A DNA stretch of 64,000 nucleotides from Christensenella intestinihominis (GTDB taxonomy: Bacteria; Bacillota; Clostridia; Christensenellales; Christensenellaceae): NCBI RefSeq assembly GCF_001678845.1, contig NZ_MAIQ01000003.1, positions 1 through 64,000 of the forward strand. The letters run 5' to 3'. The first letter of the stretch is position 1. Each line of letters starts with the position of its first letter. Both the position numbers and the translations under genes were made by a program. The notes under the pieces were generated by a model. It did not search any database, had not been told where the DNA came from, and was given only the letters and a program-made list of their open reading frames with translations. This document shows positions 1 to 64,000 of this stretch, piece by piece.

Positions 1-21
1 CGGCTTCGCCTTTTTTGAACT

Positions 22-38
22 CCCCCGCGCAGCGGGGG
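22..38. other. GC-rich hairpin at window edge
   Basis: A perfect 7-bp inverted repeat (CCCCCGC / GCGGGGG, 3-nt loop) sits just before the terminator at 55-79. No T-run follows it on either strand, so it is not a standard terminator. It may be the end of an intergenic repeat that continues outside the window. Confidence 0.4.
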
Positions 39-54
39 GATTTCGCTTCGCATT

Positions 55-79
55 AAAAAAGCCCGGATATCCGGGCTTT
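55..79 (-). terminator. Intrinsic terminator
   Basis: A perfect 16-base palindrome (GCCCGGATATCCGGGC, 61-76) is followed on the minus strand by six T residues (A-run at 55-60). It lies about 140 bp downstream of the last gene of the minus-strand toxin/immunity-like block and would end that transcript. Confidence 0.75.
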
Positions 80-216
80 CCAGTACAGTATCATTCTTGC
101 CCCGCAGGGCCGCACACTGCCAAAACCTTTTTCATTGTTTCCCTTGTACAACGGAGAATTCAGGCTGTTATCACCTGTACGCCCGCGTTCGCCGCCTTGG
201 CGCAATTCTCGTGCAT

Positions 217-663
217 TCACCCCAATATACTTCCCCTTAAAATTGTCTCAAGGATAATAAGCCCTATGGGCAAAGCGACCCATGAAATCTGATTCCTTTT
301 CACTTTTTTTGCAATTTTCTTTTCTAAATCCGGTTCAGTATCGGTTTCGCTGTATTTTTGATATATTCTGAACGGAATATACTCTAATAGCATTATCATT
401 CCCCACATCATACAGAATAGGATCGAAAAGAGAATTGAATACCATATTTCATAAGCATGAAAAAACAAGAATATTATGATTGCGGCGGCAATTCCTGCCC
501 CTGCTACCTCCATAGCAATAAATAATTTTTCCTGCTCGTCGCAATCCAAATTCCTCAACGCAGTTCTTTCGGCTCTGTCCTGATATGGAAAATAGTTTTC
601 CCGCGCACTAAGCATTGTCCAAAACCAGTCCCAATAATTAGGCCTTCTCTTTATTGCCTTCAT
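217..663 (-). CDS. Hypothetical membrane protein (last gene of putative toxin/immunity block)
   Basis: 148 residues. I do not recognise a family. The N-terminal half is polar and rich in aromatic and charged residues. A long hydrophobic stretch at about residues 52-95 could form two membrane passes, a charged linker (about 105-125) follows, and the C-terminus has one more hydrophobic segment (about 126-146). The start is supported by an AGGAGG site 5-6 bases upstream of the ATG. The gene lies after two paralogous small membrane proteins, and a truncated 14-codon remnant resembling the start of one of them sits immediately upstream (673-717). By position it could be an additional immunity or accessory membrane protein of the toxin-like gene at 1988-3730, but the sequence alone does not show this. 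Confidence 0.6.
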   Translation of the reverse strand: MKAIKRRPNYWDWFWTMLSARENYFPYQDRAERTALRNLDCDEQEKLFIAMEVAGAGIAAAIIIFLFFHAYEIWYSILFSILFCMMWGMIMLLEYIPFRIYQKYSETDTEPDLEKKIAKKVKRNQISWVALPIGLIILETILRGSILG

Positions 664-672
664 AAACGCCTC

Positions 673-717
673 CTAAAAGTCGGTCGTTAAAAATTGCCTG
701 CATTCCTTTTCGTTCAT
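673..717 (-). pseudogene. Remnant of the 5' end of an immunity-like gene
   Basis: A 14-codon frame (MNEKECRQFLTTDF, stop) carries a leader of the form GAAGGGAGGATAGGA-ATG. This nearly matches the leader and first codons of the gene at 1495-1974 (GAAGGGAAGATAGGA-ATG, MDEKAHRK...). The similarity ends after about six codons and a stop follows. The simplest reading is a decayed or recombined third copy whose ribosome site and first codons survive. It could instead be a short translated leader for the next gene, whose own AGGAGG begins at this frame's stop. Confidence 0.45.
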
Positions 718-776
718 TCCTATCCTCCCTTCATCATATAACACTTTTGCTGCAAAACAGCCGAACGGAGTTGTTT

Positions 777-1274
777 TTACATTGATACCGCAAGCAAATA
801 TACTGTCGACACGATCGAAAGGCAAATAACCACAGGGTATTTTGCCGTTTTTTGTCCCCATGAGTATACTAAATAAATGATCGACAAAACAAGGACTCCA
901 AATCCTGCCACCAATGTTACGAGAATAGATAATCCTACAAGGAAGTCTCCCATATGCCCGGTTACCGGTATGTCTAAAAATATAGTCCATACCGGTGAAG
1001 TAACCCATACGGTCAGCAGGGCAATACAAATCGGTTTTATCTTTTCAATTCCCTTCATTTTCTTGTATCGTATAAAACTGACAGCCGCGATTACAGTCGT
1101 GACCGCGGCTGCCATCGCGCTTATATCGGATACTCTTGTAACTATTGCATGAGCCTTACTGTCCGTAAGATAGATTCCCTCCCCGGCAAAAATGCCTCCC
1201 ACGTAGGCAACCATTAAAACGATTGTTGCAACAAATGAAATAATCCATATTTGTCTTGCCCTGCTTTGCTTCAT
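777..1274 (-). CDS. Small four-helix membrane protein, paralog of the gene at 1495-1974
   Basis: 165 residues from the ATG at 1274, chosen because a GGGGAGG site precedes it; an upstream in-frame ATG lacks one. Hydrophobic segments lie near residues 10-32, 45-65, 80-105 and 120-165, with short polar links. Weak but collinear similarity to the protein at 1495-1974 is visible: both have helix 1, then helix 2, then a KPIC(I/G)AL motif opening helix 3, then a PV/CP-type bend, and a final VxVCLxxxIxxL helix. Tandem paralogs of small membrane proteins behind a large toxin-like gene are typical of immunity gene arrays, and that is the basis for the suggested role. No known domain recognised. Confidence 0.6.
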   Translation of the reverse strand: MKQSRARQIWIISFVATIVLMVAYVGGIFAGEGIYLTDSKAHAIVTRVSDISAMAAAVTTVIAAVSFIRYKKMKGIEKIKPICIALLTVWVTSPVWTIFLDIPVTGHMGDFLVGLSILVTLVAGFGVLVLSIIYLVYSWGQKTAKYPVVICLSIVSTVYLLAVSM

Positions 1275-1309
1275 TTCCTCCCCTCCCATATTTCGTTCGT
1301 AAATTAGGT

Positions 1310-1411
1310 TTAATTTCCCCATTTATCCGCGTCATCCATTCCCATCGTCTGGAAATACTTTATTTTTTGCACCCACCTCTATCGTCTGTCGATAATAATA
1401 ACCTTTTTCAT
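1310..1411 (-). pseudogene. Decayed copy of the toxin-like protein's C-terminal tip
   Basis: Reading minus-strand codons 1372-1310 gives VQKIKYFQTMGMDDADKWGN and a stop. The toxin-like protein at 1988-3730 ends with DKYYQTMGMNDKDEWMI plus a short tail, so the YxQTMGMxDxDxW core is shared. The same frame is opened upstream by a short ATG codon run (MKKVIIIDRR, stop, 1379-1411) with an AGGAGGGAAG ribosome site. This looks like the leftover 3' tip of a second toxin cassette located exactly where a toxin should sit: upstream of the second membrane (immunity-like) paralog. Confidence 0.55.
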
Positions 1412-1494
1412 TCTCTTCCCTCCTTTTTGGATAATCCGTGTTTCGCCTGTTTTCATGGAAAGACTGCCGGGGCCGACGCTTCTATGATTCTCCG

Positions 1495-1974
1495 CTATAC
1501 CGTAGTCGTCAAACAGGCCATGCAGAGCAATATCCCGAAAACAAGGCATACGACCATCCCACTCGTGCGCCGTCCCTGCTTCTTTGCTTTGATAAGATAA
1601 AAAACCGCTAACCCGATCACGATCAGGCTCGCCAACCCCCGCGTCCCACGTAGCCAAACCTGTGGATGATAAGGCCACGTTTCCGGCACCATGTGGGGGA
1701 TCGGGCATATAAAGAACAATATAATTAATGCACCGCAAATCGGTTTCAGCGCCTCCAGCGCATCGAGGCGCAATGCTTTAATATAGACGATTGCTAAGGC
1801 AATCGCCGCACTGCTTCCCAAGCATGCACATACCAAAAAGGGAATACCTTCTATATCGCTAAATGCTGCCCATAGCGCAAAAATAACGACTGCAACTGCC
1901 GCAATATGAAGCGGGCTCATCCTTTTGGTATACAAATCCTGTTCCCATCTTTTCCTGTGTGCTTTTTCGTCCAT
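1495..1974 (-). CDS. Small four-helix membrane protein, candidate immunity protein
   Basis: 159 residues starting 13 bp after the stop of the toxin-like gene, so the two are almost certainly co-transcribed. It has a short basic N-terminus (about 20 residues), then hydrophobic helices near 22-40, 45-68, 80-98 and 112-158, with a KPICGALI motif at the third helix that is shared with the paralog at 777-1274. The ribosome site is a GAAGGGAAG run. No characterised family recognised. Position directly behind the large charged gene, plus tandem duplication, suggests an immunity protein acting in the membrane. Alternatively it is an unrelated small transporter-like protein. Confidence 0.6.
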   Translation of the reverse strand: MDEKAHRKRWEQDLYTKRMSPLHIAAVAVVIFALWAAFSDIEGIPFLVCACLGSSAAIALAIVYIKALRLDALEALKPICGALIILFFICPIPHMVPETWPYHPQVWLRGTRGLASLIVIGLAVFYLIKAKKQGRRTSGMVVCLVFGILLCMACLTTTV

Positions 1975-1987
1975 TCCTATCTTCCCT

Positions 1988-3730
1988 TCACAATTTATGA
2001 CTTAGCATATTAGGCTTAGATGGTATCATCCATTCATCTTTATCATTCATTCCCATCGTCTGGTAATACTTATCATAGATTTCACCACCGGCGGAGCCTA
2101 TGCCCTTCTTCCCAAAATTTTTTAACCATTGGAAAAATGCATCTATGCTCGCGGCACCATATCCTTCCTGCTTGCTATATCCTTTTTTCGTTGCAATCAC
2201 GCCCAGCGAATAGTTCCCAAGCTCCTCCGCATTCATAATCTTATCCCCTACGCGGAAATATCCGTAGCCCTCCTGCATCAGATAAGAAACTCCCTCGACC
2301 CCGCCGATGCGTTTTGCCTCGTCCATAATATCCTTCGGAATCTGGTCTCCGCACAAATCTTCAATTTTCTGCGGATCATCCTTCAAATAGTATTTTCCCC
2401 TAAACGGCCCAAATCCAAGCATTTCTGTCTGCCATACCGGATTATTCATCGAACCCTCTATCATTTCCTGGTATTTGTCGGTTACATCGACTACTTTTTC
2501 CGGGTCTGCATTTTGCTTATCGTGCTCCGCCCTTAAAAACAGTAATGTCCCTTCCAGCAAATCATTCCTGTCTTTTTCACTTACATCCGGGTATTGTTCC
2601 TCAATCCTGTCTTTGATTGCCTCCCGGTAGTCTCCAATTATATTCCCTTCATTATCCAGTTCAAAATTCATTTCCCGCCCAAACGATTCCTCTAATCCTT
2701 CAAATGAAATTCCTTTCCCGCTATCTCCTTCGCCAAGGATATCATACATCCGCTTTAATTCATCCGGCGCATCCTCATAGCCCGGTTGCTTATGCCCGTT
2801 ATTTGTCTCCGCGGCCAAGGACTGCACCATATCCTTCCGGCCGCTCGCCCTCATCTTCTCGGCGTTCAGTCCGTTCGGAAGCGTTATGCCGGGGTTCCCC
2901 GCAAGATACTCCCGCAGCGTTCCCTCGTCCGTTCCCATTTTTCCTGCCGCTTCCGCAAGCGCTTCCCAGGCGTCGTATCCCTTCGTGTCGGCAGACCCTT
3001 CCCGCGGTTTCCGTTCCCCCGCGTTCCATGCATCCCGCGCTTTCCGGCCTTCCCCCTTGTGGACTGCGCGGAGCCGTCCCTTTGCATCCATTGCCAACCA
3101 TTCCTGCTCCGAAATCCCTTCCGGTTTCCCGATTCGGTACGGCCCGCTCCACACCGCGTCCTTGTTTTCTTCCGGCCCGCGGCCTTCCTGCGTCCCACGC
3201 CCCGCGTTGCCTTTATTATATACCATTCCCGTGCTTTCCGGTATGCCTTTTCTCCGTCTCTCTTGCTCCTCCTGGATATACACCATCCGGTCATATTTTC
3301 CGCTGTCCGTCAGCTTGTCCCAGTTTCGCGTCCGTTCTACACGCCTGTTGAAATCCTTCCCGCCTTCCGGCATTCCGAACAGGTCGTAATAGTTTTGGTT
3401 ATACACCGTATCCCCCGTGCTCCTGTCAAGGTGGTCGATAAGCCCTAAATCCCGTTCCCGCAGCATCTTTTGGGTTTCCTCCATCGCTTTGCTGAATGCC
3501 GCGTCAATTTCCTTCCGGTCCTTTTCCCGCTTCTTCCGTTTCTCCTCGTAATAATCGTTCGCCGTTTTTTTCTTTCCCGGCTGTGCCGTCTCCCATGTTT
3601 GCGTCCTGCCTCCCGCGGGCGCTGTGTTTGCCCGCGCCGCTGCCCGTTCCCGCCGCCGTCTCGCTTCCGCCTCTTCCCTGCTTCGTCTCTCGTTTGCTTC
3701 CCGCGCTTTCCTGCTTCTCTCTCCTCTCAT
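1988..3730 (-). CDS. Large charged soluble protein, putative polymorphic toxin
   Basis: 580 residues from the ATG at 3730, which has a GGAGG site 8-9 bases upstream; a GTG at 3778 and an ATG at 3745 in the same frame lack one. There is no signal peptide or membrane segment. Residues 1-110 are extremely Arg/Glu/Lys/Ala-rich and likely coiled-coil. The middle is hydrophilic with repeated charged motifs, and the C-terminal 130 residues become more globular (Trp, Tyr, Gly-rich). A block AEELGNYSLG near residue 503 followed by a Gly/Ala-rich helix faintly recalls polymorphic toxin type 44 C-termini, but I cannot confirm this. A copy of its last 15-20 residues recurs at 1310-1372, upstream of a second membrane paralog, which fits a modular toxin tip. 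Function unproven; it might also be a structural or regulatory protein. Confidence 0.55.
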   Translation of the reverse strand: MRGERSRKAREANERRSREEAEARRRRERAAARANTAPAGGRTQTWETAQPGKKKTANDYYEEKRKKREKDRKEIDAAFSKAMEETQKMLRERDLGLIDHLDRSTGDTVYNQNYYDLFGMPEGGKDFNRRVERTRNWDKLTDSGKYDRMVYIQEEQERRRKGIPESTGMVYNKGNAGRGTQEGRGPEENKDAVWSGPYRIGKPEGISEQEWLAMDAKGRLRAVHKGEGRKARDAWNAGERKPREGSADTKGYDAWEALAEAAGKMGTDEGTLREYLAGNPGITLPNGLNAEKMRASGRKDMVQSLAAETNNGHKQPGYEDAPDELKRMYDILGEGDSGKGISFEGLEESFGREMNFELDNEGNIIGDYREAIKDRIEEQYPDVSEKDRNDLLEGTLLFLRAEHDKQNADPEKVVDVTDKYQEMIEGSMNNPVWQTEMLGFGPFRGKYYLKDDPQKIEDLCGDQIPKDIMDEAKRIGGVEGVSYLMQEGYGYFRVGDKIMNAEELGNYSLGVIATKKGYSKQEGYGAASIDAFFQWLKNFGKKGIGSAGGEIYDKYYQTMGMNDKDEWMIPSKPNMLSHKL

Positions 3731-3806
3731 TTCCTTTTCCTCCATTTTTTTCCATAACAAAAGAGAGCACGCTTTCACGTACTCCCTTCACTTCTTCCAT
3801 ACTAGC

Positions 3807-3812
3807 ATTCTA
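3807..3812 (-). promoter_or_regulatory. Extended -10 promoter for the toxin-like gene
   Basis: On the minus strand TGATAGAAT gives a TGn-extended -10 (TAGAAT) about 75 bp upstream of the chosen start. No good -35 is visible. Confidence 0.35.
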
Positions 3813-3876
3813 TCACAAATTCCCGGCCTTTTACATGACATCCTCCCGACATCTTTTGCTGGAACCGGAATCGCTT

Positions 3877-4326
3877 TTACTCCACAAACGCCAGCATCGT
3901 ATTCAGGCGAATCACATCCTCCGGCCGCAGCTTAATCGTGTGGTTAGGGTCGCCCGTGCTCCCATAAATATAGTCGTGTATTGTCATTCCCTTATCAAAT
4001 AAAATGGGCAGGCCGTGGCCGATAAGCGGCAGGAATTTCGCTTCATATCCCGTGGCCTGTTTAACAATTTTCGGGTCCGCCATGCCGCTTACCTTATATC
4101 CGAGTACATAATTGATCGATTCCGTATCCATGCTGGTTCTGCTGGCATTCACCACCATCGCCGCCAACCCACGCTCCGTATTGATTGCGTACACGGCGGT
4201 AACCAGCTCCGCGTCGAAATATTTCGCCGCGTCCTTTGCCCCGGCAAGCGGTTCCTCATGCTCCTGCAACTCGAAAACAACTTTATTTTCCGTAAGATAC
4301 TCTTTTAACTGCTCTAAATTCATCAT
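3877..4326 (-). CDS. YbaK/EbsC-type aminoacyl-tRNA deacylase-like protein
   Basis: 149 residues, close to the usual size of the single-domain YbaK/ProX editing family, which hydrolyses mischarged aminoacyl-tRNAs in the cytosol. Family-like features are the helix-loop start (LKEYLTENKVVFELQEHEEP), the AKDAAKYF helix and a VVNASRT strand. The C-terminal region normally carries a GG.xPxG loop, but here it reads GYEAKFLPLIGHGLPILFD, so the substrate loop is altered. The gene is 27 bp downstream of a second YbaK paralog and probably shares its promoter. The specific tRNA substrate cannot be told from sequence. Confidence 0.75.
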   Translation of the reverse strand: MMNLEQLKEYLTENKVVFELQEHEEPLAGAKDAAKYFDAELVTAVYAINTERGLAAMVVNASRTSMDTESINYVLGYKVSGMADPKIVKQATGYEAKFLPLIGHGLPILFDKGMTIHDYIYGSTGDPNHTIKLRPEDVIRLNTMLAFVE

Positions 4327-4353
4327 AATTGCAACGTTCCTTCAAATATCCTT

Positions 4354-4833
4354 CTATTCCCGTACAAGGTCGGCAATTTGCGCTTTTGCCGCGTCGGCCA
4401 AATCCTTCGGCGCAAGCTCTATCTGCTGCCCGATTTTTCCCGCGCTCACCAATATTTCCGAAAACGCTTCGCACGACCGGTCTATAACCGTTCCATAAGC
4501 CTTTTTCATCCCAATGGGCGAGCATCCTCCGCGGATGTAGCCTGTCACCTTGTTTAAATCTTTCACGTGGATCATCTCCACATTTTTTTCACCAACGGCG
4601 CGCGCCGCTTTTTTAAGGTCAAGCTCGCGTTCCACCGGGATGACAAATACAAAATACTGCCTGTCCGCGCCCTGGGTTACCAGCGTTTTAAACACCTTTT
4701 CCGGCGCAACTCCCAGCTTTTTCGCCGCGGTCACACCGTCCACAGCGCCATCCGCCGCTTCATAGGAATGCGTCTTATAAGCAATTCCCGCGCGGTCCAG
4801 CATGCGCATTGCGTTTGTCTTTACGTTTCCCAT
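4354..4833 (-). CDS. ybaK: Cys-tRNA(Pro)/Cys-tRNA(Cys) deacylase YbaK
   Basis: 159 residues, full length for YbaK. Motifs include AGIAYKTHSYE at the N-terminus, GVAPEKVFKTLV (family lysine region), the FVIPVERELDLKKAA strand-helix and the diagnostic substrate loop GYIRGGCSPIGMKK. The protein removes cysteine wrongly attached to tRNA-Pro, acting with prolyl-tRNA synthetase. The ATG follows a GGGGAGG site, and a TTTGCA / 17 bp / TATAAT promoter ends just upstream. It is the first gene of a two-gene transcript with the paralog at 3877-4326. Confidence 0.9.
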   Translation of the reverse strand: MGNVKTNAMRMLDRAGIAYKTHSYEAADGAVDGVTAAKKLGVAPEKVFKTLVTQGADRQYFVFVIPVERELDLKKAARAVGEKNVEMIHVKDLNKVTGYIRGGCSPIGMKKAYGTVIDRSCEAFSEILVSAGKIGQQIELAPKDLADAAKAQIADLVRE

Positions 4834-4849
4834 AAAAGCCTCCCCTACT

Positions 4850-4878
4850 ATTATACCGGGCCGACATTTTTTTGCAAA
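4850..4878 (-). promoter_or_regulatory. Sigma-A promoter for the ybaK pair
   Basis: The minus strand has a -35 TTTGCA (4873-4878), a 17-bp spacer and a -10 TATAAT (4850-4855). The transcript would start about 10 bp before the ybaK ribosome site. Confidence 0.6.
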
Positions 4879-4905
4879 TACAAACGCCTGTTTCTTCCCT
4901 TATAT

Positions 4906-4950
4906 AAAAAACCGTTTGCATACAGGGGGGCTGTGCGCAAACGGTTCTTT
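4906..4950 (-). terminator. Terminator after the small Lys/Ala-rich gene
   Basis: Inverted repeat AACCGTTTGC / GCAAACGGTT with a 17-nt loop, with an A-run on the left (T-run on the minus strand). It starts about 10 bp past the stop of the small gene at 4960-5112. Confidence 0.6.
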
Positions 4951-4959
4951 ATTATGAAA

Positions 4960-5112
4960 CTATTTGGACGTTTTACGTTGCACCGCGTTGTTGGCTTTTG
5001 TTCCGGCCTGGTGCATTTTGGACGACGCCTTGCTGATGCCTTCCTTGGTCTTGTCCGCCGCCTTCGTCATCGCTTCGTCCACTTTTCTGCCTGCTCTTTC
5101 CATCGCTTCCAT
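4960..5112 (-). CDS. Small lysine/alanine-rich basic protein (50 aa)
   Basis: A 50-codon frame starts at ATG 5112 with an AGAGGTG ribosome site seven bases upstream and ends TAG just before a terminator hairpin. The product starts MEAMERAGRKVDEAMTKAAD and continues with KTKEGISKASSK-like repeats to a basic tail ending RKTSK. It has about 13 Lys/Arg, many Ala, one acidic stretch at the N-terminus, and no hydrophobic segment. It should be one amphipathic helix with a disordered tail. I do not recognise a family; it resembles LEA-like or nucleoid-type small proteins in composition. A clean ribosome site and terminator argue that it is real. Confidence 0.6.
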   Translation of the reverse strand: MEAMERAGRKVDEAMTKAADKTKEGISKASSKMHQAGTKANNAVQRKTSK

Positions 5113-5278
5113 GTTTAACACCTCTTGTTTTTGATTCATTTCAAAAACCGGTGAGATTCAGCGATACGTTGATTTAGGACGTTCGATTATCCGTGATCCG
5201 CCGGTTTTCTTTGGTATTAAGATACACCCTTCCTCCATACGGAAACATTAAAATTTCGAGACGCTCCCGGATGCGGCG

Positions 5279-7069
5279 TCATGCCGCGTCTGCCAGCGCG
5301 CCGCCCCAATCTTCTTCCACCAGACAGGCCTCGAACAGTTCTCCTATACGCCGTATTTCCCCTTCGTCAAACGGACTTGCAAGCCCTGCCGCCTGTGCGT
5401 TGGCAATAAAGTCCGTGCTTTCCTCCCGGAGAAGGAGTTTTTGGTAAACATCCATGGCGGCCTGCTCGTCCGCCAGCGAAAGCTCCCACAATTGCACCGC
5501 AATGTCGGCGGAGGTCGCATAGGCGAATGTATAGTAAGGCGACTCGTAAATATGCGGTATGGCAACCCAGTCGTATGCGTACTGGTCTTCATAACGGTTT
5601 GATGTAAGCCCGAACCGTTCCGCCTGCCGCCCGGCGATTTCTTCTACCGCTTCGAGCGTAACCCCTTCCGGGTCAAGGGAATACACCTCCTGTTCCACCG
5701 CCGTATAATAGGCCTGCTCAACAAAGGAGTCCAGTTTGTCAGAGAGCGTATTATACTGCATTTCATACCCGGTTTCTTCCCCAAAATACTCCCCGTAATG
5801 GTTGGACGCCAAAAGTTCCAGCGCCTGCGAATAGATTTCCGAAACATCCCTCGCTTCCGCAATCACTCCCGTTTCGAGGTAATTATTGAAATGCCCGAAT
5901 TCATGGACAAGCGTTGTCATGCTGTATTCGTCTCCCGTATAAGACATCAGTACAAACGGTGAATAATATGTATCCAAATAGGTCGTATACGCTCCCGGGC
6001 TCTTATCCGTGCGCGGCTCCCAATCGATCAGGCCATACTCCCGCATCAGCTGGAAATTGCCGCCCAGCGTACTGTCCATATCATAAAACGTGCTCTGCAG
6101 GAAATCGGCCCACTTTTCATATTCGGCTTCTCCCTCGATCGGGTAATCCCAAATTTCCGTGTAAACAGGAACAAGGTACTCGACGATTTCACCGGTCATG
6201 GTTTCCATCATTTCAGGCGAATAATCTTTGCCATTCTGCGCGAATACCATTTCAGTATAATTATCATAGCCCAGCACCTGTGCCAGCTCGTTCCTGGTTT
6301 TAACGAGCTCCACATAAATATCACCCAGCACAGGCTCATACGCCTCATGCCACGCGGCAAGCGCGCCATAATATTCGTCTGTGTCTCCTATCATATTGAT
6401 ATCTTCATAGGAAAGCTCCTGCCCGTCCCACAAGACCTTCGCCGTCGCGCGCTTCTGCGCATATTCGGAGAGCAGGGCCGCCTCGCGCTCGTAAAGCTCC
6501 CGCGTCCCTTCCGCATACCATTCCTCGTCCTGAACTACATTGTCAAAATATCCCGGCTGCCAGTTTTGCTCGATTTCTTCACGAAACGGGGAGTAATACA
6601 GCGCGATATAATATTCCTCATACGCCATATCCACCGCTGTGAATCCCTGCGCGGTATACGCTTCCTCTTCCGCCCATTTTTCGTCCGCAAGGTCCATGGT
6701 GCTCATCAGCGAGGCGAGGTTCATCATGGTGTTATAATCCTGGTAAAGGGCTTCCCCCTCTTCAAACAGGTCCTTTAACTCCTGTGCATCCTCACATACG
6801 TCGATTTCATCCGCCATTTCATAAAACCGCGCGGCGGTTTCCTCCACATCGGGATGCACATATTCGATTTCGGAAAAAGGCGTCGCCTCCGTATCCTGCG
6901 GGTCAAGCGACGGAAACGGCTGCGGGGAAAAGGACGGAGATGGCCTTGCGCTGCTTATCTCGTCGAGCGTTTCTGTAACAATCGTGCGCATAAGGCCGCA
7001 TCCGCCTGCCACTGCCGCCACAAGCAGGATCGCCGCCGCCAGGGCCGTAATACGTAAATGCTTTTTCAT
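5279..7069 (-). CDS. M3-family (oligoendopeptidase F-like) zinc peptidase lipoprotein
   Basis: 596 residues. A typical lipoprotein signal begins the protein (basic start, hydrophobic run, VAGGC lipobox with Cys24), so it is exported and lipid-anchored on the outer face of the membrane. A Pro/Ser linker follows, then an all-helical M3 fold. The zinc motif is HEFGH at about residues 389-393, with the downstream family glutamate in the ASEIYSQALE region. The family cuts medium-size peptides inside a closed channel, and cytosolic PepF is the usual form, so an exported version is less common and suggests peptide scavenging. Single-gene transcript; the start has GGAGG eight bases upstream. Confidence 0.88.
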   Translation of the reverse strand: MKKHLRITALAAAILLVAAVAGGCGLMRTIVTETLDEISSARPSPSFSPQPFPSLDPQDTEATPFSEIEYVHPDVEETAARFYEMADEIDVCEDAQELKDLFEEGEALYQDYNTMMNLASLMSTMDLADEKWAEEEAYTAQGFTAVDMAYEEYYIALYYSPFREEIEQNWQPGYFDNVVQDEEWYAEGTRELYEREAALLSEYAQKRATAKVLWDGQELSYEDINMIGDTDEYYGALAAWHEAYEPVLGDIYVELVKTRNELAQVLGYDNYTEMVFAQNGKDYSPEMMETMTGEIVEYLVPVYTEIWDYPIEGEAEYEKWADFLQSTFYDMDSTLGGNFQLMREYGLIDWEPRTDKSPGAYTTYLDTYYSPFVLMSYTGDEYSMTTLVHEFGHFNNYLETGVIAEARDVSEIYSQALELLASNHYGEYFGEETGYEMQYNTLSDKLDSFVEQAYYTAVEQEVYSLDPEGVTLEAVEEIAGRQAERFGLTSNRYEDQYAYDWVAIPHIYESPYYTFAYATSADIAVQLWELSLADEQAAMDVYQKLLLREESTDFIANAQAAGLASPFDEGEIRRIGELFEACLVEEDWGGALADAA

Positions 7070-7090
7070 TGGGTCGTCCTCCGTGTTATC

Positions 7091-7096
7091 ATTCTA
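7091..7096 (-). promoter_or_regulatory. Extended -10 promoter of the M3 peptidase gene
   Basis: The minus strand reads TGGTAGAAT, a TGn-extended -10, about 20 bp upstream of the GGAGG site of the peptidase gene. The -35 is poor. Confidence 0.4.
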
Positions 7097-7148
7097 CCAT
7101 AAATATCCTAGCATGGAAAACCGCCTTTGATTGTAGACAAAAGCAGAA

Positions 7149-7172
7149 AATCTCCGGTAAACCGGAGATTTC
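7149..7172 (-). terminator. Hairpin terminator after the transaldolase-like gene
   Basis: AAATCTCCGG / CCGGAGATTT with a 4-nt loop, about 65 bp past the stop of the gene at 7239-8294. It sits between two minus-strand transcription units. Confidence 0.6.
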
Positions 7173-7238
7173 CACTCTCACTCTGGAGCACTGGCTCCTT
7201 TCAAGATTCATAAATAAGTCGATTGGACAGATATAGCT

Positions 7239-8294
7239 TTACCGGAATAATACGCGCCGCTCCCTTACCATCGCCACAGCATTATTCCATCCTTTACGTA
7301 CGTAATTTCTAAAATACAGGGATGTTGGCACCAATGACCAGTGAATATATTCTTTGCTTTCAGACGATGCCGAGTAAGCAAAAGCCGGAAGTTTTTCCGA
7401 AAGTTCTGTAAATACGGCTCCAGTCACGCGCTGATCGATTCGGGGAACAAACGGCGGATCAAGCTCGTTCAATTTTTGAATAAAATCGTAATTCACGGTG
7501 ACAGCCATATCCCCCGGAACCATTTCCGTAAAATGATAAGCCTCACGGCACCCTCCAAGAATCCGGCAATTTATATCCTGGTAGTTTTCATACCAAATCT
7601 TATAAAGCTCTTTCGCAATTTCGCATCCTGCGTTTGCAAGGATATCATGATCTATATCGATTCCATTGGCTTTGACGTATTTTTCCAAGTATTCATCAAC
7701 ATGTCCTGCCAATATTGTGACATATAACCGCGGAACGATACCTTTCGCTTTTTTGCAGCCACGGACATAGGCCTCCATTGCTTCCACGCCATATCGTACG
7801 GAAAACCCGCAGGTTGCAAGCGTCGCTTTCCCTTCGGCAGTCATCGTCTCAAGCGCTTGTATTGCTTCCGCCGTTGCCGGAAATTTAACACGCATATTGG
7901 GAATGCAGTGATAGAAACGTTTAGCTTCCGCAATCATAAAATCATAGTCCGTGTCACGGTTGGGGTTTCCCTGTATTGCCGCCCATCCAAATTCGCCCTG
8001 TGATTCTTCATACATCGGCATGAAGTATTTTGCGCAATTGCCTACGGCATGCTGGGCTGCAAGAGCAACAATCAGTTGGTCGTCCTCGATGCCTTCTTTG
8101 ATATATTGGTCAATTACGGCAATCGTATCGTCCCGCGTCTCCGGCATTGTCAACATCCGCTGGAGATAATTACCATTGGTGACCATGCCAATTACATTGC
8201 CAACTTCCAGCGCGTCTTTCGCTTCGGAAGGAGTCGGATTATTTACAAAAAAGCGGGTTGGGCATTCCTGTTCAAGGCGTTTGGAATAAGTCAT
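7239..8294 (-). CDS. Transaldolase-family protein
   Basis: 351 residues, longer than fructose-6-phosphate aldolase (about 220) and nearer to TalA-size enzymes. Transaldolase barrel motifs are visible: NPTPSEAKDAL and IGMVTNGNYLQRML (first strands), AAIQGNPNRDTDYDF, then the Schiff-base lysine strand NMRVKFPATAEAI, and TLATCGFSVRYGVEA. The family transfers or cleaves three-carbon ketol units in the cytosol. The ATG has a GGAGG site and a TATAAT lies about 42 bp upstream. It is divergent from a rhamnulokinase gene, so it may work on the same sugar-phosphate. Substrate unknown; it could be a sugar-phosphate aldolase rather than a true transaldolase. Confidence 0.75.
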   Translation of the reverse strand: MTYSKRLEQECPTRFFVNNPTPSEAKDALEVGNVIGMVTNGNYLQRMLTMPETRDDTIAVIDQYIKEGIEDDQLIVALAAQHAVGNCAKYFMPMYEESQGEFGWAAIQGNPNRDTDYDFMIAEAKRFYHCIPNMRVKFPATAEAIQALETMTAEGKATLATCGFSVRYGVEAMEAYVRGCKKAKGIVPRLYVTILAGHVDEYLEKYVKANGIDIDHDILANAGCEIAKELYKIWYENYQDINCRILGGCREAYHFTEMVPGDMAVTVNYDFIQKLNELDPPFVPRIDQRVTGAVFTELSEKLPAFAYSASSESKEYIHWSLVPTSLYFRNYVRKGWNNAVAMVRERRVLFR

Positions 8295-8335
8295 ACTATA
8301 CCTCCTGTATGGGTAGATTTTTTTCAGTTTTCCGG

Positions 8336-8341
8336 ATTATA
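8336..8341 (-). promoter_or_regulatory. -10 element of the transaldolase-like gene
   Basis: Minus-strand TATAAT 42-47 bp upstream of the start codon; no clear -35. The 249-bp divergent region also holds a TGTGCACA palindrome near 8357-8364 that could be a regulator site. Confidence 0.35.
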
Positions 8342-8460
8342 CGTGGGTATCTGTGAATTGTGCACAGCCTTCCGGTTGGTTCGAATTCATTTTACATTTG
8401 GAGGCATCCAATTACATTGTCCTGCCTTAAGGAATACATTGTCGAATCATAATGAGTGCG

Positions 8461-8489
8461 TTGACATACCGAAATGAGTGGATTAAGAT
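8461..8489 (+). promoter_or_regulatory. Promoter of the rhamnulokinase gene
   Basis: Consensus -35 TTGACA (8461-8466), a 17-bp spacer and a weaker -10 TAAGAT (8484-8489), 55 bp before the start codon. The weak -10 suits activation by a regulator such as the AraC protein encoded nearby. Confidence 0.55.
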
Positions 8490-8543
8490 CGAAACAAAGG
8501 AAACGTCCTATCGAAAAATTCTCGCACACAGGGGGGAAATAAG

Positions 8544-10049
8544 ATGGAAAAGAATCAGCTGAACCTGCTTGCATTAGACCTCGGGTCCAGCAACGGGAGG
8601 GGAATACTGGGGCGCTTTGATGGAAAAAAAATAACACTCGAAGAAATTCATAGATTTGAAAACAGTTATATTGAAATGGGTGGGATGGTATACTGGGATA
8701 TCCTGCATATCTTTTCCAATATCAAATGTGCGTTTCAAAAATTCGGTCTGATGGATGTCGGCGCGCTATCATGTTTTGGAATCGACGCGTGGGGAAACGA
8801 TTATGGATTGATTGATAAAAACGGATATCTGCTCTCCGATGCGCGCAGCGCCCGGCATACGACTGCCGAAGATATGGATCGAGTTCATAAAATCATTCCG
8901 GGCCGTGAGCTTTTTTACCAAACCGGGAACTCCAGCTACACGATCAATACGCTCTATCAGCTCTACCGCAGGGTATACGAAGGTGACCCCGGCATAGAAA
9001 ATGCACAGGCAATGCTCATGATCCCGGACCTTTTAGCGTTCTTCTGTACCGGGGAACTGCACAGTGAATATACCATCTCTACAACAACAGCCATGTACAA
9101 TCCAACCCTAAAAGACTGGAACCGTGAAGCAATCCGCAGACTCGGCATTCCCGAACATATCCTGCAGCCGCTTATGCCAGCGGGTACGCTTTGCGGAGAG
9201 CTCCTGCCCTCGATTGCAGAAACAGCGTCTTTAAGGCATGTTCCCTGCGCTCTTGTCGGTTCTCATGATACAGCCTCCGCTGTAGCGGCGGTACCGGTAT
9301 CGAGCAAAAATGAAAGCTATGCTTTCTGTTCCTCCGGTACATGGTCTTTATTTGGCATCGAAACCGACAGTCCTATTTTTCAGGATGAAATGTATGAAAA
9401 TGGTTTTTCTAACGAGGGAACGGTGCAGGGGGGCTTTCGCCCGCTTAAAAATATAACCGGGCTCTGGTTGCTCCAGGAATGCCGAAAAGAATGGAAACGC
9501 AATGGGAAAGATTGGTCCTATGGCGAGATTACAGCCGCAGCGGAACTTGCTTCTCCGCTTCGCTCTCTAATTGATCCAAGCCATAGTGATTTTTTTGGCG
9601 TAACAAGTATGCCGACACAAATCGCAAAATATTGCAAAAGAACCGGACAGCCTGTTCCTGAAACGGAAGGTGCGCTCGCCCGCTGTATTTATGAAAGTCT
9701 GGCTCTCAAATATCGTTGGACTATAGAACATCTCGAATCACTGACTGGCAAATCCATAGAACATATTTATATCGTCGGTGGTGGAACACAAAACAAATTA
9801 TTGAACCAGATGACTGCCGATTGCACCGGGAAACCGGTTACAGCCGGACCAATCGAGGGAGCATGCGTCGGTAATCTTTTGACACAGGCAATGGCTCTCG
9901 GCGAAATCGCAAATATCGGTGAATTACGTGAGGTTGTCCGCAATTCCTTTGTTCTTGAGGAATACGAACCGAAACAGAGCACCGTTTGGGACGACGCCTC
10001 TGAAAGAATGAAAATTATTTCCAAAGACGGAAATATATCTGGAATATAG
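8544..10049 (+). CDS. rhaB: Rhamnulokinase (FGGY carbohydrate kinase)
   Basis: 501 residues, full length. FGGY signatures: the N-terminal phosphate loop LALDLGSSNGRG, the substrate strand CFGIDAWGNDYGLID with catalytic Asp, GSHDTASAVAAVP, the ATP-site region AFCSSGTWSLFGIE, and the C-terminal adenine motif IYIVGGGTQNKLLNQ. These match rhamnulokinase better than xylulokinase or glycerol kinase. It phosphorylates L-rhamnulose or a related ketose with ATP in the cytosol. A GGGGGG ribosome site precedes the ATG. No rhamnose isomerase or rhamnulose-1-phosphate aldolase lies in the window, so the true substrate may differ. Confidence 0.85.
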   Translation: MEKNQLNLLALDLGSSNGRGILGRFDGKKITLEEIHRFENSYIEMGGMVYWDILHIFSNIKCAFQKFGLMDVGALSCFGIDAWGNDYGLIDKNGYLLSDARSARHTTAEDMDRVHKIIPGRELFYQTGNSSYTINTLYQLYRRVYEGDPGIENAQAMLMIPDLLAFFCTGELHSEYTISTTTAMYNPTLKDWNREAIRRLGIPEHILQPLMPAGTLCGELLPSIAETASLRHVPCALVGSHDTASAVAAVPVSSKNESYAFCSSGTWSLFGIETDSPIFQDEMYENGFSNEGTVQGGFRPLKNITGLWLLQECRKEWKRNGKDWSYGEITAAAELASPLRSLIDPSHSDFFGVTSMPTQIAKYCKRTGQPVPETEGALARCIYESLALKYRWTIEHLESLTGKSIEHIYIVGGGTQNKLLNQMTADCTGKPVTAGPIEGACVGNLLTQAMALGEIANIGELREVVRNSFVLEEYEPKQSTVWDDASERMKIISKDGNISGI

Positions 10050-10099
10050 GGCGTTTTCCCATTCCGGCAACAAATATTTGCTTTACATTTTTCTCAAAT

Positions 10100-11083
10100 T
10101 CAAAGCGCCGACTGCCGGAAGGAATTCGTGCGGAATTTTGAAGGAAGCACCTTGTATTTTTCTTTAAATATCCTATAAAAATGGCTGATGTTGGAGTATC
10201 CGACGAGCGAAGCAATTTCGCTGACCGGGATTTCAGAATGGTTGAGTAAAAGGCAGGCCTTTTCCAGTCTGTAACCGCGGACCAATTCAGTGAAATTCTT
10301 TCCCGTTTCCTTGCGCAGGAGTGCGCAAAGATAGTTTGGATGGTAATTGAACTTTTCCGCTGTTTCCTTCAGCGTCACATCAGCATAATTGCAGCGAAGG
10401 AAATTAAGGATTGGCAGGATCACATTATTCCTTTGCATATGCACATTAAGTATTGTGCAGTTCCTTGCTAGCAATGAAATCAGCGTTACGAACAGTCCGT
10501 CCAGAACACGCGTATAAAATCGATCCATTCGGGTATATTCAAACAGGATATTTTCTATGATCTGCCGTATATCGATACTTTTTTTTCCTTTTACGACCAT
10601 ATATTGCCCGATATTTCCGCTGCTCAATGGGTTCATAAAGAAATGCAGCATGTCCGTATCTTCCGGTATATACGATAAATAAGACCGCAGGCAAAGCTCC
10701 TTTTTTATTGCGAAATAGACGACACATGTATCCTGGGCAACCGGAGAGAGTTTTTGTCTGGATACACAGTGGCTGACATTTGGCTGCGCAAGGAAGGTGT
10801 CTCCTTCCTGGAGCAGCAGTAATTTTCCATTTATATTTTCATACACATATCCCCTATAGATATATTGGAATACAAAGAAATCACGTTCACGTGGTATTCC
10901 TGAAATATTGTCGCCGTCATAAACCCATATCACCACATCGTCCTTCCGGTGTGGCGGAACCGACGGCGGCATTTTTCGCGCTACTTCGTATTCATTTTTT
11001 AAAAAACCTTCTTTTGACACTTTCTGGAGAAAAAGGGCGTCTCTTTTTAGCTGTGTCAAAACGCCAGCCAAGGCCTGCTTCAT
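10100..11083 (-). CDS. AraC-family transcriptional regulator
   Basis: 327 residues from ATG 11083 (GGAGGG seven bases upstream; a longer in-frame start has no site). The N-terminal 170 residues form a cupin-type sensing domain (ERDFFVFQYIYRG, LLLQEGDTFLAQPNVSHCV). The last 100 residues are the double helix-turn-helix: VTLKETAEKFNYHPNYLCALL and then IPVSEIASLVGYSNISHFYRIF with a PSKFR end. It is convergent with rhaB and probably senses the sugar handled by rhaB or the transporter to its right. Confidence 0.85.
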   Translation of the reverse strand: MKQALAGVLTQLKRDALFLQKVSKEGFLKNEYEVARKMPPSVPPHRKDDVVIWVYDGDNISGIPRERDFFVFQYIYRGYVYENINGKLLLLQEGDTFLAQPNVSHCVSRQKLSPVAQDTCVVYFAIKKELCLRSYLSYIPEDTDMLHFFMNPLSSGNIGQYMVVKGKKSIDIRQIIENILFEYTRMDRFYTRVLDGLFVTLISLLARNCTILNVHMQRNNVILPILNFLRCNYADVTLKETAEKFNYHPNYLCALLRKETGKNFTELVRGYRLEKACLLLNHSEIPVSEIASLVGYSNISHFYRIFKEKYKVLPSKFRTNSFRQSAL

Positions 11084-11267
11084 GAACGTCCCTCCTTTTC
11101 TTTTAAACCTGAAGCCCATATCTTCTCAAGCTTTTTACATGCTCGCTTTGTATTTGATAAAAAAGGACGCCAGAGCCTGATTGAAATTGATTTCTTTCCG
11201 GCCCCGGCATCATATTTGTATGCAGCCTTCAACAGGCAGCCTGTTTCATCCTATCCATCTTGTCTTT

Positions 11268-11744
11268 TTATACCCTGGCTTCCGTCTTAATCTCAAGAAG
11301 AAAACCATCCGGGTCCTTAAAATAAAAAGCGCGTACTCCTTCGTGTGTTCCTCCCTCGATGCGGACTGCTTTGCTCGCGCAAAGCTCTACACCTTTTGCA
11401 CTAAGCTCTTCGTACGCCTTATCCGCATCCTTGGCATGAAAACAAAGATGTGCTGTTCCTCGTATATACGGCTTCGTATCAATTACGATCTCCTCCGGGT
11501 AAACATACTCCAGAAATTCAAGGGTTATGCCATAGCCCTTCATAAACATAATCTTAAATTTTACCCCTGGAACCCCCGTCAGGTCTTCATAAGAAGGGTA
11601 TGCCAGCACGTCGTCTCCGTTTTCCGTTTGTAATTGGCCTGCAAACTCGAATCCCAATATGTCTTCATAAAATTCTCGTGTCTTTTTCAAATCGCGTACA
11701 GTGATCGCATAGTGGTCAATCTCAAAAATATTATCTTTCATCAT
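11268..11744 (-). CDS. VOC (glyoxalase/bleomycin-resistance) superfamily protein
   Basis: 158 residues from ATG 11744 (AAAGGAG seven bases upstream; an ATG nine codons earlier lacks a site). Two beta-alpha-beta-beta-beta modules are visible, starting at IDHYAITVRDLKKTREFYED and at GTAHLCFHAKDADKAYEEL, and ending AFYFKDPDGFLLEIKT. Likely metal ligands are the His near the first strand, Glu in LEFLEY, His in HLCFH and Glu in LLEIK. It lies 97 bp after the transporter permease gene and is probably in that transcript, where a VOC enzyme might isomerise or epimerise a sugar derivative. Exact reaction unknown. Confidence 0.8.
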   Translation of the reverse strand: MMKDNIFEIDHYAITVRDLKKTREFYEDILGFEFAGQLQTENGDDVLAYPSYEDLTGVPGVKFKIMFMKGYGITLEFLEYVYPEEIVIDTKPYIRGTAHLCFHAKDADKAYEELSAKGVELCASKAVRIEGGTHEGVRAFYFKDPDGFLLEIKTEARV

Positions 11745-11840
11745 ATCTTTTTCTCCTTTGATATTTTCCAAACCTTTTCTTAACTTTTTGTATCATCTGT
11801 TACCGCGGGTCGGCCCCGCAGAAGCCCCTTCCCCTCCGAC

Positions 11841-12848
11841 TCAGCTTTCCGCATTTTTGGCTTTTCTTACCGGCCTGCGTATTGTATTAATATAGACAGA
11901 GAAGATAATAATGAGCCCTTTTACAATCAACTGTACAAATGCGTTAACTCCAACCAAATTAAGGATATTGCTGATAACGCCCATCAATACGGCACCAATC
12001 AGGGTCCCTGTCAATGTGCCCGATCCGCCCGAAAGGCTTGTGCCACCTACGATACAGGCGGCAATCGCATCCAACTCGGCGCCTTCGCCGATCGTCGGCT
12101 GGCCGGAATTCAGGCGTGATACCAATATGATTCCCCCGAAGGCGGAAAACACGCCTGTCAGCACATAAGCAAGAAAAATCGTCTTATCCGTATTAATCCC
12201 CGAATATTTAGCGGCCGTAAGATTTCCGCCTACCGCATAAATATGGCGTCCAAACCTTGTCCGGTTCAGAAGCATCCACAGAAAGACGAATGCAATCACT
12301 ACATAAATAACTGCAATCGGCACTTGGCCCAGAAAGCCCGCTCCAATATTTTCAAACAGGCTATCCGCTGTTACGGAGACAGGCTTGCCTCCGGTGATTG
12401 TATAGGATATCCCACGCATTATGTTCATCGTCGCCAGAGTTGCAATAAACGGAGGCATATTCATTTTGGTAATAATCAGACCGTTTGCCGCACCAAACGC
12501 CAGTCCCACTCCAATTGAAACCACTATAGCCAGAAACGACGGAACCGCATACCATGAAATCAATATCGTAGTCAGGCATCCCGCAAGGGACATAAACGAG
12601 CCTACCGAAAGGTCGATTCCGCTTGTAAGCACGACAAAGGTCATAGCGAATGCACATAGGGCTGTTGTAGAGATTGTCCTCAGGATAATCATCTGGTTAT
12701 TGAACGTTAAAAACTTTGACGAGACAATTGAGGCGATAAAAAATACAATAATAAATGCAAGAATAACGCCTCCATTCGTTTTTAACGCCCCCATAAAACG
12801 GACTTTAAAATTATTGAATTCGCTTTTTCCCGTTGTAATCTGATTCAT
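11841..12848 (-). CDS. CUT2-family sugar ABC transporter permease (RbsC-like)
   Basis: 335 residues with eight to ten membrane helices, starting after a polar 30-residue N-terminus. Family motifs are TSGIDLSVGSFMSLAG, the YAVGGNLTAAKYSGIN loop (contact with the ATPase) and GRLNSGQP-type / AIAACIVGGTSLSGGSG toward the end. It forms the membrane channel of the importer together with the ATPase gene, which ends three bases upstream. The substrate is a pentose, hexose or sugar alcohol of the ribose/galactose class; which one cannot be read. Confidence 0.92.
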   Translation of the reverse strand: MNQITTGKSEFNNFKVRFMGALKTNGGVILAFIIVFFIASIVSSKFLTFNNQMIILRTISTTALCAFAMTFVVLTSGIDLSVGSFMSLAGCLTTILISWYAVPSFLAIVVSIGVGLAFGAANGLIITKMNMPPFIATLATMNIMRGISYTITGGKPVSVTADSLFENIGAGFLGQVPIAVIYVVIAFVFLWMLLNRTRFGRHIYAVGGNLTAAKYSGINTDKTIFLAYVLTGVFSAFGGIILVSRLNSGQPTIGEGAELDAIAACIVGGTSLSGGSGTLTGTLIGAVLMGVISNILNLVGVNAFVQLIVKGLIIIFSVYINTIRRPVRKAKNAES

Positions 12849-12851
12849 TCT

Positions 12852-14342
12852 TCATACCCCCAAGGCATATTTCAGTATGGTGTTTTGTTCCAGTTCATCT
12901 TTATCAAGACACGCCTTTATTTCACCGTTACACATTACATAAATGCGGTCGCTCATGTTAATAAGTTCGGGCATTTCGGATGAAACCATAATGATGCTGA
13001 CGCCGTTTTGCACCAGTTGATCGATCAGTGCGTAAATTTCCGCCTTAGCGCCCACATCGACACCGCGCGTCGGCTCATCAAGAATCAGGATATCCGGCGA
13101 TATGGCAAGCCATTTAGACAGCACAACCTTCTGTTGGTTCCCACCCGACAGGTTCAGTGTCTTTTGCTGTATGGAAGAAGCTTTTATAGAAAGCATATCG
13201 ACATATTTTCCGGCTATTTCATCTTCCTTCTGCCTGTTCAGACGGAATGTCGATAAAAATTTATCCAATACGCCGATTGTAATATTGAATTCGACGTCCC
13301 GTTCCAAAAAAAGTCCTTCCAGCTTTCGGTCTTCAGAGACAAACCCAATTCCCAGTTTCATCGCATCCCTGACATGTTTAATCCTGACAATCTGGTTATT
13401 AATCCTGATTTGCCCCGTCGAGGCCTTGTCTATTCCAAAAATCACCTTCATCAGTTCGGTCCGTCCCGAACCAACCAGACCGGCAAAGCCGATAATCTCT
13501 CCTTTGCGCAGTTCAAAGCTTGCGTTTTTCACCCGTTCATCCAGTCGCGTTACATTGCTCACTTCCATCAGGGTTTCGCCGATCTTGTGTTCGGTGCGCG
13601 TATAATATTCTTCCAGTTTTCTGCCAACCATCATGTTGATTAGTTGTTCATTTGTCGTCTTTTGGGTTTCCAGCGTATCAATCTTTGCTCCGTCGCGTAA
13701 TACGGTGATTCTGTCGCAGATGCGAAAGATTTCTTCCATTCTGTGTGATATATATACGATTGAAATTCCTTCGGCCTTCAACGTTTCTATCAGGTGGAAC
13801 AATGCGTCTACCTCTCGGTTGGAAAGCACTGCTGTCGGTTCGTCCATAATAATAATTTTCACATTCATACTGAGCGCCTTTGCAATTTCCACCATTTGCT
13901 TTTGCGCTGTCGAGATCATTCCAACCAACGAATAGGCGCTGATGTTTCCTCCAACTTTATCAATTAGCTCTTGCGCTTTCGAATGGAGAACTTTCCTGTC
14001 GGTCAAGCCAAATTTTCCTATCGGTTCCCTACCCATAAAAATATTGTCTGCAACGGAAAGCTGTTCACTTAAGGCAAATTCTTGATGGATCATACTGATC
14101 CCGTGATCCATGGCATCGTTCACTGTATTGATTGCAATTTTTTCCCCAAACAGAGTAATTTTTCCGCTGTCCGCCGGATATACACCGCTCAGGCACTTCA
14201 TCAGTGTTGATTTTCCAGCCCCATTTTCACCCAGTAACGCGTGCACCTCTCCTGCCCGCAATTCAAAGTCTACATTTTGCAGTGCTTTTACACCGGGAAA
14301 GCTTTTTACGATGGATTCCATTCGCAAAATCGTTTCATTCAT
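12852..14342 (-). CDS. CUT2-family sugar ABC transporter ATPase (RbsA/MglA-like)
   Basis: 496 residues from ATG 14342 with an AAGGTGG ribosome site (an upstream GTG lacks one). Two fused nucleotide-binding domains. Domain 1 has Walker A LLGENGAGKSTL and Walker B IIIMDEPTAVLS. Domain 2 has the usual degenerate Walker A GLVGSGRTEL, signature LSGGNQQKV and Walker B ILILDEPTRGVD. All motifs are normal for the family, unlike the orphan ATPase at 16635-18128. It powers import with the permease (3 bp downstream) and the binding protein (upstream). Confidence 0.93.
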   Translation of the reverse strand: MNETILRMESIVKSFPGVKALQNVDFELRAGEVHALLGENGAGKSTLMKCLSGVYPADSGKITLFGEKIAINTVNDAMDHGISMIHQEFALSEQLSVADNIFMGREPIGKFGLTDRKVLHSKAQELIDKVGGNISAYSLVGMISTAQKQMVEIAKALSMNVKIIIMDEPTAVLSNREVDALFHLIETLKAEGISIVYISHRMEEIFRICDRITVLRDGAKIDTLETQKTTNEQLINMMVGRKLEEYYTRTEHKIGETLMEVSNVTRLDERVKNASFELRKGEIIGFAGLVGSGRTELMKVIFGIDKASTGQIRINNQIVRIKHVRDAMKLGIGFVSEDRKLEGLFLERDVEFNITIGVLDKFLSTFRLNRQKEDEIAGKYVDMLSIKASSIQQKTLNLSGGNQQKVVLSKWLAISPDILILDEPTRGVDVGAKAEIYALIDQLVQNGVSIIMVSSEMPELINMSDRIYVMCNGEIKACLDKDELEQNTILKYALGV

Positions 14343-14358
14343 ATTAGCCACCTTTTTT

Positions 14359-14389
14359 CCGGCCGGAGACCAAGGAGGTCCCCGGCCGG
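14359..14389 (-). promoter_or_regulatory. Intercistronic hairpin after the binding-protein gene
   Basis: CCGGCCGG (59-66) pairs with CCGGCCGG (82-89), extended by GACC/GGTC inside. There is no T-run on the minus strand, so it is more likely an RNA-stabilising or partial-termination hairpin that raises binding-protein levels over ATPase and permease. Same arrangement as at 28636-28667 and 49522-49551. Confidence 0.55.
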
Positions 14390-14424
14390 GACAATTTTCC
14401 CGTCTCTTCTAGAATTTTCAATTT

Positions 14425-15468
14425 TTAAAGATATTCGTCTACGTTGGAAGCGTCCACAAAAATTGTGGGGATATATACTTCCCATTCATGGTCAATAGTT
14501 CCGCCATTCAGCACAGTATATACATCTTCTGCAGAAGAAATTGCCATTTGATCCGGCTGTTGTTTGCTTGTGCCTGTCATTTCCCCATTTTTGATTGACG
14601 TCATTGCATCCGGCGATCCGTCTACGCCATAAACCAAGACGCCGTCCAGCATATTAGCCGCTTTCAGCGCCTGTACAGCTGCCAGGGATACCACATCATG
14701 ATATGCAAAAATTGCATCGATATTATCGTACTTTTGCACCCAGATTTCCGCCAGTTCCAGCTTCGCTTCCACAGAATCCGCGCTGGGCTGGGACTGTTCC
14801 AGGATTTTGATGTTGTCATGTCCTGCAATCGTGTCGACGAATCCATTAACCCGCATCATGCCGCTGCTGTTTTGTTTCATTTCCATAATACATACATTCA
14901 TTTCTTTGCTATCCGCGCGTTTGATCAGGTCTTCCGCCACGGCTACCCCAGCCTCATAATTCTGCGAAATCGTCTGCGAAAGAACCAGCCCTTCGTCTTC
15001 CGTTGTTTGCAAATACATATCGGCGGCGGCTACCGGGATACCCATTGCCTTGACTTCCTTCAGGATAGCAATAGGCGCTTCATCGTCGCATGCTTCAAGC
15101 ACAATGCCATCCACCTGCTGCGACATCAAATCTGAAATACAGTTGATTAATGTTTCCGGATCGCCCACCGCATCCAATACAATCGCTTCGTCACCGTATT
15201 TGTCTTCCACAATGCTCCTGAAGCCTTCTTCAAATAAGGTACAATGCGGGTTGGTTCCATCTAGAACGACTGTACCGATCGTTCTTTTTTCTCCCGATTC
15301 CACTGCTGCGGAAGTCTCAGTCTCTTTTTCTGACGTTGCTGTTTCCTCGGCAGAGACCGAAGGTGCTTCAGACTCTTGTGCAGCGGGTTGTTCCGCGCCT
15401 GAGCACCCTGTTAAAAGCGTTGCAAAAACAATTAGCAACGCGAGCGATAATACTACTAGCTTTTTCAT
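14425..15468 (-). CDS. Sugar-binding lipoprotein of CUT2 ABC transporter (RbsB-like)
   Basis: 347 residues from ATG 15468 (GGAGG eight bases upstream). Lipoprotein signal with lipobox LLTGC (Cys about 22), a Ser/Glu/Ala linker (about 25-60), then a periplasmic-binding-protein fold: IGTVVLDGTNPHCTLFEEGF, DGIVLEACDDEAPI, IPVAAADMYLQ, IDAIFAYHDVVSLAAVQAL, VLVYGVDGSPDAM. It is anchored outside the membrane and delivers a sugar to the permease. First gene of the operon, transcribed away from the DeoR regulator gene. Confidence 0.92.
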   Translation of the reverse strand: MKKLVVLSLALLIVFATLLTGCSGAEQPAAQESEAPSVSAEETATSEKETETSAAVESGEKRTIGTVVLDGTNPHCTLFEEGFRSIVEDKYGDEAIVLDAVGDPETLINCISDLMSQQVDGIVLEACDDEAPIAILKEVKAMGIPVAAADMYLQTTEDEGLVLSQTISQNYEAGVAVAEDLIKRADSKEMNVCIMEMKQNSSGMMRVNGFVDTIAGHDNIKILEQSQPSADSVEAKLELAEIWVQKYDNIDAIFAYHDVVSLAAVQALKAANMLDGVLVYGVDGSPDAMTSIKNGEMTGTSKQQPDQMAISSAEDVYTVLNGGTIDHEWEVYIPTIFVDASNVDEYL

Positions 15469-15494
15469 TTTCTTCCTCCTCATATTTTTTTATT

Positions 15495-15528
15495 CCGCTT
15501 TATAAGCGGCAAACAGGGATTGATTCAA
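15495..15528 (-). promoter_or_regulatory. Promoter of transporter operon 1, with palindrome on the -10
   Basis: Minus strand: -35 TTGAAT (15523-15528), 18-bp spacer, -10 TATAAA (15499-15504). A perfect palindrome CCGCTT-TAT-AAGCGG (15495-15509) covers the -10, a plausible operator. The ribosome site follows about 20 bp downstream. Confidence 0.5.
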
Positions 15529-15532
15529 TTTA

Positions 15533-15748
15533 GTTTTGATTTATTGTCTTTTTGTTTTGATTTGTTATTTATTTTTTGATTTTTTATAATAGTAGCACAA
15601 TGATTTCCATATTGCAATAGAAAAATTATATTATTTTACTTTTTCTTTCATTAATTTTTGAAATCACTTCCTTTTACTTTACTTATATAAACTTCTCAGA
15701 GGTCACTTTTACAGGATACCTTATCTCCTATTTTTTATTTTGATTTTA
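15533..15748. repeat. Direct repeats TTTTGATTT between divergent genes (candidate DeoR sites)
   Basis: The motif (G)TTTTGATTT(A/G) begins at 15533 and 15554, recurs as TTTTTTGATTTT centred at 15578, and again at about 15737-15747. The first three are 21 and 19 bp apart, near two helical turns. The 379-bp region is otherwise very A/T-rich. DeoR/GlpR proteins commonly bind repeated short motifs, so these are candidate operators, although low-complexity A/T sequence can give such repeats by chance. Confidence 0.4.
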
Positions 15749-15777
15749 TTTGTTTTTTTTAAATTATTTTTTATAAC

Positions 15778-15806
15778 TTGGCGAAATGCTTATTTTATTG
15801 TATAAT
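15778..15806 (+). promoter_or_regulatory. Promoter of the DeoR-family regulator gene
   Basis: -35 TTGGCG (15778-15783), exactly 17 bp, then consensus -10 TATAAT (15801-15806). The start codon is 42 bp downstream. Confidence 0.7.
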
Positions 15807-15847
15807 TTAATAAAGAGTTATTGGAAATTCGGTGGTGATGATAGCAG

Positions 15848-16615
15848 ATGTTTGCAGGGCAACGCATTAATATTATAAAAAAAATATTGCTGGAGCAGAA
15901 GCAAGTAGATATCAATACGTTGACCTCCCTCCTCAATGTCAGTGATGTAACCGTCCGCAAAGATTTGGACAGCTTGGAAACCGATGGATTTCTACGCAAG
16001 GTTCATGGCGGAGCGATCCTGCTTGAAGATGCCCCTTTGGATATACCCAAAAGTGATATTCCGGACCTGCAGGAAAAAGAGATGATCGCTGATCTTGCAA
16101 TAACTCTGATTGACGATGGCGATAACTTCTATCTGGGTCCCGGCTCTACCTGCTTAATACTGGCAAAAAAACTAAACCAGAAAAAAAATCTTACCGTCAT
16201 TACGAACAACGCTTCCGCCCTTTCCTATATTGATTGTTCCTCTGTAAATTTGCTCTTTATTGGCGGGAATGTTGTTGATTATAATAATATGATGTTTACC
16301 CACGGGGAAAAAGCGCTGGCTTACCTGGAAGATATTTTTGTGAATAAAGCCTTTATCGGTGCCGATTGTGTTGATCTTGAAGCCGGCCTTACAATTAACC
16401 ATTCCTATTCCTTGGACGTTTATAAAAAAATTCTCGACAAATCCAGACAGACCATCCTGCTGGCGGACAAAAGTAAATTCGATAAAATCGCCCTCCAGCT
16501 CCTTTGCCCTATCAGTGCAATCTCTGCTCTTGTTACGGAAGGGGACCTCCCTGAAAAATATAAGCGCTATTTATATCAAAATGACATTAAGCTGTTAACA
16601 TCTTTTGATTTGTAA
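15848..16615 (+). CDS. DeoR/GlpR-family transcriptional regulator
   Basis: 255 residues. The N-terminal winged helix-turn-helix (RINIIKKILLEQKQVDINTL then SDVTVRKDLDSLETDGFL) and the wing motif KVHGGAI are diagnostic. The C-terminal effector domain of the phosphosugar-isomerase fold has FYLGPGSTCLILAKKL, LTVITNNASAL and FIGADCVDLEAGLT. Such proteins repress sugar operons and respond to a phosphorylated sugar. It faces transporter operon 1 across a repeat-bearing spacer and is followed 19 bp later by an ABC ATPase gene in the same direction. Confidence 0.9.
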   Translation: MFAGQRINIIKKILLEQKQVDINTLTSLLNVSDVTVRKDLDSLETDGFLRKVHGGAILLEDAPLDIPKSDIPDLQEKEMIADLAITLIDDGDNFYLGPGSTCLILAKKLNQKKNLTVITNNASALSYIDCSSVNLLFIGGNVVDYNNMMFTHGEKALAYLEDIFVNKAFIGADCVDLEAGLTINHSYSLDVYKKILDKSRQTILLADKSKFDKIALQLLCPISAISALVTEGDLPEKYKRYLYQNDIKLLTSFDL

Positions 16616-16634
16616 ACATTTTTAGGAGAAAAAA

Positions 16635-18128
16635 ATGTCTTCCGCAAATTCAGAATTATATGAGTCGGTTTTCAAATTAGCCGGTATATCAAAATCATTT
16701 GACGGCAGGCCCTTACTTAAAAATATTGATTTGGATTTTTATCCGGGCCAGATTTGCAGTATCCTCGGGGAAAACGGCGCAGGGAAATCGACATTAATTA
16801 AAATCATGGCAGGGATTTTGCAGCCAGATCAAGGCGACATTTTTATACAGGGTAAAAAGGTACGTCTTAAAAGTCCGTATCTTGCCAAAAAAATGGGAAT
16901 TCATTTTGTCCTTCAGGAGCCCCATCTTGTTCCATTCCTCAATGTGGAGCAAAATGTCTTTTTGGGGAATGAGATGAACCACGGTTTATTTATTGATCAG
17001 AAAAAACATCTTGATGCCTACCATAAGGTAATACAATTCATGGAATTGGATATTGATCCTGCGATCCCCGTTTCCGAGCTTAATCCTTCCCAGAAAATGA
17101 ATGTTGAATTAGCAAAGGCCATCGTTATGGGCGCGCAGGTTCTGTTACTGGATGAAATCACCGCGCCCTTCAGTGAGCAGCAGACCAAGAAAATGTTTCG
17201 GATCATCAAAAAATTGGCACAGCAGGGTGTCTGTGTTATATTCGTCTCACATAAAATGGACGAAATACGCGATATTTCCAAACGCCTTGTTATCATACGT
17301 GATGGAAATATTACGGCAGATATCGAAAACACGGAAGATGTCGTTTCCGATAAAATTGTACAGCTCATGACAGGCGATAGTTTTCGTAACCGTTATCCCA
17401 AGACCCGTGCACCCAAAGGCCGTATTTTACTTGAGGTTAATCATGTTTCCAACACCTCCGGAACAGTAAAAGATATCGATCTAAGACTCCATGAAGGCGA
17501 AATTGTTGGTCTTACAGGCCTGCGCGAATCCGGGAAGGGTACGTTGGCTCAAATGCTCGTAGGGATGGAAAAAATTGCCTCCGGCACATTGAAAATCAAT
17601 AATGAAGCCGTCAAATTAAAAAATCCGCATGAGGCCATGAAGAATGGTATTGTTTTTTTCAGCGGCAATGATACGAATAATTTGTTTTTACAAAAAGACT
17701 CTTATTTCAACGTTACGATATCCAATCTGTTTCGTCTGGCTCACGGCGGTTATCTTTCGCCCCGTGAAGTACAGAAGGCTTCTGAGTCTTATTTGCATAA
17801 ACTGAAGGCCGAAGTGGACCCCAATCAAAAGGTTCACGTCTTAAGCACGGGCAATAAACAAAAGGTCGCTTTTTCCAAAATTCTTTTTACAAACCGTAAG
17901 ATATTGATTCTGGAAAATCCATCGGCCAATCTGGACATCCCGTCAAAGGTGGAACTTTACAACATCATGAATACGCTGGCCCATAAGAAATGCGGCATTC
18001 TCTTGATTTCCTCTGATATCCACGAATTGATCGGCATGTGTGATCGTATTTACATCATGAATAAAGGACAGGTTAAGAATGAATTGGAATATGACGAAGC
18101 CGATATCCACAAAATTTTTTACTATTAA
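16635..18128 (+). CDS. Divergent orphan CUT2-type ABC ATPase
   Basis: 497 residues with the two-domain layout of RbsA, but with unusual motifs. Domain 1 keeps Walker A ILGENGAGKSTL; its Walker B is VLLLDEITAPFS (Pro replaced by Ile) and its signature region reads ELNPSQKMNVEL, not the normal LSVAQ-type motif. Domain 2 has GLRESGKGTL in place of GLVGSGRTEL, LSTGNKQKV for the signature, and LILENPSANLD where DEP is expected, so the Walker-B aspartate/glutamate pair is changed. No permease or binding protein follows; a terminator comes next. It may be a regulatory or alternative ATPase for the divergent transporter, or a decaying duplicate. The ribosome site (AGGAG) is good. Confidence 0.85.
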   Translation: MSSANSELYESVFKLAGISKSFDGRPLLKNIDLDFYPGQICSILGENGAGKSTLIKIMAGILQPDQGDIFIQGKKVRLKSPYLAKKMGIHFVLQEPHLVPFLNVEQNVFLGNEMNHGLFIDQKKHLDAYHKVIQFMELDIDPAIPVSELNPSQKMNVELAKAIVMGAQVLLLDEITAPFSEQQTKKMFRIIKKLAQQGVCVIFVSHKMDEIRDISKRLVIIRDGNITADIENTEDVVSDKIVQLMTGDSFRNRYPKTRAPKGRILLEVNHVSNTSGTVKDIDLRLHEGEIVGLTGLRESGKGTLAQMLVGMEKIASGTLKINNEAVKLKNPHEAMKNGIVFFSGNDTNNLFLQKDSYFNVTISNLFRLAHGGYLSPREVQKASESYLHKLKAEVDPNQKVHVLSTGNKQKVAFSKILFTNRKILILENPSANLDIPSKVELYNIMNTLAHKKCGILLISSDIHELIGMCDRIYIMNKGQVKNELEYDEADIHKIFYY

Positions 18129-18180
18129 CTTATTTTACTGGTTTTTCCAAATAAAATACATTTTATTCGAAAACCAAACA

Positions 18181-18207
18181 AAACGGCGCAACTGAGTTGC
18201 GCCGTTT
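18181..18207. terminator. Bidirectional terminator between convergent genes
   Basis: A perfect 13-bp inverted repeat (AAACGGCGCAACT / AGTTGCGCCGTTT) around one base, with T-rich sequence following it on the plus strand (TTTGTTTTA). It serves the orphan ATPase gene (+) and the flotillin gene (-). Confidence 0.8.
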
Positions 18208-18224
18208 GTTTTATCCCTTTTCCG

Positions 18225-19688
18225 CTATTCCTTTTTTTCGGGCTCTGCTCCCGCAGGCGCATCCCCTGCCTTGGGCGCTTCCGGCACTGCTTCCGGCTTA
18301 GCCGCTTCAAGCTTGGGCGCTTCCTTCGGGCTGATTTTTTTGCCGAGGAACTCAGGAAGCTCCATCCCCGCCATCTCAAAAATTTCATTCATAGGCGGAA
18401 TGCTCTTCATAAGCCCGGAAAGGAAGTTGGCTGTGGACGATTTCCCGTCTTTTCCTTCGCCGCTGTCCCATACGGTAACCTTGTCGATCTTAAGGTCGCG
18501 GATTGCTTCCACCTGTACCTTCATCAGGTCTTCCATCTTATCTGCAAGCATCAGCATCAGCGCATCCTTGGCGCTTCCGCCTGCCGCGTTTACGATGTCC
18601 GCAAAACCGGCGGCCTGCTTTTTCAGAATTTCCTGCGTACCGCGCGCTTCCGCCTCCATTTTCGCATAGATGGCGTCCGCTTCACCAGCGGCCTGCCTGC
18701 GCAGGCGTTCCGCCTCCGCCTCGGCGGCAAGCTCGATCTGGCGCTTCTGGATTTCCGCCTTAACGATAACATCCGCTTCGAGCGTCGCTTTCTCGCGTGA
18801 CGACCTTGCAAGCTCCGCCGCTTTTTCCGCCGCATACGCTTCTTCAAGGGCCTTTGCGGATTGCACTTTTTCCGCCGCGGTTGCGAGCCTCATGGCCTCC
18901 GCTTCCTTTTCACGCCGCGCGGCGTCCGACTGAGCAATTTCAATCTTCGCCGTGTTTTCACCCGTGATCGCCTTGGAGTTCGCGGTCGCCACCTCTACGC
19001 GCTGGTCGCGCTGTGCGTTCGCCTCGCCGATGGAGCCGTCGCGTACCTTTTCGGCAACCGACTTCTTCGCGTCGTTGATGGCCTTCGCGGCCGCTTCTTT
19101 ACCAAGCGCCGTGATGTAACCCGATTCGTCGCTGATATCCGTCACGTTCACGTTGATGAGCCGTAGGCCGATCTTCTTGAGCTCGGATTCCACGTTGCGC
19201 GAAACCGCCTCGAGGAATTTATCCCTGTCCGTGTTGATCTCCTCGATATCCATCGTGGCGATCACCAGACGCAGCTGTCCGAAAATAATATCCTTGGCAA
19301 GCTCCTGCACCTCTGCCATCTGGAGCCCCAACAGACGTTCCGCCGCGTTCTGCATCACACCCTGCTCCGTCGAAATGCCGACCGTAAAAATGGAAGGCAC
19401 GTCGATGCGGATATTCTGGCGCGAAAGCGCGCTCTTGAGGTCCACCTGGATGGAAAGCGGCGTAAGGTCAAGGTACTGGTACGCCTGGATCACCGGCCAC
19501 ACGAAGGCCGCGCCACCGTGGATGCACTTTGACGTACGGTTCGTCCCGTCCGTGTTCTGCCCCACCTTACCATAGATGACCATGATCTTGTCCGACGGAC
19601 ATTTCTTATATCTCGTCAGGAAGATCAGCAGGCACATGAACACCAATACAACGATTACGACTATCAGGATTAATGATTCAATACTCAT
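18225..19688 (-). CDS. floT: Flotillin-like membrane scaffold protein
   Basis: 487 residues. One N-terminal membrane segment (about 4-25), an SPFH/band-7 domain (about 28-200; KIMVIYGK, GGAAFVWPVIQAYQYLDLTP, LRLINVNVTDISDESGYI), then the long Ala/Glu/Lys coiled-coil typical of flotillins (about 200-390; QRDQRVEVATANSKA, AEAEAERLRRQAAGEADA). A Pro/Ala/Glu tail (about 455-487) ends the protein. Flotillins form membrane microdomains that organise signalling and secretion. The gene sits 101 bp downstream of an NfeD-family gene, the same pairing as yuaF-yuaG in Bacillus. Confidence 0.93.
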   Translation of the reverse strand: MSIESLILIVVIVVLVFMCLLIFLTRYKKCPSDKIMVIYGKVGQNTDGTNRTSKCIHGGAAFVWPVIQAYQYLDLTPLSIQVDLKSALSRQNIRIDVPSIFTVGISTEQGVMQNAAERLLGLQMAEVQELAKDIIFGQLRLVIATMDIEEINTDRDKFLEAVSRNVESELKKIGLRLINVNVTDISDESGYITALGKEAAAKAINDAKKSVAEKVRDGSIGEANAQRDQRVEVATANSKAITGENTAKIEIAQSDAARREKEAEAMRLATAAEKVQSAKALEEAYAAEKAAELARSSREKATLEADVIVKAEIQKRQIELAAEAEAERLRRQAAGEADAIYAKMEAEARGTQEILKKQAAGFADIVNAAGGSAKDALMLMLADKMEDLMKVQVEAIRDLKIDKVTVWDSGEGKDGKSSTANFLSGLMKSIPPMNEIFEMAGMELPEFLGKKISPKEAPKLEAAKPEAVPEAPKAGDAPAGAEPEKKE

Positions 19689-19789
19689 TTTGTCTACCCC
19701 TTCTCCGCATCTGCGGAAAACTCAGAACCTACTATTATTACATACCCTACCGTTTTGGAACAAGGCCTTGCCTCCGCTCCAAAAATCTT

Positions 19790-20563
19790 TTATTTTTTGG
19801 CCACGATCAGCGTGTTTCCATTGGATATTCCCACAACCGTCACTTCCGCGCCGGTCGGGATGGCCTGATCCCCGTCTGTGACCGCATCCAGCTCCACCAG
19901 CCTGTCCTGCACCATAATGGACACCTTTCCTGCCGCGCTCCGCTTTTCATGGATAGGCAGGTACACCGTACCCGACTTTCCAAGCGCGTTGCGGATATCA
20001 AGCGTCCCGTCGGACTGGAGCCGCATCATCGCGCGCATTGCGATGGCAATCAACACCATGGCAATGATACCGAAGACAATCGCCAGGATCACGCTCGCCA
20101 CAGGCACTACGTCGGACTTGAGCATCAGCAGCCCCGACCAGCCGAATACCGCGAAAAACGCCACCAGGCCCTGCAATGTAAACAGGTGCAGCCCGCTTTC
20201 GCCAAAGTGCGTATGGCCTTGGCCGTCCATCGAATCGACACTGTCCGCCATTCCGCCATGGATATCCGTGCCGGACGAAATGTCTACATCCGATATTCCA
20301 TCCGCCGTGATGTCGCCAATATGTATGTCCATATCCTGCGGCATGTCGGCATCTCCCGGCGCGTCAAGGTCAAAATGCGCATCCCCGGGGGAATCAAAAT
20401 GTACGTCCCCGGAGGCGTCCGCACCGCCCACATCCGCGTCGCCGCCATGTCCTGCGCCAATCAGCAGCAGGATGACCTCGATCACAAGCAGTACCGTTGA
20501 TGCAATGCCGACCACCGCGAAAATTTGTTCAATCAGCGTCATGGCCTCCCACCAAGCCAACAT
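19790..20563 (-). CDS. NfeD-family membrane protein with Asp/His-rich loop
   Basis: 257 residues; the ATG at 20563 has a GGAGG site nine bases upstream. One membrane segment (about 12-36), then an unusual 80-residue stretch (about 37-120) very rich in Asp, Gly and His (for example GHGGDADVGGADASGDVHFD), then two or three membrane helices (about 125-180). The C-terminal OB-fold typical of NfeD follows (about 190-257; LGKSGTVYLP, GAEVTVVGISNGNTLIV). NfeD proteins work next to flotillins, and this pair is transcribed together. The acidic loop should face outward and might bind divalent metal; that is inference from composition. Confidence 0.85.
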   Translation of the reverse strand: MLAWWEAMTLIEQIFAVVGIASTVLLVIEVILLLIGAGHGGDADVGGADASGDVHFDSPGDAHFDLDAPGDADMPQDMDIHIGDITADGISDVDISSGTDIHGGMADSVDSMDGQGHTHFGESGLHLFTLQGLVAFFAVFGWSGLLMLKSDVVPVASVILAIVFGIIAMVLIAIAMRAMMRLQSDGTLDIRNALGKSGTVYLPIHEKRSAAGKVSIMVQDRLVELDAVTDGDQAIPTGAEVTVVGISNGNTLIVAKK

Positions 20564-20586
20564 AATATGTTACCTCCTTCCTTCGT

Positions 20587-21030
20587 CGAAACACGCCCTT
20601 TTGCTCGCTTTTTCCCTTCGGTCAAACGTCTCGATTACAGGCGGTTTCTCCTCTTCCCCACAAAACTCATTGCGCTTCGCGCCATTCGAGTTTCGCGGGG
20701 GCCCCGTCTTATAAGCGTTCGCCTTGCTTGCTTTCTTAGGGCGAAACATGCCCTTTTGCTCGCTTTTCCCTTCGGTCAAACGTCTCGCTTACAGGCGGTT
20801 TCTCCTCTTCCCCACAAAACTCATTGCGCTTCGCGCCATTCGAGTTTCGCGGGGGCCCCGCCTTATAAACGTTCGCCTTGCTTGCTTTCTTAGGGCGAAA
20901 CACGCCCTTTTGCTCGCTTTTTCCCTTCGGTCAAACGTCTCGCTTACAGGCGGTTTCTCCTCTTCCCCACAAAACTCATTGCGCTTCGCGCCATTCGAGT
21001 TTCGCGGGGGCCCCGCCTTATAAGTGTTCT
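20587..21030. repeat. Three-copy 154-bp tandem repeat
   Basis: Copies at 20587-20741, 20742-20895 and 20896-21030 (the last truncated) are nearly identical, differing by single bases and one T. Each copy carries, as minus-strand RNA, a 12-bp stem CCCGCGAAACUC / GAGUUUUGUGGG with two G-U wobbles, closed over a GCGC-GAA-GCGC hairpin. The plus-strand version would have A-C mismatches. Both internal boundaries also form a hairpin (AGGGCG/CGCCCT type, with a wobble at the first). The array lies between the DUF1836 gene and nfeD. Open frames through it exist on both strands but have no ribosome sites. It is probably an intergenic structured repeat, function unknown. Confidence 0.8.
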
Positions 21031-21163
21031 TCCAAACAAGGGCGCTTTCTTATTTATTCCCGATACGGCGTGGCTTTCGCCGTTTTCTTCAAATGCTCGT
21101 GGGAATAGGAAAAACGTAGCTTTCGCCTTTCCCACTCCCGCGAATTCCGGACCGGCTTCTTTT

Positions 21164-21700
21164 TCATTCCAGCGCGCCCAGAAGCTGGTTCGCTTCCGCT
21201 TTGATTTCGGCGGATAAATGTGTGAGCAGCATAATTTTCAGCACCTTTTTGAGCCGGTCTCCCGCCTCGAGGCCGCCCGGTATTTTTTCGTCGACCACCT
21301 TCCCGATAATATCGTCAATTCCCGTCGCTTCACGAATCGCATCTCCCGGGACCTGCCGCAGCAGGTCGACAAAGCAGGTATAAATCAGCGTCGGAGCTCC
21401 CTTTCCGCACAGGGTTTCCACATAGCGGATCATCTGTGTTACCTGATCGATCTGGAAGATATCATTCATCATGTTAATCATCACAATGGTGCAAAACTGG
21501 TCGCAGTCATATTTCTTATTCACAGGCGGGGACACAAATTTCCGTTTAACCCAATTTTGGATCGTATGCGCCGATAGTCCCGTAAGCTGCAATACCTGCG
21601 AAAGCACCAGCCCGTTTGCCGCAAACAGGGAATTCAGGAAATCCTGTATGCCGTGGTCAATATTCATCTCAACCGTCGTGCCCGGTAAAAACCGTATCAT
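21164..21700 (-). CDS. DUF1836-family (MerR-like helix-turn-helix) protein
   Basis: 178 residues. The DUF1836 pattern is clear: a short N-terminal segment, then LSQVLQLTGLSAHTIQNWVKRKFVSPP (helix-turn-helix with the conserved Trp, MerR-like), KKYDCDQFCTIVMINMM, and a helical C-terminus. Members are found in low-G+C Gram-positives and are presumed DNA-binding regulators; targets are unknown. GGAGG lies 11 bases before the ATG. A long leader (about 185 nt) separates the start from a consensus promoter whose spacer holds a palindrome, so self-regulation is likely. Confidence 0.8.
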   Translation of the reverse strand: MIRFLPGTTVEMNIDHGIQDFLNSLFAANGLVLSQVLQLTGLSAHTIQNWVKRKFVSPPVNKKYDCDQFCTIVMINMMNDIFQIDQVTQMIRYVETLCGKGAPTLIYTCFVDLLRQVPGDAIREATGIDDIIGKVVDEKIPGGLEAGDRLKKVLKIMLLTHLSAEIKAEANQLLGALE

Positions 21701-21890
21701 TGGCTATCAGTCCTCCTTTTCCAGGGCCGGCCCTTTCCGCAAACCGGCAGGGCACCCTGTTGGACAGCTCCAACCCGTATCAGTCCGGTACGCCTTCCCC
21801 ATGCCATGCCTTCGGGCGCCCGCGTGTTGTTTCCCGCGGCACGCCTTCTCCCGGACTACGCAGGTCTTTCTCCGTTCCTTTTATGTCCAC

Positions 21891-21919
21891 ATTATAGCAC
21901 GTAGTCATATGACTGTCAA
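21891..21919 (-). promoter_or_regulatory. Consensus promoter with palindrome in spacer (DUF1836 gene)
   Basis: Minus strand: TTGACA (21914-21919), 17-bp spacer, TATAAT (21891-21896), both perfect consensus. The 12-base palindrome AGTCATATGACT (21903-21914) fills the -35 edge and the spacer, where a repressor or MerR-type protein would act. The 302-bp gap between genes (21701-22002) otherwise holds the leader of this transcript and the terminator at 21961-21992. A 36-codon frame inside the leader has no ribosome site. Confidence 0.7.
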
Positions 21920-21960
21920 ATAATTTCGCATGACTTTTCAGAAATATTTTTAACCAGATC

Positions 21961-21992
21961 AAAAAAGCTGCTTCCGTCTTTTGGAAACAGCT
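21961..21992 (-). terminator. Terminator of the hydroxyacid dehydrogenase gene
   Basis: On the minus strand GCTGTTTCC pairs with GGAAGCAGC (one G-U) around a 7-nt loop, followed by TTTTTT. It lies 10 bp past the stop codon. Confidence 0.8.
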
Positions 21993-22002
21993 TTCCTTTC
22001 GT

Positions 22003-22947
22003 CTATTGAATGACATTTTGCGGCGTTCCCGCCAGCCACTTTTCCACATTACCGAGGACAATCGCCGCCCGTTTATAAAGCGCCTCTCCTGTCGCAAACC
22101 CCACATGCGGGGCAAGCACCGTACGCGGCGCATGCAAAAGAGGCTCGTCTCCCGCAAGCGGCGGCTCCGAGTCAAATACGTCGATCGCCGCCCCGCCAAG
22201 CTTCCCTTCGCCCAGCGCCCGGGCAAGCGCCGCATTATCCACCAGCGGCCCGCGGGCCGTGTTGATAAGCACCGCGCCGCGCTTCATCATCGCAAGCTCC
22301 CTTTCCCCGATCATATTCCGTGTCTCGCCGGTAAGCGGCGCATGCAGGGAAATAATATCGCAGGTCGAAAGCAGCTCGGGAAGCCCCACATACCGCACGC
22401 CCGGCACGTCCTTTTCCGTGCGGCTGTACGCGAGCACCTTGCAGCCAAACGCCCCGGCAATCCGCGCCACCCGCAGGCCGATCGCGCCCGTGCCGACCAC
22501 GCCAAAGGTCTTTCCTTCAAGTTCGCTTCCAACAAGGCCGTCCCGCGTCTTGCCCGCACGCACCGCCCCGTCGCATTCGATGAGCTTCCGCTCCAGCGAA
22601 ACCAGCATACCGAACACAAGGTCTGCAACCGCGGCCGTCGAATAACCCGCGCTGTTGCACACGGTGACCCCATTTCTACGGCAGGCGTCAAGCGCGATGT
22701 GGTCGACGCCTGTAAACGCCACGGTAAGCAGCTTCAAATTCTTGCATCCGTCGATCACCTCCGCCGGGAGCGGCAGGTTTGAAACCGCAATCACCTCCGC
22801 GTCCCCTCCGCGGCGTATGAGTTCCCCCGTGTCTGCCGTGCGCGTATCATAAAGCACAATTTCAGCGTCCCCCGGCAATGCCCTTTCCGCCATTTTCCGC
22901 AGCGTTCCTTCCCCGACCCCAAGTGGTTCTATCGCAACAAATTTCAT
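22003..22947 (-). CDS. D-2-hydroxyacid dehydrogenase (NAD-dependent)
   Basis: 314 residues from ATG 22947 (GGAGG eight bases upstream; an earlier in-frame ATG lacks a site). Standard two-domain fold. The nucleotide-binding loop VVGTGAIGLRVARIAGAFG is intact. Catalytic residues: Arg in INTARGPLVD, Glu in FDSEPPL and His in LAPHVGFAT. The substrate side (TVAFTGVDHI) matches glycerate/phosphoglycerate-like dehydrogenases. It reduces a 2-keto acid to a D-2-hydroxy acid or the reverse. No serine-biosynthesis partner lies nearby and no ACT domain is present, so it is probably not SerA. Confidence 0.88.
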   Translation of the reverse strand: MKFVAIEPLGVGEGTLRKMAERALPGDAEIVLYDTRTADTGELIRRGGDAEVIAVSNLPLPAEVIDGCKNLKLLTVAFTGVDHIALDACRRNGVTVCNSAGYSTAAVADLVFGMLVSLERKLIECDGAVRAGKTRDGLVGSELEGKTFGVVGTGAIGLRVARIAGAFGCKVLAYSRTEKDVPGVRYVGLPELLSTCDIISLHAPLTGETRNMIGERELAMMKRGAVLINTARGPLVDNAALARALGEGKLGGAAIDVFDSEPPLAGDEPLLHAPRTVLAPHVGFATGEALYKRAAIVLGNVEKWLAGTPQNVIQ

Positions 22948-23015
22948 GTCTGTTTCCTCCGCATCCAAATCTCTTATTTATCATATCACATCCGTTCCGG
23001 TTTTCCAGCCTGCAT

Positions 23016-23042
23016 AAAAAAAGAGCAGCCTATGGCTGCCCT
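23016..23042 (-). terminator. Terminator of the aldo/keto reductase gene
   Basis: GCAGCC-TAT-GGCTGC stem (23025-23039), with seven T residues on the minus strand (A-run 23016-23022), 18 bp past the stop. Confidence 0.75.
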
Positions 23043-23059
23043 TTCGTTCGGAATCTAAA

Positions 23060-23911
23060 TTACAGCGAAAAATTATCCGGATCGTTCGTGGGGCCGTCCG
23101 GGTCGACCATTGCGTTAATCACCGCCATATCGTCCGCCGCAATTTCAAAATCAAATACCTTGGCATTGTCTGCGATCCTCGACGGCGTAACCGATTTCGG
23201 AAGCGGCAGCACATCGTTTTGGAGCACCCAGCGGATGCAAATCTGCGCCACTGATTTTCCATATTTGTCCGCGATACCCTTAAGGGTTTCATTGCCGAGC
23301 ATCTTGCCCGTGCCAAGCGGGCTGTAGGCCTCGATCAGCATGCCTTCCTTCTGCGAATATTCCACAACCTCTTTTTGCATCAGTCCCGGATGATATTCAA
23401 TCTGGTTTACCATGGGCATAATTTTTGCCGTTTTCTTCAGCTCCTCCACATGGTGGGGAAGGAAATTGCTGACGCCGATCGCACGAATGCGCCCTTCATT
23501 ATAAAGCTCTTCAAAAGCCTGCCATGTTTCGGCATTTTTCTTCTGCCAGTCGTTTCTGAATTTCACCGGAACCGGCCAGTGGATAAGGTACAGGTCGAGA
23601 TACTCGAGTCCAAGGTCCTTCAGCGTCTTGTCGAACGCCCGCAGCGTGGTTTCATATCCGTGCTCGTCGTTCCACAGCTTGCTGGTCACAAACAATTCGT
23701 CACGCGGAACGCCCGACTCCGCAATTGCCCGTCCCACGCTTTCCTCGTTTCCATAGATAGCCGCCGCGTCGATGTGGCGGTATCCGTCCGCAAGTGCCGC
23801 CTTAACCGCATTCACTGCCGTTTCGCCGTCGGGTGTCTGCCATGTGCCAAAGCCTACGCATGGAATCTCCACGCCATTTGCCAATGTAAACGTCTCCATT
23901 AAACCTTTCAA
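23060..23911 (-). CDS. Aldo/keto reductase
   Basis: 283 residues if the TTG at 23911 is used (GGAGG spaced seven bases), or 279 from ATG 23899. AKR motifs: GFGTWQT, DGYRHIDAAAIYGNEESVG (Asp and Tyr of the catalytic set), the catalytic Lys in LFVTSKLWND, His in YLIHWPVP, then GVSNF and PKSVTPSRIADN for NADPH binding. The family reduces aldehydes and keto groups of sugars and small molecules in the cytosol, often as 2,5-diketo-gluconate or methylglyoxal reductase. Alone in its transcript. Confidence 0.9.
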   Translation of the reverse strand: MKGLMETFTLANGVEIPCVGFGTWQTPDGETAVNAVKAALADGYRHIDAAAIYGNEESVGRAIAESGVPRDELFVTSKLWNDEHGYETTLRAFDKTLKDLGLEYLDLYLIHWPVPVKFRNDWQKKNAETWQAFEELYNEGRIRAIGVSNFLPHHVEELKKTAKIMPMVNQIEYHPGLMQKEVVEYSQKEGMLIEAYSPLGTGKMLGNETLKGIADKYGKSVAQICIRWVLQNDVLPLPKSVTPSRIADNAKVFDFEIAADDMAVINAMVDPDGPTNDPDNFSL

Positions 23912-23998
23912 TTAAACCCCTCCTCTTATTTACATAATAATATGGATTATTCATACCCATTCTGTTTTAATCTTAAACGGTTTTGGAAAAGAAATCAA

Positions 23999-24027
23999 TG
24001 GAAATCGCCGCCCGCAGCGGGTATAAT
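23999..24027 (+). promoter_or_regulatory. Promoter of the MFS gene
   Basis: -35 TGGAAA (23999-24004), 17-bp spacer, consensus TATAAT (24022-24027). It lies inside a longer possible reading frame and so supports the ATG at 24073 as the start. Confidence 0.65.
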
Positions 24028-24072
24028 AGCAAAGAGGTCATTTCAAAAATTCAGGAGCCGGGAGTATTTTTA

Positions 24073-25278
24073 ATGCGGAAACAACAAACAACGCAGCTTT
24101 ATATTGTCATTCTTCTTGCGACTTTTGTCTGTTATGCGCTGTATGTCGTGCTGTTTGGCACGCTTTCCACCACCATGATGGACTTTTACAGCATTGGCAC
24201 CAGTGCGCAGGGCGTATTTACCATGGTCGGCAGCATCGGCGGTATTGCCGCGGCGCTTTTTTGCGCGCTGCTCGGCGAGCGTTATTTCAAACCGCGCGTC
24301 GTTGCCTTCGGGGTGCTGATCCTCGGAATCGCGACGACGCTGATCGGGTTTGCCCCGCCCTACCTTATCGTGTGCGTGTGCGCGCTGCTCGCCGGCGTCG
24401 GCTTTACGGTGATCGACGTCATGGGGCAGGCGACCGTCACGGAATATTTCCCGGATAAAACCAAAACCTTGCTGCCTATGGTGCAGATTTTCTTCGGCGC
24501 AGGCACCATGATTGGCCCTATTATGATGGCGGCCATGCTTTTTCCCGGTGATTCGCGCAGCTTTGTGAATCCGTTCCTGTTTGTGGGAATCCTCTCCCTT
24601 GCCGTCACGCTTGTGTATGCGCTTTCCCTCAAAAAAGCAATGCCGGAGCTTTCCCGCGTTGATCTCACCGCCATTGCGCAGAGCGCCCGGGAAAATCCTG
24701 CGGAAATTTTTAAATCCCCAAAATCCTGGGTCATCCTTCTTGGCTGCGGGCTGTTTTCCTGCTTCACCACTACTATGGCGGCATGGTATCCGGCATTTTT
24801 TTCCACTGTCCGCGGCTTTTCCGTGGATACGGCGGCGCTCATGCTTACGCTTTATTATGTAGGGACGCTCGCCATGCGGCTGCTCGGGCCGTTTATCTTT
24901 CGCAGGCTCCAGCCGCAGCGCGTATATGTGCTGTTCAGCATTATCAGCATCGCCTGCATGTTCGGCGCCGTCAATATTGCGTCCATCCCCGTCGCCATGG
25001 TACTGACCACCCTCGGCGGCGCGTTCTGCGCCCTCAATGTGGTCAGCGTCGTTATGATCTCCACCGCGCTTTTTCCTGCGCGCAAGGCGTCCGCAACCTC
25101 CCTTGCCGTATTTGCCTACAATATCGGCGGCATGGTGGCCCCGGTGGCGGTCGGCGCGCTCGCCGAGTCCTCCGGCCTCCAGCTTCCGCTGAACATGTTT
25201 ATTGCCATATTTGCCGTAAGCGTCGCGGTAATGGCGGTATTGTGCGTCAAGTGCAAAAAAGAACTGGCGGATGCGTAG
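24073..25278 (+). CDS. Major facilitator superfamily transporter
   Basis: 401 residues from ATG 24073, with GGGAG eight bases upstream and the promoter just before. Twelve predicted membrane helices with a central polar loop (about residues 190-215). Helices 1-2 carry FVCYALYVVLFGTLS and TSAQGVFTMVGSIGG, and the loop 2-3 motif reads LLGERYFKPR in place of the usual GxLaDrxGrr. Related to sugar/drug MFS carriers of the FucP/NarK-like layout by eye only; the substrate cannot be assigned. Single gene with its own promoter and terminator. Confidence 0.85.
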   Translation: MRKQQTTQLYIVILLATFVCYALYVVLFGTLSTTMMDFYSIGTSAQGVFTMVGSIGGIAAALFCALLGERYFKPRVVAFGVLILGIATTLIGFAPPYLIVCVCALLAGVGFTVIDVMGQATVTEYFPDKTKTLLPMVQIFFGAGTMIGPIMMAAMLFPGDSRSFVNPFLFVGILSLAVTLVYALSLKKAMPELSRVDLTAIAQSARENPAEIFKSPKSWVILLGCGLFSCFTTTMAAWYPAFFSTVRGFSVDTAALMLTLYYVGTLAMRLLGPFIFRRLQPQRVYVLFSIISIACMFGAVNIASIPVAMVLTTLGGAFCALNVVSVVMISTALFPARKASATSLAVFAYNIGGMVAPVAVGALAESSGLQLPLNMFIAIFAVSVAVMAVLCVKCKKELADA

Positions 25279-25341
25279 AACCGCCAAAGTATATCCGCAC
25301 GGGAAGCCCCGCCAGCGGAAGTCCCTGCTTATGCAAAACAA

Positions 25342-25375
25342 ACAATGCCGCATACATGAAGCTATGCGGCATTGT
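25342..25375. terminator. Bidirectional terminator between MFS and D-lyxose isomerase genes
   Basis: A 13-bp inverted repeat (ACAATGCCGCATA / TATGCGGCATTGT) with an 8-nt loop between convergent genes. Confidence 0.75.
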
Positions 25376-25439
25376 CATTATTGAAGAGCCCTGTTGCGTA
25401 GTTGAATTTTCCCGGCAGCGTTACGGCATGCGCCCTGCC

Positions 25440-26117
25440 TCAGGCCAGGGTGTCATACTCGTTGCAAAGCACGTATTTCCTGTCTTCGTCTTCCTCGATT
25501 TGTGAAAAGCGGCGTACCGGTTCTGCAAAATAGTTGTCGGTTTTATCGTCGTTCGTGGAGGAAACCTCTCCCACAACGGCGATGCCGCCCTTTCCGCCCC
25601 AAAAAGTATGGTACATATACGGGGTAAGCGTAATGCTTTGCCCGTTTTCGATTGTGATGCATTCTCCCGCATGCACCATCCGTTCCACACCGTCGCAGAA
25701 CACCCGGACGTCTTTTTCCCGGTCCGGTTTTCCGTCGCTTCCGGTATTCCACAGGCGTATTTCAAAGCCCGCGCCTGCGCGGCTGATGATATCTTCCGTC
25801 TTGGTTTTGTGCATATGGATGGGAAGCCGTTGCTTTTCCTCGAGGATAATCAGCTTTTCCGCATACGGCGTTCCCGTTGCCGTCCCCGCCACGCCATTCC
25901 TCAGCGTGAACAGCACCGCGCCGGTATTCCTGAAATCATCATTGCCGAAATCGGTCACATCCCATCCCAGCATGCACCGCTTCAGGGAATCGATGCTCCG
26001 TCCCATTCCCATGTAATCTTCCCGGGACCATCCCGCAAAGGGCGGAAGCGAAATCCGGAAGGCCCCGAGGGCCTCCCGCGCCTTTTCGATCGCCGTCTGT
26101 ATTTCCGAACGTTTCAT
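25440..26117 (-). CDS. D-lyxose isomerase (cupin type)
   Basis: 225 residues, the usual size. The cupin metal site is complete: His101 and His103 in PIHMHKTKTED, Glu108, and His170 in TPYMYHTFWGG, matching the positions of the characterised E. coli enzyme family. Such enzymes interconvert D-lyxose and D-xylulose, and D-mannose and D-fructose. It is the last gene of a seven-gene minus-strand cluster with a CUT2 importer, a zinc dehydrogenase and a two-component system. That suggests uptake and use of a lyxose- or mannose-related sugar or polyol. GGGAGG precedes the ATG. Confidence 0.88.
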   Translation of the reverse strand: MKRSEIQTAIEKAREALGAFRISLPPFAGWSREDYMGMGRSIDSLKRCMLGWDVTDFGNDDFRNTGAVLFTLRNGVAGTATGTPYAEKLIILEEKQRLPIHMHKTKTEDIISRAGAGFEIRLWNTGSDGKPDREKDVRVFCDGVERMVHAGECITIENGQSITLTPYMYHTFWGGKGGIAVVGEVSSTNDDKTDNYFAEPVRRFSQIEEDEDRKYVLCNEYDTLA

Positions 26118-26133
26118 AAACAGTCCTCCCGGA

Positions 26134-27123
26134 TCAATCCTTTTTCTTGTTTTGGAACGAATTAATCAGCACCGCGCCGATAATCAGGGCGCCCTGTACA
26201 ATATACTGGACATATTCGTCCACCCCGTTCAGCGTCATCGCATTGTTGATGATGCCAAGGAACAGCAGCCCGAGGAACGTCCCGCTGGCCGTACCCCGGC
26301 CCCCTGCGAGGCTGGCGCCGCCGATAATGACCGCCGATATGGCCGTCATTTCCCAGCCTCTTCCAAAGGAAAACGTCCCCGACATAACCTGGGAGGAAAG
26401 CAGGATGCCGCTGATTGCGCAGCATGCCTGCACAATCATCATAACGGACGTTTTGACTTTATTTACATTGATCCCCGAAAGCCTTGCGGATTCCGGATTA
26501 CCGCCCACGGCGTAGACGGCGCGGCCAAACCGCGAATATTTGAGGATAATCAGAACAATGATAAACACGGCGACAAGGAACACCGCGGGTACGGGCAGTA
26601 TCCCGCCGATCGAGCCTGCGCCGAACACGCTGTACCACGACGGCAGCGTCGTAACGGGGAAACCCGACGATATAACTGCGGCCACTCCATAAAGCAGGTT
26701 CAGCATGCCCAGTGTAATAATAAACGAGGGCATTTTGAATTTCGTCAGCAGGAAGCCGTTGAACAGTCCGATGCCGATCGACACGATGACCGCAAGAATC
26801 ATTCCCAGCACCACAGCGCTTTCCATAGGCATAATCCCCGCTTCGGAAAGCTTCCCGGCGGTAAGGGCCGTAATTACGCCGCTCAGCGCGACGGTCGAGC
26901 CGACCGAAAGGTCGATCTCCCCGGCGATAATCACAAAGGTCATCCCAAACGCGATGATACCGGTCATGGAAACGTTCCGCAGGATATTCAGCAGGTTCCC
27001 CGGCTTTATGAATGCGTCCGACGTAATCGCCATGATAATAAACAATAAAATCAGTATGATCTCCAGCATATGCTTGCTGAGAATAGCCGGAGCATTTATT
27101 TTGGTCTTTGCTTGTGCGTCCAC
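26134..27123 (-). CDS. CUT2-family sugar ABC transporter permease
   Basis: 329 residues; the start is GTG at 27123 with GGAGG eight bases upstream, overlapping the end of the ATPase gene region by spacing of one base. Eight to ten membrane helices; motifs IIAGEIDLSVGSTVALSG, YAVGGNPESARLSGIN (ATPase contact) and AVIIGGASLAGGRGTASG. Membrane part of transporter 2. Confidence 0.92.
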   Translation of the reverse strand: MDAQAKTKINAPAILSKHMLEIILILLFIIMAITSDAFIKPGNLLNILRNVSMTGIIAFGMTFVIIAGEIDLSVGSTVALSGVITALTAGKLSEAGIMPMESAVVLGMILAVIVSIGIGLFNGFLLTKFKMPSFIITLGMLNLLYGVAAVISSGFPVTTLPSWYSVFGAGSIGGILPVPAVFLVAVFIIVLIILKYSRFGRAVYAVGGNPESARLSGINVNKVKTSVMMIVQACCAISGILLSSQVMSGTFSFGRGWEMTAISAVIIGGASLAGGRGTASGTFLGLLFLGIINNAMTLNGVDEYVQYIVQGALIIGAVLINSFQNKKKD

Positions 27124-27124
27124 T

Positions 27125-28612
27125 TTACATACCTCCCATGCAATATGTATAAAGCTGTTCGTTGGTAAGCTCGTCGGGAATGACTTCGCCCACGAATTTC
27201 CCAGCCTGCATAATCAATATCCTCTGGCATACCTCCAGCAATTCTTCAAGCTCGGTCGAAACCATAATGCAGGAAACCCCTTTTCTGGATTGCTCCCATA
27301 TGATTTTGAATATCTGCTGTTTTGCGTTGATATCGATGCCCCTTGAAGGCTCGTCGAAAATGATAACCGACGGATCGGTATTCAGCCAGTTGCCGACCAC
27401 TACCTTTTGCTGGTTCCCGCCCGAAAGGTCGCTTACGGGCATGGAGGTGTCGGCCACCTTTATTTGCAGGTTTTCAACCTGCCTGTCAATGTATTGCTTC
27501 TGCTTGGCCTTGTCGATCATCCCGTTCGGGGTCAGCGCCTCAAGGCTCGCATAGCACAAATTATCCCCGATGGGCGCGTCCAGGATCAGCCCTTCGTGCT
27601 TCCTGTCCTCGGGCGTCAGCGCCATCCCGAGTTTTTTCATCCGGATCAGGTTGGCGCTTTTCACATGCTCGCCCCTGAATATAATTTCCCCGGAATGGAA
27701 CGGGTCCGCGCCAAAGATGGATTTCAGCAGCTCGGTCCGCCCCGAACCCAGCATGCCCGCGATTCCAAGTATCTCGCCCTTTTTCAGCTGGAAGGAAATA
27801 TTTTCAAATTTGTTCCTGCGCGTAAGGTTTTTTACCTCCAACACAACTTCGTCCGAAACCATCAGGTCGTCCGGCCGCTTGGGTATGCTCACCTGCCCGA
27901 ACATCATGTTAATCAGGTCGCTGTGCGAGGTCTCCTGCATCATAACCTTGCCGATCAGTCTGCCGTCCCGCAGCACCGTGCATGTGTCCGCAACCTGCCA
28001 CAATTCATCCAGCTTATGCGATACATAAATAATAATGACGTCTTTTTCCTTCAGGGAACGGATGATTTTGAACAGCGATTCCACCTCATGCTTGGCAAGG
28101 GAGGACGTGGGTTCGTCAAGCAGCAGCACCTTGGGATGAAAGCTCATCGCCTTGGCGATTTCGATCATCTGCATCTGCCACATGCTCAAATCCCCGACAA
28201 TTGCGTCCGGCGATATTTCTATTTCCAGCTGTTTCAATAATTCCCGCACATTTTCCCTCGCCGCGTGCCAGTCCAGAAGACCGCCCTTTTTCACCGGAAT
28301 GCGGTTAATAAGAATATTTTCCGTTACGGTAAGCGTAGGAATCAGACTTAACTCCTGGTATACGGTCGCAATTCCCTTCGACATAGCGTAGGTCGTATCA
28401 AATTTTTCGATTTTTTCGGAATCGAGGACAATTTCGCCTTCCGTCGGCGCGTGGGCCCCGGAAAAAATTTTCAGCAGGGTGGATTTCCCCGAGCCGTTTT
28501 TTCCAACCAGCGCATGGACCTTCCCGCTTTCAAACGAAACATTGATGTCATCCAGCGCCAGTGTGCCGGGAAATTTTTTTACAATGTGATGGGCTTCCAG
28601 TACACTACTCAT
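27125..28612 (-). CDS. CUT2-family sugar ABC transporter ATPase
   Basis: 495 residues. Domain 1: Walker A LVGKNGSGKSTL, Walker B VLLLDEPTSSL, with the family loop FPGTLALDDINVSFESGKV. Domain 2: GMLGSGRTEL, signature LSGGNQQKVV, Walker B VIIFDEPSRGID. All catalytic residues of domain 1 are normal. Couples ATP hydrolysis to import through the permease at 26134-27123. AGAGG precedes the ATG, and a strong hairpin separates it from the binding-protein gene. Confidence 0.93.
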   Translation of the reverse strand: MSSVLEAHHIVKKFPGTLALDDINVSFESGKVHALVGKNGSGKSTLLKIFSGAHAPTEGEIVLDSEKIEKFDTTYAMSKGIATVYQELSLIPTLTVTENILINRIPVKKGGLLDWHAARENVRELLKQLEIEISPDAIVGDLSMWQMQMIEIAKAMSFHPKVLLLDEPTSSLAKHEVESLFKIIRSLKEKDVIIIYVSHKLDELWQVADTCTVLRDGRLIGKVMMQETSHSDLINMMFGQVSIPKRPDDLMVSDEVVLEVKNLTRRNKFENISFQLKKGEILGIAGMLGSGRTELLKSIFGADPFHSGEIIFRGEHVKSANLIRMKKLGMALTPEDRKHEGLILDAPIGDNLCYASLEALTPNGMIDKAKQKQYIDRQVENLQIKVADTSMPVSDLSGGNQQKVVVGNWLNTDPSVIIFDEPSRGIDINAKQQIFKIIWEQSRKGVSCIMVSTELEELLEVCQRILIMQAGKFVGEVIPDELTNEQLYTYCMGGM

Positions 28613-28635
28613 AACAACCTCTTTTTATCAATTTA

Positions 28636-28667
28636 TTACGGGAATGGGCGTCGGCCCATTCCCGTAA
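28636..28667 (-). promoter_or_regulatory. Intercistronic hairpin after the binding-protein gene
   Basis: A perfect 14-bp stem (TTACGGGAATGGGC / GCCCATTCCCGTAA) with a 4-nt loop lies between the binding-protein stop and the ATPase start. No T-run follows on the minus strand, so partial termination or 3'-end protection is more likely than full stop. Confidence 0.65.
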
Positions 28668-28702
28668 CCAGTTTCTTCCACAAACAATCGGTATGCCTGT
28701 CC

Positions 28703-29785
28703 TCAGTTGCCCGTACGTTCTTTCAGGTTTGTCAGGAAGGTCTCGATTCCGGCCTGGTCCGCCCTGTCGAGCAGGATGCCGTCAACCGTGAGGATATCCC
28801 CGGTGGCGTCCGCGGTCCCCATAATGTTCTGGATCAGCATTTCCATTGATTTGTAGCCCATGCTGTATGCGTCCTGTCCGGTTACCGCCTGGAGGATATT
28901 GTCGTCCTCCTGGAGCATCGCGGCAATCTGTTCGCTGGCGTCGATGCCGAATACGAACACTTCGCCTGCCTTGCCCGCGTTTTTAACCGCCATGGTCGCG
29001 CCGACCGTGCCGCCGTCGTTGGCCGCAAATATGATATCCACGTCCGGATGTGCCGTCAGGATGTCGTTGGCAACCGTAACCGCCTTATCCTGCACCCATG
29101 CGTCCTGGTCCGCGATAACCTCCACGCCGTCCATTCCTTCAAGCTCGCCGAGGAAGCCGTCTACGCGCGCCGCGCTCTTTTCGGGAAGCAGAGATTTAAA
29201 CTGCACCACCGCGATCTTGGCTTTTCCGCCCAGTTTTTCCTCGATGAATTTCTTGGCGATTTTGCCCGTGGAAGAGCCGAGTTGGCCCTGGTCGGACGTA
29301 TAGCCGCCTACGATAAAGTCCGCATTGGAAAGCGTGCTGTCCGTAAGTGTGATTTTCATTCCCTTGGAAGCGGCGTCCTTAAGCGTCGTAATAGAGGATT
29401 CCTCGTTAAGCGGCGCGATCGAGATGCCGTCGAGGCCCTGCTCCACATAGGTGTTGATGAGCTGTGTTTCCTTGGACTGGTCGTTATTGACATTGCTGGT
29501 GGAGCACTCCACGCCCGCAGCGTCCGCAGCGTCCTGGTATCCTTTTGAAAGCAGCTTCATGAATTGGTCCTCAAGGTAAACGATCCCCGCTACCTTGATG
29601 TCCGCCGGGTCCTTCGCCCCGGCCTGGGATACCTCTGCGCCCTGCGTCTCCTCTGCCGGCGCCGTGGTCTCTGCCGACGGTTCGTTCGATGCCTCGGTCG
29701 ATGTTGCGGGCGCGCCGCAGGCTGCCATTGATAATACAAGGACAAATACCATGCAAAGCATCAGAACTTTACTCATTTTTTTCAT
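28703..29785 (-). CDS. Sugar-binding lipoprotein of CUT2 ABC transporter
   Basis: 360 residues from ATG 29785 (AGGAG nine bases upstream). Lipoprotein signal ending LSMAAC (Cys about 22), Thr/Glu/Ser linker (about 25-55), then the ribose-binding fold: KVAGIVYLEDQFMKLLSKGY, LDGISIAPLNEESSI, MKITLTDSTLSNADFIVGGY, VDIIFAANDGGTVGATMAV, VFVFGIDASEQIAAML. Exported solute receptor of transporter 2. A promoter with an inverted repeat lies upstream, so the transporter genes can be expressed separately from the regulatory genes. Confidence 0.92.
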   Translation of the reverse strand: MKKMSKVLMLCMVFVLVLSMAACGAPATSTEASNEPSAETTAPAEETQGAEVSQAGAKDPADIKVAGIVYLEDQFMKLLSKGYQDAADAAGVECSTSNVNNDQSKETQLINTYVEQGLDGISIAPLNEESSITTLKDAASKGMKITLTDSTLSNADFIVGGYTSDQGQLGSSTGKIAKKFIEEKLGGKAKIAVVQFKSLLPEKSAARVDGFLGELEGMDGVEVIADQDAWVQDKAVTVANDILTAHPDVDIIFAANDGGTVGATMAVKNAGKAGEVFVFGIDASEQIAAMLQEDDNILQAVTGQDAYSMGYKSMEMLIQNIMGTADATGDILTVDGILLDRADQAGIETFLTNLKERTGN

Positions 29786-29851
29786 AATGTCTTCTCCTTT
29801 TTCTTTTTTTATTTTGAAAAACAATTGATGGTGAATTGATCTGTTGGTTTT

Positions 29852-29900
29852 ATTGTATTGAAAACAAAAAACAATCACAATATGACTGTTTTTTGTTTTC
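29852..29900 (-). promoter_or_regulatory. Promoter overlapped by a long inverted repeat (transporter 2)
   Basis: Minus strand: -35 TTGTGA (29875-29880), 17-bp spacer, -10 TACAAT (29852-29857). A 14-bp perfect inverted repeat (GAAAACAAAAAACA at 29860-29873, its complement at 29887-29900) is centred on the -35 box. This is a candidate site for the YesN-like regulator; it could also act as a weak terminator of the upstream kinase gene. Confidence 0.5.
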
Positions 29901-29934
29901 TTGTATTATTTTTACCAATATGGGGCAAACGCAG

Positions 29935-31719
29935 TTATCTTACAACAGGAATCTTGATAAAGACTCCCGTGCCGACATTTTCCTCGCTGTAAATATCGAG
30001 GCCGTAATTTTTCCCGTACCGCAGCTGGATTTGGGTGTTGAGGTTTTTAATGGCAAAATTCCCGCTCTCTTCCATATTGTTGTCCCGCAGGGCTTTCCTG
30101 ATCTCCTCCAGCTTGGCGGCAGGAATCCCGACGCCGTTGTCTTCCACGCAAATCTGGAGCGTTCCGCCGTCTTCATGGGCCGTAATGTTGATGGTTCCTT
30201 CCCCTTTTTTGGCTTCAAGCCCATGGTAAACCGCATTTTCGGCCAGCGGCTGCAAAAGCAGCTTCAATACCTTGCAGTCAAGGAGCTCCTCCGGAACGGA
30301 AAGGGAAAACCGGAATTTTCCGTTGAAGCGTATATTTTGTACGGTGAGGTAGCTTTTGACGATTTCCAGCGCTTCCTCCAGCCGGACAATTTCCTTTCCT
30401 CCCGAAAGGCTCACCCGGAAAAACTGGGAAAGTGCAAAAACCATTTTCGATATTTCGGGCACATCGTGCAGCTGCGCGATGCTGTAAATCGAGTCCAGCG
30501 TGTTGTAGAGGAAATGGGGGTTAATCTGTTCCTGCAAAAGCCTTATTTTTGCTTCCTTATTAAGCGCTTTCTCGTTGGTCAGGTTGCGGATCAGCTCATT
30601 GAGCTCGATCACCATGTCGTTGAAGCCCTGGAACACCTTTTGATATTCGTCCTTCCGCGGTTCGTTGATGCGGATGTCGAGGTTGCGGTTTTGTATTTCC
30701 TGCATTGCGTACACAAGCTTTTCCGTGGGCTTTATGATGGAACGGGAAATAATAATGGAAATGACGGGCGTTGCAATCGCCATCATCACAATAATAAGGA
30801 TCAGCAGCTTTTTGGTTTCATAAAGACCGCCCAAAAAATCCGTCGTTTCAAGGATTGTCGTATAGGTCCAGCCCGTATTGGACGACCGATCGGTCACAAC
30901 CAGATATTCGTTTCCCCCCTCGTTTGTCATGAAATACGGCCGCGGTCCGTCGGGGAGGCGCGCTTCTATATCCTTTTCAATCCGCAGCAGGCTGCTGTCC
31001 GTCAGATCGGGCAGGTTGTTCCTGCTCAAAAGCTTTCCGCCCGCGTCATAAACTGCCATGCCGCCCGGGACATTCAGCATCGTGTCGTTGTATGCCGTCC
31101 GGAATACGCTGCTTTTCAGGTTCAGGGCATAGATTCCAATCACCTCGCCCGCTTCGTTGTAAAGGGATTGGTTGTAGGTCAGCAGGGTTTCATCCACGGG
31201 CCGCCCCTGCAGCGTATCGAAGTTGATCGGGCTGCTCACATACCATTCCCCCGCGCCGGGGCTTTCCAGTTCATGTTCAAGGAAGGATATGTTTTCGTGG
31301 TCTACGCCCTCATAATAGGTGGTATTTGTGGTAATCACCGTGTTGCGCCCGGGCAGGAACAGGTACAGGGAATCGATATCCTGCACAATGTTCGGCGCTT
31401 TGATGCTTTCAAGGAATGAATTCAGTTTCGTATACAGCTCCGCATAGGCCGTATTCTTTTCCGCCTCGGAAGCCCTGTTCGCCTGCTCAACAGAAAGGAT
31501 AAAGCCGTTGTCGTTCTGCATCCTTTTGCTCAATGAGACAAGCGCTTTCAGGCTCGAATCAAAGGACGACATGGCTTTATCCATCCCGGTAATCACGCCT
31601 GCCGCCGTCTGGTTGACCACCGAATTTTCCGCCTGCGTATAAATCAGCAGGTTGGTGATAATCGCGGGCAGCAAAATCGCGAGAAATATAACAAAAAACG
31701 TTTTGATTTTAAAACTCAT
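29935..31719 (-). CDS. Sensor histidine kinase, YesM-like (LytS/YesM class)
   Basis: 594 residues. Membrane helix 1 (about 7-28), an extracellular sensor domain (about 30-295, dCache-like), helix 2 (about 298-322), HAMP linker (about 322-375), phosphoacceptor helix LQEQINPHFLYNTLDS with His near residue 399, and an ATPase domain (about 480-594; LQPLAENAVYHGLE and VEDNGVGIPAAK). This class pairs with AraC-type response regulators and controls sugar use. Its gene is separated from its regulator gene by the alcohol dehydrogenase gene. Its ribosome site is weak, so it may rely on coupling to the dehydrogenase gene, which stops 9 bp upstream. Confidence 0.93.
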   Translation of the reverse strand: MSFKIKTFFVIFLAILLPAIITNLLIYTQAENSVVNQTAAGVITGMDKAMSSFDSSLKALVSLSKRMQNDNGFILSVEQANRASEAEKNTAYAELYTKLNSFLESIKAPNIVQDIDSLYLFLPGRNTVITTNTTYYEGVDHENISFLEHELESPGAGEWYVSSPINFDTLQGRPVDETLLTYNQSLYNEAGEVIGIYALNLKSSVFRTAYNDTMLNVPGGMAVYDAGGKLLSRNNLPDLTDSSLLRIEKDIEARLPDGPRPYFMTNEGGNEYLVVTDRSSNTGWTYTTILETTDFLGGLYETKKLLILIIVMMAIATPVISIIISRSIIKPTEKLVYAMQEIQNRNLDIRINEPRKDEYQKVFQGFNDMVIELNELIRNLTNEKALNKEAKIRLLQEQINPHFLYNTLDSIYSIAQLHDVPEISKMVFALSQFFRVSLSGGKEIVRLEEALEIVKSYLTVQNIRFNGKFRFSLSVPEELLDCKVLKLLLQPLAENAVYHGLEAKKGEGTINITAHEDGGTLQICVEDNGVGIPAAKLEEIRKALRDNNMEESGNFAIKNLNTQIQLRYGKNYGLDIYSEENVGTGVFIKIPVVR

Positions 31720-31728
31720 ATCATAATC

Positions 31729-32748
31729 TTAGTCGTTTATCATCACGGCCTTGACGGCATTCTCCGCATCCTTGAGGTACCGCTCGAGTCCCTCCACGGA
31801 TTCAAGCAGGGGGAACGTATGGGTAATCAGCGATTTCGTATCCACAAGGCCCGCCTTCAGCATATCGATGCACATCGGGAAATAGAGGGCCGGTATGGCG
31901 TTCGAGCCCCTGATCTGGAGCTTATCCAGATGGACCTTGTTGGAATCAAACGAAACAACCGCGTCGGGGCCGTAGCTGATCCCGAGGAACGCCACCACGC
32001 CGCCGGTCCTGCATACATTAACGGCGCTCGTGATCGTGGAAGGCGGCGCCGATACCATGACTTTATCGACTCCTCCTTTTTCAAAGCCGTAATCCTCCAG
32101 TTTCACGCGGTCGGTATAGATCAGCTCGTCGGCGCCGAATTGCTTTGCCAGCTCGCATCTCTTTTTGTTGGCCGAAAATTCCGCCGCATAAATTTTCCTT
32201 GCCCCGCTTGATTTTGCCATTTGCAGCGCCATCAGGCCAATCGGGCCCGCCCCCAGCACAAGGACGTCGTCGTTCAGGCGGATATCCGCCGTTTTCACGA
32301 GGTCGAGCGCCACTCCGAGCGGCTCGATCACACTGGCTTCTTCAAAGCTGAGCCCGTCGTATTTCACGCAAAGCTCATGGGGAACGATGGCATATTCGGC
32401 AAACCCCATGCTGTTATCCTTAAGCTCCATGAAGCTTGGCCCGTTGACGGAAAAATCCACCCTGCCGTCGCGCGAGCAATCGGCAAGCGGATCAAAGGTC
32501 GAGGTTTCCACAACCACCGTGTCCCCTTCCGCGAGGCCCGCGGTTCCCTTCCCGGCCTTGGCGACGATACCCGAAAATTCATGGCCGAACGGCTCCCATT
32601 CCTTGGCGGCGTATTTGGCGAGAATATTGTCGTGTCCGCAATAACCGCATGCCTTGATTTTGACTAAAACCTCGCCGTCGCGCAGTTCCCTCAGGTCCAC
32701 GTCCCGGATTTCAAATTGGTACGGCGCCCGTAAATAAACAGCTTTCAT
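31729..32748 (-). CDS. Zinc-dependent medium-chain alcohol (polyol) dehydrogenase
   Basis: 339 residues from ATG 32748 (GGGGAGG eight bases upstream). Catalytic zinc ligands: Cys37 in KACGYCGHDN and His/Glu in PFGHEFSG. The structural zinc lobe is reduced (few cysteines around DPLADCSRDGRVDFS). Cofactor site: LVLGAGPIGLMALQMAKSSGA. Resembles sorbitol, threonine and galactitol-1-phosphate dehydrogenases, which oxidise secondary alcohols with NAD. Next to a sugar importer and D-lyxose isomerase it probably oxidises a sugar alcohol. It is placed between the regulator and the kinase of the two-component pair. Confidence 0.88.
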   Translation of the reverse strand: MKAVYLRAPYQFEIRDVDLRELRDGEVLVKIKACGYCGHDNILAKYAAKEWEPFGHEFSGIVAKAGKGTAGLAEGDTVVVETSTFDPLADCSRDGRVDFSVNGPSFMELKDNSMGFAEYAIVPHELCVKYDGLSFEEASVIEPLGVALDLVKTADIRLNDDVLVLGAGPIGLMALQMAKSSGARKIYAAEFSANKKRCELAKQFGADELIYTDRVKLEDYGFEKGGVDKVMVSAPPSTITSAVNVCRTGGVVAFLGISYGPDAVVSFDSNKVHLDKLQIRGSNAIPALYFPMCIDMLKAGLVDTKSLITHTFPLLESVEGLERYLKDAENAVKAVMIND

Positions 32749-32834
32749 TGATACATCCTCCCCGAATTTAATATTGTATAGGAATATCATATACCGGCGC
32801 AAAGCCGGTAAGCCATAGTCTATCTTTGTTTTTT

Positions 32835-34430
32835 TTATATTATCTTATCCCGATACTGCGTAGGAGACATCCCCTTGAGCGTCTTGAATATCTTGGTAAA
32901 ATACTGGACGTCGTTGTACCCGACCATATTCGCTATCTCGTATATCTTAAGCGTCGGGTCCTGCATAAACTCAATCGCCTTTTTAATGCGGTAATTCATA
33001 ATGTATTTTGAAAACGTCTGCCCCGTTTCCAGTTTGAATATCTTGCACAGGTAGGTCGGATTCAAAAACACCTCCCCGGCAACGTCCGTAAGGACAATCG
33101 GTTCCCGGTAATGCTGTTCGATATATTCGATCACCAGCTGGATCACTTTCCTTTTATTGTCCGATGCGGACCGGCGGATATGCCCGGACAGCATTCCCAG
33201 CATGGCCAGCAGGCTTTCCCTGAAGCCGTCCGGGCTTTTAAGCTTATCGAGGTGGGTAAAAAATTCAAGGTTAAAGGAGGGGTAGGTTTCGGATATTTTT
33301 TCAAATCCATACGAGGTATTGACGATCCCCATAATAATTTCGGTGTACAGCGATTTCAGGTCGACAGGCTTGATTTCCTGCTCCGCAATCCTCCGCACCA
33401 GCTGGTCGACGTGCTGTTCGAGGCTGTCCGCGTCCTGCGTTTTCAATACGCCGAACCATTCGTCCGCATCGAAGGCAAATTTAATCCTTGCCCGGCTTTC
33501 GTCATTGACCCCGTCATACCGGTAAACCTTGTTTCCGCCTAAAAAAGACCGGTACAAAACGGCCTGCTTTGCCTGTTCAAAAGACCCGGCCAGGTCAAGG
33601 ACGTCGGAGCAAAATTCCCCGATTCCTATGGTTACGGTAATTCCAAATAGTTTTTCGACAACGCTCTGTATTTTCCGGGAATTTTCTTCGGTCAGCGCAA
33701 GCGCCTCGCCGTCTTCCTCTTTCGTAAACAGGACGAACGCAATTTCCCCAAACTGCATAAATACGGATTCGCATTTCCCGGTCATCGAATAAAATTCGGC
33801 GGCAATATCCTTGATTCCCGCGCACATAAGGTGGACGTCCGGCTTCTTCGCGGAGTCGTCGTCCGGCTGGATTACAATACAGGCGCAGCGGTATTCCCCT
33901 CCGGCCGGGATATTAAAATATTCCAGGTCATACCCGATCGCCTGTTCATCCACATACCCGTTCAGCAGGTCAAACAAAAAACGTTCCTTCAGGACGGGCC
34001 TGTCCCGTTTCAATTTTTCCTGCAGGTCTTTCAGAATCGCCTTTTTCTTGCGCTCGTCTTCGATGTCGGCGATGCACCTTTTCACGATGCCCAAAAGCTC
34101 TTCGCCTTCGGCCGGCTTCAGCACATAATCATACGCGCCCAGCTTCAGCGCCCGCTGCGCATATTCAAAATCGTCGTACCCGCTCAGGAAAACCACCCTC
34201 GGGTTCATCCCGTGTTTCTTAATCTCATGGATAAAGTCAAGGCCGCTTAAATCCGGCATCCTGATATCGGTAATGATAATATCCGGCTTCGCCTCCAATG
34301 TGGATTGAAGCGCCTGCCGTCCATCCTCCGCTTCAAGGACGTCCCGGATTCCAATGCTGTCCCATTTTATCGTGTCGATCAGGCGGCGGCGAATCCACTC
34401 TTCGTCATCCACAATCAAAAGCTTGTACAT
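32835..34430 (-). CDS. AraC-type response regulator, YesN-like
   Basis: 531 residues from ATG 34430 (GGAG eight bases upstream). Receiver domain at residues 1-120 with acidic pair DD(8-9), phosphorylation site Asp55 in IITDIRMPDLSG, and Lys in DYVLKPAEGEE. A central linker domain of about 280 residues follows, then a C-terminal AraC double helix-turn-helix (about 430-531; PIVLTDVAGEVFLNPTYLCK, then IYEIANMVGYNDVQYFTKIF, ending SPTQYRDK). Partner of the YesM-like kinase. First gene of the cluster, with its own promoter. Confidence 0.93.
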   Translation of the reverse strand: MYKLLIVDDEEWIRRRLIDTIKWDSIGIRDVLEAEDGRQALQSTLEAKPDIIITDIRMPDLSGLDFIHEIKKHGMNPRVVFLSGYDDFEYAQRALKLGAYDYVLKPAEGEELLGIVKRCIADIEDERKKKAILKDLQEKLKRDRPVLKERFLFDLLNGYVDEQAIGYDLEYFNIPAGGEYRCACIVIQPDDDSAKKPDVHLMCAGIKDIAAEFYSMTGKCESVFMQFGEIAFVLFTKEEDGEALALTEENSRKIQSVVEKLFGITVTIGIGEFCSDVLDLAGSFEQAKQAVLYRSFLGGNKVYRYDGVNDESRARIKFAFDADEWFGVLKTQDADSLEQHVDQLVRRIAEQEIKPVDLKSLYTEIIMGIVNTSYGFEKISETYPSFNLEFFTHLDKLKSPDGFRESLLAMLGMLSGHIRRSASDNKRKVIQLVIEYIEQHYREPIVLTDVAGEVFLNPTYLCKIFKLETGQTFSKYIMNYRIKKAIEFMQDPTLKIYEIANMVGYNDVQYFTKIFKTLKGMSPTQYRDKII

Positions 34431-34463
34431 AAAAAACTCCCCTTGCCGTGTCGTTCCCTTACT

Positions 34464-34492
34464 ATAATATATCCTTTGTCCTTGTTTTTCCA
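34464..34492 (-). promoter_or_regulatory. Promoter of the YesN-like regulator gene
   Basis: Minus strand: -35 TGGAAA (34487-34492), 17-bp spacer, -10 TATTAT (34464-34469), about 30 bp upstream of the start. Confidence 0.55.
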
Positions 34493-34522
34493 TGAAAATT
34501 CGCAAACGCGGCACGGAATGCC

Positions 34523-34585
34523 AAAAAACGCATCCCGCCGCCGGGCGGCACAGCCGCTTTACACCAGGCAAACAGGATGCGTTTT
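34523..34585 (-). terminator. Terminator of the DUF308 gene
   Basis: Inverted repeat AAAACGCATCC / GGATGCGTTTT (34525-34535, 34575-34585) with an inner GC-rich stem; on the minus strand a T-run ends it. About 20 bp past the DUF308 stop. Confidence 0.6.
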
Positions 34586-34605
34586 CATTTTATAATTGAT
34601 CGGTT

Positions 34606-35148
34606 CTATTTCTTGGCCGAGGCCACAATCCCCCATTCGACGATGCTGAGGATGCCGTAAATGGTCAGGCACACGCCGAGCAAAATGCCAAGCGCGTTGG
34701 AGCCCGCGATGATTCCCACGATCATAATGATGCCAAGCACCAGCTCCGCAAGGCCGCTGATAAGCGCCACCTTCCATGCGCCCGTGCTGAAATCCTTCAC
34801 CTGGGACGCTTCCATCAGGCTCATCACACCCGTAATGATCGCCCATACGCCGATAATAAACGGCAGGATCACATTTGCAACGCCGCCCCGGAAGACGATC
34901 AGCAGGATACCGATAATGATTGCGATTACCGGAATGGCAAGGCCCGCGTTGGCGTCGCCCCGGTTGCGTTTCGAAAGGTTGATTAACAGCTGGATAATAC
35001 CATAGGCAAGCACCACAATGCCAATGATTACCACAATCACTTCCATTGCAAACGTCGGCGCGCCGAGCAGGATGAGACCAATAATCAAAAGAACGATGCT
35101 CAATATCAGACGTATCATTTCCCTGGATTTCCAAGACTCAGAATTCAT
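34606..35148 (-). CDS. DUF308 (HdeD-like) membrane protein
   Basis: 180 residues with six membrane helices arranged as three similar helix pairs (about 12-30, 35-55, 70-88, 93-112, 127-147, 152-172), each with the glycine-rich pattern usual for DUF308/HdeD proteins (LLIIGLILLGAP, IIIGILLIVFRGG, GIIMIVGIIAGS). HdeD in E. coli helps acid resistance at high density; role here unknown. AGGAGGGGG ribosome site; own promoter and terminator, so a single-gene unit. Confidence 0.82.
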   Translation of the reverse strand: MNSESWKSREMIRLILSIVLLIIGLILLGAPTFAMEVIVVIIGIVVLAYGIIQLLINLSKRNRGDANAGLAIPVIAIIIGILLIVFRGGVANVILPFIIGVWAIITGVMSLMEASQVKDFSTGAWKVALISGLAELVLGIIMIVGIIAGSNALGILLGVCLTIYGILSIVEWGIVASAKK

Positions 35149-35259
35149 AATTTCCCCCTCCTGTTTCTGGTGTGGATGATGCGATGCAGCACAAGCCGAT
35201 TCAAATATGCCGCATCAGTTTCCCTGCAAGCAGCCCTGCGCGGCCGTTTTAGGGCTGTT

Positions 35260-35288
35260 ATAATAATACCCTGCTAATGCCGCTTCAA
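35260..35288 (-). promoter_or_regulatory. Promoter of the DUF308 gene
   Basis: Minus strand: -35 TTGAAG (35283-35288), 17-bp spacer, -10 TATTAT (35260-35265). About 110 bp of leader lies before the ATG, with a CAGCCCT/AGGGCTG repeat able to pair in it. Confidence 0.55.
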
Positions 35289-35302
35289 ACCGTTTTCATT
35301 AA

Positions 35303-36472
35303 TCACATCTTATCATATTCTTTGGGGATAAGCAAAAGGCTTAATACCGCCGCAACAGCGGTCAGCGCAAAGATAACCCAGTAGGCCGCGTCGATGGAGG
35401 CAGCCTCGATCACATTGCCCACAATCACCGGGCCGAGGAAAATGCCGATCGCAAAAATGGACTGCAAAATCCCGGTTGCCGTGGAACGGTAGCGCGGTTC
35501 CACCGCCTTGATAACAAACCCGGCCAGCGCGCCGCAGGTAATGCCATAGCAAATGCCGGAAAGCGCCTGCATCACATAGATCGCCGCGAGGTTCATGTGG
35601 TAAAACATGGGCAGGCACGAGAACGCGCCGATCGCAAACGACAGCGCGATGCACTTGATCCCGCCGATTTTTTTATACAGCTTTGTTCCCACAAACAGGG
35701 ACGCCGCGCTCGTCACCAGGAAATATACCACCATCAAAAAGCCCAGCTGCGAGGAATCCGCGCCGAGGTTCTGCGCCGCAACCGACGTGAAATAGCTCGG
35801 CAATGCAAAGCACAGCAGCTGCCCGAATACGGCAAGGATGGAAAAAATAATCAGGTGTTTGTTTTTCAGGAGGGCGACAAGCTCCCTGCCGCTTGGCGGC
35901 ACGATTTTCTGCGTCTCCTTCGGCGTTTTGAACAATAAAATACAACCGATTCCCACAATGGCTACGATAAACGCAAAGTAAAACGGCGCGTGCAGGCCGA
36001 ATGCCTGTGCGAGGAGCCCTCCCGCAAGGGCCGCGACCACCTTGCCCATGTTGGACGATGCGTTGAGGATTCCCTGCGCCTTCACCTGCTTGTCCTCGTC
36101 GTTATATTTCGCGTAGGATGCGCAGATCACGACCCACCACGCCGCGGCCGCCCCGCCCACGCCCCGGGCCATCATCACCCAAAACGTATCCTTCGCCATA
36201 ATAAACATCAGTCCCGAAACGGCAAGGATCACAAACCCCACCAGTAAAAGCAGCTTATCCCTGCCAATTTTGTCGGATATAATTCCGAGCGGCACGCGCA
36301 GCGCAATCTGCATAACCCCGTATGCCCCGCCAATCGCGCCCACCACGGCGGCCGTCGCCCCGAGGGACGTCGCATACGCGGGCAGCGTCGGCACATAGGA
36401 ATACATGGACATCCATAAAAACGCCGCCACCAGGTTGATAATAACAATATTCCTTTTCAAATCCTTCTCCAA
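35303..36472 (-). CDS. Major facilitator superfamily transporter
   Basis: 389 residues if TTG 36472 is used; another TTG at 36460 has the better spaced GGAGAAGG site, so the true start may be four codons later. Twelve membrane helices, with the MFS motif in loop 2-3 as GIISDKIGRDKLLL (a good match to GxxaDrxGrr) and a second half copy FVGTKLYKKIGG. Typical of drug/metabolite exporters of the 12-helix DHA1 class; substrate unknown. It lies 89 bp downstream of the GpsA-like gene and could share its transcript. Confidence 0.85.
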   Translation of the reverse strand: MEKDLKRNIVIINLVAAFLWMSMYSYVPTLPAYATSLGATAAVVGAIGGAYGVMQIALRVPLGIISDKIGRDKLLLLVGFVILAVSGLMFIMAKDTFWVMMARGVGGAAAAWWVVICASYAKYNDEDKQVKAQGILNASSNMGKVVAALAGGLLAQAFGLHAPFYFAFIVAIVGIGCILLFKTPKETQKIVPPSGRELVALLKNKHLIIFSILAVFGQLLCFALPSYFTSVAAQNLGADSSQLGFLMVVYFLVTSAASLFVGTKLYKKIGGIKCIALSFAIGAFSCLPMFYHMNLAAIYVMQALSGICYGITCGALAGFVIKAVEPRYRSTATGILQSIFAIGIFLGPVIVGNVIEAASIDAAYWVIFALTAVAAVLSLLLIPKEYDKM

Positions 36473-36561
36473 AACCTTTCATAAATTCCCATATCACAGG
36501 CGTGCATGGGGCGGATACCAATCCGCAGCAGGCCGGACGGCCGTGCCGGGGTGCGCTTCAT

Positions 36562-37602
36562 TTATATTCGCGTCTCCACCTCAAAGCTGTTCCACGGGAT
36601 ATCCACTTCTTTTCCGTTGCTGATAATATCGTCCACATGCAGCATCAGGGGGAAATCCTCCGCATTCGCCTCCCCCCGCGCAATCAGCTTCCTGACCGCG
36701 CGCGCCGTGCGTGTGGCGATCACAATGGATTCGAGGGTAATGCCGTCAAGCTCTTTCATGGCCTCGTCAAAGCTCATCCCGCGCCCGAGCAGCGTGCCGA
36801 TCAGGCGCGTGCGCCCCCCGAACACCGTTACATACAGGTCTCCCGCGCCATACACAATGTTGTCGTCCCCGCCGCCCGCCAGCGCAAGCAGCTTGCGCAT
36901 CTCGCGGACGCTCTGTCCAAACAGCGCCGCCTGCGAATTGTAATGCAGGGTGCCGCCCACGCCCTCCAGCCGTTCCGAAAGGCCGACCGCCAGCGTCACC
37001 GCCAGCGCGTATGCATTTTTCATGGCTACCGCGCACTCCACGCCCACAACGTCCGTGGAAAGGCTGATGTGGTAATAATCCGTTTCAAACATCGCCTTGA
37101 TTCTGCGCAGGGTTTCCATATCTTCCCCGCAGAAACACACCTCCGTCGGGTCGTGGTCCGCAAGCTCATAGCTCGTACACGGCCCGCCGACCGCATTCAG
37201 CGAAAGCCTGCGGTCCAGTTTCTGTGCATAAAGGTGCGGATAGGGAACCAGCTTGCCCTCCTCCGTATCCTGCATCCCCTTCGTGACCGCAAGGACGGGC
37301 AGCGTTTCCGGGATCACCGGCAAAATTTCGTCAAGGAACCAATCCACACCGAAGCTCGATACCCCGCTTACCAGCAGGTCGGCGCCGGAAAGCGCCTCCT
37401 CCAGCTCTTCAATCTGGTAATATTTGTATCCCGCAGGAATTTTGCGTTTCAGGGTCAGGTGTTCCCCCGTTTTGCGCGCATGCCCGATGATCTCCCGGTC
37501 GAGCGGCGTCCCCACCAGCCGGATTTCATTGCCGTTGTCGCTCGCTGGGAAGCCGATGGCCGTTCCCATCATTCCCGCTCCTACAATTGTAATAATACTC
37601 AT
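36562..37602 (-). CDS. gpsA: NAD(P)-dependent glycerol-3-phosphate dehydrogenase family protein
   Basis: 346 residues from ATG 37602 (GGAGAAGG nine bases upstream). N-terminal Rossmann loop TIVGAGMMGTAIG, then LVSGVSSFGVDWFL, LAVTKGMQD (family KG), GGPCTSYELADHDPTEVC, and the C-terminal catalytic region VECAVAMKNAYALAVTLAVGLSE with the family lysine. It makes sn-glycerol-3-phosphate from dihydroxyacetone phosphate for phospholipids. The sequence departs from classical GpsA in several loops (for example GPSFA-type motif replaced by GGPCTSYE), so it could be a paralog acting on another sugar phosphate. Confidence 0.78.
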   Translation of the reverse strand: MSIITIVGAGMMGTAIGFPASDNGNEIRLVGTPLDREIIGHARKTGEHLTLKRKIPAGYKYYQIEELEEALSGADLLVSGVSSFGVDWFLDEILPVIPETLPVLAVTKGMQDTEEGKLVPYPHLYAQKLDRRLSLNAVGGPCTSYELADHDPTEVCFCGEDMETLRRIKAMFETDYYHISLSTDVVGVECAVAMKNAYALAVTLAVGLSERLEGVGGTLHYNSQAALFGQSVREMRKLLALAGGGDDNIVYGAGDLYVTVFGGRTRLIGTLLGRGMSFDEAMKELDGITLESIVIATRTARAVRKLIARGEANAEDFPLMLHVDDIISNGKEVDIPWNSFEVETRI

Positions 37603-37733
37603 TGACCGCCTTCTCCATCCTTCGTTTTCTTTCCGGGGGAAAGCGGGATGTTTTTCCCGTGCTTCCTGTCCCGGAGCCATTAAATTTCCTTATTTATTTT
37701 ACTCCCATTCCCCCGCAATGGAAAGCCTATTCA

Positions 37734-37760
37734 CAAAAAAAGACCGCATATTGCGGCCTT
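37734..37760 (-). terminator. Terminator of the ACP gene
   Basis: Minus-strand GGCCGCA-ATA-TGCGGTC (one G-U) followed by TTTTTT, about 30 bp beyond the ACP stop. Confidence 0.75.
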
Positions 37761-37791
37761 TTCCCCATACATTATGATTTCTGATAAATGT

Positions 37792-38052
37792 TTAGAATGC
37801 TCTTACGGGCATGTGCTTCGGCCCCGTCTTATCCTCGAGGTATATCAGCACATCCTCCACCGTATCCAACAGCCGCAGGTCCCTGTCCGGAATTTCGATC
37901 CCGAACTCGTCTTCAAACGCCATCACAACCTCCATCAGTCCAAACGAATCCATTTCGAGGTCGCTGACTAAATGCTTTTCCGGCGTAATCTCTTCAATCT
38001 CCCTCGGAGAGGCCATTGCCAGAAGCTGCTGCACCTTTTCCAACTCTACCAT
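37792..38052 (-). CDS. Acyl carrier protein
   Basis: 86 residues, four-helix acidic ACP. The 4'-phosphopantetheine attachment site is Ser36 in DLEMDSFGLMEVV (usual form DSL). The Leu after Ser is Phe here, a change seen in specialised ACPs. The C-terminus has a short basic extension (TGPKHMPVRAF). It carries acyl chains as thioesters. The gene follows an acyl ligase gene by 163 bp with its own -10, so it may be a dedicated ACP loaded by that ligase and not the fatty-acid synthesis ACP. Confidence 0.88.
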   Translation of the reverse strand: MVELEKVQQLLAMASPREIEEITPEKHLVSDLEMDSFGLMEVVMAFEDEFGIEIPDRDLRLLDTVEDVLIYLEDKTGPKHMPVRAF

Positions 38053-38173
38053 TGTGGTTCCCCCCTTTCCATGGCGAAGGCGGACCCTCCTGCCGGTGTT
38101 CCGCCCGGCTCCTTATTCCCGCAGCCTTCCGCGCCGTATTTCCTTGGCGCCCCGGTCGCGTCTTCCCGGTTTC

Positions 38174-38179
38174 ATTATA
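38174..38179 (-). promoter_or_regulatory. Extended -10 promoter of the ACP gene
   Basis: The minus strand reads TGGTATAAT, an extended -10, about 120 bp upstream of the ACP start; the -35 is poor. Confidence 0.45.
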
Positions 38180-38215
38180 CCACTTTTTACATCCCCGGGC
38201 ACATATGCCCGCGTT

Positions 38216-39877
38216 TTACATTGCAAACCGTTTGATTGACTTTTTCGTGGTTTTTTCAAACTCCCTGCCGCGCACATGGAAGCGTCCGATGTGTTTATAG
38301 GTAGGCAGCGTTTTATTCACCGCGGAAATATCCTTCTCGAGGTTTTCCTCGATTTCCCGCGCGCTGCGGCCCGCCGAATATTCCTCCGCCACAAAAATTT
38401 CCGCGCAAAGCTCGGTTTCGTTGAGGCCGTCCGTAAGCGGCGCGTACACAACCACTTCTTTAATATAGGGAATCCGCATCAGGTATTCCTCGATTTCCTC
38501 CGGATAAATATTTTTTCCGTTGGAGAGGACGATCAGGTTCTTTTTGCGCCCCGTGATGTGAAGGAACCCCCCGCCGTCGATGCGGCCGATATCGCCGGTA
38601 TTGAACCAGCCGTCCTTCATCACTTCCTTTGTGCCTTCCTCATTTTTGTAATACCCGAGCATCACATTCGGGCCCTTGACCCAAATTTCCCCGTCGCCGT
38701 CCTCGTCCGCGTTTTCCACCTTCACATCGCAGCAGGCGATCGGAATCCCAACCGCCCCGTCGCAATAGTAACGGTTTTTATTGACCGAAACAAGGGGGGC
38801 GCATTCCGTAATTCCATACCCGTTTAAAAGCAGGATACCGAACTCCCGGAACTCGCGCATCAGCCGCGCGGAAAGCGGCGCGCCGCCGCAGATAATAAGC
38901 TTCAGGTTCCCGCCGAAAGCGTCATGGATGTTTTTAAAATATTTCCCGCGGTTGTCCTCGCCGCGGCGAAGCTCTTCATTGCTTTTCCGGAGCAGCCCGC
39001 GAAGGGCGTCCGCCTGCCCGTCCCGCTCTGCGTTCTGCCAGATTTTGCGGTGCATCATCTCTACAAAAAGCGGAACAAGGCACAGCGTATCCGGCTTAAA
39101 AAGCTGGAGGTTCTGCATAAAATGCCGCAGGCTGTCATTCACACAGATCGTCGTGCCGTTTTGGATCATCATGGTAATGCCGTGCGTGCTTTCAAACGAA
39201 TGGTGGACGGGCAGCACAGACATGCAGACCTGCCCGAGGTCAAGCAGGGAAAGCCCCCCTTCCGATGCGGAAAGGATGTTTTTCTGGGTCAGCATCACGC
39301 CCTTGCTTTTGCCTGTCGTGCCCGACGTATACAGCAGGGCGGACATTGCGTTTTCGTCAATTTCCCGCTGCTCATAGCCGCACGCCTCCGCCTCGCGGAT
39401 CAGCTTGCGGAAACCGTGCGTTCCTTTGCCGTCTTCCCCTGCATGCATATCGATGTAATATTTCACCCCCGGCAGGCCGCCGCGGATATTTTCCACCGTA
39501 TCCCCATACTCCGGGGAAAACACGAGCGCCTGCGCGCCGCTGTCTTCAAGGATATTCGCGATTTCATCGTCGGGCAGCTCCTTGTCGACCGGGACAATTA
39601 CGCCCACGCCGCACAGCACCGCGTAATAGGTAAGCAGCCACTCATAGCTCGTCGGCCCGACCACCGCGATATGCGCATCCGCAAGCCCGAGGCCTAAGAG
39701 GGCATTCCCAAGCGCGTTCATGTCGCGCAGGAATTCCTCCGCGCCGATCCCCCGCACCGTTTTTTCTTTCGTGCGCACACGCAGCATATCCCTGCCGCCG
39801 TACGCCTCTTTTGCGGAAGCAAGCATTGTCCGCATATTCTTTTCATTCCTCAGGGGATAATTCGGATAATTTTCCAT
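38216..39877 (-). CDS. AMP-forming acyl ligase (fatty acyl-CoA synthetase-like)
   Basis: 553 residues from ATG 39877; an ATG four codons earlier abuts AAGGA, so the exact start is uncertain. Adenylate-forming motifs: phosphate loop LLYTSGTTGKSKGVML, LLNGYGITECAPLVS, hinge WFNTGDIGRIDGGGFLHITGRKKNLIVL, and the catalytic-lysine tail region. It activates a fatty acid as acyl-AMP and passes it to CoA or to a carrier protein. An ACP gene directly downstream favours acyl-ACP synthetase activity. The protein has no membrane helix or acyltransferase domain, so it is not the fused Aas type. Confidence 0.9.
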   Translation of the reverse strand: MENYPNYPLRNEKNMRTMLASAKEAYGGRDMLRVRTKEKTVRGIGAEEFLRDMNALGNALLGLGLADAHIAVVGPTSYEWLLTYYAVLCGVGVIVPVDKELPDDEIANILEDSGAQALVFSPEYGDTVENIRGGLPGVKYYIDMHAGEDGKGTHGFRKLIREAEACGYEQREIDENAMSALLYTSGTTGKSKGVMLTQKNILSASEGGLSLLDLGQVCMSVLPVHHSFESTHGITMMIQNGTTICVNDSLRHFMQNLQLFKPDTLCLVPLFVEMMHRKIWQNAERDGQADALRGLLRKSNEELRRGEDNRGKYFKNIHDAFGGNLKLIICGGAPLSARLMREFREFGILLLNGYGITECAPLVSVNKNRYYCDGAVGIPIACCDVKVENADEDGDGEIWVKGPNVMLGYYKNEEGTKEVMKDGWFNTGDIGRIDGGGFLHITGRKKNLIVLSNGKNIYPEEIEEYLMRIPYIKEVVVYAPLTDGLNETELCAEIFVAEEYSAGRSAREIEENLEKDISAVNKTLPTYKHIGRFHVRGREFEKTTKKSIKRFAM

Positions 39878-39910
39878 GCTTTGTTTCATTCCTTCATTAA
39901 TCTGGAAGTC

Positions 39911-39939
39911 ATTATAGCACACCCACGGAAAGATTTCCA
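39911..39939 (-). promoter_or_regulatory. Promoter of the acyl ligase gene
   Basis: Minus strand: -35 TGGAAA (39934-39939), 17-bp spacer, consensus TATAAT (39911-39916). Confidence 0.65.
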
Positions 39940-39951
39940 TATATGCCTTTT

Positions 39952-40629
39952 CTAGTCTGCTTTCTTCGCATAGATTCCCGCAAACACATAATATTTATAT
40001 ACGCAGTCCATCTGTGAAAACCCGGCCTGCCGCAGCCACGAAAGCTGGTCCGAAAGTGTGGACGGATCGTCGAACGCCTGCCGCTCATACGCCTTTTCAA
40101 GTTCCTTTTGGTCGATCCCGCTCTGCCCGACCTTTTCCTTCCACAGCCGGGAAAACAGTTCCTCCGTTTCCGGGTACGGGCTTAATACCTGGTCCGCGTT
40201 CAGGAAAACGCCGCCCGGCGCGAGATGGCGGAAGCACTTCCGGTAAAGCTTTTCCTTGTCCGCGGCATTCAGGTGGTGGATGGAGAGCGCGGAAATAATT
40301 ATATCGAATTGGCCTCCAAAGTCGTGCTCCAAATAATCGGCAACAATATATTCAAAGGAAGGATAGGCGGCAAAACGCTTCTTTGCCACGCCGAGCATCC
40401 CTTCGGAAAGGTCGATCATCGTCACCTGCGCATTTTTATATTTTTCGAGCACAAAGGCAGCGAACAACCCCGTTCCGCTGCCGATATCCAGCACACGCGG
40501 CGCGTCTCCCCTGAAATCGAGCGTCTCCACCGGCAGCCTGTAAAAATCGTCGAAGCACGGAATAAGCAATTTCCGCTGCGCATCATATTTTCCGGATACC
40601 GCCTCAAATTTTTCCCTGATTCCCATTGC
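39952..40629 (-). CDS. Class I SAM-dependent methyltransferase
   Basis: 225 residues from ATG 40629 (GGGGTGA site). Motif I RVLDIGSGTGLFAAFVLEKY, acidic end of strand 2 VTMIDLSEGMLGVAKKRF, motif IV FDIIISALSIHHL, and a motif-V-like GGVFLNADQVL. These are the S-adenosylmethionine pocket of a Rossmann methyltransferase. The substrate-binding C-terminal part has no special mark. It resembles ubiquinone/sterol-type small-molecule methyltransferases but the substrate is unknown. Single gene with its own extended -10. Confidence 0.88.
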   Translation of the reverse strand, partial: AMGIREKFEAVSGKYDAQRKLLIPCFDDFYRLPVETLDFRGDAPRVLDIGSGTGLFAAFVLEKYKNAQVTMIDLSEGMLGVAKKRFAAYPSFEYIVADYLEHDFGGQFDIIISALSIHHLNAADKEKLYRKCFRHLAPGGVFLNADQVLSPYPETEELFSRLWKEKVGQSGIDQKELEKAYERQAFDDPSTLSDQLSWLRQAGFSQMDCVYKYYVFAGIYAKKAD

Positions 40630-40648
40630 TTCACCCCTTTTTTGCATT

Positions 40649-40654
40649 ATTATA
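40649..40654 (-). promoter_or_regulatory. Extended -10 promoter of the methyltransferase gene
   Basis: The minus strand reads TGGTATAAT about 20 bp upstream of the start; weak -35. Confidence 0.45.
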
Positions 40655-40683
40655 CCATATTTATCATATTTGGTTCCGCCACA

Positions 40684-40717
40684 AAAAAAGCAGGGTGTTT
40701 CCACCCTGCTTTTGCTG
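40684..40717 (-). terminator. Terminator of the Lys/Ala-rich protein gene
   Basis: AAAAGCAGGGTG-TTTC-CACCCTGCTTTT stem with a T-run on the minus strand, 10 bp past the stop at 40726. Confidence 0.85.
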
Positions 40718-40725
40718 CTGTTTTT

Positions 40726-41472
40726 TTATGAATTCGCCGCTTTTTTTGCAGCAGTTTTGGTTGCGGCTGCGCTCTTTTTTGCAGCAGTTTTAGTAGCTGT
40801 AGCGCTCTTCCTTGCTGCCGTTTTGGTCGCTGCGCCCGTTTTTTTCGCCGCGGTTTTCGCAGCAGTTCCCGTCTTTTTGGCGGCTGTTTTGGCTTCCGTT
40901 CCGGTTTTCCTTACGGCCGTCTTGGTTGTCGTGCCCGTTTTTTTCGCTGCGGTTTTCGCAGCCGTTCCGGTTTTCTTTGCGGTGGTCTTGGTCCCCGTTC
41001 CGGTTTTCTTCACGGCCGCTTTTGCAGAGGACGCCGTTTTCCTGGCGGCTGTTTTGGTGGCGCTGCCCGCCTTTTTCGCCGCGGTTCCCGTTTCTTCCGC
41101 CTTTTCCTTGGCGGTGTCCATCCTGTCCGCCGCCTCGTCGTCCGCTTCGGCTTTCACCCGTTCAATTTCTTCGTCGATCTTTTTCAGTTCCGCTCCGTTG
41201 TTTTTGATGCGGTCTCCATGCTCTGCGAGGTCTTTTTTCAAATTTCCGGATTCATAGGTCGCTTTTCCAATTGCGCGGTAACTCTCGTCAATCTCACCGG
41301 AGAGCTTTGCTTTCTGCGCATTCAGCTTTGCTACGTCCATCATTTCCTTCGACCGCGTTGCAACGGTCCCCCCGAATGCCACGATGCTGTCCTTTGCCTT
41401 GCTCAAAACATCGCCGATCTTTTCCCCCGCGCTTTGCAGCGTGGATTTTGTACTGTCCTTTTTTGCCTGTGC
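40726..41472 (-). CDS. Lys/Ala/Thr-rich protein with histone H1-like tail
   Basis: 248 residues from ATG 41472 (GGAGG seven bases upstream). Residues 1-110 form a mixed charged, mostly helical part (GEKIGDVLSKAKDSIVAFGG, ELKKIDEEIERVKAEADDEA). Residues 120-248 are a low-complexity tail of six- to eight-residue repeats such as KKTGTAAKTAAKKTG, with Lys every third or fourth position, no acidic residues and almost no hydrophobics. This is the composition of histone H1 tails and bacterial HC1/AlgP-like DNA-compacting proteins. The N-terminal half resembles a small coiled-coil domain. Probably binds DNA or RNA; function inferred. Confidence 0.75.
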   Translation of the reverse strand, partial: AQAKKDSTKSTLQSAGEKIGDVLSKAKDSIVAFGGTVATRSKEMMDVAKLNAQKAKLSGEIDESYRAIGKATYESGNLKKDLAEHGDRIKNNGAELKKIDEEIERVKAEADDEAADRMDTAKEKAEETGTAAKKAGSATKTAARKTASSAKAAVKKTGTGTKTTAKKTGTAAKTAAKKTGTTTKTAVRKTGTEAKTAAKKTGTAAKTAAKKTGAATKTAARKSATATKTAAKKSAAATKTAAKKAANS

Positions 41473-41670
41473 CATTTTTGTACCTCCTGCCCGCCCTTGC
41501 GGTATATATTTCAAATTTCCCCATGCGTCCCGGATTTATTCCCTTCCGAAACCGGGTTACATTAAAATACACAGCCCGCATTTTCATGAAACCGTTTTTT
41601 TACATTTTAATCTTTTTATCCGCCGCAACGCCGGAATCCCACCGGCCTTCCATTTTCCGCGCTGTATTTT

Positions 41671-41680
41671 ATGGTATAAT
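41671..41680 (+). promoter_or_regulatory. Extended -10 promoter of the GNAT gene
   Basis: TGGTATAAT (TATAAT at 41675-41680) 33 bp before the start; weak -35. Confidence 0.5.
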
Positions 41681-41712
41681 AACTTCTGATTCCTGTACTA
41701 AGAGGTGTTTTC

Positions 41713-42282
41713 ATGAATTCGTCCCAGCTCAGGCATTTTGCACGGTCGGGCGCGGAGAGCTTTGCCGGCGATCCGCTGTATGTAAGCTGTATTCCCGATG
41801 AAAAGGAACGCAAGAAAGTCCTTTACCACCTGCTGATGGTCCGCTTGTCCATTTCAAACAGGGAGGATATCCTTGTGGTCGATGAAAAGGAACGCGGCTT
41901 ATGCGTTTTCCGGCCCGCCGGTCAAAAATATTCCATCGGGGATTTTTTCCGCTGCTTTAACACCCTGCCTTTGATAACGCGGTATATCCTCCCGGCCATG
42001 CGGATTTTGTCGTTTTCCAACCGGCTCGATCATTCCGTGTTCGGCGAGAACACATTGCTGGTCGAGCCGGTATTTGTCGTGCCCGAATACCAGGGCCAGG
42101 GGGTTGCGACCGGCTTGATTTCCAAAAAAACGGAAGAGTTCAGAAAAGCGGGAATTCCCTGCGGACTTATGATCCAAAACAAAAATAATGTGGGTTTCTA
42201 TAAAAAATTAGGCTTTCACGTCATCAAAAAGGAATCCGTCGAAAGATATGGATTTGATAATTATTATATGAAAACGGAATAA
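41713..42282 (+). CDS. GNAT-family N-acetyltransferase
   Basis: 189 residues. Acetyl-CoA binding motif VFVVPEYQGQGVATGLISKKTEEF (V/I-x-x-x-x-Q-G-x-G/A) near residues 118-140, then GIPCGLMIQNKNNVGFYKKLGFHVI, the second GNAT hallmark. Transfers an acetyl group from acetyl-CoA to an amine; substrate not evident. AGAGGTG precedes the ATG. Single gene with a terminator shared with the convergent glycosyltransferase gene. Confidence 0.88.
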   Translation: MNSSQLRHFARSGAESFAGDPLYVSCIPDEKERKKVLYHLLMVRLSISNREDILVVDEKERGLCVFRPAGQKYSIGDFFRCFNTLPLITRYILPAMRILSFSNRLDHSVFGENTLLVEPVFVVPEYQGQGVATGLISKKTEEFRKAGIPCGLMIQNKNNVGFYKKLGFHVIKKESVERYGFDNYYMKTE

Positions 42283-42296
42283 CCGATGTTCCAAAC

Positions 42297-42323
42297 AAAA
42301 AAGGAGCCGCGTAAATACGCGGC
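42297..42323 (-). terminator. Terminator of the glycosyltransferase gene
   Basis: GCCGCGT / ACGCGGC stem with a short A/T loop, followed on the minus strand by TCC and six T residues. May act on both convergent genes. Confidence 0.75.
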
Positions 42324-42341
42324 CCCGCCGTTCTGTTCTGT

Positions 42342-43412
42342 TTACATCACGCGTGCGCCCACCGCACGCAGCGCCTTCTCATATTTTTCCTTGCAGTCCG
42401 AAAGCTCATATTCTTCCTTGATATCTCCGCGGGCAAGCTCGCCCATGTGCTCGCGCGCCGCTTTATTCCTAAGCTCCATCATGCAGTCGCAGCAGCGGTC
42501 CACATTTCCGACCTTCACAAGGTAGCCCGTTACGCCATTGAGGATATATTCGCTCGCACCCACCGTGTCCGACGCCACCACCGGCACCTCGCACGCCATG
42601 GATTCAATTCCCGGTACGCCGAAGGCCTCCGCGCTGCCCATCTGCACCGTCGCATCCATCGTATTCAAAACTGCCGGGATATCCGCATTCTTCACGTGTC
42701 CCGTAAATTCCACCTTATCGGCGATACCCATGCTTTGCGCTTTTTGCTTAAGATTGTTTTCAAGCGACCCCGTGCCCACGATCTTAAGGGTCGCCGCGCC
42801 CGTCGTTTTTTCGAGGTACTTCGCAAAAGCGTCCATCACAAGGTCGACGCCGTTCCCGTACTCAAGCGCTTTTAAAGAACCAAAGCACATCGAGTCCCCG
42901 GGCTTTTCCGTGTCGAGCTTTTTAAATACTTCCGTATCCACGCCAAACGGGGCTACAAAATATTGCTGCTCCTTTTTATAGAGGGACTGTACGCGCGTAA
43001 TCACATTCGGGGCCGCCGCCAGCACGCCGGACGCATGCTTCACGCTTTTCTTCACAAGGCCCTTTCCGCCGCGGTCCGCGCCCTCGTATACGTCGGGGCC
43101 AAGCACCGTTAAAAGCACATTCGGGGCCTTTGCCTTTGCCGCCAGCACGCCGTATGTCATCGCGCCGAATGCGTTTACCACGCCGAAGCCGCCGGACGCG
43201 AGGTCGCTTTTCAGCTGTGCCGCATTTTTCTTATAACCGCCCTGCGCCGTGGTGAACGGAAGGTATTTCACCGTTACCTTTTCGCTGAGTTCACCCTGCT
43301 CGTCCTTTTGCTCGGGCAAGGAAAAGACCGTAACGTCGTGATCCTCCGCGAACGCGTTCGCCCATTTGATTGTGTGCGGCGAATTTGCCGCCGCCAGAAA
43401 TGCGATTTTCAT
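42342..43412 (-). CDS. Group 1 glycosyltransferase (GT4-like)
   Basis: 356 residues, GT-B fold. N-terminal strand MKIAFLAAANSPHTIKWAN, middle VAPFGVDTEVFKKL (acceptor to donor hinge), then TLKIVGTGSLENNLKQKA, VEFTGHVKNADIPAVL, and the nucleotide-sugar site SAEAFGVPGIESMACEVPVVAS, which contains the EX7E pattern of GT4. Moves a sugar from a nucleotide donor to a surface or lipid acceptor. The gene begins 17 bp after the dapL stop and is probably in the same transcript, although the functions are not obviously linked. Confidence 0.88.
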   Translation of the reverse strand: MKIAFLAAANSPHTIKWANAFAEDHDVTVFSLPEQKDEQGELSEKVTVKYLPFTTAQGGYKKNAAQLKSDLASGGFGVVNAFGAMTYGVLAAKAKAPNVLLTVLGPDVYEGADRGGKGLVKKSVKHASGVLAAAPNVITRVQSLYKKEQQYFVAPFGVDTEVFKKLDTEKPGDSMCFGSLKALEYGNGVDLVMDAFAKYLEKTTGAATLKIVGTGSLENNLKQKAQSMGIADKVEFTGHVKNADIPAVLNTMDATVQMGSAEAFGVPGIESMACEVPVVASDTVGASEYILNGVTGYLVKVGNVDRCCDCMMELRNKAAREHMGELARGDIKEEYELSDCKEKYEKALRAVGARVM

Positions 43413-43429
43413 TATGATACTATCCTTTC

Positions 43430-44662
43430 CTACTTTAAATTTGCAAGGCGTTCAATTGCCTTTTCCGTATTTTCCTTGGTGTTGAACGCGGTCAGGCGGA
43501 AATATCCCTCGCCTGCGCTGCCAAAACCACTGCCCGGCGTTCCCACGACGTTCGCTTCCGAAAGGAGCTTGTCGAAGAAATCCCAGCTTTTCATATTGTC
43601 CGGCGTTTTCAGCCACACATAGGGGGAATTGACCCCGCCGTATGCCGTAATACCGATTTTTTCAAGTCCCTCGCGGATGATCTTCGCGTTTTCAAGATAG
43701 AACGCAATGGTTTCGTCCACCTGCTTTTTGCCTTCCGCCGAATAAACCGCCGCCGCGCCGCGCTGCACGATATAGGAAACGCCGTTGAATTTGGTCGTGT
43801 GCCGCCGCAGCCACATCGCGTTCATGCTCACCTTCTCGCCCCTGCTGTTTTCGCCCATGAGTTCTTTGGGGACGATGGTATACGCACAGCGCGTGCCCGT
43901 AAAGCCCGCCGTCTTGGAAAAGCTGCGGAATTCAATCGCGCACGTCTTTGCCCCGTCAATTTCATAAATGCTGTGCGGTACGTTTTCATCCGTAATAAAA
44001 TGTTCGTACGCGCCGTCAAAGAGAATCAGCGCGCCCGTTTCGTTGGCCCAGTCCACCCAGACCTTAAGCTCCGCTTTCGTCATTGCCGTGCCCGTCGGGT
44101 TGTTGGGCGAGCACAGATACATCACGTCCACCTTTTTCCCGGGAAGCGCGGGCACAAAGCCGTTTTCCGCCGTGGTGGGGATGTAGGTGATCTCCGTGAA
44201 TTTGCCGGTCTCCCCGTCAAATTCACCCGAGCGGCCCGCCATCACGTTGGTATCCACATATACGGGATACACCGGGTCTGTCACGCCGATTTTGCAGCCC
44301 GGCGCAAGCAGTTCCTGGATGTTGCCCGTATCGCATTTGCTGCCGTCCGACACAAAAATTTCATCCATGCCGATCTCCACCCCGCGCGCCGCATAGTCGT
44401 TCTCGCGGATGGCCGCGCGCAGGAACTCGTAACCCTGCTCCGGACCATAACCCATAAATGTTTTCTCGTCCGCCATTTCCTGTGTCGCCGCGTCGATCGC
44501 CTGCAATACCGCGGGCGCAAGCGGCCTTGTCACGTCGCCAATGCCGAGGCGGATAATTTCTTTATCGGGGTTCGCTTCCGTATACTCGCTTACCCTGTGC
44601 GCAATCTCCGAAAATAAATAGCTTCCCTGGAGACGGCCAAAATTGTCGTTTACCTTAAACAT
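43430..44662 (-). CDS. dapL: LL-diaminopimelate aminotransferase
   Basis: 410 residues, the typical DapL size, from ATG 44662 (AGGAG eight bases upstream). Diagnostic features: [16 protein letters not shown] near the N-terminus, [44 protein letters not shown], and the PLP lysine in [18 protein letters not shown] (about Lys249). Converts tetrahydrodipicolinate directly to LL-diaminopimelate for lysine and peptidoglycan, with PLP as cofactor. Expected in anaerobes lacking the succinylase or acetylase branches. Confidence 0.96.
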
Positions 44663-44725
44663 AGTTCTTTCTCCTGTCCCTTCCACGGACGCGCAGGCGT
44701 CCGGTTATTCAGCCAATACAGTGCT

Positions 44726-44755
44726 ATTGTAACCCATCTTCCGCATAAAACTCAA
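44726..44755 (-). promoter_or_regulatory. Promoter and leader hairpin of dapL
   Basis: Minus strand: -35 TTGAGT (44750-44755), 18-bp spacer, -10 TACAAT (44726-44731). Within the leader CGGACGC-GCAG-GCGTCCG (44686-44703) forms a 7-bp hairpin close to the ribosome site. No lysine-riboswitch-sized leader is present. Confidence 0.5.
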
Positions 44756-44963
44756 TAGATTTCATGAAATTAACGCAACGCCTCGCGTGCGGCAAACGAT
44801 TTACCGGAAAAATTCCCCCTATGGCCGTTTTTTATACCGCTTTCCGGAGCCTTTTCCATGCACGCTGCAAAATCCGGCGCCGCTTTCCCAAAAATCCCTT
44901 GCGAAAAAAATGCGTATGTTGTATGTTTATTCTAATGAAGATAATAAAAGGACGGGGCTTCTC

Positions 44964-45944
44964 ATGAAATATGCAATCATCGGCACTTCCTGGATCACGC
45001 AGGCCTTTATCGACAGCGCGAACACGCTGACGGATTTTACGCTGGGCGGCGTCTATTCGCGCAGTCTTTCGCATGCGGTGGAATTCGCTTCCAAAAACAA
45101 TTGCGATTACGCTTACGACGACCTGACCACGCTTGCAAAGAGCGGTGTGGACGCGGTTTATATCGCAAGCCCAAACTCCCTGCATTACGAGCAGGCCAAA
45201 TTGTTTCTTACGCACGGCAAGCATGTCATTTGCGAAAAGCCCGCCGCCGTATGGCCCGAGCAGCTTCGTGAACTGCACGACCTCGCGCAGGAAAACGGCC
45301 TCGTATTTATGGAAGCCATTATGATGCTCCACCAGCCCCATCTCGGCACGGTGAAAGAGGCCCTCAAAAAGCTGGGGAAAATCGGCATGGCGCGCTTCGA
45401 TTTCTGCCAGTATTCCTCGCGCTACAAATTGTACCTCGAGGGCGGCCTGCCGAATATCTTTAACCCGGAATTTGCAACCGGGTGCATGATGGACCTGGGG
45501 ATATATGTCGTTTATCCCGCCCTGTGCCTGTTTGGCCGCCCAAAAGAAATCATTACGCGTGCCACCCTGCTTCCCTCCGGCGTGGACGCCGGCTTTGCCA
45601 GCCTGTTCGTGTACGAGGATAAACAGGTTGTGCTCACGGCTTCCAAGGCGGCGGAAGACCGCATCGGTTCCGAAATCCTCGGCGACCGGGGCACCATGAC
45701 CATTGACGCGCTGTTCGAGCTTTCAAAAATCGGTATTGAATATACCAACGGCAAAAAAGAGCCCATTATCGGCGAAGTTTCACGCCTTACGCTGATGGCA
45801 AACGAAGCCAGGGATTTTATCCGCTATATAAAGCATCCCCAGGAGTCCGCGCAGGAGCTCCGGGACGCGCAGCAGCTTTCCCTCGACGTACTCGAGGCCC
45901 TGACCGAAATGCGCAGGCAGGCGGGCGTTTCCTTCCCCAGGTAA
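44964..45944 (+). CDS. Gfo/Idh/MocA-family oxidoreductase
   Basis: 326 residues from ATG 44964; a longer in-frame extension upstream has no ribosome site and is mostly non-coding in character. Rossmann start MKYAIIGTSWITQAF (GxxxxT form, not GxGxxG), then VDAVYIASPNSLHYEQ and the family EKP motif in KHVICEKPAA, followed by FMEAIMMLHQPHLG and the second domain (FATGCMMDLGIYVVYPAL). Reads as a sugar or inositol dehydrogenase-like enzyme using NAD(P). Single gene, terminator at 46012-46040. Confidence 0.88.
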   Translation: MKYAIIGTSWITQAFIDSANTLTDFTLGGVYSRSLSHAVEFASKNNCDYAYDDLTTLAKSGVDAVYIASPNSLHYEQAKLFLTHGKHVICEKPAAVWPEQLRELHDLAQENGLVFMEAIMMLHQPHLGTVKEALKKLGKIGMARFDFCQYSSRYKLYLEGGLPNIFNPEFATGCMMDLGIYVVYPALCLFGRPKEIITRATLLPSGVDAGFASLFVYEDKQVVLTASKAAEDRIGSEILGDRGTMTIDALFELSKIGIEYTNGKKEPIIGEVSRLTLMANEARDFIRYIKHPQESAQELRDAQQLSLDVLEALTEMRRQAGVSFPR

Positions 45945-46011
45945 AATCCTGCCGGGGTGCCGGTTTTGACGGTTGTCCAAATTCGCATACAAATAAAATA
46001 GACAGGAAAGC

Positions 46012-46040
46012 AAAAGAGGGAAACGGTGTCTCCCTCTTTT
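46012..46040 (+). terminator. Terminator of the Gfo/Idh gene
   Basis: AAAAGAGGGA / TCCCTCTTTT stem ending in a T-run on the plus strand, 68 bp past the stop. Confidence 0.75.
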
Positions 46041-46091
46041 ATTCTTTCGCGTCTTTTTCCGCGTAGTTATACGCTTTTTTGCCGCCCGCGG

Positions 46092-46120
46092 TTGAAGAAA
46101 CCGTCTTTTTTTGTTATACT
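46092..46120 (+). promoter_or_regulatory. Promoter of the DUF1538/PII cluster
   Basis: -35 TTGAAG (46092-46097), 17-bp spacer, -10 TATACT (46115-46120). An 85-nt leader follows. Confidence 0.65.
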
Positions 46121-46206
46121 GTCCATAAAGTTGTCTATGACAAACTGTTTTGTGAAGCTGTTTACTGTCTATTATAAATGAAAAAAAGCGGAGAGGTTTA
46201 TTCTGT

Positions 46207-47730
46207 TTGAATAAGAATTTAGCGGCAAAATTTAAAGAGGCCCTCGTATCGGTTCTGCCGATCACTGCCATCGTTTTGCTGCTCAATTTTACCGTTGCTC
46301 CCATGACGGGCGGTACAATTGCGCTCTTTCTTGTGGGCGCGCTGCTCCTGATCGTAGGTATGGCGCTTTTTTCCCTCGGCGCGGACATCGCCATGATGCC
46401 GATGGGCGAGCGGATCGGTTCCCAGCTTACCAAAACGCGCAAGCTTGGGCTGCTGGTCGTCGTCGCGCTTATTATGGGCATTGCCATCACCATGGCGGAG
46501 CCCGATTTGCAGGTGCTCGCGGACCAGGTCCCCTCGGTTCCGAATATGGTCCTCATCGTCGCGGTTGCGGTGGGGGTCGGCCTGTTCCTCGTGCTTGCGC
46601 TCCTGCGCATCATCTTCCAGAAGAAGCTTGCCGTCATCCTGATTTTGCTTTACGCGGCTGTGTTCGGCCTTGCCATTTTTACCTCCGAGGACTTCCTCGC
46701 CGTGGCCTTTGATTCGGGCGGCGTAACCACCGGCCCCATTACGGTGCCTTTCATCCTTTCCCTCGGCGTCGGCGTCGCGGCGGTGCGCGGCGGGCGCAAC
46801 GCCCAGGAGGACAGCTTTGGCCTCGTCGCCATCTGCTCGGTCGGCCCCATTCTCGTAGTCATGATTATGGGCATGCTTTTCAATTCGTCGGGCGGCTTTG
46901 CGGCCGATCTCTCCATCCCTGAAGTAAACGATTTCGCAGGCCTCATGCACGCGTTCGGCGAAGGCTTCCCCGAATATTTCCGCGATGTCGGCATTGCCAT
47001 CGCGCCTATTATCGCATTTTTTATTATTTTCCAGGTCATATTTTTAAAGCTGCCGAAAACGCAGCTCTTAAAAATGGCTGTCGGTATGGCTTACACCTAT
47101 ATCGGCCTTGTTCTGTTCCTCACCGGGGTAAGCGTCGGCTTCATGCCCGTCGGCAACTATCTCGGCGCGCAAATCGGTTCCCTCGGTTATAATTGGGTGC
47201 TGATTCCGCTCGGTATGGTCATGGGCTTTTTTGTGGTCATGGCCGAGCCCGCGGTCCATGTTTTAAACAAACAGGTGGAAGAAATCACCGTCGGGGCAAT
47301 CTCCCGGAAATCCATGCTTTTAAGCCTTTCCATCGGCGTTGCGGTGTCGGTGGGGCTCGCTATGGTGCGCGTGGTGACGGGCCTCAGCATTTGGTACTTC
47401 CTTGTGCCCGGCTATGCCATTGCCCTCGGCCTTTCCTTCTTTGTACCGAAAATTTTTACAGCCATCGCGTTTGACTCGGGCGGCGTCGCGTCCGGCCCGA
47501 TGACCGCCACCTTCCTGCTTCCCTTCGCAATGGGCGCATGCAGCGCGGTGGGCGGCAACATGCTGACGGACGCGTTCGGCATCGTTGCCATGGTCGCCAT
47601 GACCCCGCTCGTTACAATCCAGATTATGGGTCTTTATTACAAAATCAAAACCAGGAATGATTCGGCGCAGCTCACAAAGGGTATCAAAGAAGCAGCGGCG
47701 GCGGACGAAGATGAGATCATCGATCTTTAA
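46207..47730 (+). CDS. DUF1538-family integral membrane protein
   Basis: 507 residues starting at TTG with GGAGAGG about ten bases upstream. Two similar halves, each with about six helices. Duplicated motifs: FSLGADIAMMPMGERIGS versus VGFMPVGNYLGAQIGS; VVVALIMGIAITMAEPDLQVLADQV versus GMVMGFFVVMAEPAVHVLNKQVEEI; and AVAFDSGGVTTGPITVPF versus AIAFDSGGVASGPMTATF. The repeated FDSGGVxxGP loops look like re-entrant substrate loops. The family is of unknown function; the tandem PII-like genes behind it suggest a regulated transporter, perhaps of a nitrogen compound or ion. Confidence 0.88.
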   Translation: MNKNLAAKFKEALVSVLPITAIVLLLNFTVAPMTGGTIALFLVGALLLIVGMALFSLGADIAMMPMGERIGSQLTKTRKLGLLVVVALIMGIAITMAEPDLQVLADQVPSVPNMVLIVAVAVGVGLFLVLALLRIIFQKKLAVILILLYAAVFGLAIFTSEDFLAVAFDSGGVTTGPITVPFILSLGVGVAAVRGGRNAQEDSFGLVAICSVGPILVVMIMGMLFNSSGGFAADLSIPEVNDFAGLMHAFGEGFPEYFRDVGIAIAPIIAFFIIFQVIFLKLPKTQLLKMAVGMAYTYIGLVLFLTGVSVGFMPVGNYLGAQIGSLGYNWVLIPLGMVMGFFVVMAEPAVHVLNKQVEEITVGAISRKSMLLSLSIGVAVSVGLAMVRVVTGLSIWYFLVPGYAIALGLSFFVPKIFTAIAFDSGGVASGPMTATFLLPFAMGACSAVGGNMLTDAFGIVAMVAMTPLVTIQIMGLYYKIKTRNDSAQLTKGIKEAAAADEDEIIDL

Positions 47731-47746
47731 AGGGGGAGGAATATTT

Positions 47747-48142
47747 ATGGCGGAACCGATGCACCGGAAAATCAAAATGCTGATTACCATCATAGACCGC
47801 GAAAAAGGCGAGGACGTCGTACGTGCGCTGCGGGGCGAAGGGCTTCACTATAATATGATGCTTATGGGCCGCGGCACCGCGCCTTCCGAGCTCCTTGACA
47901 TTTTGGGGCTTGGCGAAACGGAAAAATATGTTATACTGAGCTTTATAAAGGAAGAAAAGGTCCCGCAGGTCATGCATATGCTGGAAACGCGCCACGAGCT
48001 GTGCGAGGCAGGGAACGGCATCGCTTTCACCATCCCCCTCGGCAGTGTCGGCGGGCCGACGACGCTTATGTTTCTCTCACAATTGGCTGAAAGGTTGAAG
48101 GAAGAGGGTAATATCCATGGAAACATCCCAAAGAGAATTTGA
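47747..48142 (+). CDS. PII-like regulatory protein (first of two)
   Basis: 131 residues from ATG 47747 (GGGGGAGGAA site). The ferredoxin-like PII fold is recognisable: MLITIIDREKGEDVVRALRGEG, LHYNMMLMGRGTAPSELLDILGLG, KYVILSFIKEEKVPQVMHML, NGIAFTIPLGSVGG. It lacks the tyrosine-bearing T-loop of GlnB and the classical GKxGDGKIF sequence. The gene starts 16 bp after the DUF1538 gene and overlaps the next PII-like gene by 26 bp, so all three are translated together. It probably senses a nucleotide or metabolite and gates the membrane protein. Confidence 0.82.
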   Translation: MAEPMHRKIKMLITIIDREKGEDVVRALRGEGLHYNMMLMGRGTAPSELLDILGLGETEKYVILSFIKEEKVPQVMHMLETRHELCEAGNGIAFTIPLGSVGGPTTLMFLSQLAERLKEEGNIHGNIPKRI

Positions 48143-48452
48143 ACTGGTAATTACGATTGTGAACCGTGGGTTTGCCGACGAGGTTATGGACGCGGCAAAG
48201 GCGGCGGGTGCGACGGGCGGCACCGTATTATATGCGCGGGGCACGGGCATACACGAAGCAGAGCAATTCTTCGGCATTACCATCCAGCCGGAAAAAGAGG
48301 TCGTCCTCATCCTGGCAAAGCACGAAACCCGCAACGCCATCATGAAGGCCATCTGCAAGGGCGCGGGCCTCACCACCGAGGGCCACGGGCTTTCCTTTTC
48401 CCTGCCGGTGGACGATGTGATGGGCATCGTGCATATGAACAGGGAAGGATAA
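48117..48452 (+). CDS. PII-like regulatory protein (second of two)
   Basis: 111 residues, close to the 112 of GlnB. PII features: FELVITIVNRGFADEVMDAAKAAGATGGTVL at the first strand-helix unit, the short T-loop-like ARGTGIHEAEQFFGITIQPEKEVVLIL, and GLTTEGHGLSFSLPVDDVMGI. It is more PII-like than its neighbour but again lacks the long T-loop and uridylylation tyrosine. GAGGG precedes the ATG. Together with the 47747 product it might form homo- or hetero-trimers. Confidence 0.85.
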   Translation: METSQREFELVITIVNRGFADEVMDAAKAAGATGGTVLYARGTGIHEAEQFFGITIQPEKEVVLILAKHETRNAIMKAICKGAGLTTEGHGLSFSLPVDDVMGIVHMNREG

Positions 48453-48504
48453 GGCTCTTCTTTGGTATCGCCCCGGATAATTTTTGGAAATTTGGATGAT
48501 ACAC

Positions 48505-48538
48505 AAAAAAGCCTGAAATAATATTTCCGGCTTTTTTT
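48505..48538. terminator. Bidirectional terminator
   Basis: AAAAAAGCC...GGCTTTTTT with inner GAAA/TTTC pairing, between the convergent PII-like (+) and nucleoside hydrolase (-) genes. T-runs exist on both strands. Confidence 0.8.
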
Positions 48539-48547
48539 GTACATCGT

Positions 48548-49489
48548 TTAAAATACAGACGCAAACTCTTCAAAAAACGCATCCGGGTTTACTTCGTAAG
48601 CGACCTCATGCCTTCCGTTCTCATCCTCTTCAAAAAACGTATATCCCAGGAGGTCCCTGCTGGTCGTTTCTACGGTAATATTCCCTCTTTGGAACTTACA
48701 GATATTCTCGTTAAAGATCGTCGCGATAGCAACCGGATCATGGTAGCATAATTTCTTCGCTTCCAGCGGATCGTAGTCAATCCACGCTTTCGACATTTCA
48801 ACCAGAATCGGCGGCATTTTTTTGGCCAGCGTATCTTTAAACTGCTCCGGCGTAAGATATACCTGTTGCGTAATATCCTCCCCGACAGCCCGGAAAAGCG
48901 GCAGGGTATGCCCCATCACCATAGCGGTCGCGTAACCGTCAATGCTTCCGTTCCAGTCCAAATTGCATCCCTTGGTCGCGATGCTGTAGGAATTATCGTT
49001 TACCTTTTTTGTCCACGTCCTCAACTTATACTGGGAATATTTCCCTCCCATCATATACATCCCCTTAAGAAGAGACGGCAGCTCGGGGTCCATCTGGAAC
49101 AGTACGCCGATATTGCTGAGCGGCCCGATTGTCGCCAGGATAATTTCACCTGGGTTCTCCCGAATTGTCTGCTGCAAAAAATGCAGCGCCTGGTTCATCG
49201 GGAACTCTTCCTTATGTTCCCAGTGGTCCAGCAAATGTGTCTGGGGGCAAAAGCTCTGATGCTGCTTTTTCAGGATGCACGTTTCCAGCCCGGGATAAAT
49301 CGGTATGTCCGGCTTTCCCATGGAATTACACACCGCGCTGACAAGCTTTGCCCGCGGCACGGCGTCCCCGGTGACGGTTGTAACTCCAATCAGGTCGCTT
49401 TCAGGATGCGCGCACAGGTAAGCGATTGCGCATGCGTCGTCCATATCCTGTCCAATATCAGTGTCCAATAGAATTTTCTGTTTCGCCAT
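48548..49489 (-). CDS. Inosine/uridine-preferring nucleoside hydrolase family protein
   Basis: 313 residues. The calcium-binding N-terminus LLDTDIGQDMDDACAIAYL is the family signature (DxDxGxDxDDxxA). ATIGPLSNIGVLF, and the later NLDWNGSIDGYATAMVM and CYHDPVAIATIF (His-Asp-Pro of the active site) complete it. The family hydrolyses the N-glycosidic bond of ribonucleosides, freeing ribose and base. It is the last gene of carbohydrate region 3, behind the binding protein, so the ABC system may import a nucleoside or ribose-like sugar. GGAG site clear. Confidence 0.92.
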   Translation of the reverse strand: MAKQKILLDTDIGQDMDDACAIAYLCAHPESDLIGVTTVTGDAVPRAKLVSAVCNSMGKPDIPIYPGLETCILKKQHQSFCPQTHLLDHWEHKEEFPMNQALHFLQQTIRENPGEIILATIGPLSNIGVLFQMDPELPSLLKGMYMMGGKYSQYKLRTWTKKVNDNSYSIATKGCNLDWNGSIDGYATAMVMGHTLPLFRAVGEDITQQVYLTPEQFKDTLAKKMPPILVEMSKAWIDYDPLEAKKLCYHDPVAIATIFNENICKFQRGNITVETTSRDLLGYTFFEEDENGRHEVAYEVNPDAFFEEFASVF

Positions 49490-49521
49490 ATTTAAACTCC
49501 TCTCCGTATTTCTTTTGAAAC

Positions 49522-49551
49522 CCGGCGTCCGCTATAGCTTCCGGACGCCGG
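49522..49551 (-). promoter_or_regulatory. Intercistronic hairpin after the binding-protein gene
   Basis: CCGGCGTCCG / CGGACGCCGG stem (10 bp) with a 10-nt loop between the binding protein and nucleoside hydrolase genes; no T-run. Third instance of a GC-rich hairpin directly after a sugar-binding-protein gene in this window. Confidence 0.6.
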
Positions 49552-49583
49552 ATTATCCACAGGTTGCTCCTGTCTCGCGCGTA

Positions 49584-50663
49584 TTACGAAGGAAGGTCTG
49601 CAAGATACTTAATCTTGTCAAGGAATTCCTGTACGTTGTCTTTTGTGCAAAGCTGCTGGTCGATCGCAATATCGGATACCGCCTCGCCCTGAATGGACTT
49701 CAGTGCAAGATCAAAGGCATTCGTTATAATCTGTGTCCCATCCTGATAAAGCGTCGCCGAAAGCGTTCCGTCCTTTACGCCGTTTACGGCGTCTTCAATT
49801 CCGTCGATCCCGAAAATCTTGATTTGATCCTGGAGTCCCGCGCTTTTAACGGCCTCTGCCGCTCCAAGGGCCATTTCATCATTCTGGGCGATTACGGCAT
49901 CAATGTTTTTCCCGCTGGAAAGCCAGTTTTCCATCAGCGCCAGTCCTTCCTCACGGGAATAGTTTGCGCTTTGATCGAATACGATGTTATATTTGTCGGG
50001 GTTCTGGTTTATCACATTGTCGTATCCCTCCGAACGCAGGATTTCCGCCTGGTGCCCAATTACCCCGCGCATAATTGCGACGTCGATTACTTTGTCGTCG
50101 TCAAACAGGGACGTCATATATTCAACCTGCTTTTCAGCGCCCGGAATATCGGGGCAACTGCTCCACACCTGACCGACTTTTTCGTTAATATCGGTTCCGA
50201 CCGAAACAACCGGAATCCCCGCGGCGATTGCGGCTTCATAGGAAGGCTGCAGGGCCGTGCTTTCCTGGGGGTTGCAGATAATCGCATCCACCCCCTGGTT
50301 GATGAAGTTTTCCATCTGGCCGACCTGGTTTGACGCATCGCCCGCGCCATCAAGGATGAGCAATTCAATGTTCGGATAATTCTCCGCCACATAGGCCGTC
50401 AGTGCCTTTTTCTCGTTTGCGACAAATTCGTTGCTCAAATCCTGGAAGGTGATTCCTATCTTCGCCGTAATATCGTTTCCCGCGCCGGTATTATCCGCGC
50501 TGCCGGAAGCCGACGGTTCTTCTGCGGCAGGTGTTCCTGCGGCGGACTCCGTTTCCGCAGGCTCGTCTCCGGTTGTCTGCGGCTGCGAACATGCGGCAAA
50601 CAGCCCCACGCACATAACGGCAACCAATGCCAAGGTTAGAATGCTTTTCATACTTTTTTTCAT
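49584..50663 (-). CDS. Sugar-binding lipoprotein of CUT2 ABC transporter
   Basis: 359 residues; ATG 50663 preceded by AGGAGAAG. Lipoprotein signal ending LFAAC (Cys25), Pro/Glu/Ala linker (about 27-62), then the binding fold: KIGITFQDLSNEFVANEKKAL, VDAIICNPQESTALQP, IPVVSVGTDINEKVG, IDAVIAQNDEMALGAAEAV, IKIFGIDGIEDAVN. The receptor of transporter 3. In this operon it follows the ATPase and permease genes, unlike the other two operons where it comes first. Confidence 0.92.
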   Translation of the reverse strand: MKKSMKSILTLALVAVMCVGLFAACSQPQTTGDEPAETESAAGTPAAEEPSASGSADNTGAGNDITAKIGITFQDLSNEFVANEKKALTAYVAENYPNIELLILDGAGDASNQVGQMENFINQGVDAIICNPQESTALQPSYEAAIAAGIPVVSVGTDINEKVGQVWSSCPDIPGAEKQVEYMTSLFDDDKVIDVAIMRGVIGHQAEILRSEGYDNVINQNPDKYNIVFDQSANYSREEGLALMENWLSSGKNIDAVIAQNDEMALGAAEAVKSAGLQDQIKIFGIDGIEDAVNGVKDGTLSATLYQDGTQIITNAFDLALKSIQGEAVSDIAIDQQLCTKDNVQEFLDKIKYLADLPS

Positions 50664-50730
50664 TTCTCTTCTCCTGTAATTTATTATTTATTGTCGGCCG
50701 CTTGTTTGCGGCCGGATAAACCGGGCGATA

Positions 50731-51693
50731 TTAAACTTCCGAATTGTTTTTCCGGTCGAGGAAAACCGCGATTACAATGATGCAGCCTTTTACAATCTGC
50801 TGGTAGTAAGAGGAGACGTTCAGTATATCGAGTCCATTGCCGATTACGCCGATCAGCAGCGCCCCGATAATCGTTCCAAGAACATTTCCCCGCCCGCCGG
50901 AGAGGCTGCATCCGCCAATAACAGCCGCCGCGATTGCATCCAGCTCATATCCGTCGGCAGCCTGCGGAGAGGCCGCATTCAGCCTTGAAGTCAGCGCCAC
51001 GCCGGCAATACCGCAAATAACGCCGCCTATTACATATGCAAGAATCCTTACCCTGTCCGCGTTGATACCGGCGGCAACCGCTGCCCGGTTATTGCCGCCG
51101 ACGGCGTAAACATGTCGGCCGAATTTTGAATAATGCAATACAATAACCGAAAGCACAATCAGCACGATAAAGATTACGACCGGCGTCGGTATTACGCCGA
51201 CAAAGCCCTGCCCGATCGCCTTGTAGGAGTCGTTCAGGTTTGTAATCGGCCGGCCGTCGGAATATACGAGGCTGATACCCCGTATAATCGTCATAATACC
51301 CATTGTCACGATAAATGCGGGCAGCTTTCCCTTCGCGATAAGCAGGCCGTTAATCAGACCAAACAATGCGGCGACGCCTACGCCGGCCAAAATGGCCAGC
51401 AGGATCGGCGATTCATCGGCTGCTCCGCTGACGGAGTAGTGGGCGGATACAAGTCCCGCCAGGCACAGCATCGCCCCGGCCGAAAGGTCGATACCCCCGG
51501 TAATAATAATGAAGGTCATGCCGAGCGCCACCATGCCGTTGAATGAAATTTGCCTCAGCACAGTCATCATGTTCGCGCCCGTCAGGAAATTCGGGGTCGC
51601 GATGCTGATAATAATGAATACCGCTGCAAATGCAATGTAGATACCAAATTTAGATATCGAGAGAGTGTTTTTCTTTGACAATGAATTGTTCAT
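50731..51693 (-). CDS. CUT2-family sugar ABC transporter permease
   Basis: 320 residues with eight to ten membrane helices. Motifs FIIITGGIDLSAGAMLCLAG, YAVGGNNRAAVAAGIN (ATPase contact), SRLNAASPQAADGYELDAIAAAV, and IGGCSLSGGRGNVLGT. GGAGG precedes the ATG 9 bases upstream, 28 bp after the ATPase stop. Membrane channel of transporter 3. Confidence 0.92.
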   Translation of the reverse strand: MNNSLSKKNTLSISKFGIYIAFAAVFIIISIATPNFLTGANMMTVLRQISFNGMVALGMTFIIITGGIDLSAGAMLCLAGLVSAHYSVSGAADESPILLAILAGVGVAALFGLINGLLIAKGKLPAFIVTMGIMTIIRGISLVYSDGRPITNLNDSYKAIGQGFVGVIPTPVVIFIVLIVLSVIVLHYSKFGRHVYAVGGNNRAAVAAGINADRVRILAYVIGGVICGIAGVALTSRLNAASPQAADGYELDAIAAAVIGGCSLSGGRGNVLGTIIGALLIGVIGNGLDILNVSSYYQQIVKGCIIVIAVFLDRKNNSEV

Positions 51694-51721
51694 TGTGCAT
51701 ACCTCCAGTCAAAATGTTAAT

Positions 51722-53215
51722 TTATTGGGTAATTCCTGAAGCAAATCGCATAATACGTTCCTGCGTAAGTTCATCCCTGTTGAGCGTCCCCGTAATCCTG
51801 CCCTCGCACATCACAACCGCGCGATCGCACATGCCGATAATTTCCGGCATTTCAGAGGAAATCATGATAATTGCTTTTCCCTGCCGGGCCAGCTCCCTGA
51901 TTACGGTATAAATCTCATATTTTGCATTGACGTCGATTCCACGGGTGGGATCGTCCAAAATGATAACGTCGCTGTTTGTCAAAAGCCATTTCGCTATTAC
52001 TACCTTTTGTTGGTTTCCACCTGAAAGGCTTTCCACAATTTGGGACAGGCCCGGTGTTTTAACATTTAATTTGCGCACCATCTCCGCACATGCATTTTTT
52101 TCTTTCCGGCGGTCCACCAGGCCGAATTTCGTATAATCCGACAGGCTGACAATAGACATATTGTCTTTTACGGAAGCAATAAGGTTGAGGCCGGTCAACT
52201 TCCTGTCCTCGGGCAACATGGCAATCCCGTTTTTGATCGCGTCAAGCGGCTTGCCGACCAGGATTGTTTTTCCATCCTTTTCTATGGTTCCCCTGCTGAT
52301 TTTGTGCATCCCGAAAATGCTTTCCACCAGTTCCGTCCTGCCCGCGCCCATCAGTCCTGCAATTCCCAGTATTTCCCCGCGTTTCACAGAAAAACCGACG
52401 TCATACAAAAGATGATCCACACAGAAATTTTTTACTGTAAAATATGTTTCTCCCGGCTCCGAAAGGCTTTCCGGAAACATCATATTCATTTCCCTGCCCA
52501 CCATGTCTTTAATCAAGCTGTTTACCGTCACGTCCTCTTTCCTGTTTTCACTGATTTTTGTTCCGTCGCGCAAAACGGTAATCCTGTCTGAAATATCAAA
52601 TATCTCTTCCATCTTGTGGGAAATATAAATAATAGCAACGCCGTTTTTCGTTAATTTCCTGATTTGTTCAAATAGGTGATCGCTTTCCTTTTGTGTGATG
52701 GCCGAGGTCGGCTCATCCATAATGATAATTTTTGCATAACGCGAAACGGCCTTTGCGATTTCCACAAGCTGCATTTGGGCAACGCTTAATTCCTTCATCT
52801 TGGTTCTGGGATTGACTTCCAGATGAAACTCCGCCAGCAGCTTTTTCGTATCCTCAAGCATCTTTTTTCGATTCACAAGGCCGCCTATTTTGGCAACCGG
52901 CTCCCTACCCAGGTAAATGTTTTCCATAACGGTCATTTCCATGACGGGCATAAGCTCCTGATGTACCATGGCAACCCCGTGTTCCAGCGCATCGACGGTA
53001 CGGTGGAATTTTACCGGTTTTCCCTCTAAGATGATTTCGCCCGAATCCGCGTGGTATAAGCCTGCAAGTATTTTCATTAATGTCGATTTTCCCGCGCCAT
53101 TCTCTCCAACCAGCGCATGCACTTCACCGGCCCGTATATCGATGCTCACATTGTCAAGCGCCTTTACGCCGGGAAAGCTTTTGCTGATATTTTTCATGAA
53201 TAAAACCGCATTCAT
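51722..53215 (-). CDS. CUT2-family sugar ABC transporter ATPase
   Basis: 497 residues. Domain 1: Walker A LVGENGAGKSTL, Walker B IIIMDEPTSAIT. Domain 2: GLMGAGRTEL, LSGGNQQKVVIAKWL, and Walker B VIILDDPTRGID, in which the usual Glu is Asp. First gene of the region 3 transporter operon, divergent from the PfkB kinase gene. AGGAG precedes the ATG. Substrate class as for the binding protein. Confidence 0.92.
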   Translation of the reverse strand: MNAVLFMKNISKSFPGVKALDNVSIDIRAGEVHALVGENGAGKSTLMKILAGLYHADSGEIILEGKPVKFHRTVDALEHGVAMVHQELMPVMEMTVMENIYLGREPVAKIGGLVNRKKMLEDTKKLLAEFHLEVNPRTKMKELSVAQMQLVEIAKAVSRYAKIIIMDEPTSAITQKESDHLFEQIRKLTKNGVAIIYISHKMEEIFDISDRITVLRDGTKISENRKEDVTVNSLIKDMVGREMNMMFPESLSEPGETYFTVKNFCVDHLLYDVGFSVKRGEILGIAGLMGAGRTELVESIFGMHKISRGTIEKDGKTILVGKPLDAIKNGIAMLPEDRKLTGLNLIASVKDNMSIVSLSDYTKFGLVDRRKEKNACAEMVRKLNVKTPGLSQIVESLSGGNQQKVVIAKWLLTNSDVIILDDPTRGIDVNAKYEIYTVIRELARQGKAIIMISSEMPEIIGMCDRAVVMCEGRITGTLNRDELTQERIMRFASGITQ

Positions 53216-53267
53216 AATCTGTACTCCTATCCGAATATTAGTGATTCCGCTATAACGTCGCCATATT

Positions 53268-53485
53268 TTATCGTATTTCTATTGTTTTATTTTCATTTTG
53301 CGAATTTTATATTGAATTAAAATTTGAAAACTTGGTTTTTTATCGTTTTTCGTGATCTCACCCAGAATTCTAATAAAATTATTTTCGTTTGTCAATACTT
53401 TTTTAATAATTTTATTAATTTACAACCGTGTTTTAATCTTTTTGCCGCATTTTCTCTTGATAAATTATCGTTTTTTTATCGTTTT
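53268..53485. repeat. Repeated TTATCGTTTT motif (candidate operators)
   Basis: In the 355-bp divergent spacer (53216-53570) the motif TTATCGTTTT occurs at 53340-53349, 53465-53474 and 53476-53485 (the last two 11 bp apart), and as TTATCGTATT at 53268-53277. An inverted TTATCGAT lies at 53504-53511 in the kinase promoter. The same core recurs upstream of the DeoR gene (55468). Probable binding sites for that regulator. Confidence 0.55.
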
Positions 53486-53497
53486 GCTAATATTTAC

Positions 53498-53527
53498 TTG
53501 ACAATCGATAATTTTTTGGGTTATATT
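53498..53527 (+). promoter_or_regulatory. Promoter of the PfkB kinase gene
   Basis: Consensus -35 TTGACA (53498-53503), 18-bp spacer, -10 TATATT (53522-53527). An inverted copy of the TTATCGAT motif overlaps its -35 side, suiting repression. Confidence 0.65.
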
Positions 53528-53570
53528 GAAAATATAATTTCGCAAGCTCCGCTGCAGAAAAGAGGTATCT

Positions 53571-54500
53571 ATGAAAAAACCAAGAATCCTTGTTGTCGGA
53601 AGCATCAACCACGATATCATTTATCAGGATATGCAGGAAGAGGGTATGAACGGCAACGGCATGGTCCATGCCCGCTACGAGCATGCAAACGGAGGAAAGG
53701 CATCTATCCAGGCCGGAGCCTTGGCACGCTTGGGCGCAACGCCTTATCTTGCGGGATGTATCGGGCAGGATGCCTATGGAAATGAACAAATCGCCGAGCT
53801 TAAGCGTTTGGGTGTACGTACGGAATATATCAATACGTGCCCTGGGGAACAAACCGGATTAACCTTTATGCTGATGCTGAAGGATAACAGCTATCATAGT
53901 GCAACAGTGCTCGGCGCCAATCTTAAGGCGTCCCCTGAGCTTGTCGAAAAAGCGCTTTCCCAGACAAATTTCGATATGGTAATGATGCAATTTGAAATAC
54001 CGATCGAAACCGTCTTTTATACCTACGAAATGGCCTCCCGAAAAAATATTCCCGTCATACTCGATCCCGGTCCGCCAAGGCGCGTCCCCCTGGAACGATT
54101 CAGGAACATTTTTATGATTTCCCCAAACGAGCATGAAGCGGAAGCTTTGACGGGAATTCCGGTTAAAACGGAACGGGATGCTTTAGCCGCTTCGCAAAAA
54201 TTATTTGAGGAAACGGGCGCAAAGCGCATCGTTCTCAAGTGGGGAAGCACCGGCGCATATTATTATGACGGGCATTGCGGACGGCTGTATCCTTCCTTTA
54301 AGGTACGGGCCGTCGATTCCACAGGCGCAGGGGACTCCTTTACCGCCGAACTCGCGGTCTGCCTGGCGGCAGGCTGCCGCATAGAGGAAGCCATCCGGAA
54401 AGCAAATGCCGCCGGAGCCATCTGCGTTTCACGGTACGGCGGATTGCCGTCGGTTCCTTCCGCGGCGGACGTCGACCAGTTTATTGAGAAGTATCTATAA
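53571..54500 (+). CDS. PfkB/ribokinase-family sugar kinase
   Basis: 309 residues. Ribokinase features: N-terminal VVGSINHDIIYQD, substrate loop ANGGKASIQAGALARLGA (the GGK-N/Q-A motif of ribokinase), QFEIPIETVFYTYEMA, ILDPGPPR, SPNEHEAEALTG, and the C-terminal catalytic motif DSTGAGDSFTAEL (Asp base about residue 255). Phosphorylates a ribose-like sugar or ketose with ATP. Ribosome site AGAGG. First gene of the divergent four-gene cluster kinase, epimerase, DeoR regulator, hexuloisomerase. Confidence 0.9.
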   Translation: MKKPRILVVGSINHDIIYQDMQEEGMNGNGMVHARYEHANGGKASIQAGALARLGATPYLAGCIGQDAYGNEQIAELKRLGVRTEYINTCPGEQTGLTFMLMLKDNSYHSATVLGANLKASPELVEKALSQTNFDMVMMQFEIPIETVFYTYEMASRKNIPVILDPGPPRRVPLERFRNIFMISPNEHEAEALTGIPVKTERDALAASQKLFEETGAKRIVLKWGSTGAYYYDGHCGRLYPSFKVRAVDSTGAGDSFTAELAVCLAAGCRIEEAIRKANAAGAICVSRYGGLPSVPSAADVDQFIEKYL

Positions 54501-54544
54501 CATATATTCGCCGGAACACAAAAAAACAAAAGGAGAAATAAACC

Positions 54545-55378
54545 ATGAAAAAAAGTCAATTGGCCCTGTCGAATTATCCGTACTATAAGCACTCTTGGAA
54601 ATATACGCTCGAGTCGCTGCACAAGCTTGGCGCGGAAGCCATAGAGCTCTATTGCTGCGACCCGCATTTCCACATCGACGATGTTGGGCTCCCCGAAGTA
54701 TCGGCAATGAAAAAAGACCTCGGAAGCTATGGAATGCATCCCGTCTGCCTGACACCGGAGCAGGTCATGTATCCCATTAATATTGCCGCCGCCAATCCTT
54801 TCGCAAGGAAGCGCAGCATTGAAACCTATGTAAAGGTCCTGCAATATGCAAGCGAACTGGAATCGCCGCTTGTCCAGTTTCACGCAGGCTTTGCGCTGCT
54901 TGACGAGGACCGCGATATCGTATGGCAGCGTTCTGTCGAGGCGCTTTCCTATCTTGCGCATATTGCGGAAGGATATGGCGTTACGATTGCTATGGAATCC
55001 GCCCACAAGCTTTTTACCGTTTTGAATAGCAGCGCCGATATTGCCAGGATGCTGCATGATGTAGGCTCCCCTTCTCTGCGCGGTATGGTGGATACGCTTT
55101 GTCTGGAATTTTGCAATGAAGATATAGACACGCTAATCAGTAATCTGGGGAAAGAAAATATCGTTCATTTGCATATAAGCGATTGTATCGTCGGCGAGCC
55201 GCACGACCACTTGATTCCCGGGGAAGGCACAATGGACCTTGAAGGCGTTATGAATGCTCTCGACGCAATTGGTTACGATCAATATGTAACGCTGGAGATG
55301 ATTTCCCCGCACGAATACCATCCCGAGGAGGCTACAAGAAAAGGCGCCGATTGGCTCCGGGCGCGCATGACGGATTAA
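54545..55378 (+). CDS. Sugar phosphate isomerase/epimerase (ketose 3-epimerase-like TIM barrel)
   Basis: 277 residues, xylose-isomerase-like barrel. Metal and catalytic residues of the D-tagatose/D-psicose 3-epimerase type are in place: Glu151 (TIAMESAHK), Asp183 (RGMVDTLCLEF), His208/His210 (IVHLHISD) and Glu251 (YVTLEMIS). Such enzymes shift the configuration at C3 of a ketose or its phosphate with Mn or Mg. Between a kinase and a hexuloisomerase it probably epimerises the sugar in the same pathway. GGAG site present, 44 bp after the kinase gene. Confidence 0.85.
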   Translation: MKKSQLALSNYPYYKHSWKYTLESLHKLGAEAIELYCCDPHFHIDDVGLPEVSAMKKDLGSYGMHPVCLTPEQVMYPINIAAANPFARKRSIETYVKVLQYASELESPLVQFHAGFALLDEDRDIVWQRSVEALSYLAHIAEGYGVTIAMESAHKLFTVLNSSADIARMLHDVGSPSLRGMVDTLCLEFCNEDIDTLISNLGKENIVHLHISDCIVGEPHDHLIPGEGTMDLEGVMNALDAIGYDQYVTLEMISPHEYHPEEATRKGADWLRARMTD

Positions 55379-55467
55379 CCGCAATTGAGACCCGGTAAGA
55401 GATTTGTACAATTTACTGCATATCTTATATTGAATAAAACAAATTCAATATGAAATCAGTAAAATTC

Positions 55468-55517
55468 TTATCGATTTGGGAGGCGAATTCTTGACATGAT
55501 TTGTGGTTATCTATAAT
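55468..55517 (+). promoter_or_regulatory. Operator-like motif and promoter of the DeoR gene
   Basis: TTATCGATTT (55468-55477), then -35 TTGACA (55491-55496), and TATAAT (55512-55517). The spacer is only 15 bp, short of ideal, which may mean activation or weak basal use. The operator-like motif matches those upstream of the kinase gene. Confidence 0.5.
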
Positions 55518-55577
55518 ATTGTAATTGTAATCAATGCATGGATTTCCCACCAAATCAATATGTCGAGGTATATAAAA

Positions 55578-56426
55578 ATGGCTGATAACAATAAGGCGGC
55601 AAGACTGGAATTACAGGATTATGCTTTTTCTAAAAAAGGAATTCGGCAAAACAGGATTTTATTTCTGCTGCTCAAGCATAAATCCATGAGCAATAAGGAA
55701 CTTTGCGATGAATTAAAATGCAGCGAGGCGACAATCCGCAACGACTTGCGTGAATTGGATCATCTGAAGCTTATTAAACGCGTTTTCGGCGGTGCCAAGA
55801 CTCTGGATGACACGTACGGCTGCATCCCGATGTCGGAGCATCTCGAATATGCATACGAAGAGAAAGAGGCGATCGCAGCTTACGTCGTTGCAAATATCCT
55901 CAAGCCAAACCAGTCTGTTGTTCTTGACATGGGCTCGACCTGCCTCGCCCTTGCGCGCCAAATCGCGCAGCTGCCCTTTGATATCAACGTAGTAACCAAC
56001 TCCCTGCTCAATGCGGAGGCGCTGTCCAAAAATCCGCATGTCTATCTCTCTCTTCCGGGCGGGACCTATAATATTACCGCCGATACGTTCGATTCGGCGC
56101 GGACGCTGGAATATTACGATAATATCCATCCTGATTATTACCTGATGTCCGCAAATGGGCTGACAGCCGACGGCATCACCATAACGATGACTGCCGATTC
56201 GACAAGGTCCATCATAAAGCAGCGCATTGCGCAGAGTGCTGAAAAGGTAATTCTGCTTTGCGACCATAACAAATTAAATAAAACCTGTTTCTATAAAATT
56301 TGTGATATTGGAGACATTGATTTGATCGTTACGGATGATAAATGTTCTCCCGAGGAACGCAATATCCTGACAAACCTCGGCGTTGAGGTCGCGTTTGCGC
56401 CAACCGTCGAACCAGTTTTGGAGTAA
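55578..56426 (+). CDS. DeoR-family transcriptional regulator
   Basis: 282 residues from ATG 55578; an ATG at 55560 is possible, but GAGG lies about ten bases before 55578. Winged HTH: GIRQNRILFLLLKHKSMSNKELCDEL and SEATIRNDLRELDHLKLIKRVFGGAKT. Effector domain: VVLDMGSTCLALARQIA, INVVTNSLLNAEAL, VYLSLPGGTYNITADTFDSA, SANGLTADGITITM, ILLCDHNKLN. Closes over a phosphosugar in known members. Probably represses the kinase and transporter promoters through the TTATCG motif. Confidence 0.9.
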   Translation: MADNNKAARLELQDYAFSKKGIRQNRILFLLLKHKSMSNKELCDELKCSEATIRNDLRELDHLKLIKRVFGGAKTLDDTYGCIPMSEHLEYAYEEKEAIAAYVVANILKPNQSVVLDMGSTCLALARQIAQLPFDINVVTNSLLNAEALSKNPHVYLSLPGGTYNITADTFDSARTLEYYDNIHPDYYLMSANGLTADGITITMTADSTRSIIKQRIAQSAEKVILLCDHNKLNKTCFYKICDIGDIDLIVTDDKCSPEERNILTNLGVEVAFAPTVEPVLE

Positions 56427-56457
56427 TTGCGTGAAAAAGCGATAAAGGAAAATAACC

Positions 56458-57015
56458 ATGCAATATACATCTGTTCAGAAACAAATTGTTGACGAATGCA
56501 GTTTTGCTTTGTCAAAAATCGATGAATCGGATACTGAAAAGCTTGTAGACGCCATCGTAACCGCAAAAAAAGTATTCTTTGTCGGCGTAGGGCGCGTCCT
56601 GCTTTCTTTGCAGGCAATATGCAAGCGGTTTAACCATATTGGCATCGAATCATATTTCGTAGGGGAAATCAACGAGCCCGCAATCACGCCCGACGATCTT
56701 CTTATCGTTGCGTCCGGCAGCGGTGAAAGTGCGATTCCTGTGGTAATCAGCGAAAAAGCGAATAAGATGGGCGTAAGGATCGGATTGATCGGCTCGAACC
56801 CCGACAGCACATTATCCCATTTAGCCGATATGTTTATACGAATTCCCGTTCAGACAAAGCTTGCCCTGCCGGATGAGCTGCATTCCGTGCAGCCCATGAC
56901 GTCATTGTTTGAACAGTGCGTCCTCCTTTATGGGGATGCGCTGGCAAAAATGATTATCGACAGGAAAAAGCTGGACATGAAACTGCTATGGAAACACCAT
57001 GCAAATTTGGAATAA
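56458..57015 (+). CDS. hxlB: 6-phospho-3-hexuloisomerase (SIS domain)
   Basis: 185 residues, the usual size. SIS domain with VFFVGVGRVLLSLQAICKRF, the phosphate loop IVASGSGESAIPVV (residues 83-96), and the catalytic base Glu152 in SLFEQCVLLYGDAL. Known enzymes turn 3-hexulose-6-phosphate into fructose-6-phosphate in the ribulose monophosphate pathway. No hexulose-phosphate synthase gene is present near it, so the hexulose phosphate must come from elsewhere. AAGG site before the ATG; last gene before a strong terminator. Confidence 0.87.
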   Translation: MQYTSVQKQIVDECSFALSKIDESDTEKLVDAIVTAKKVFFVGVGRVLLSLQAICKRFNHIGIESYFVGEINEPAITPDDLLIVASGSGESAIPVVISEKANKMGVRIGLIGSNPDSTLSHLADMFIRIPVQTKLALPDELHSVQPMTSLFEQCVLLYGDALAKMIIDRKKLDMKLLWKHHANLE

Positions 57016-57083
57016 CATTTTCTTCATACTGCCCGGCCTTTCCTCCGCCGCAGCCGGTATGGGCCCGAAATTAATAACCGTTT

Positions 57084-57121
57084 ACGGTAAAAGCCGCCTC
57101 ATATGAGGCGGCTTTTACCGT
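57084..57121. terminator. Strong bidirectional terminator
   Basis: A perfect inverted repeat of 17-bp arms (arms ending GCCGCCTC / GAGGCGGC with ATAT between), flanked by A- and T-rich runs within the arms. It separates the convergent hexuloisomerase and lipoprotein genes. Confidence 0.85.
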
Positions 57122-57134
57122 TATGCTTCCGTTT

Positions 57135-57635
57135 TTATTGTTGTTCTTTTTGTGCTTCGATTTGCTCTTCAAGCGCCGCTGCCGCCGCACGGAAGGGCTC
57201 CTTCCCAAAGCTTCCGAATCCTTCGCCGATCAGGCAATAGGTGAAGCCGTCGTCGCCCCACTGGGCAATCTGCGTGCCCTCGAGATATCCCAGCCATGTA
57301 TCATGGTTTCCGATTTTATGCATGCCGCCGTCTTTTGCACCCTCGATGCCGCAAATATCGTCGTTTACTTTTTTCACACGCAGCCGCAGCACCCTGCCGT
57401 CCGCATTTTCATAGATAATCTGCCCAAGCTCGCCGTCAAGCACCTGGTAGTTTTTCGCCTCATAGCCTTCAATCGACAGCGTCACCATCGAAAAGCCAAG
57501 CTGCTGCGACATTTCATCCTCCGAAGAAAACTCCATGACTGGCGTAACCGCGGGCGCTTCATCCGCAGGCGCGCATGCAGCCATAACGCCCGCAACAACC
57601 ATCACTCCCACAATCACCGATAAAATCCGTTTCAT
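57135..57635 (-). CDS. Putative lipoprotein of unknown function
   Basis: 166 residues. Lipoprotein signal with lipobox GVMAAC (Cys21), a short acidic linker, then a mixed alpha/beta domain (about 40-150): FSMVTLSIEGYEAKNYQV, IIYENADGRVLRLRVKK, GMHKIGNHDTWLGYLEG, and GDDGFTYCLIGEGFG. The layout resembles DUF4367-like export proteins but I cannot name a family. The C-terminus is Glu/Gln-rich. AGGAG site. Outer-surface, probably sensing or scaffolding; function unknown. Confidence 0.7.
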   Translation of the reverse strand: MKRILSVIVGVMVVAGVMAACAPADEAPAVTPVMEFSSEDEMSQQLGFSMVTLSIEGYEAKNYQVLDGELGQIIYENADGRVLRLRVKKVNDDICGIEGAKDGGMHKIGNHDTWLGYLEGTQIAQWGDDGFTYCLIGEGFGSFGKEPFRAAAAALEEQIEAQKEQQ

Positions 57636-57753
57636 AATTCTTCTCCTGATTCCCTGATGTCTGTTTCATTATAACAATAATCCCGAAATCATGCTGTAAA
57701 CTTTTTATGAAAATAATCTTAAGATGCATTTTTCATTTTGGCGCGGTTCCCCA

Positions 57754-57783
57754 TTGACGTTATACTCGTTCCTGCGTTATAAT
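57754..57783 (+). promoter_or_regulatory. Promoter of the RND exporter operon
   Basis: -35 TTGACG (57754-57759), 18-bp spacer, consensus -10 TATAAT (57778-57783). The gap 57636-58005 holds this promoter, the palindrome at 57791-57806, and a GC-rich leader of about 215 nt with several inverted repeats (for example GCCCGCAGCGGGC near 57860) whose purpose is unclear. Confidence 0.7.
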
Positions 57784-57790
57784 GTGACAA

Positions 57791-57806
57791 GACTGACCAG
57801 TCAGTC
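57791..57806. promoter_or_regulatory. TetR-type operator palindrome
   Basis: GACTGAC-CA-GTCAGTC, a perfect 7-bp inverted repeat with a 2-bp centre, lies 8 bp past the -10, where a repressor would block transcription. This form is typical for TetR-family operators, and a TetR gene ends the operon. Confidence 0.7.
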
Positions 57807-58005
57807 AGAAGCGTGCCCGGCAATCAACCGGCGGCAGGTTTCGCGGACGGCGGTGCCCGCAGCGGGCAAAACGGCGGCCCGGCCTATCGCAGGATGGAAG
57901 GCTCGCCCGGCGGCGAAGCAGTGCGGATACCGGCAGGCCGCGCCGCATTGATTTTGGATTTATAGTTTGAGATAAATTTATTAAAACGGCAACGGAGGAA
58001 CGGCA

Positions 58006-61000
58006 ATGTCAAAATTCAGTGTCAAAAAGCCAATGACCATCTTTGTGGTGGTTGTTTTGGTGTGCATCCTTGGCTTCATCTCGTTTACGAGCATGACCAC
58101 GGACCTGCTTCCCAAAATGGACCTTCCCTATGTGATGGTCCTCACCACCTACCCCGGCGCAAGCCCGGAAAAAATCGAGCAAACGGTCACGAAGCCGCTT
58201 GAACAGACCCTTTCCACCACAAGCGGGGTGAAAACCGTCACCAGTTCGTCCAACGAAAATTCAAGCATGGTGCTCCTGGAATTCACCCAGGGAACCAACA
58301 TGGACAGCGCCATGATCGAAATGAGCGGCAACATCGACATAGTAAAGGCGAACTTTGACGATGCGGTGGGCACGCCCACGCTGATCAAGCTCAACCCGGA
58401 TATGATGCCCGTTATGGTCGCCAGTGTGGACATCGACGGCAAAGACATTACGGAGACGTCGAAAATCGTGGCGGACACCATCCTTCCCGAATTCGAGCGC
58501 ATTGACGGCGTTGCCTCCGTGACCGCGACCGGCCTTGTGGAAGATTCCATCGAAGTCACCCTAAGCCAGGAAAAAATCGACGAACTCAACCGCCGCGTCC
58601 TCGCGTCCGTAGACGAAAAGCTCGCCGAAGCGCAGGAGAAAATAGACGACGCCAAGGCCGAGATCGAGAGCGGCAAGCAGCAGGTGAAATCCATGGGCCA
58701 GACGCAGTCCCAGCAGCTTGTGGACATGGGCCTCCAGCTTTCGGCGGGCAAGGACCAGATCGAGGCGGCCCTCGCAAGCCTTCCGCAGGCGCAGAAGGAC
58801 CTTGAAGCGCAGCTTGCGGACCTGAAATCACAGCGTACGGAACTCGAAACACAGAAAAGCGCCCTCGAGGCGCAGCTTGCGGACGCAAAAACCGCGCTGC
58901 CCGCGCTCGAGCAGCAGGTTGCCGCCCTGGTGGCGGCGGGACAGCCCGTGCCGGACGAGCTTACCGCGCAGCTTGCGGCATTACAGGAGGGCATTCCCCA
59001 GCTTGAGGCGGGGCTCCAGCAAATCGAAGCGGGGCTTCCCCAGCTCAACGACGGCATTTCCCAGATCGAGGCGGGGCTTGCCCAGCTTCCCGGCCAGAAG
59101 GCGCAGCTCGAAGAAAAGCTTTCCGAGCTCACTGAGGGCGAACGCCAGCTTGAAACGGGTAAAATGACGCTGACAAACGAGCTTGCGCAGGCCTCCGGGC
59201 AGCTGGCAAGCGGCGAAGCGCAGCTTTCCCAGAAGGAACAGGAATTTGAAGACCAGAAGGACGCCGCCTATAAACAGGCGGGCCTTGACGGCAAGATTAC
59301 GCAGGAAACCGTGAGCCAGATTCTCGCGGCGCAGAATTTTTCCATGCCTGCCGGTTACATCAGCGAAGGAGACCAGCGCTACCTGGTCAAGGTCGGCGAC
59401 CAGTTCAAGGACATCGGCCAGCTCAAGGACCTGGAGCTGTTCAATATTGATGCGGACGACATCGGGGTTGTGACGCTCGTGGATGTTGCGGATGTGCAAA
59501 TGACCGACAACCGGGACGATATGTACGCCAAAATCAACGGCAATGACGGCATCCTGCTTACCTTCCAGAAGCAAAGCACCTCGTCTACCACCGACGTTTC
59601 GGACCGCATCGGCGAGGTCATGAAGCAGGTCGAAGCGGACAACCCCGCCGTACACCTTACCGCCCTTTCCGACCAGGGCGTGTACATTGGCATTGTACTT
59701 GAATCCGTGCTTAACAACCTGCTTCTCGGGGCCATCTTCGCAATCCTGATCCTGTTCCTGTTTTTAAAGGATATAAAGCCCACGATCATCGTCGCCATCA
59801 GTATTCCGTTCAGCCTGCTCGCGGCGCTGACGCTGATGTATTTCTGCGGCGTGACGCTGAACGTTATTTCCCTCGCGGGCCTTGCGCTCGGCGTGGGTAT
59901 GCTGGTGGACAACAGCATCGTGGTGATCGAGAATATTTACCGCCTGCGCTCACTCGGCGTCCCACCGGCGAAGGCGGCGGTTAAGGGCGCCCAGCAGGTC
60001 GCGGGGGCAATTTTCGCTTCCACCCTGACCACAATATGCGTATTCCTGCCCATCGTCTTTACCGAGGGCCTTACGCGCCAGCTTTTCTCCGATATGGGCC
60101 TTACCATCGCGTTCTCGCTGCTCGCCAGCCTGATTATCGCGCTGACGCTGGTGCCTGCCATGGGCTCCACCATGCTCAAAAAGACCAAGGAGAAAAAGCA
60201 TCCGCTGTTTGATAAATTTACCGCAGGCTACCAAAAGCTGCTTTCCGGCGCGCTGAAGCGCAAATGGATTGTGATTGTAATCGTGATCGGCCTGTTTGTG
60301 TTCAGCGTGTCGAACATCTTTACGATGGGCACGTCGCTCATGCCAAAGATGGACAGCTCTGAAATCATGATAACCATGGAAATGCCCGAAGACAGCACCA
60401 CGCAGGAAACGCGTGATATGAGCGACGAGGTGCTGGCCCGCCTGACCGAAATCCCGGGTGTGGAAACCATCGGCGCGATGGAAGGGGGCGTTATGTCGAC
60501 TATGGGCATGTCCTCCGGCGGCGGAAACAACACCACTATGATGATGTACGCCCTGCTGAAGGACGAGCGTACGGAGTCCAGCGCGGAAATTGCGGAGGAT
60601 ATGAGGAACGCCGTCCGGGACCTTCCCGCCACGGTGGACGTAAGCGATTCCACGATGGATATGTCCGCGCTTTCCGGCTCGGGCCTCGAGGTCGCAATCA
60701 AGGGCGACAACCTCGACACTTTAAAAGAGATCGCGCAGGACGTCTCCGGCATGATGCAGGAAACGGAGGGCCTCACAAATATCGACGACGGCCTTTCGGA
60801 CGCGACCATGGAAACGCGCATCGTGGTCGATAAGAACAAGGCCATGGACTTTGGGCTCACTACGGCGCAGGTTTACCAGCAGGTCGCGGCGGAGGTTTCC
60901 GCGGGTACGACGGCGACCACCGTTACCTTCGAGGCGGAGGATTACCCGGTAATCGTGAAAAACAGCCCCGCGGACACCGTATCCCTCGAAACCCTTAAGG

Positions 61001-61803
61001 ACTTCGAGCTCAAGGGCACCAAGGACGGCGAGGATACGGACGTGAAGCTTTCGGAAATCGCCGATATTTCGCAGGAGCAGAGCCTTTCCTCCATCAACCA
61101 TGTCGGACAGGTGCGGACCATGTCCGTTACGGCAGGCGTGGACACAGACCACAACATCGGCCTTGTGAGCAGGGATTTTTCGGCGAAGCTGGCGGGATAT
61201 TCCGTTCCCGTGGGGTATACGGTGGAGATCGAGGGTGAAAACCAGACGATCACGGACACCTTTACAAACCTCATTTATATGTTCATGCTGGCGGTGGTGC
61301 TGATCTACCTCATTATGGTGGCGCAGTTCCAGTCCTTGAAATCGCCTTTCATCATCCTCTTCACCATTCCGCTGGCGTTTACGGGCGGGCTGCTGGCCCT
61401 GCTGATGACAGGCTCCGACCTCAGCATGATCGCGCTTCTCGGATTCCTGATCCTCGCGGGCATCGTGGTCAACAACGGCATCGTGTTTGTGGATTATGTG
61501 AACCAGCTGCGGCTTTCGGGCATGGAAAAACGCGAGGCGCTCGTGAAGACGGGGAAAGCGCGTATTCGCCCGATTCTGATGACCGCGCTCACCACTATCC
61601 TCGGCCTTGCGCCCCTTGCCTTCGGCATGGGGCAGGGTGCGGAAATGCTCCAGCCTATGGCAATCGTTACCATCGGCGGCCTCATTTACGCAACGTTTAT
61701 GACGCTGTTCTTCGTGCCCGTGCTGTACGATATCCTGAATAAAAAAGACCTGAAACCGGTCGTAATCGAGGAGGGATTAGACGATGACATCCCCGTCTTA
61801 TAA
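58006..61803 (+). CDS. RND-family exporter with long coiled-coil insert
   Basis: 1265 residues against about 1050 for usual HAE-RND pumps. Twelve-helix RND plan: helix 1 (about 10-30), first exterior domain, helices 2-6 (about 565-740), helix 7 (about 758-778), second exterior domain, helices 8-12 (about 1085-1250). RND motifs: GLALGVGMLVDNSIVVIENIYR (proton-relay Asp kept; the next Asp is Asn) and AGIVVNNGIVFVDYVNQLR. Residues about 200-420 are a Gln/Leu/Glu-rich coiled coil with repeats such as IPQLEAGLQQIEAGL, placed in the first exterior domain and absent from classical pumps. It could cross the cell wall in a Gram-positive. No membrane-fusion partner is nearby. Confidence 0.92.
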   Translation: MSKFSVKKPMTIFVVVVLVCILGFISFTSMTTDLLPKMDLPYVMVLTTYPGASPEKIEQTVTKPLEQTLSTTSGVKTVTSSSNENSSMVLLEFTQGTNMDSAMIEMSGNIDIVKANFDDAVGTPTLIKLNPDMMPVMVASVDIDGKDITETSKIVADTILPEFERIDGVASVTATGLVEDSIEVTLSQEKIDELNRRVLASVDEKLAEAQEKIDDAKAEIESGKQQVKSMGQTQSQQLVDMGLQLSAGKDQIEAALASLPQAQKDLEAQLADLKSQRTELETQKSALEAQLADAKTALPALEQQVAALVAAGQPVPDELTAQLAALQEGIPQLEAGLQQIEAGLPQLNDGISQIEAGLAQLPGQKAQLEEKLSELTEGERQLETGKMTLTNELAQASGQLASGEAQLSQKEQEFEDQKDAAYKQAGLDGKITQETVSQILAAQNFSMPAGYISEGDQRYLVKVGDQFKDIGQLKDLELFNIDADDIGVVTLVDVADVQMTDNRDDMYAKINGNDGILLTFQKQSTSSTTDVSDRIGEVMKQVEADNPAVHLTALSDQGVYIGIVLESVLNNLLLGAIFAILILFLFLKDIKPTIIVAISIPFSLLAALTLMYFCGVTLNVISLAGLALGVGMLVDNSIVVIENIYRLRSLGVPPAKAAVKGAQQVAGAIFASTLTTICVFLPIVFTEGLTRQLFSDMGLTIAFSLLASLIIALTLVPAMGSTMLKKTKEKKHPLFDKFTAGYQKLLSGALKRKWIVIVIVIGLFVFSVSNIFTMGTSLMPKMDSSEIMITMEMPEDSTTQETRDMSDEVLARLTEIPGVETIGAMEGGVMSTMGMSSGGGNNTTMMMYALLKDERTESSAEIAEDMRNAVRDLPATVDVSDSTMDMSALSGSGLEVAIKGDNLDTLKEIAQDVSGMMQETEGLTNIDDGLSDATMETRIVVDKNKAMDFGLTTAQVYQQVAAEVSAGTTATTVTFEAEDYPVIVKNSPADTVSLETLKDFELKGTKDGEDTDVKLSEIADISQEQSLSSINHVGQVRTMSVTAGVDTDHNIGLVSRDFSAKLAGYSVPVGYTVEIEGENQTITDTFTNLIYMFMLAVVLIYLIMVAQFQSLKSPFIILFTIPLAFTGGLLALLMTGSDLSMIALLGFLILAGIVVNNGIVFVDYVNQLRLSGMEKREALVKTGKARIRPILMTALTTILGLAPLAFGMGQGAEMLQPMAIVTIGGLIYATFMTLFFVPVLYDILNKKDLKPVVIEEGLDDDIPVL

Positions 61804-62392
61804 GGAAAAAGAGCTTCTTATCATGCGCGCGCTGCTGCGGCTCCTTTCGGGCGGCATGAGCATCGTGGAAATCAAGACGTCCGATATCGCACGGGAAGCG
61901 GGCATTGGCAAGGGCACGCTGTATAACTATTTCGACACCAAGGAGGACATTTTTGCCCGCACCATCGTCTACAGCATCGATACGCAGATGCATGACATTT
62001 TCGAGCAAATGAACCGTGCGGAGGGCTTCAAAAACAAATGCTATACCGTCCTGCGCATTGCGCATGAAATTGCGTCGAACGAGCGCTCGGATTTCCACCT
62101 GCTCCTTTTCAACCTCGGGGGCAGGGATATGAAACAGCTGATGGGCGAAGATATGTCGTTTGCGTGGAGGTATCTTGCCATGATCCGCGGCAAGGTGATG
62201 CAGCTTGCGCAGGCGGGCGTCGCGGAAGGGCTTTTTCCGCCGTTTTCCGATGAGGAATATACCTACAGCGTATTTGCCGCCGCTCTCATGAGTTTTGTGC
62301 ACGCGCGCTGCCGGATGAACCCTCCGACGGATGAGACGCTTAAAAACGCAATGGACAACGCTTACAAGCTGCTGCTTAAGGCGCTTTGCTGA
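61784..62392 (+). CDS. TetR-family transcriptional regulator
   Basis: 202 residues. N-terminal helix-turn-helix SIVEIKTSDIAREAGIGKGTLYNYFDTKEDIFARTI (residues about 25-60) is typical TetR; the C-terminal ligand domain is all helical. The gene overlaps the end of the exporter gene by 20 bp, so it is translated from the same message and likely represses it through the palindrome at 57791. GGAGGG precedes the ATG. The ligand is unknown and is presumably a drug, detergent or lipid. Confidence 0.92.
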   Translation: MTSPSYKEKELLIMRALLRLLSGGMSIVEIKTSDIAREAGIGKGTLYNYFDTKEDIFARTIVYSIDTQMHDIFEQMNRAEGFKNKCYTVLRIAHEIASNERSDFHLLLFNLGGRDMKQLMGEDMSFAWRYLAMIRGKVMQLAQAGVAEGLFPPFSDEEYTYSVFAAALMSFVHARCRMNPPTDETLKNAMDNAYKLLLKALC

Positions 62393-62403
62393 ACGCTGAT
62401 GTA

Positions 62404-62439
62404 AAAAAGACGCGGCCCGCAAATGGGCCGCGTCTTTTT
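62404..62439. terminator. Terminator between TetR and DUF5714 genes
   Basis: A perfect stem, AAAAAGACGCGGCCC / GGGCCGCGTCTTTTT with a 6-nt loop, with runs suitable on both strands. Confidence 0.85.
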
Positions 62440-62462
62440 CTTCTATATTGTCCTGCCCGTAT

Positions 62463-63212
62463 TTACCGTGCAAAGCCTGCCTGCTTAAGGTCCGTTTCCC
62501 GCCGGTCCGTCCCCGGCCCGTAATAAGGACAATTTTTTCCAAGACACTGCCTGTTTTCATTTGAAAAACCGCATTGTATCTTTTCGGGCAGCTCCATCGC
62601 GATCCCAAGGTTTTTCCTTGTGAACAGGACGGCCTCTTTTGCTGCCGTAAAGGAATTCCGTTTACAGCACCTCGGACCGCCAAGTCCTGCAATCGCATCA
62701 AGCGCCCGGGCCGTCATTTGGTTGGAAAGGGCCCACGGCTTACTGCTGAGGGGCGTTGCCTCCGTAACAATGCTGACAAACATTCCCGCGCTGGCCGCAG
62801 CGCCGCAGCATCCCCACAGCCCGCATGCGCCGCCGGGATATCCGCTTCCCCTCGATTCCATTTCCCGCAGCGCGGCATCCAGGTTGATTTGTCCGCCGGA
62901 ATTGCGGTAAGCTGTCAAGAGAGCCGCGCCCACCAAAACATGATGCTCCGGCCCGTGCATATAGATATAGGGATTCTCCATCACCGCCTGTATGATGGAA
63001 ACGGGATTTTTAAGCGTGCTTTTTCCACATTGTTCCACGATCGCGCCAAGACCTTTTTCTTCATGGCACCGGTCGCATACATAATGCCCATGCCTGCAGC
63101 TTGCATAGCCGGTATATTTTTTATGGCAGATACTGCATTCCATTTCCTGCGCTTCCCTGAAATATTCCAGGGCTTCCCCGCATATCAGGCATGCGCCTTC
63201 GTTTCTTCCCAT
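62463..63212 (-). CDS. DUF5714-like zinc-ribbon protein
   Basis: 249 residues from ATG 63212 (GGAGG six bases upstream; a longer open frame to 63665 runs through the opposite AzlD/AzlC sequence and has no site). N-terminus holds two CxxC-type pairs: CLICGEALEYF, CSICHKKYTGYASC and HYVCDRCHEEKG, a rubredoxin-like zinc ribbon. The rest is helical with GGACGLWGCCGAAASAGMF and further Cys (PRCCKRNSF, CLGKNCPYYGPG), so it may bind a metal cluster. Matches DUF5714 proteins of anaerobes; the activity is unknown. Confidence 0.8.
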   Translation of the reverse strand: MGRNEGACLICGEALEYFREAQEMECSICHKKYTGYASCRHGHYVCDRCHEEKGLGAIVEQCGKSTLKNPVSIIQAVMENPYIYMHGPEHHVLVGAALLTAYRNSGGQINLDAALREMESRGSGYPGGACGLWGCCGAAASAGMFVSIVTEATPLSSKPWALSNQMTARALDAIAGLGGPRCCKRNSFTAAKEAVLFTRKNLGIAMELPEKIQCGFSNENRQCLGKNCPYYGPGTDRRETDLKQAGFAR

Positions 63213-63238
63213 ATCTTTCCTCCTTGTTACTTCCGGTT

Positions 63239-63565
63239 TTAAAACACGAACTGCACGAGCAGCATATAGCAAATGGTACCGCCCGCAATGGAGAGCAGCA
63301 TCTGGCGTTTCCACAGGTGCAGTCCCACAACGAGGGCAATCGAAATCAATTCGGGAATGCCGTGGCTGCCCGCGAAAATGGAAACGTCCTTCAGGCAATA
63401 GACCACCAGCAGGCCGAACACCGCCGCCGGAAGCACCCTGCCTAGGTATTTGACGAATTTGGGCGTGGGTTTTCCCGCCGGGAACAACAGGAAGGGCAGG
63501 AAACGCGTGAGCATCGTGCCCGCAACGACCATTGCAACCGTAATAATTTGCTGCGCCAGCGTCAT
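63239..63565 (-). CDS. azlD: Branched-chain amino acid exporter subunit AzlD
   Basis: 108 residues with three to four membrane helices (about 5-25, 43-60, 68-85, 88-106) and the family motif [15 protein letters not shown] near the N-terminus, plus [14 protein letters not shown]. AzlD works with AzlC to export branched-chain amino acids. It overlaps the end of the azlC gene by 4 bp (ATG within the last codons), as usual for this pair. Confidence 0.9.
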
Positions 63566-64000
63566 GCGGAATCACCGCCCTTCGCAAGGGGCTTTTTGAG
63601 CAGCGCCAGGATGCCGAGAATCGCAAGCATGGCGGGAACGATAAAGTTATCCGCCCCGAACGCAACCAGGAACAGGAGCGACAGCCCCAGCCCGAGGAGC
63701 GCGCTGGTGTGGTTTTTGTCCTTCAGCCACTGCTCGAGGAAAATGACGACAAACATGGCCGTCATTACAAATTCGAGCCCTTCGGTATTGAAATGGATCA
63801 GGGAGCCGAAAATCCCGCCCAGGGTCGAACCGGTAAACCAATACATATGGTTGAGGAAGGTCACAAAAAACATGAACCAGCCGCGGTCCACATCCGGGGG
63901 AATTTTGGCGGTGTAATTGATGGAAAAGCTTTCGTCGCACATCCCGAAAATAAGGTACGGCTTTTTCCACCCCGTCCCCTTATACCGGTCCAGCATGGAA
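63562..64000 (-). CDS. azlC: AzlC family branched-chain amino acid exporter (C-terminal part)
   Basis: Only the last about 146 codons are in the window; the frame runs open past position 64000, and full AzlC is about 230-250 residues. Visible: [38 protein letters not shown] (the AzlC core motif) and [15 protein letters not shown], with four or five helices. The ATG at 63996 is internal. Partner of the overlapping azlD. Confidence 0.88.

Follow-up and report, generated by a model that had tools for sequence, protein, structure and literature searches.

Within the 64,000-nucleotide stretch of Christensenella intestinihominis DNA analysed here (the window), a tandem array separates a DUF1836 gene from an NfeD-like gene, which is followed by a flotillin gene; all three genes are on the minus strand (Table 1). 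The array therefore lies upstream of the NfeD/flotillin genes and on their strand, as a preliminary description of the locus had placed it. That description also counted three near-identical units of 154 bp, and the repeat searches agree: TRF reports 2.9 copies with a period of 154 and 96% matches, a repeat finder gives unit-to-unit spacings of 154 and 155, and a 34-nt core occurs three times in the window against 0 occurrences expected by chance. Elsewhere in the window, 33-nt tandem repeats at 40738-41086 are probably an Ala/Lys-rich histone-like coding repeat.

Folding of the array units differs between the strands. The three units reach -55.1, -57.4 and -48.3 kcal/mol on the minus strand (z scores of -3.3, -4.8 and -2.35), versus -36.5, -44.6 and -32.0 kcal/mol on the plus strand. 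The stem CCCCGCGAAACTC/GAGTTTTGTGGGG encloses GCGC-GAA-GCGC and contains two G-U pairs in the minus strand that become C-A in the plus strand, and a hairpin GGGCG..CGCCC is present at the unit border. The better fold as minus-strand RNA, the strand-specific G-U pairs and the border hairpins had all been noticed in the preliminary description, and all of them hold up.

Every unit of the array carries one copy of E, the name used here for a dispersed element that is about 115 nt long and runs from GGGG to GACG. The order on the RNA strand is GGGG, hairpin 1, AGAGGAG, helix 2, an inner hairpin and the unpaired GACG. Hairpin 1 consists of 13 pairs (CCCCGCG..CGYGGGG), with a conserved inner part and an outer stem that is freely variable in some copies, while helix 2 has 5 + 3 pairs and holds the inner hairpin. 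The loop of E is long and variable, and the terminal GACG is nearly invariant and unpaired in alignment A3.

The fold is supported by covariation. In the 12 training sequences, five pairs of hairpin 1 have changed on both sides, and the covariation is 0.341 versus 0.137 (0 of 500 shuffles). Helix 2 and the inner hairpin were left unconstrained by the search pattern that gathered 59 copies; in these copies 86.4% of the cells are paired, 214 cells have changed on both sides versus 67 in shuffles, and covariation reaches 0.665 versus 0.243 in shuffles (0 of 500). Compensatory changes, whose absence the preliminary description had held to count against it, are thus present in both parts of E. Moreover, the stem cells contain 101 G-U versus 18 A-C combinations (27 versus 18, alone not significant, once the two most G-U-rich pairs are removed), and this excess on the window's minus strand marks the minus strand as the one that folds. 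One strand of E folds, as RNA or as single-stranded DNA. Searches with the window copy and four E-bearing loci gave no match to E among the Rfam 15 covariance models. Beside E copies, or within them, there is a second module (GGAATnCC..GCGATTGG..AAAGCGAAGGTATGC..), which is likewise dispersed and structured, as if E were modular.

Table 1. Array, copies of E and flanking genes in the window, followed by sites of the second module, each with its locus.
Feature	Coordinates	Strand	Basis
DUF1836 gene, upstream of array	21164..21700	-	PF08876
Tandem array, 154-155-bp units	20587..21029	-	TRF and repeat finder
E copy 1, 5'-most on RNA strand, hairpin 1 and GAGGAG linker	20957..21014	-	R1, 64.9 bits
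E copy 2, hairpin 1 and GAGGAG linker; without CGACG, continues into unit linker	20802..20859	-	R1, 64.9 bits
E copy 3, complete (hairpin 1 to terminal CGACG), nearest nfeD	20584..20705	-	R1 match 20648-20705, extended to CGACG; row in alignment A3
Helix 2 3' arm, GGGCGTGTTTCG on RNA strand	20587..20598	-	covarying helix 2 of A3; sequence
Unpaired terminal GACG (plus strand CGTC), about 20 nt ahead of nfeD start codon	20584..20587	-	sequence; conserved in A3
NfeD-like gene, downstream of array	19790..20563	-	weak PF01957, 19.6 bits, below Pfam cut-off of 29.1
Flotillin-like gene	18225..19688	-	PF01145 above cut-off; NF058507 below cut-off
Second module, L092	2201-2248	-	
Second module, L093	upstream of 2053		
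Second module, L103	upstream of 2026		
Second module, L107	2047-2105	-	
Second module, L114	2018-2071	-	

How widely is E distributed? With the array unit as a blastn query, the own genome yields 22 matches at an E-value of <=1, 19 of them beyond the window and many confined to the hairpin. A covariance model (R1) that covers hairpin 1 and GAGGAG and was trained on 12 own-genome sequences returns 40 rows at <=1e-5; because one place matches on both strands, these represent at least 39 places, a lower bound obtained with 150 of 1220 first-look candidates scored. The unit is thus represented by copies dispersed through the genome. A processed small RNA cluster, one of the readings offered in the preliminary description, would suit three near-identical folded units, but it is scarcely credible given that E is single-copy at most loci and that a single weak promoter-like match lies at the nfeD end of the array.

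At an E-value of <=0.1, R1 rows are found in all six genomes of the genus (48, 5, 28, 12, 10 and 8). At <=1e-5 the model matches 26 of 200 genomes of the order, six of the 26 belonging to the genus, and for the full model (R2), at <=1e-6, there are matches in 7 of the 398 genomes from the phylum. A pattern scan of named genomes found at least 114 stretches that carry the E pattern, from which at least 105 distinct copies were read. The 80 stretches listed are mostly from Oscillospiraceae (Pseudoflavonifractor, Oscillibacter, Flavonifractor, Intestinimonas, Dysosmobacter), and Christensenella and a single Erysipelotrichaceae record are represented as well. All ten named genomes that were picked as carriers hold 3 to 30 matches each. 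The pattern also occurs on six IMG/VR contigs, and on one of them (L289, compared beside L291) E has lost its second half; the phage collection gave two weak, partly covered matches, and plasmids gave none at <=1e-3. Multiple copies cluster head to tail, both in the own genome and in G002. The ftsH leaders of two Christensenella species (L105, L124) carry tandem E arrays with units of about 290 and 184 bp. No description of this family was found in those parts of the literature that were consulted; the supplements of PMC8040213 could hold one.

The gap between DUF1836 and nfeD differs markedly among the genomes of the genus. It holds three units in the own genome and one diverged copy in G003, while G001, G004 and G005 have no E there and the two genes are nearly adjacent; G002 gave no nfeD match. 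A site with no copy in three sister genomes, one copy in another and three copies here implies gain or loss together with tandem expansion. The same comparison bears on the proposal that the array is a cis-regulatory RNA leader, in three copies, dedicated to the nfeD-flotillin genes. The array does fold well on the strand of these genes and ends about 20 nt before the start codon. However, such a leader is very unlikely, since three of the five genus genomes with nfeD have no E upstream of it, most copies are elsewhere, and the same fold adjoins tRNAs, ftsH, infC, gyrA, parS and pgk. The alternative in the preliminary description that did stand is a mobile intergenic element, in keeping with the 39 places, the presence of E in all six genus genomes and in Oscillospiraceae, the empty and filled sites, and the target copies described below. 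In the nfeD operon, transcription of the array probably yields mRNA hairpins between the cistrons; an influence of these on nfeD-flotillin expression is unproven and would be secondary.

Two further sites are filled in one genome and lack E in those compared with it. In G004, a copy lies between a conserved TTGACA/TATAAT pair and the Shine-Dalgarno site of DUF1836, where G000, G001 and G005 have other sequence, and E would be expected to be transcribed at this place. In a prophage of G248, E exactly separates two genes that have an 11-nt overlap in five related phages lacking E, and the upstream gene now stops inside E. No target copy is retained at the G248 prophage site or at the window array, and searches of the phage collection for empty sites, with the flanks of L291, L292 and L295, provided no usable pair. 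Within the window, 21700-22100 of the minus strand is a different GC-rich leader of the own genome, between the conserved promoter-like site and DUF1836, with no match to E.

Target copies do occur at other loci. They are about 16-80 bp long, variable in length, and start at the precise 3' end of E. At 21 of the 91 loci, the post-GACG flank shares with the upstream flank a direct repeat above the 99% point of permuted pairs, a count in which L191 is an artefact (slice at a contig edge) and the end of L140 was wrongly chosen. A stricter rule, applied over the 91 loci plus 58 further copies, gives 20 distinct cases in 145 examined, each beginning no more than 8 nt from the GACG end. The host ORF ends near the end of the target copy in 17 of these 20 cases. 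Targets confirmed by Pfam are phosphoglycerate kinase, flagellin, sigma-70, ketol-acid reductoisomerase, an SMC/RecN-type protein and a phage tail protein. Several of the Oscillospiraceae loci derive from MAGs; the footprint is also present in two genomes with strain names, Pseudoflavonifractor phocaeensis An507 and Bacterium D16-76.

The 5' side of E is less regular. An inverted piece of the target lies directly 5' of hairpin 1, above control, in 16 of 91 loci (within 13 nt in 13 of the 16), and in L327 part of the inverted piece is native downstream sequence. A role of this piece as a crRNA-like guide was considered and rejected: it is found in a minority of loci, looks as if copied from the local target, and the break position is unlike that of a Cas9-like guide. 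A variable 5' side with an inverted target piece, together with the precise 3' end and the variable-length target copies, would also suit copying of E through RNA by target-primed reverse transcription, which would make E a bacterial analogue of SINEs. We consider this unlikely, as 6 of the 15 E-bearing genomes tested, including the own genome and those richest in copies, have no RVT_1 match, which leaves a link to reverse transcriptase unsupported in these six; such an enzyme may have been active there in the past.

Some target points recur. Four loci have E at the same point of the sigma factor gene and at least six at the same point of pgk (by eye), and each downstream copy resembles the gene end of its own genome (also by eye), which suggests repeated insertion. 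The differences between target copies are 37 synonymous versus 6 non-synonymous, or 37 versus 8 with L190 in the right frame; the two true differences in L190 are both non-synonymous. Mostly synonymous differences are unexpected for a simple dead duplicate, and possible sources of the excess are recombination with diverged alleles or reversible excision. Could E instead be a small site-specific cassette, or the att remnant of a genomic island, that restores gene 3' ends? Duplicated 3' ends with synonymous differences and sometimes different stop codons, and the use of one site in pgk and the sigma factor gene across several species, point in this direction. Nonetheless, we judge it quite improbable, because one E occurs at a large number of unrelated targets, among them gene starts, the 5' ends of tmRNA and parS, and no longer cassette was found (up to 8 kb).

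The 3' end of E repeatedly abuts boundaries of several kinds. Of the 32 element clusters in the own genome, 6 end 0 nt from the CCA end of a tRNA, in antisense orientation (2 of 11 in G002). At mnmE and a metallo-hydrolase gene, E stops at a distance of 2-3 nt from the stop codon, and at nfeD, infC, ftsH, a serA-like gene and gyrA it ends just ahead of the ribosome-binding site. Three Oscillospiraceae loci (L315 745, L332 617, L360 618) have a tmRNA whose 5' end follows E after 1-4 nt; these tmRNAs were found by Rfam and missed by ARAGORN. Five loci (L089 4878, L117 2529, L166, L193, L217) have, directly at the E end, the palindrome TGTTTCACGTGAAACA, which we take to be parS-like. By eye, about 15 of the 32 own-genome clusters are flush with such boundaries. 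Since the automatic nearest-gene table contains spurious antisense ORFs at the window, infC, ftsH and serA, its tRNA and convergent rows alone were used.

Most of the tRNA-adjacent copies (L088, L096, L102, L106, L108, L114, L118, L127) have a 5' box ACAAAATAGATGCAG, and when read in the direction of the tRNA these copies show a hairpin and T-run that may act as a tRNA terminator. Such positions fit the argument that E is a once-mobile family maintained today chiefly because of functions at the RNA level (insulation, mRNA stabilisation, termination), with a tRNA-linked subfamily that may serve as tRNA terminators. The exact antisense junctions with tRNA CCA ends, the hairpin and T-run in tRNA-sense sequences, the G-U preference, which suggests RNA, and the arrays at ftsH in two species all favor this argument. 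On the other hand, a simple consensus scan scored no terminator within E of L096, and low-divergence target copies show recent insertion elsewhere, so that we hold it as a tentative possibility.

E bears no gene, and no longer autonomous version was found within up to 8 kb upstream. Matches to Y1_Tnp occur in three of the six genus genomes, and no R1 match at an E-value of <=0.1 was found around seven Y1 loci. A link to RAYT/IS200 is accordingly unsupported, half of the genus genomes having no Y1_Tnp match and no E lying beside the Y1 loci.

E forms a dispersed family whose fold is conserved on one strand; its sites are found empty as well as filled, its 3' end is precise and its target copies vary. 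From these features E appears to behave like a non-autonomous mobile element of the REP/MITE type. The array is probably a tandem expansion of one copy of this strand-specifically folded element that settled between DUF1836 and nfeD. The mobility class of E is well supported, while the chemistry of its movement is a guess. E may insert as a folded single strand (RNA or single-stranded DNA), aided by enzymes encoded elsewhere. Its GACG end would be attached at one side of a staggered break, which would produce the target copy, and the 5' side would sometimes be filled in by fold-back copying of the target. The copies that survive would be those that leave neighboring genes, tRNAs, tmRNA or parS intact. 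It is conceivable, though we would not count on it, that E represents a new class of mobile element: an enzyme-less folded single strand (RNA or single-stranded DNA), with GACG joined precisely to a target break, variable target copies and a 5' side sealed by fold-back copying, which spreads across families and phages and returns to the same places in housekeeping genes.

Whatever its chemistry, this covarying element of about 115 nt is common to Christensenella, Oscillospiraceae and their phages and is absent from Rfam. Lying flush against tRNAs, tmRNA, parS and gene ends, E would shape the transcripts of abundant human gut bacteria, and it confuses both gene annotation and RNA annotation.

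Several known families of repeats invite comparison. MITEs such as the bcr1-like and RUP elements are non-autonomous and dispersed, with transcribed hairpins and target duplications. E is likewise non-autonomous, dispersed and associated with target duplications; unlike MITEs, its ends (GGGG..GACG) form no terminal inverted repeats, and its target duplications vary in length, from 16 nt upward. The streptococcal BOX elements, with their boxA-boxB-boxC sequences, are modular, structured and intergenic, a likeness of general description between repeats of unrelated host groups. Rickettsia palindromic elements, which include two types with a CGTC tag, can lie in genes. Unlike these, E is not kept in frame, as all three phases occur, and an in-frame protein insert was rejected (16 read by eye: f0 6, f2 6 and f1 4, with a stop carried by f1). 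E resembles the GTAG REPs associated with RAYT in being a short folded repeat with a tetranucleotide tag, but the tag is GACG/CGTC, the linker reads GGAG rather than GTAG, and there is no Y1 gene near E.

The closest comparison is with the CGTC-tagged REPs. In the consulted portions of a 2013 survey, these are described as repeats of 20-40 bp with one stem of 8-9 bp and a 4-5-nt loop, A-T pairs in the first two stem positions, a mostly head-to-head dimeric arrangement, no dedicated transposase and a location mostly near genes (Di Nocera et al. 2013, PMC3733652). Measured against that account, E is similarly dispersed and palindromic, with an unpaired CGTC at one end, a location mostly near genes and no associated transposase. 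E differs in its length of about 115 nt, its combination of a 13-pair hairpin 1 and a helix 2 with inner hairpin, the mostly G-C and variable first pairs of helix 2, and arrays that run head to tail instead of forming head-to-head dimers. Its Bacillota hosts are outside the five phyla named there for CGTC repeats. Given its size, stems and lack of head-to-head dimers, E is not filed as a CGTC-tagged REP on the description available to us; by analogy, it would work like a large CGTC-tagged REP/MITE. The mode of movement of CGTC-tagged repeats is left open in the same portions of the survey (PMC3733652). As a larger look-alike of the repeats described there, E makes that question testable through its target copies and empty sites.
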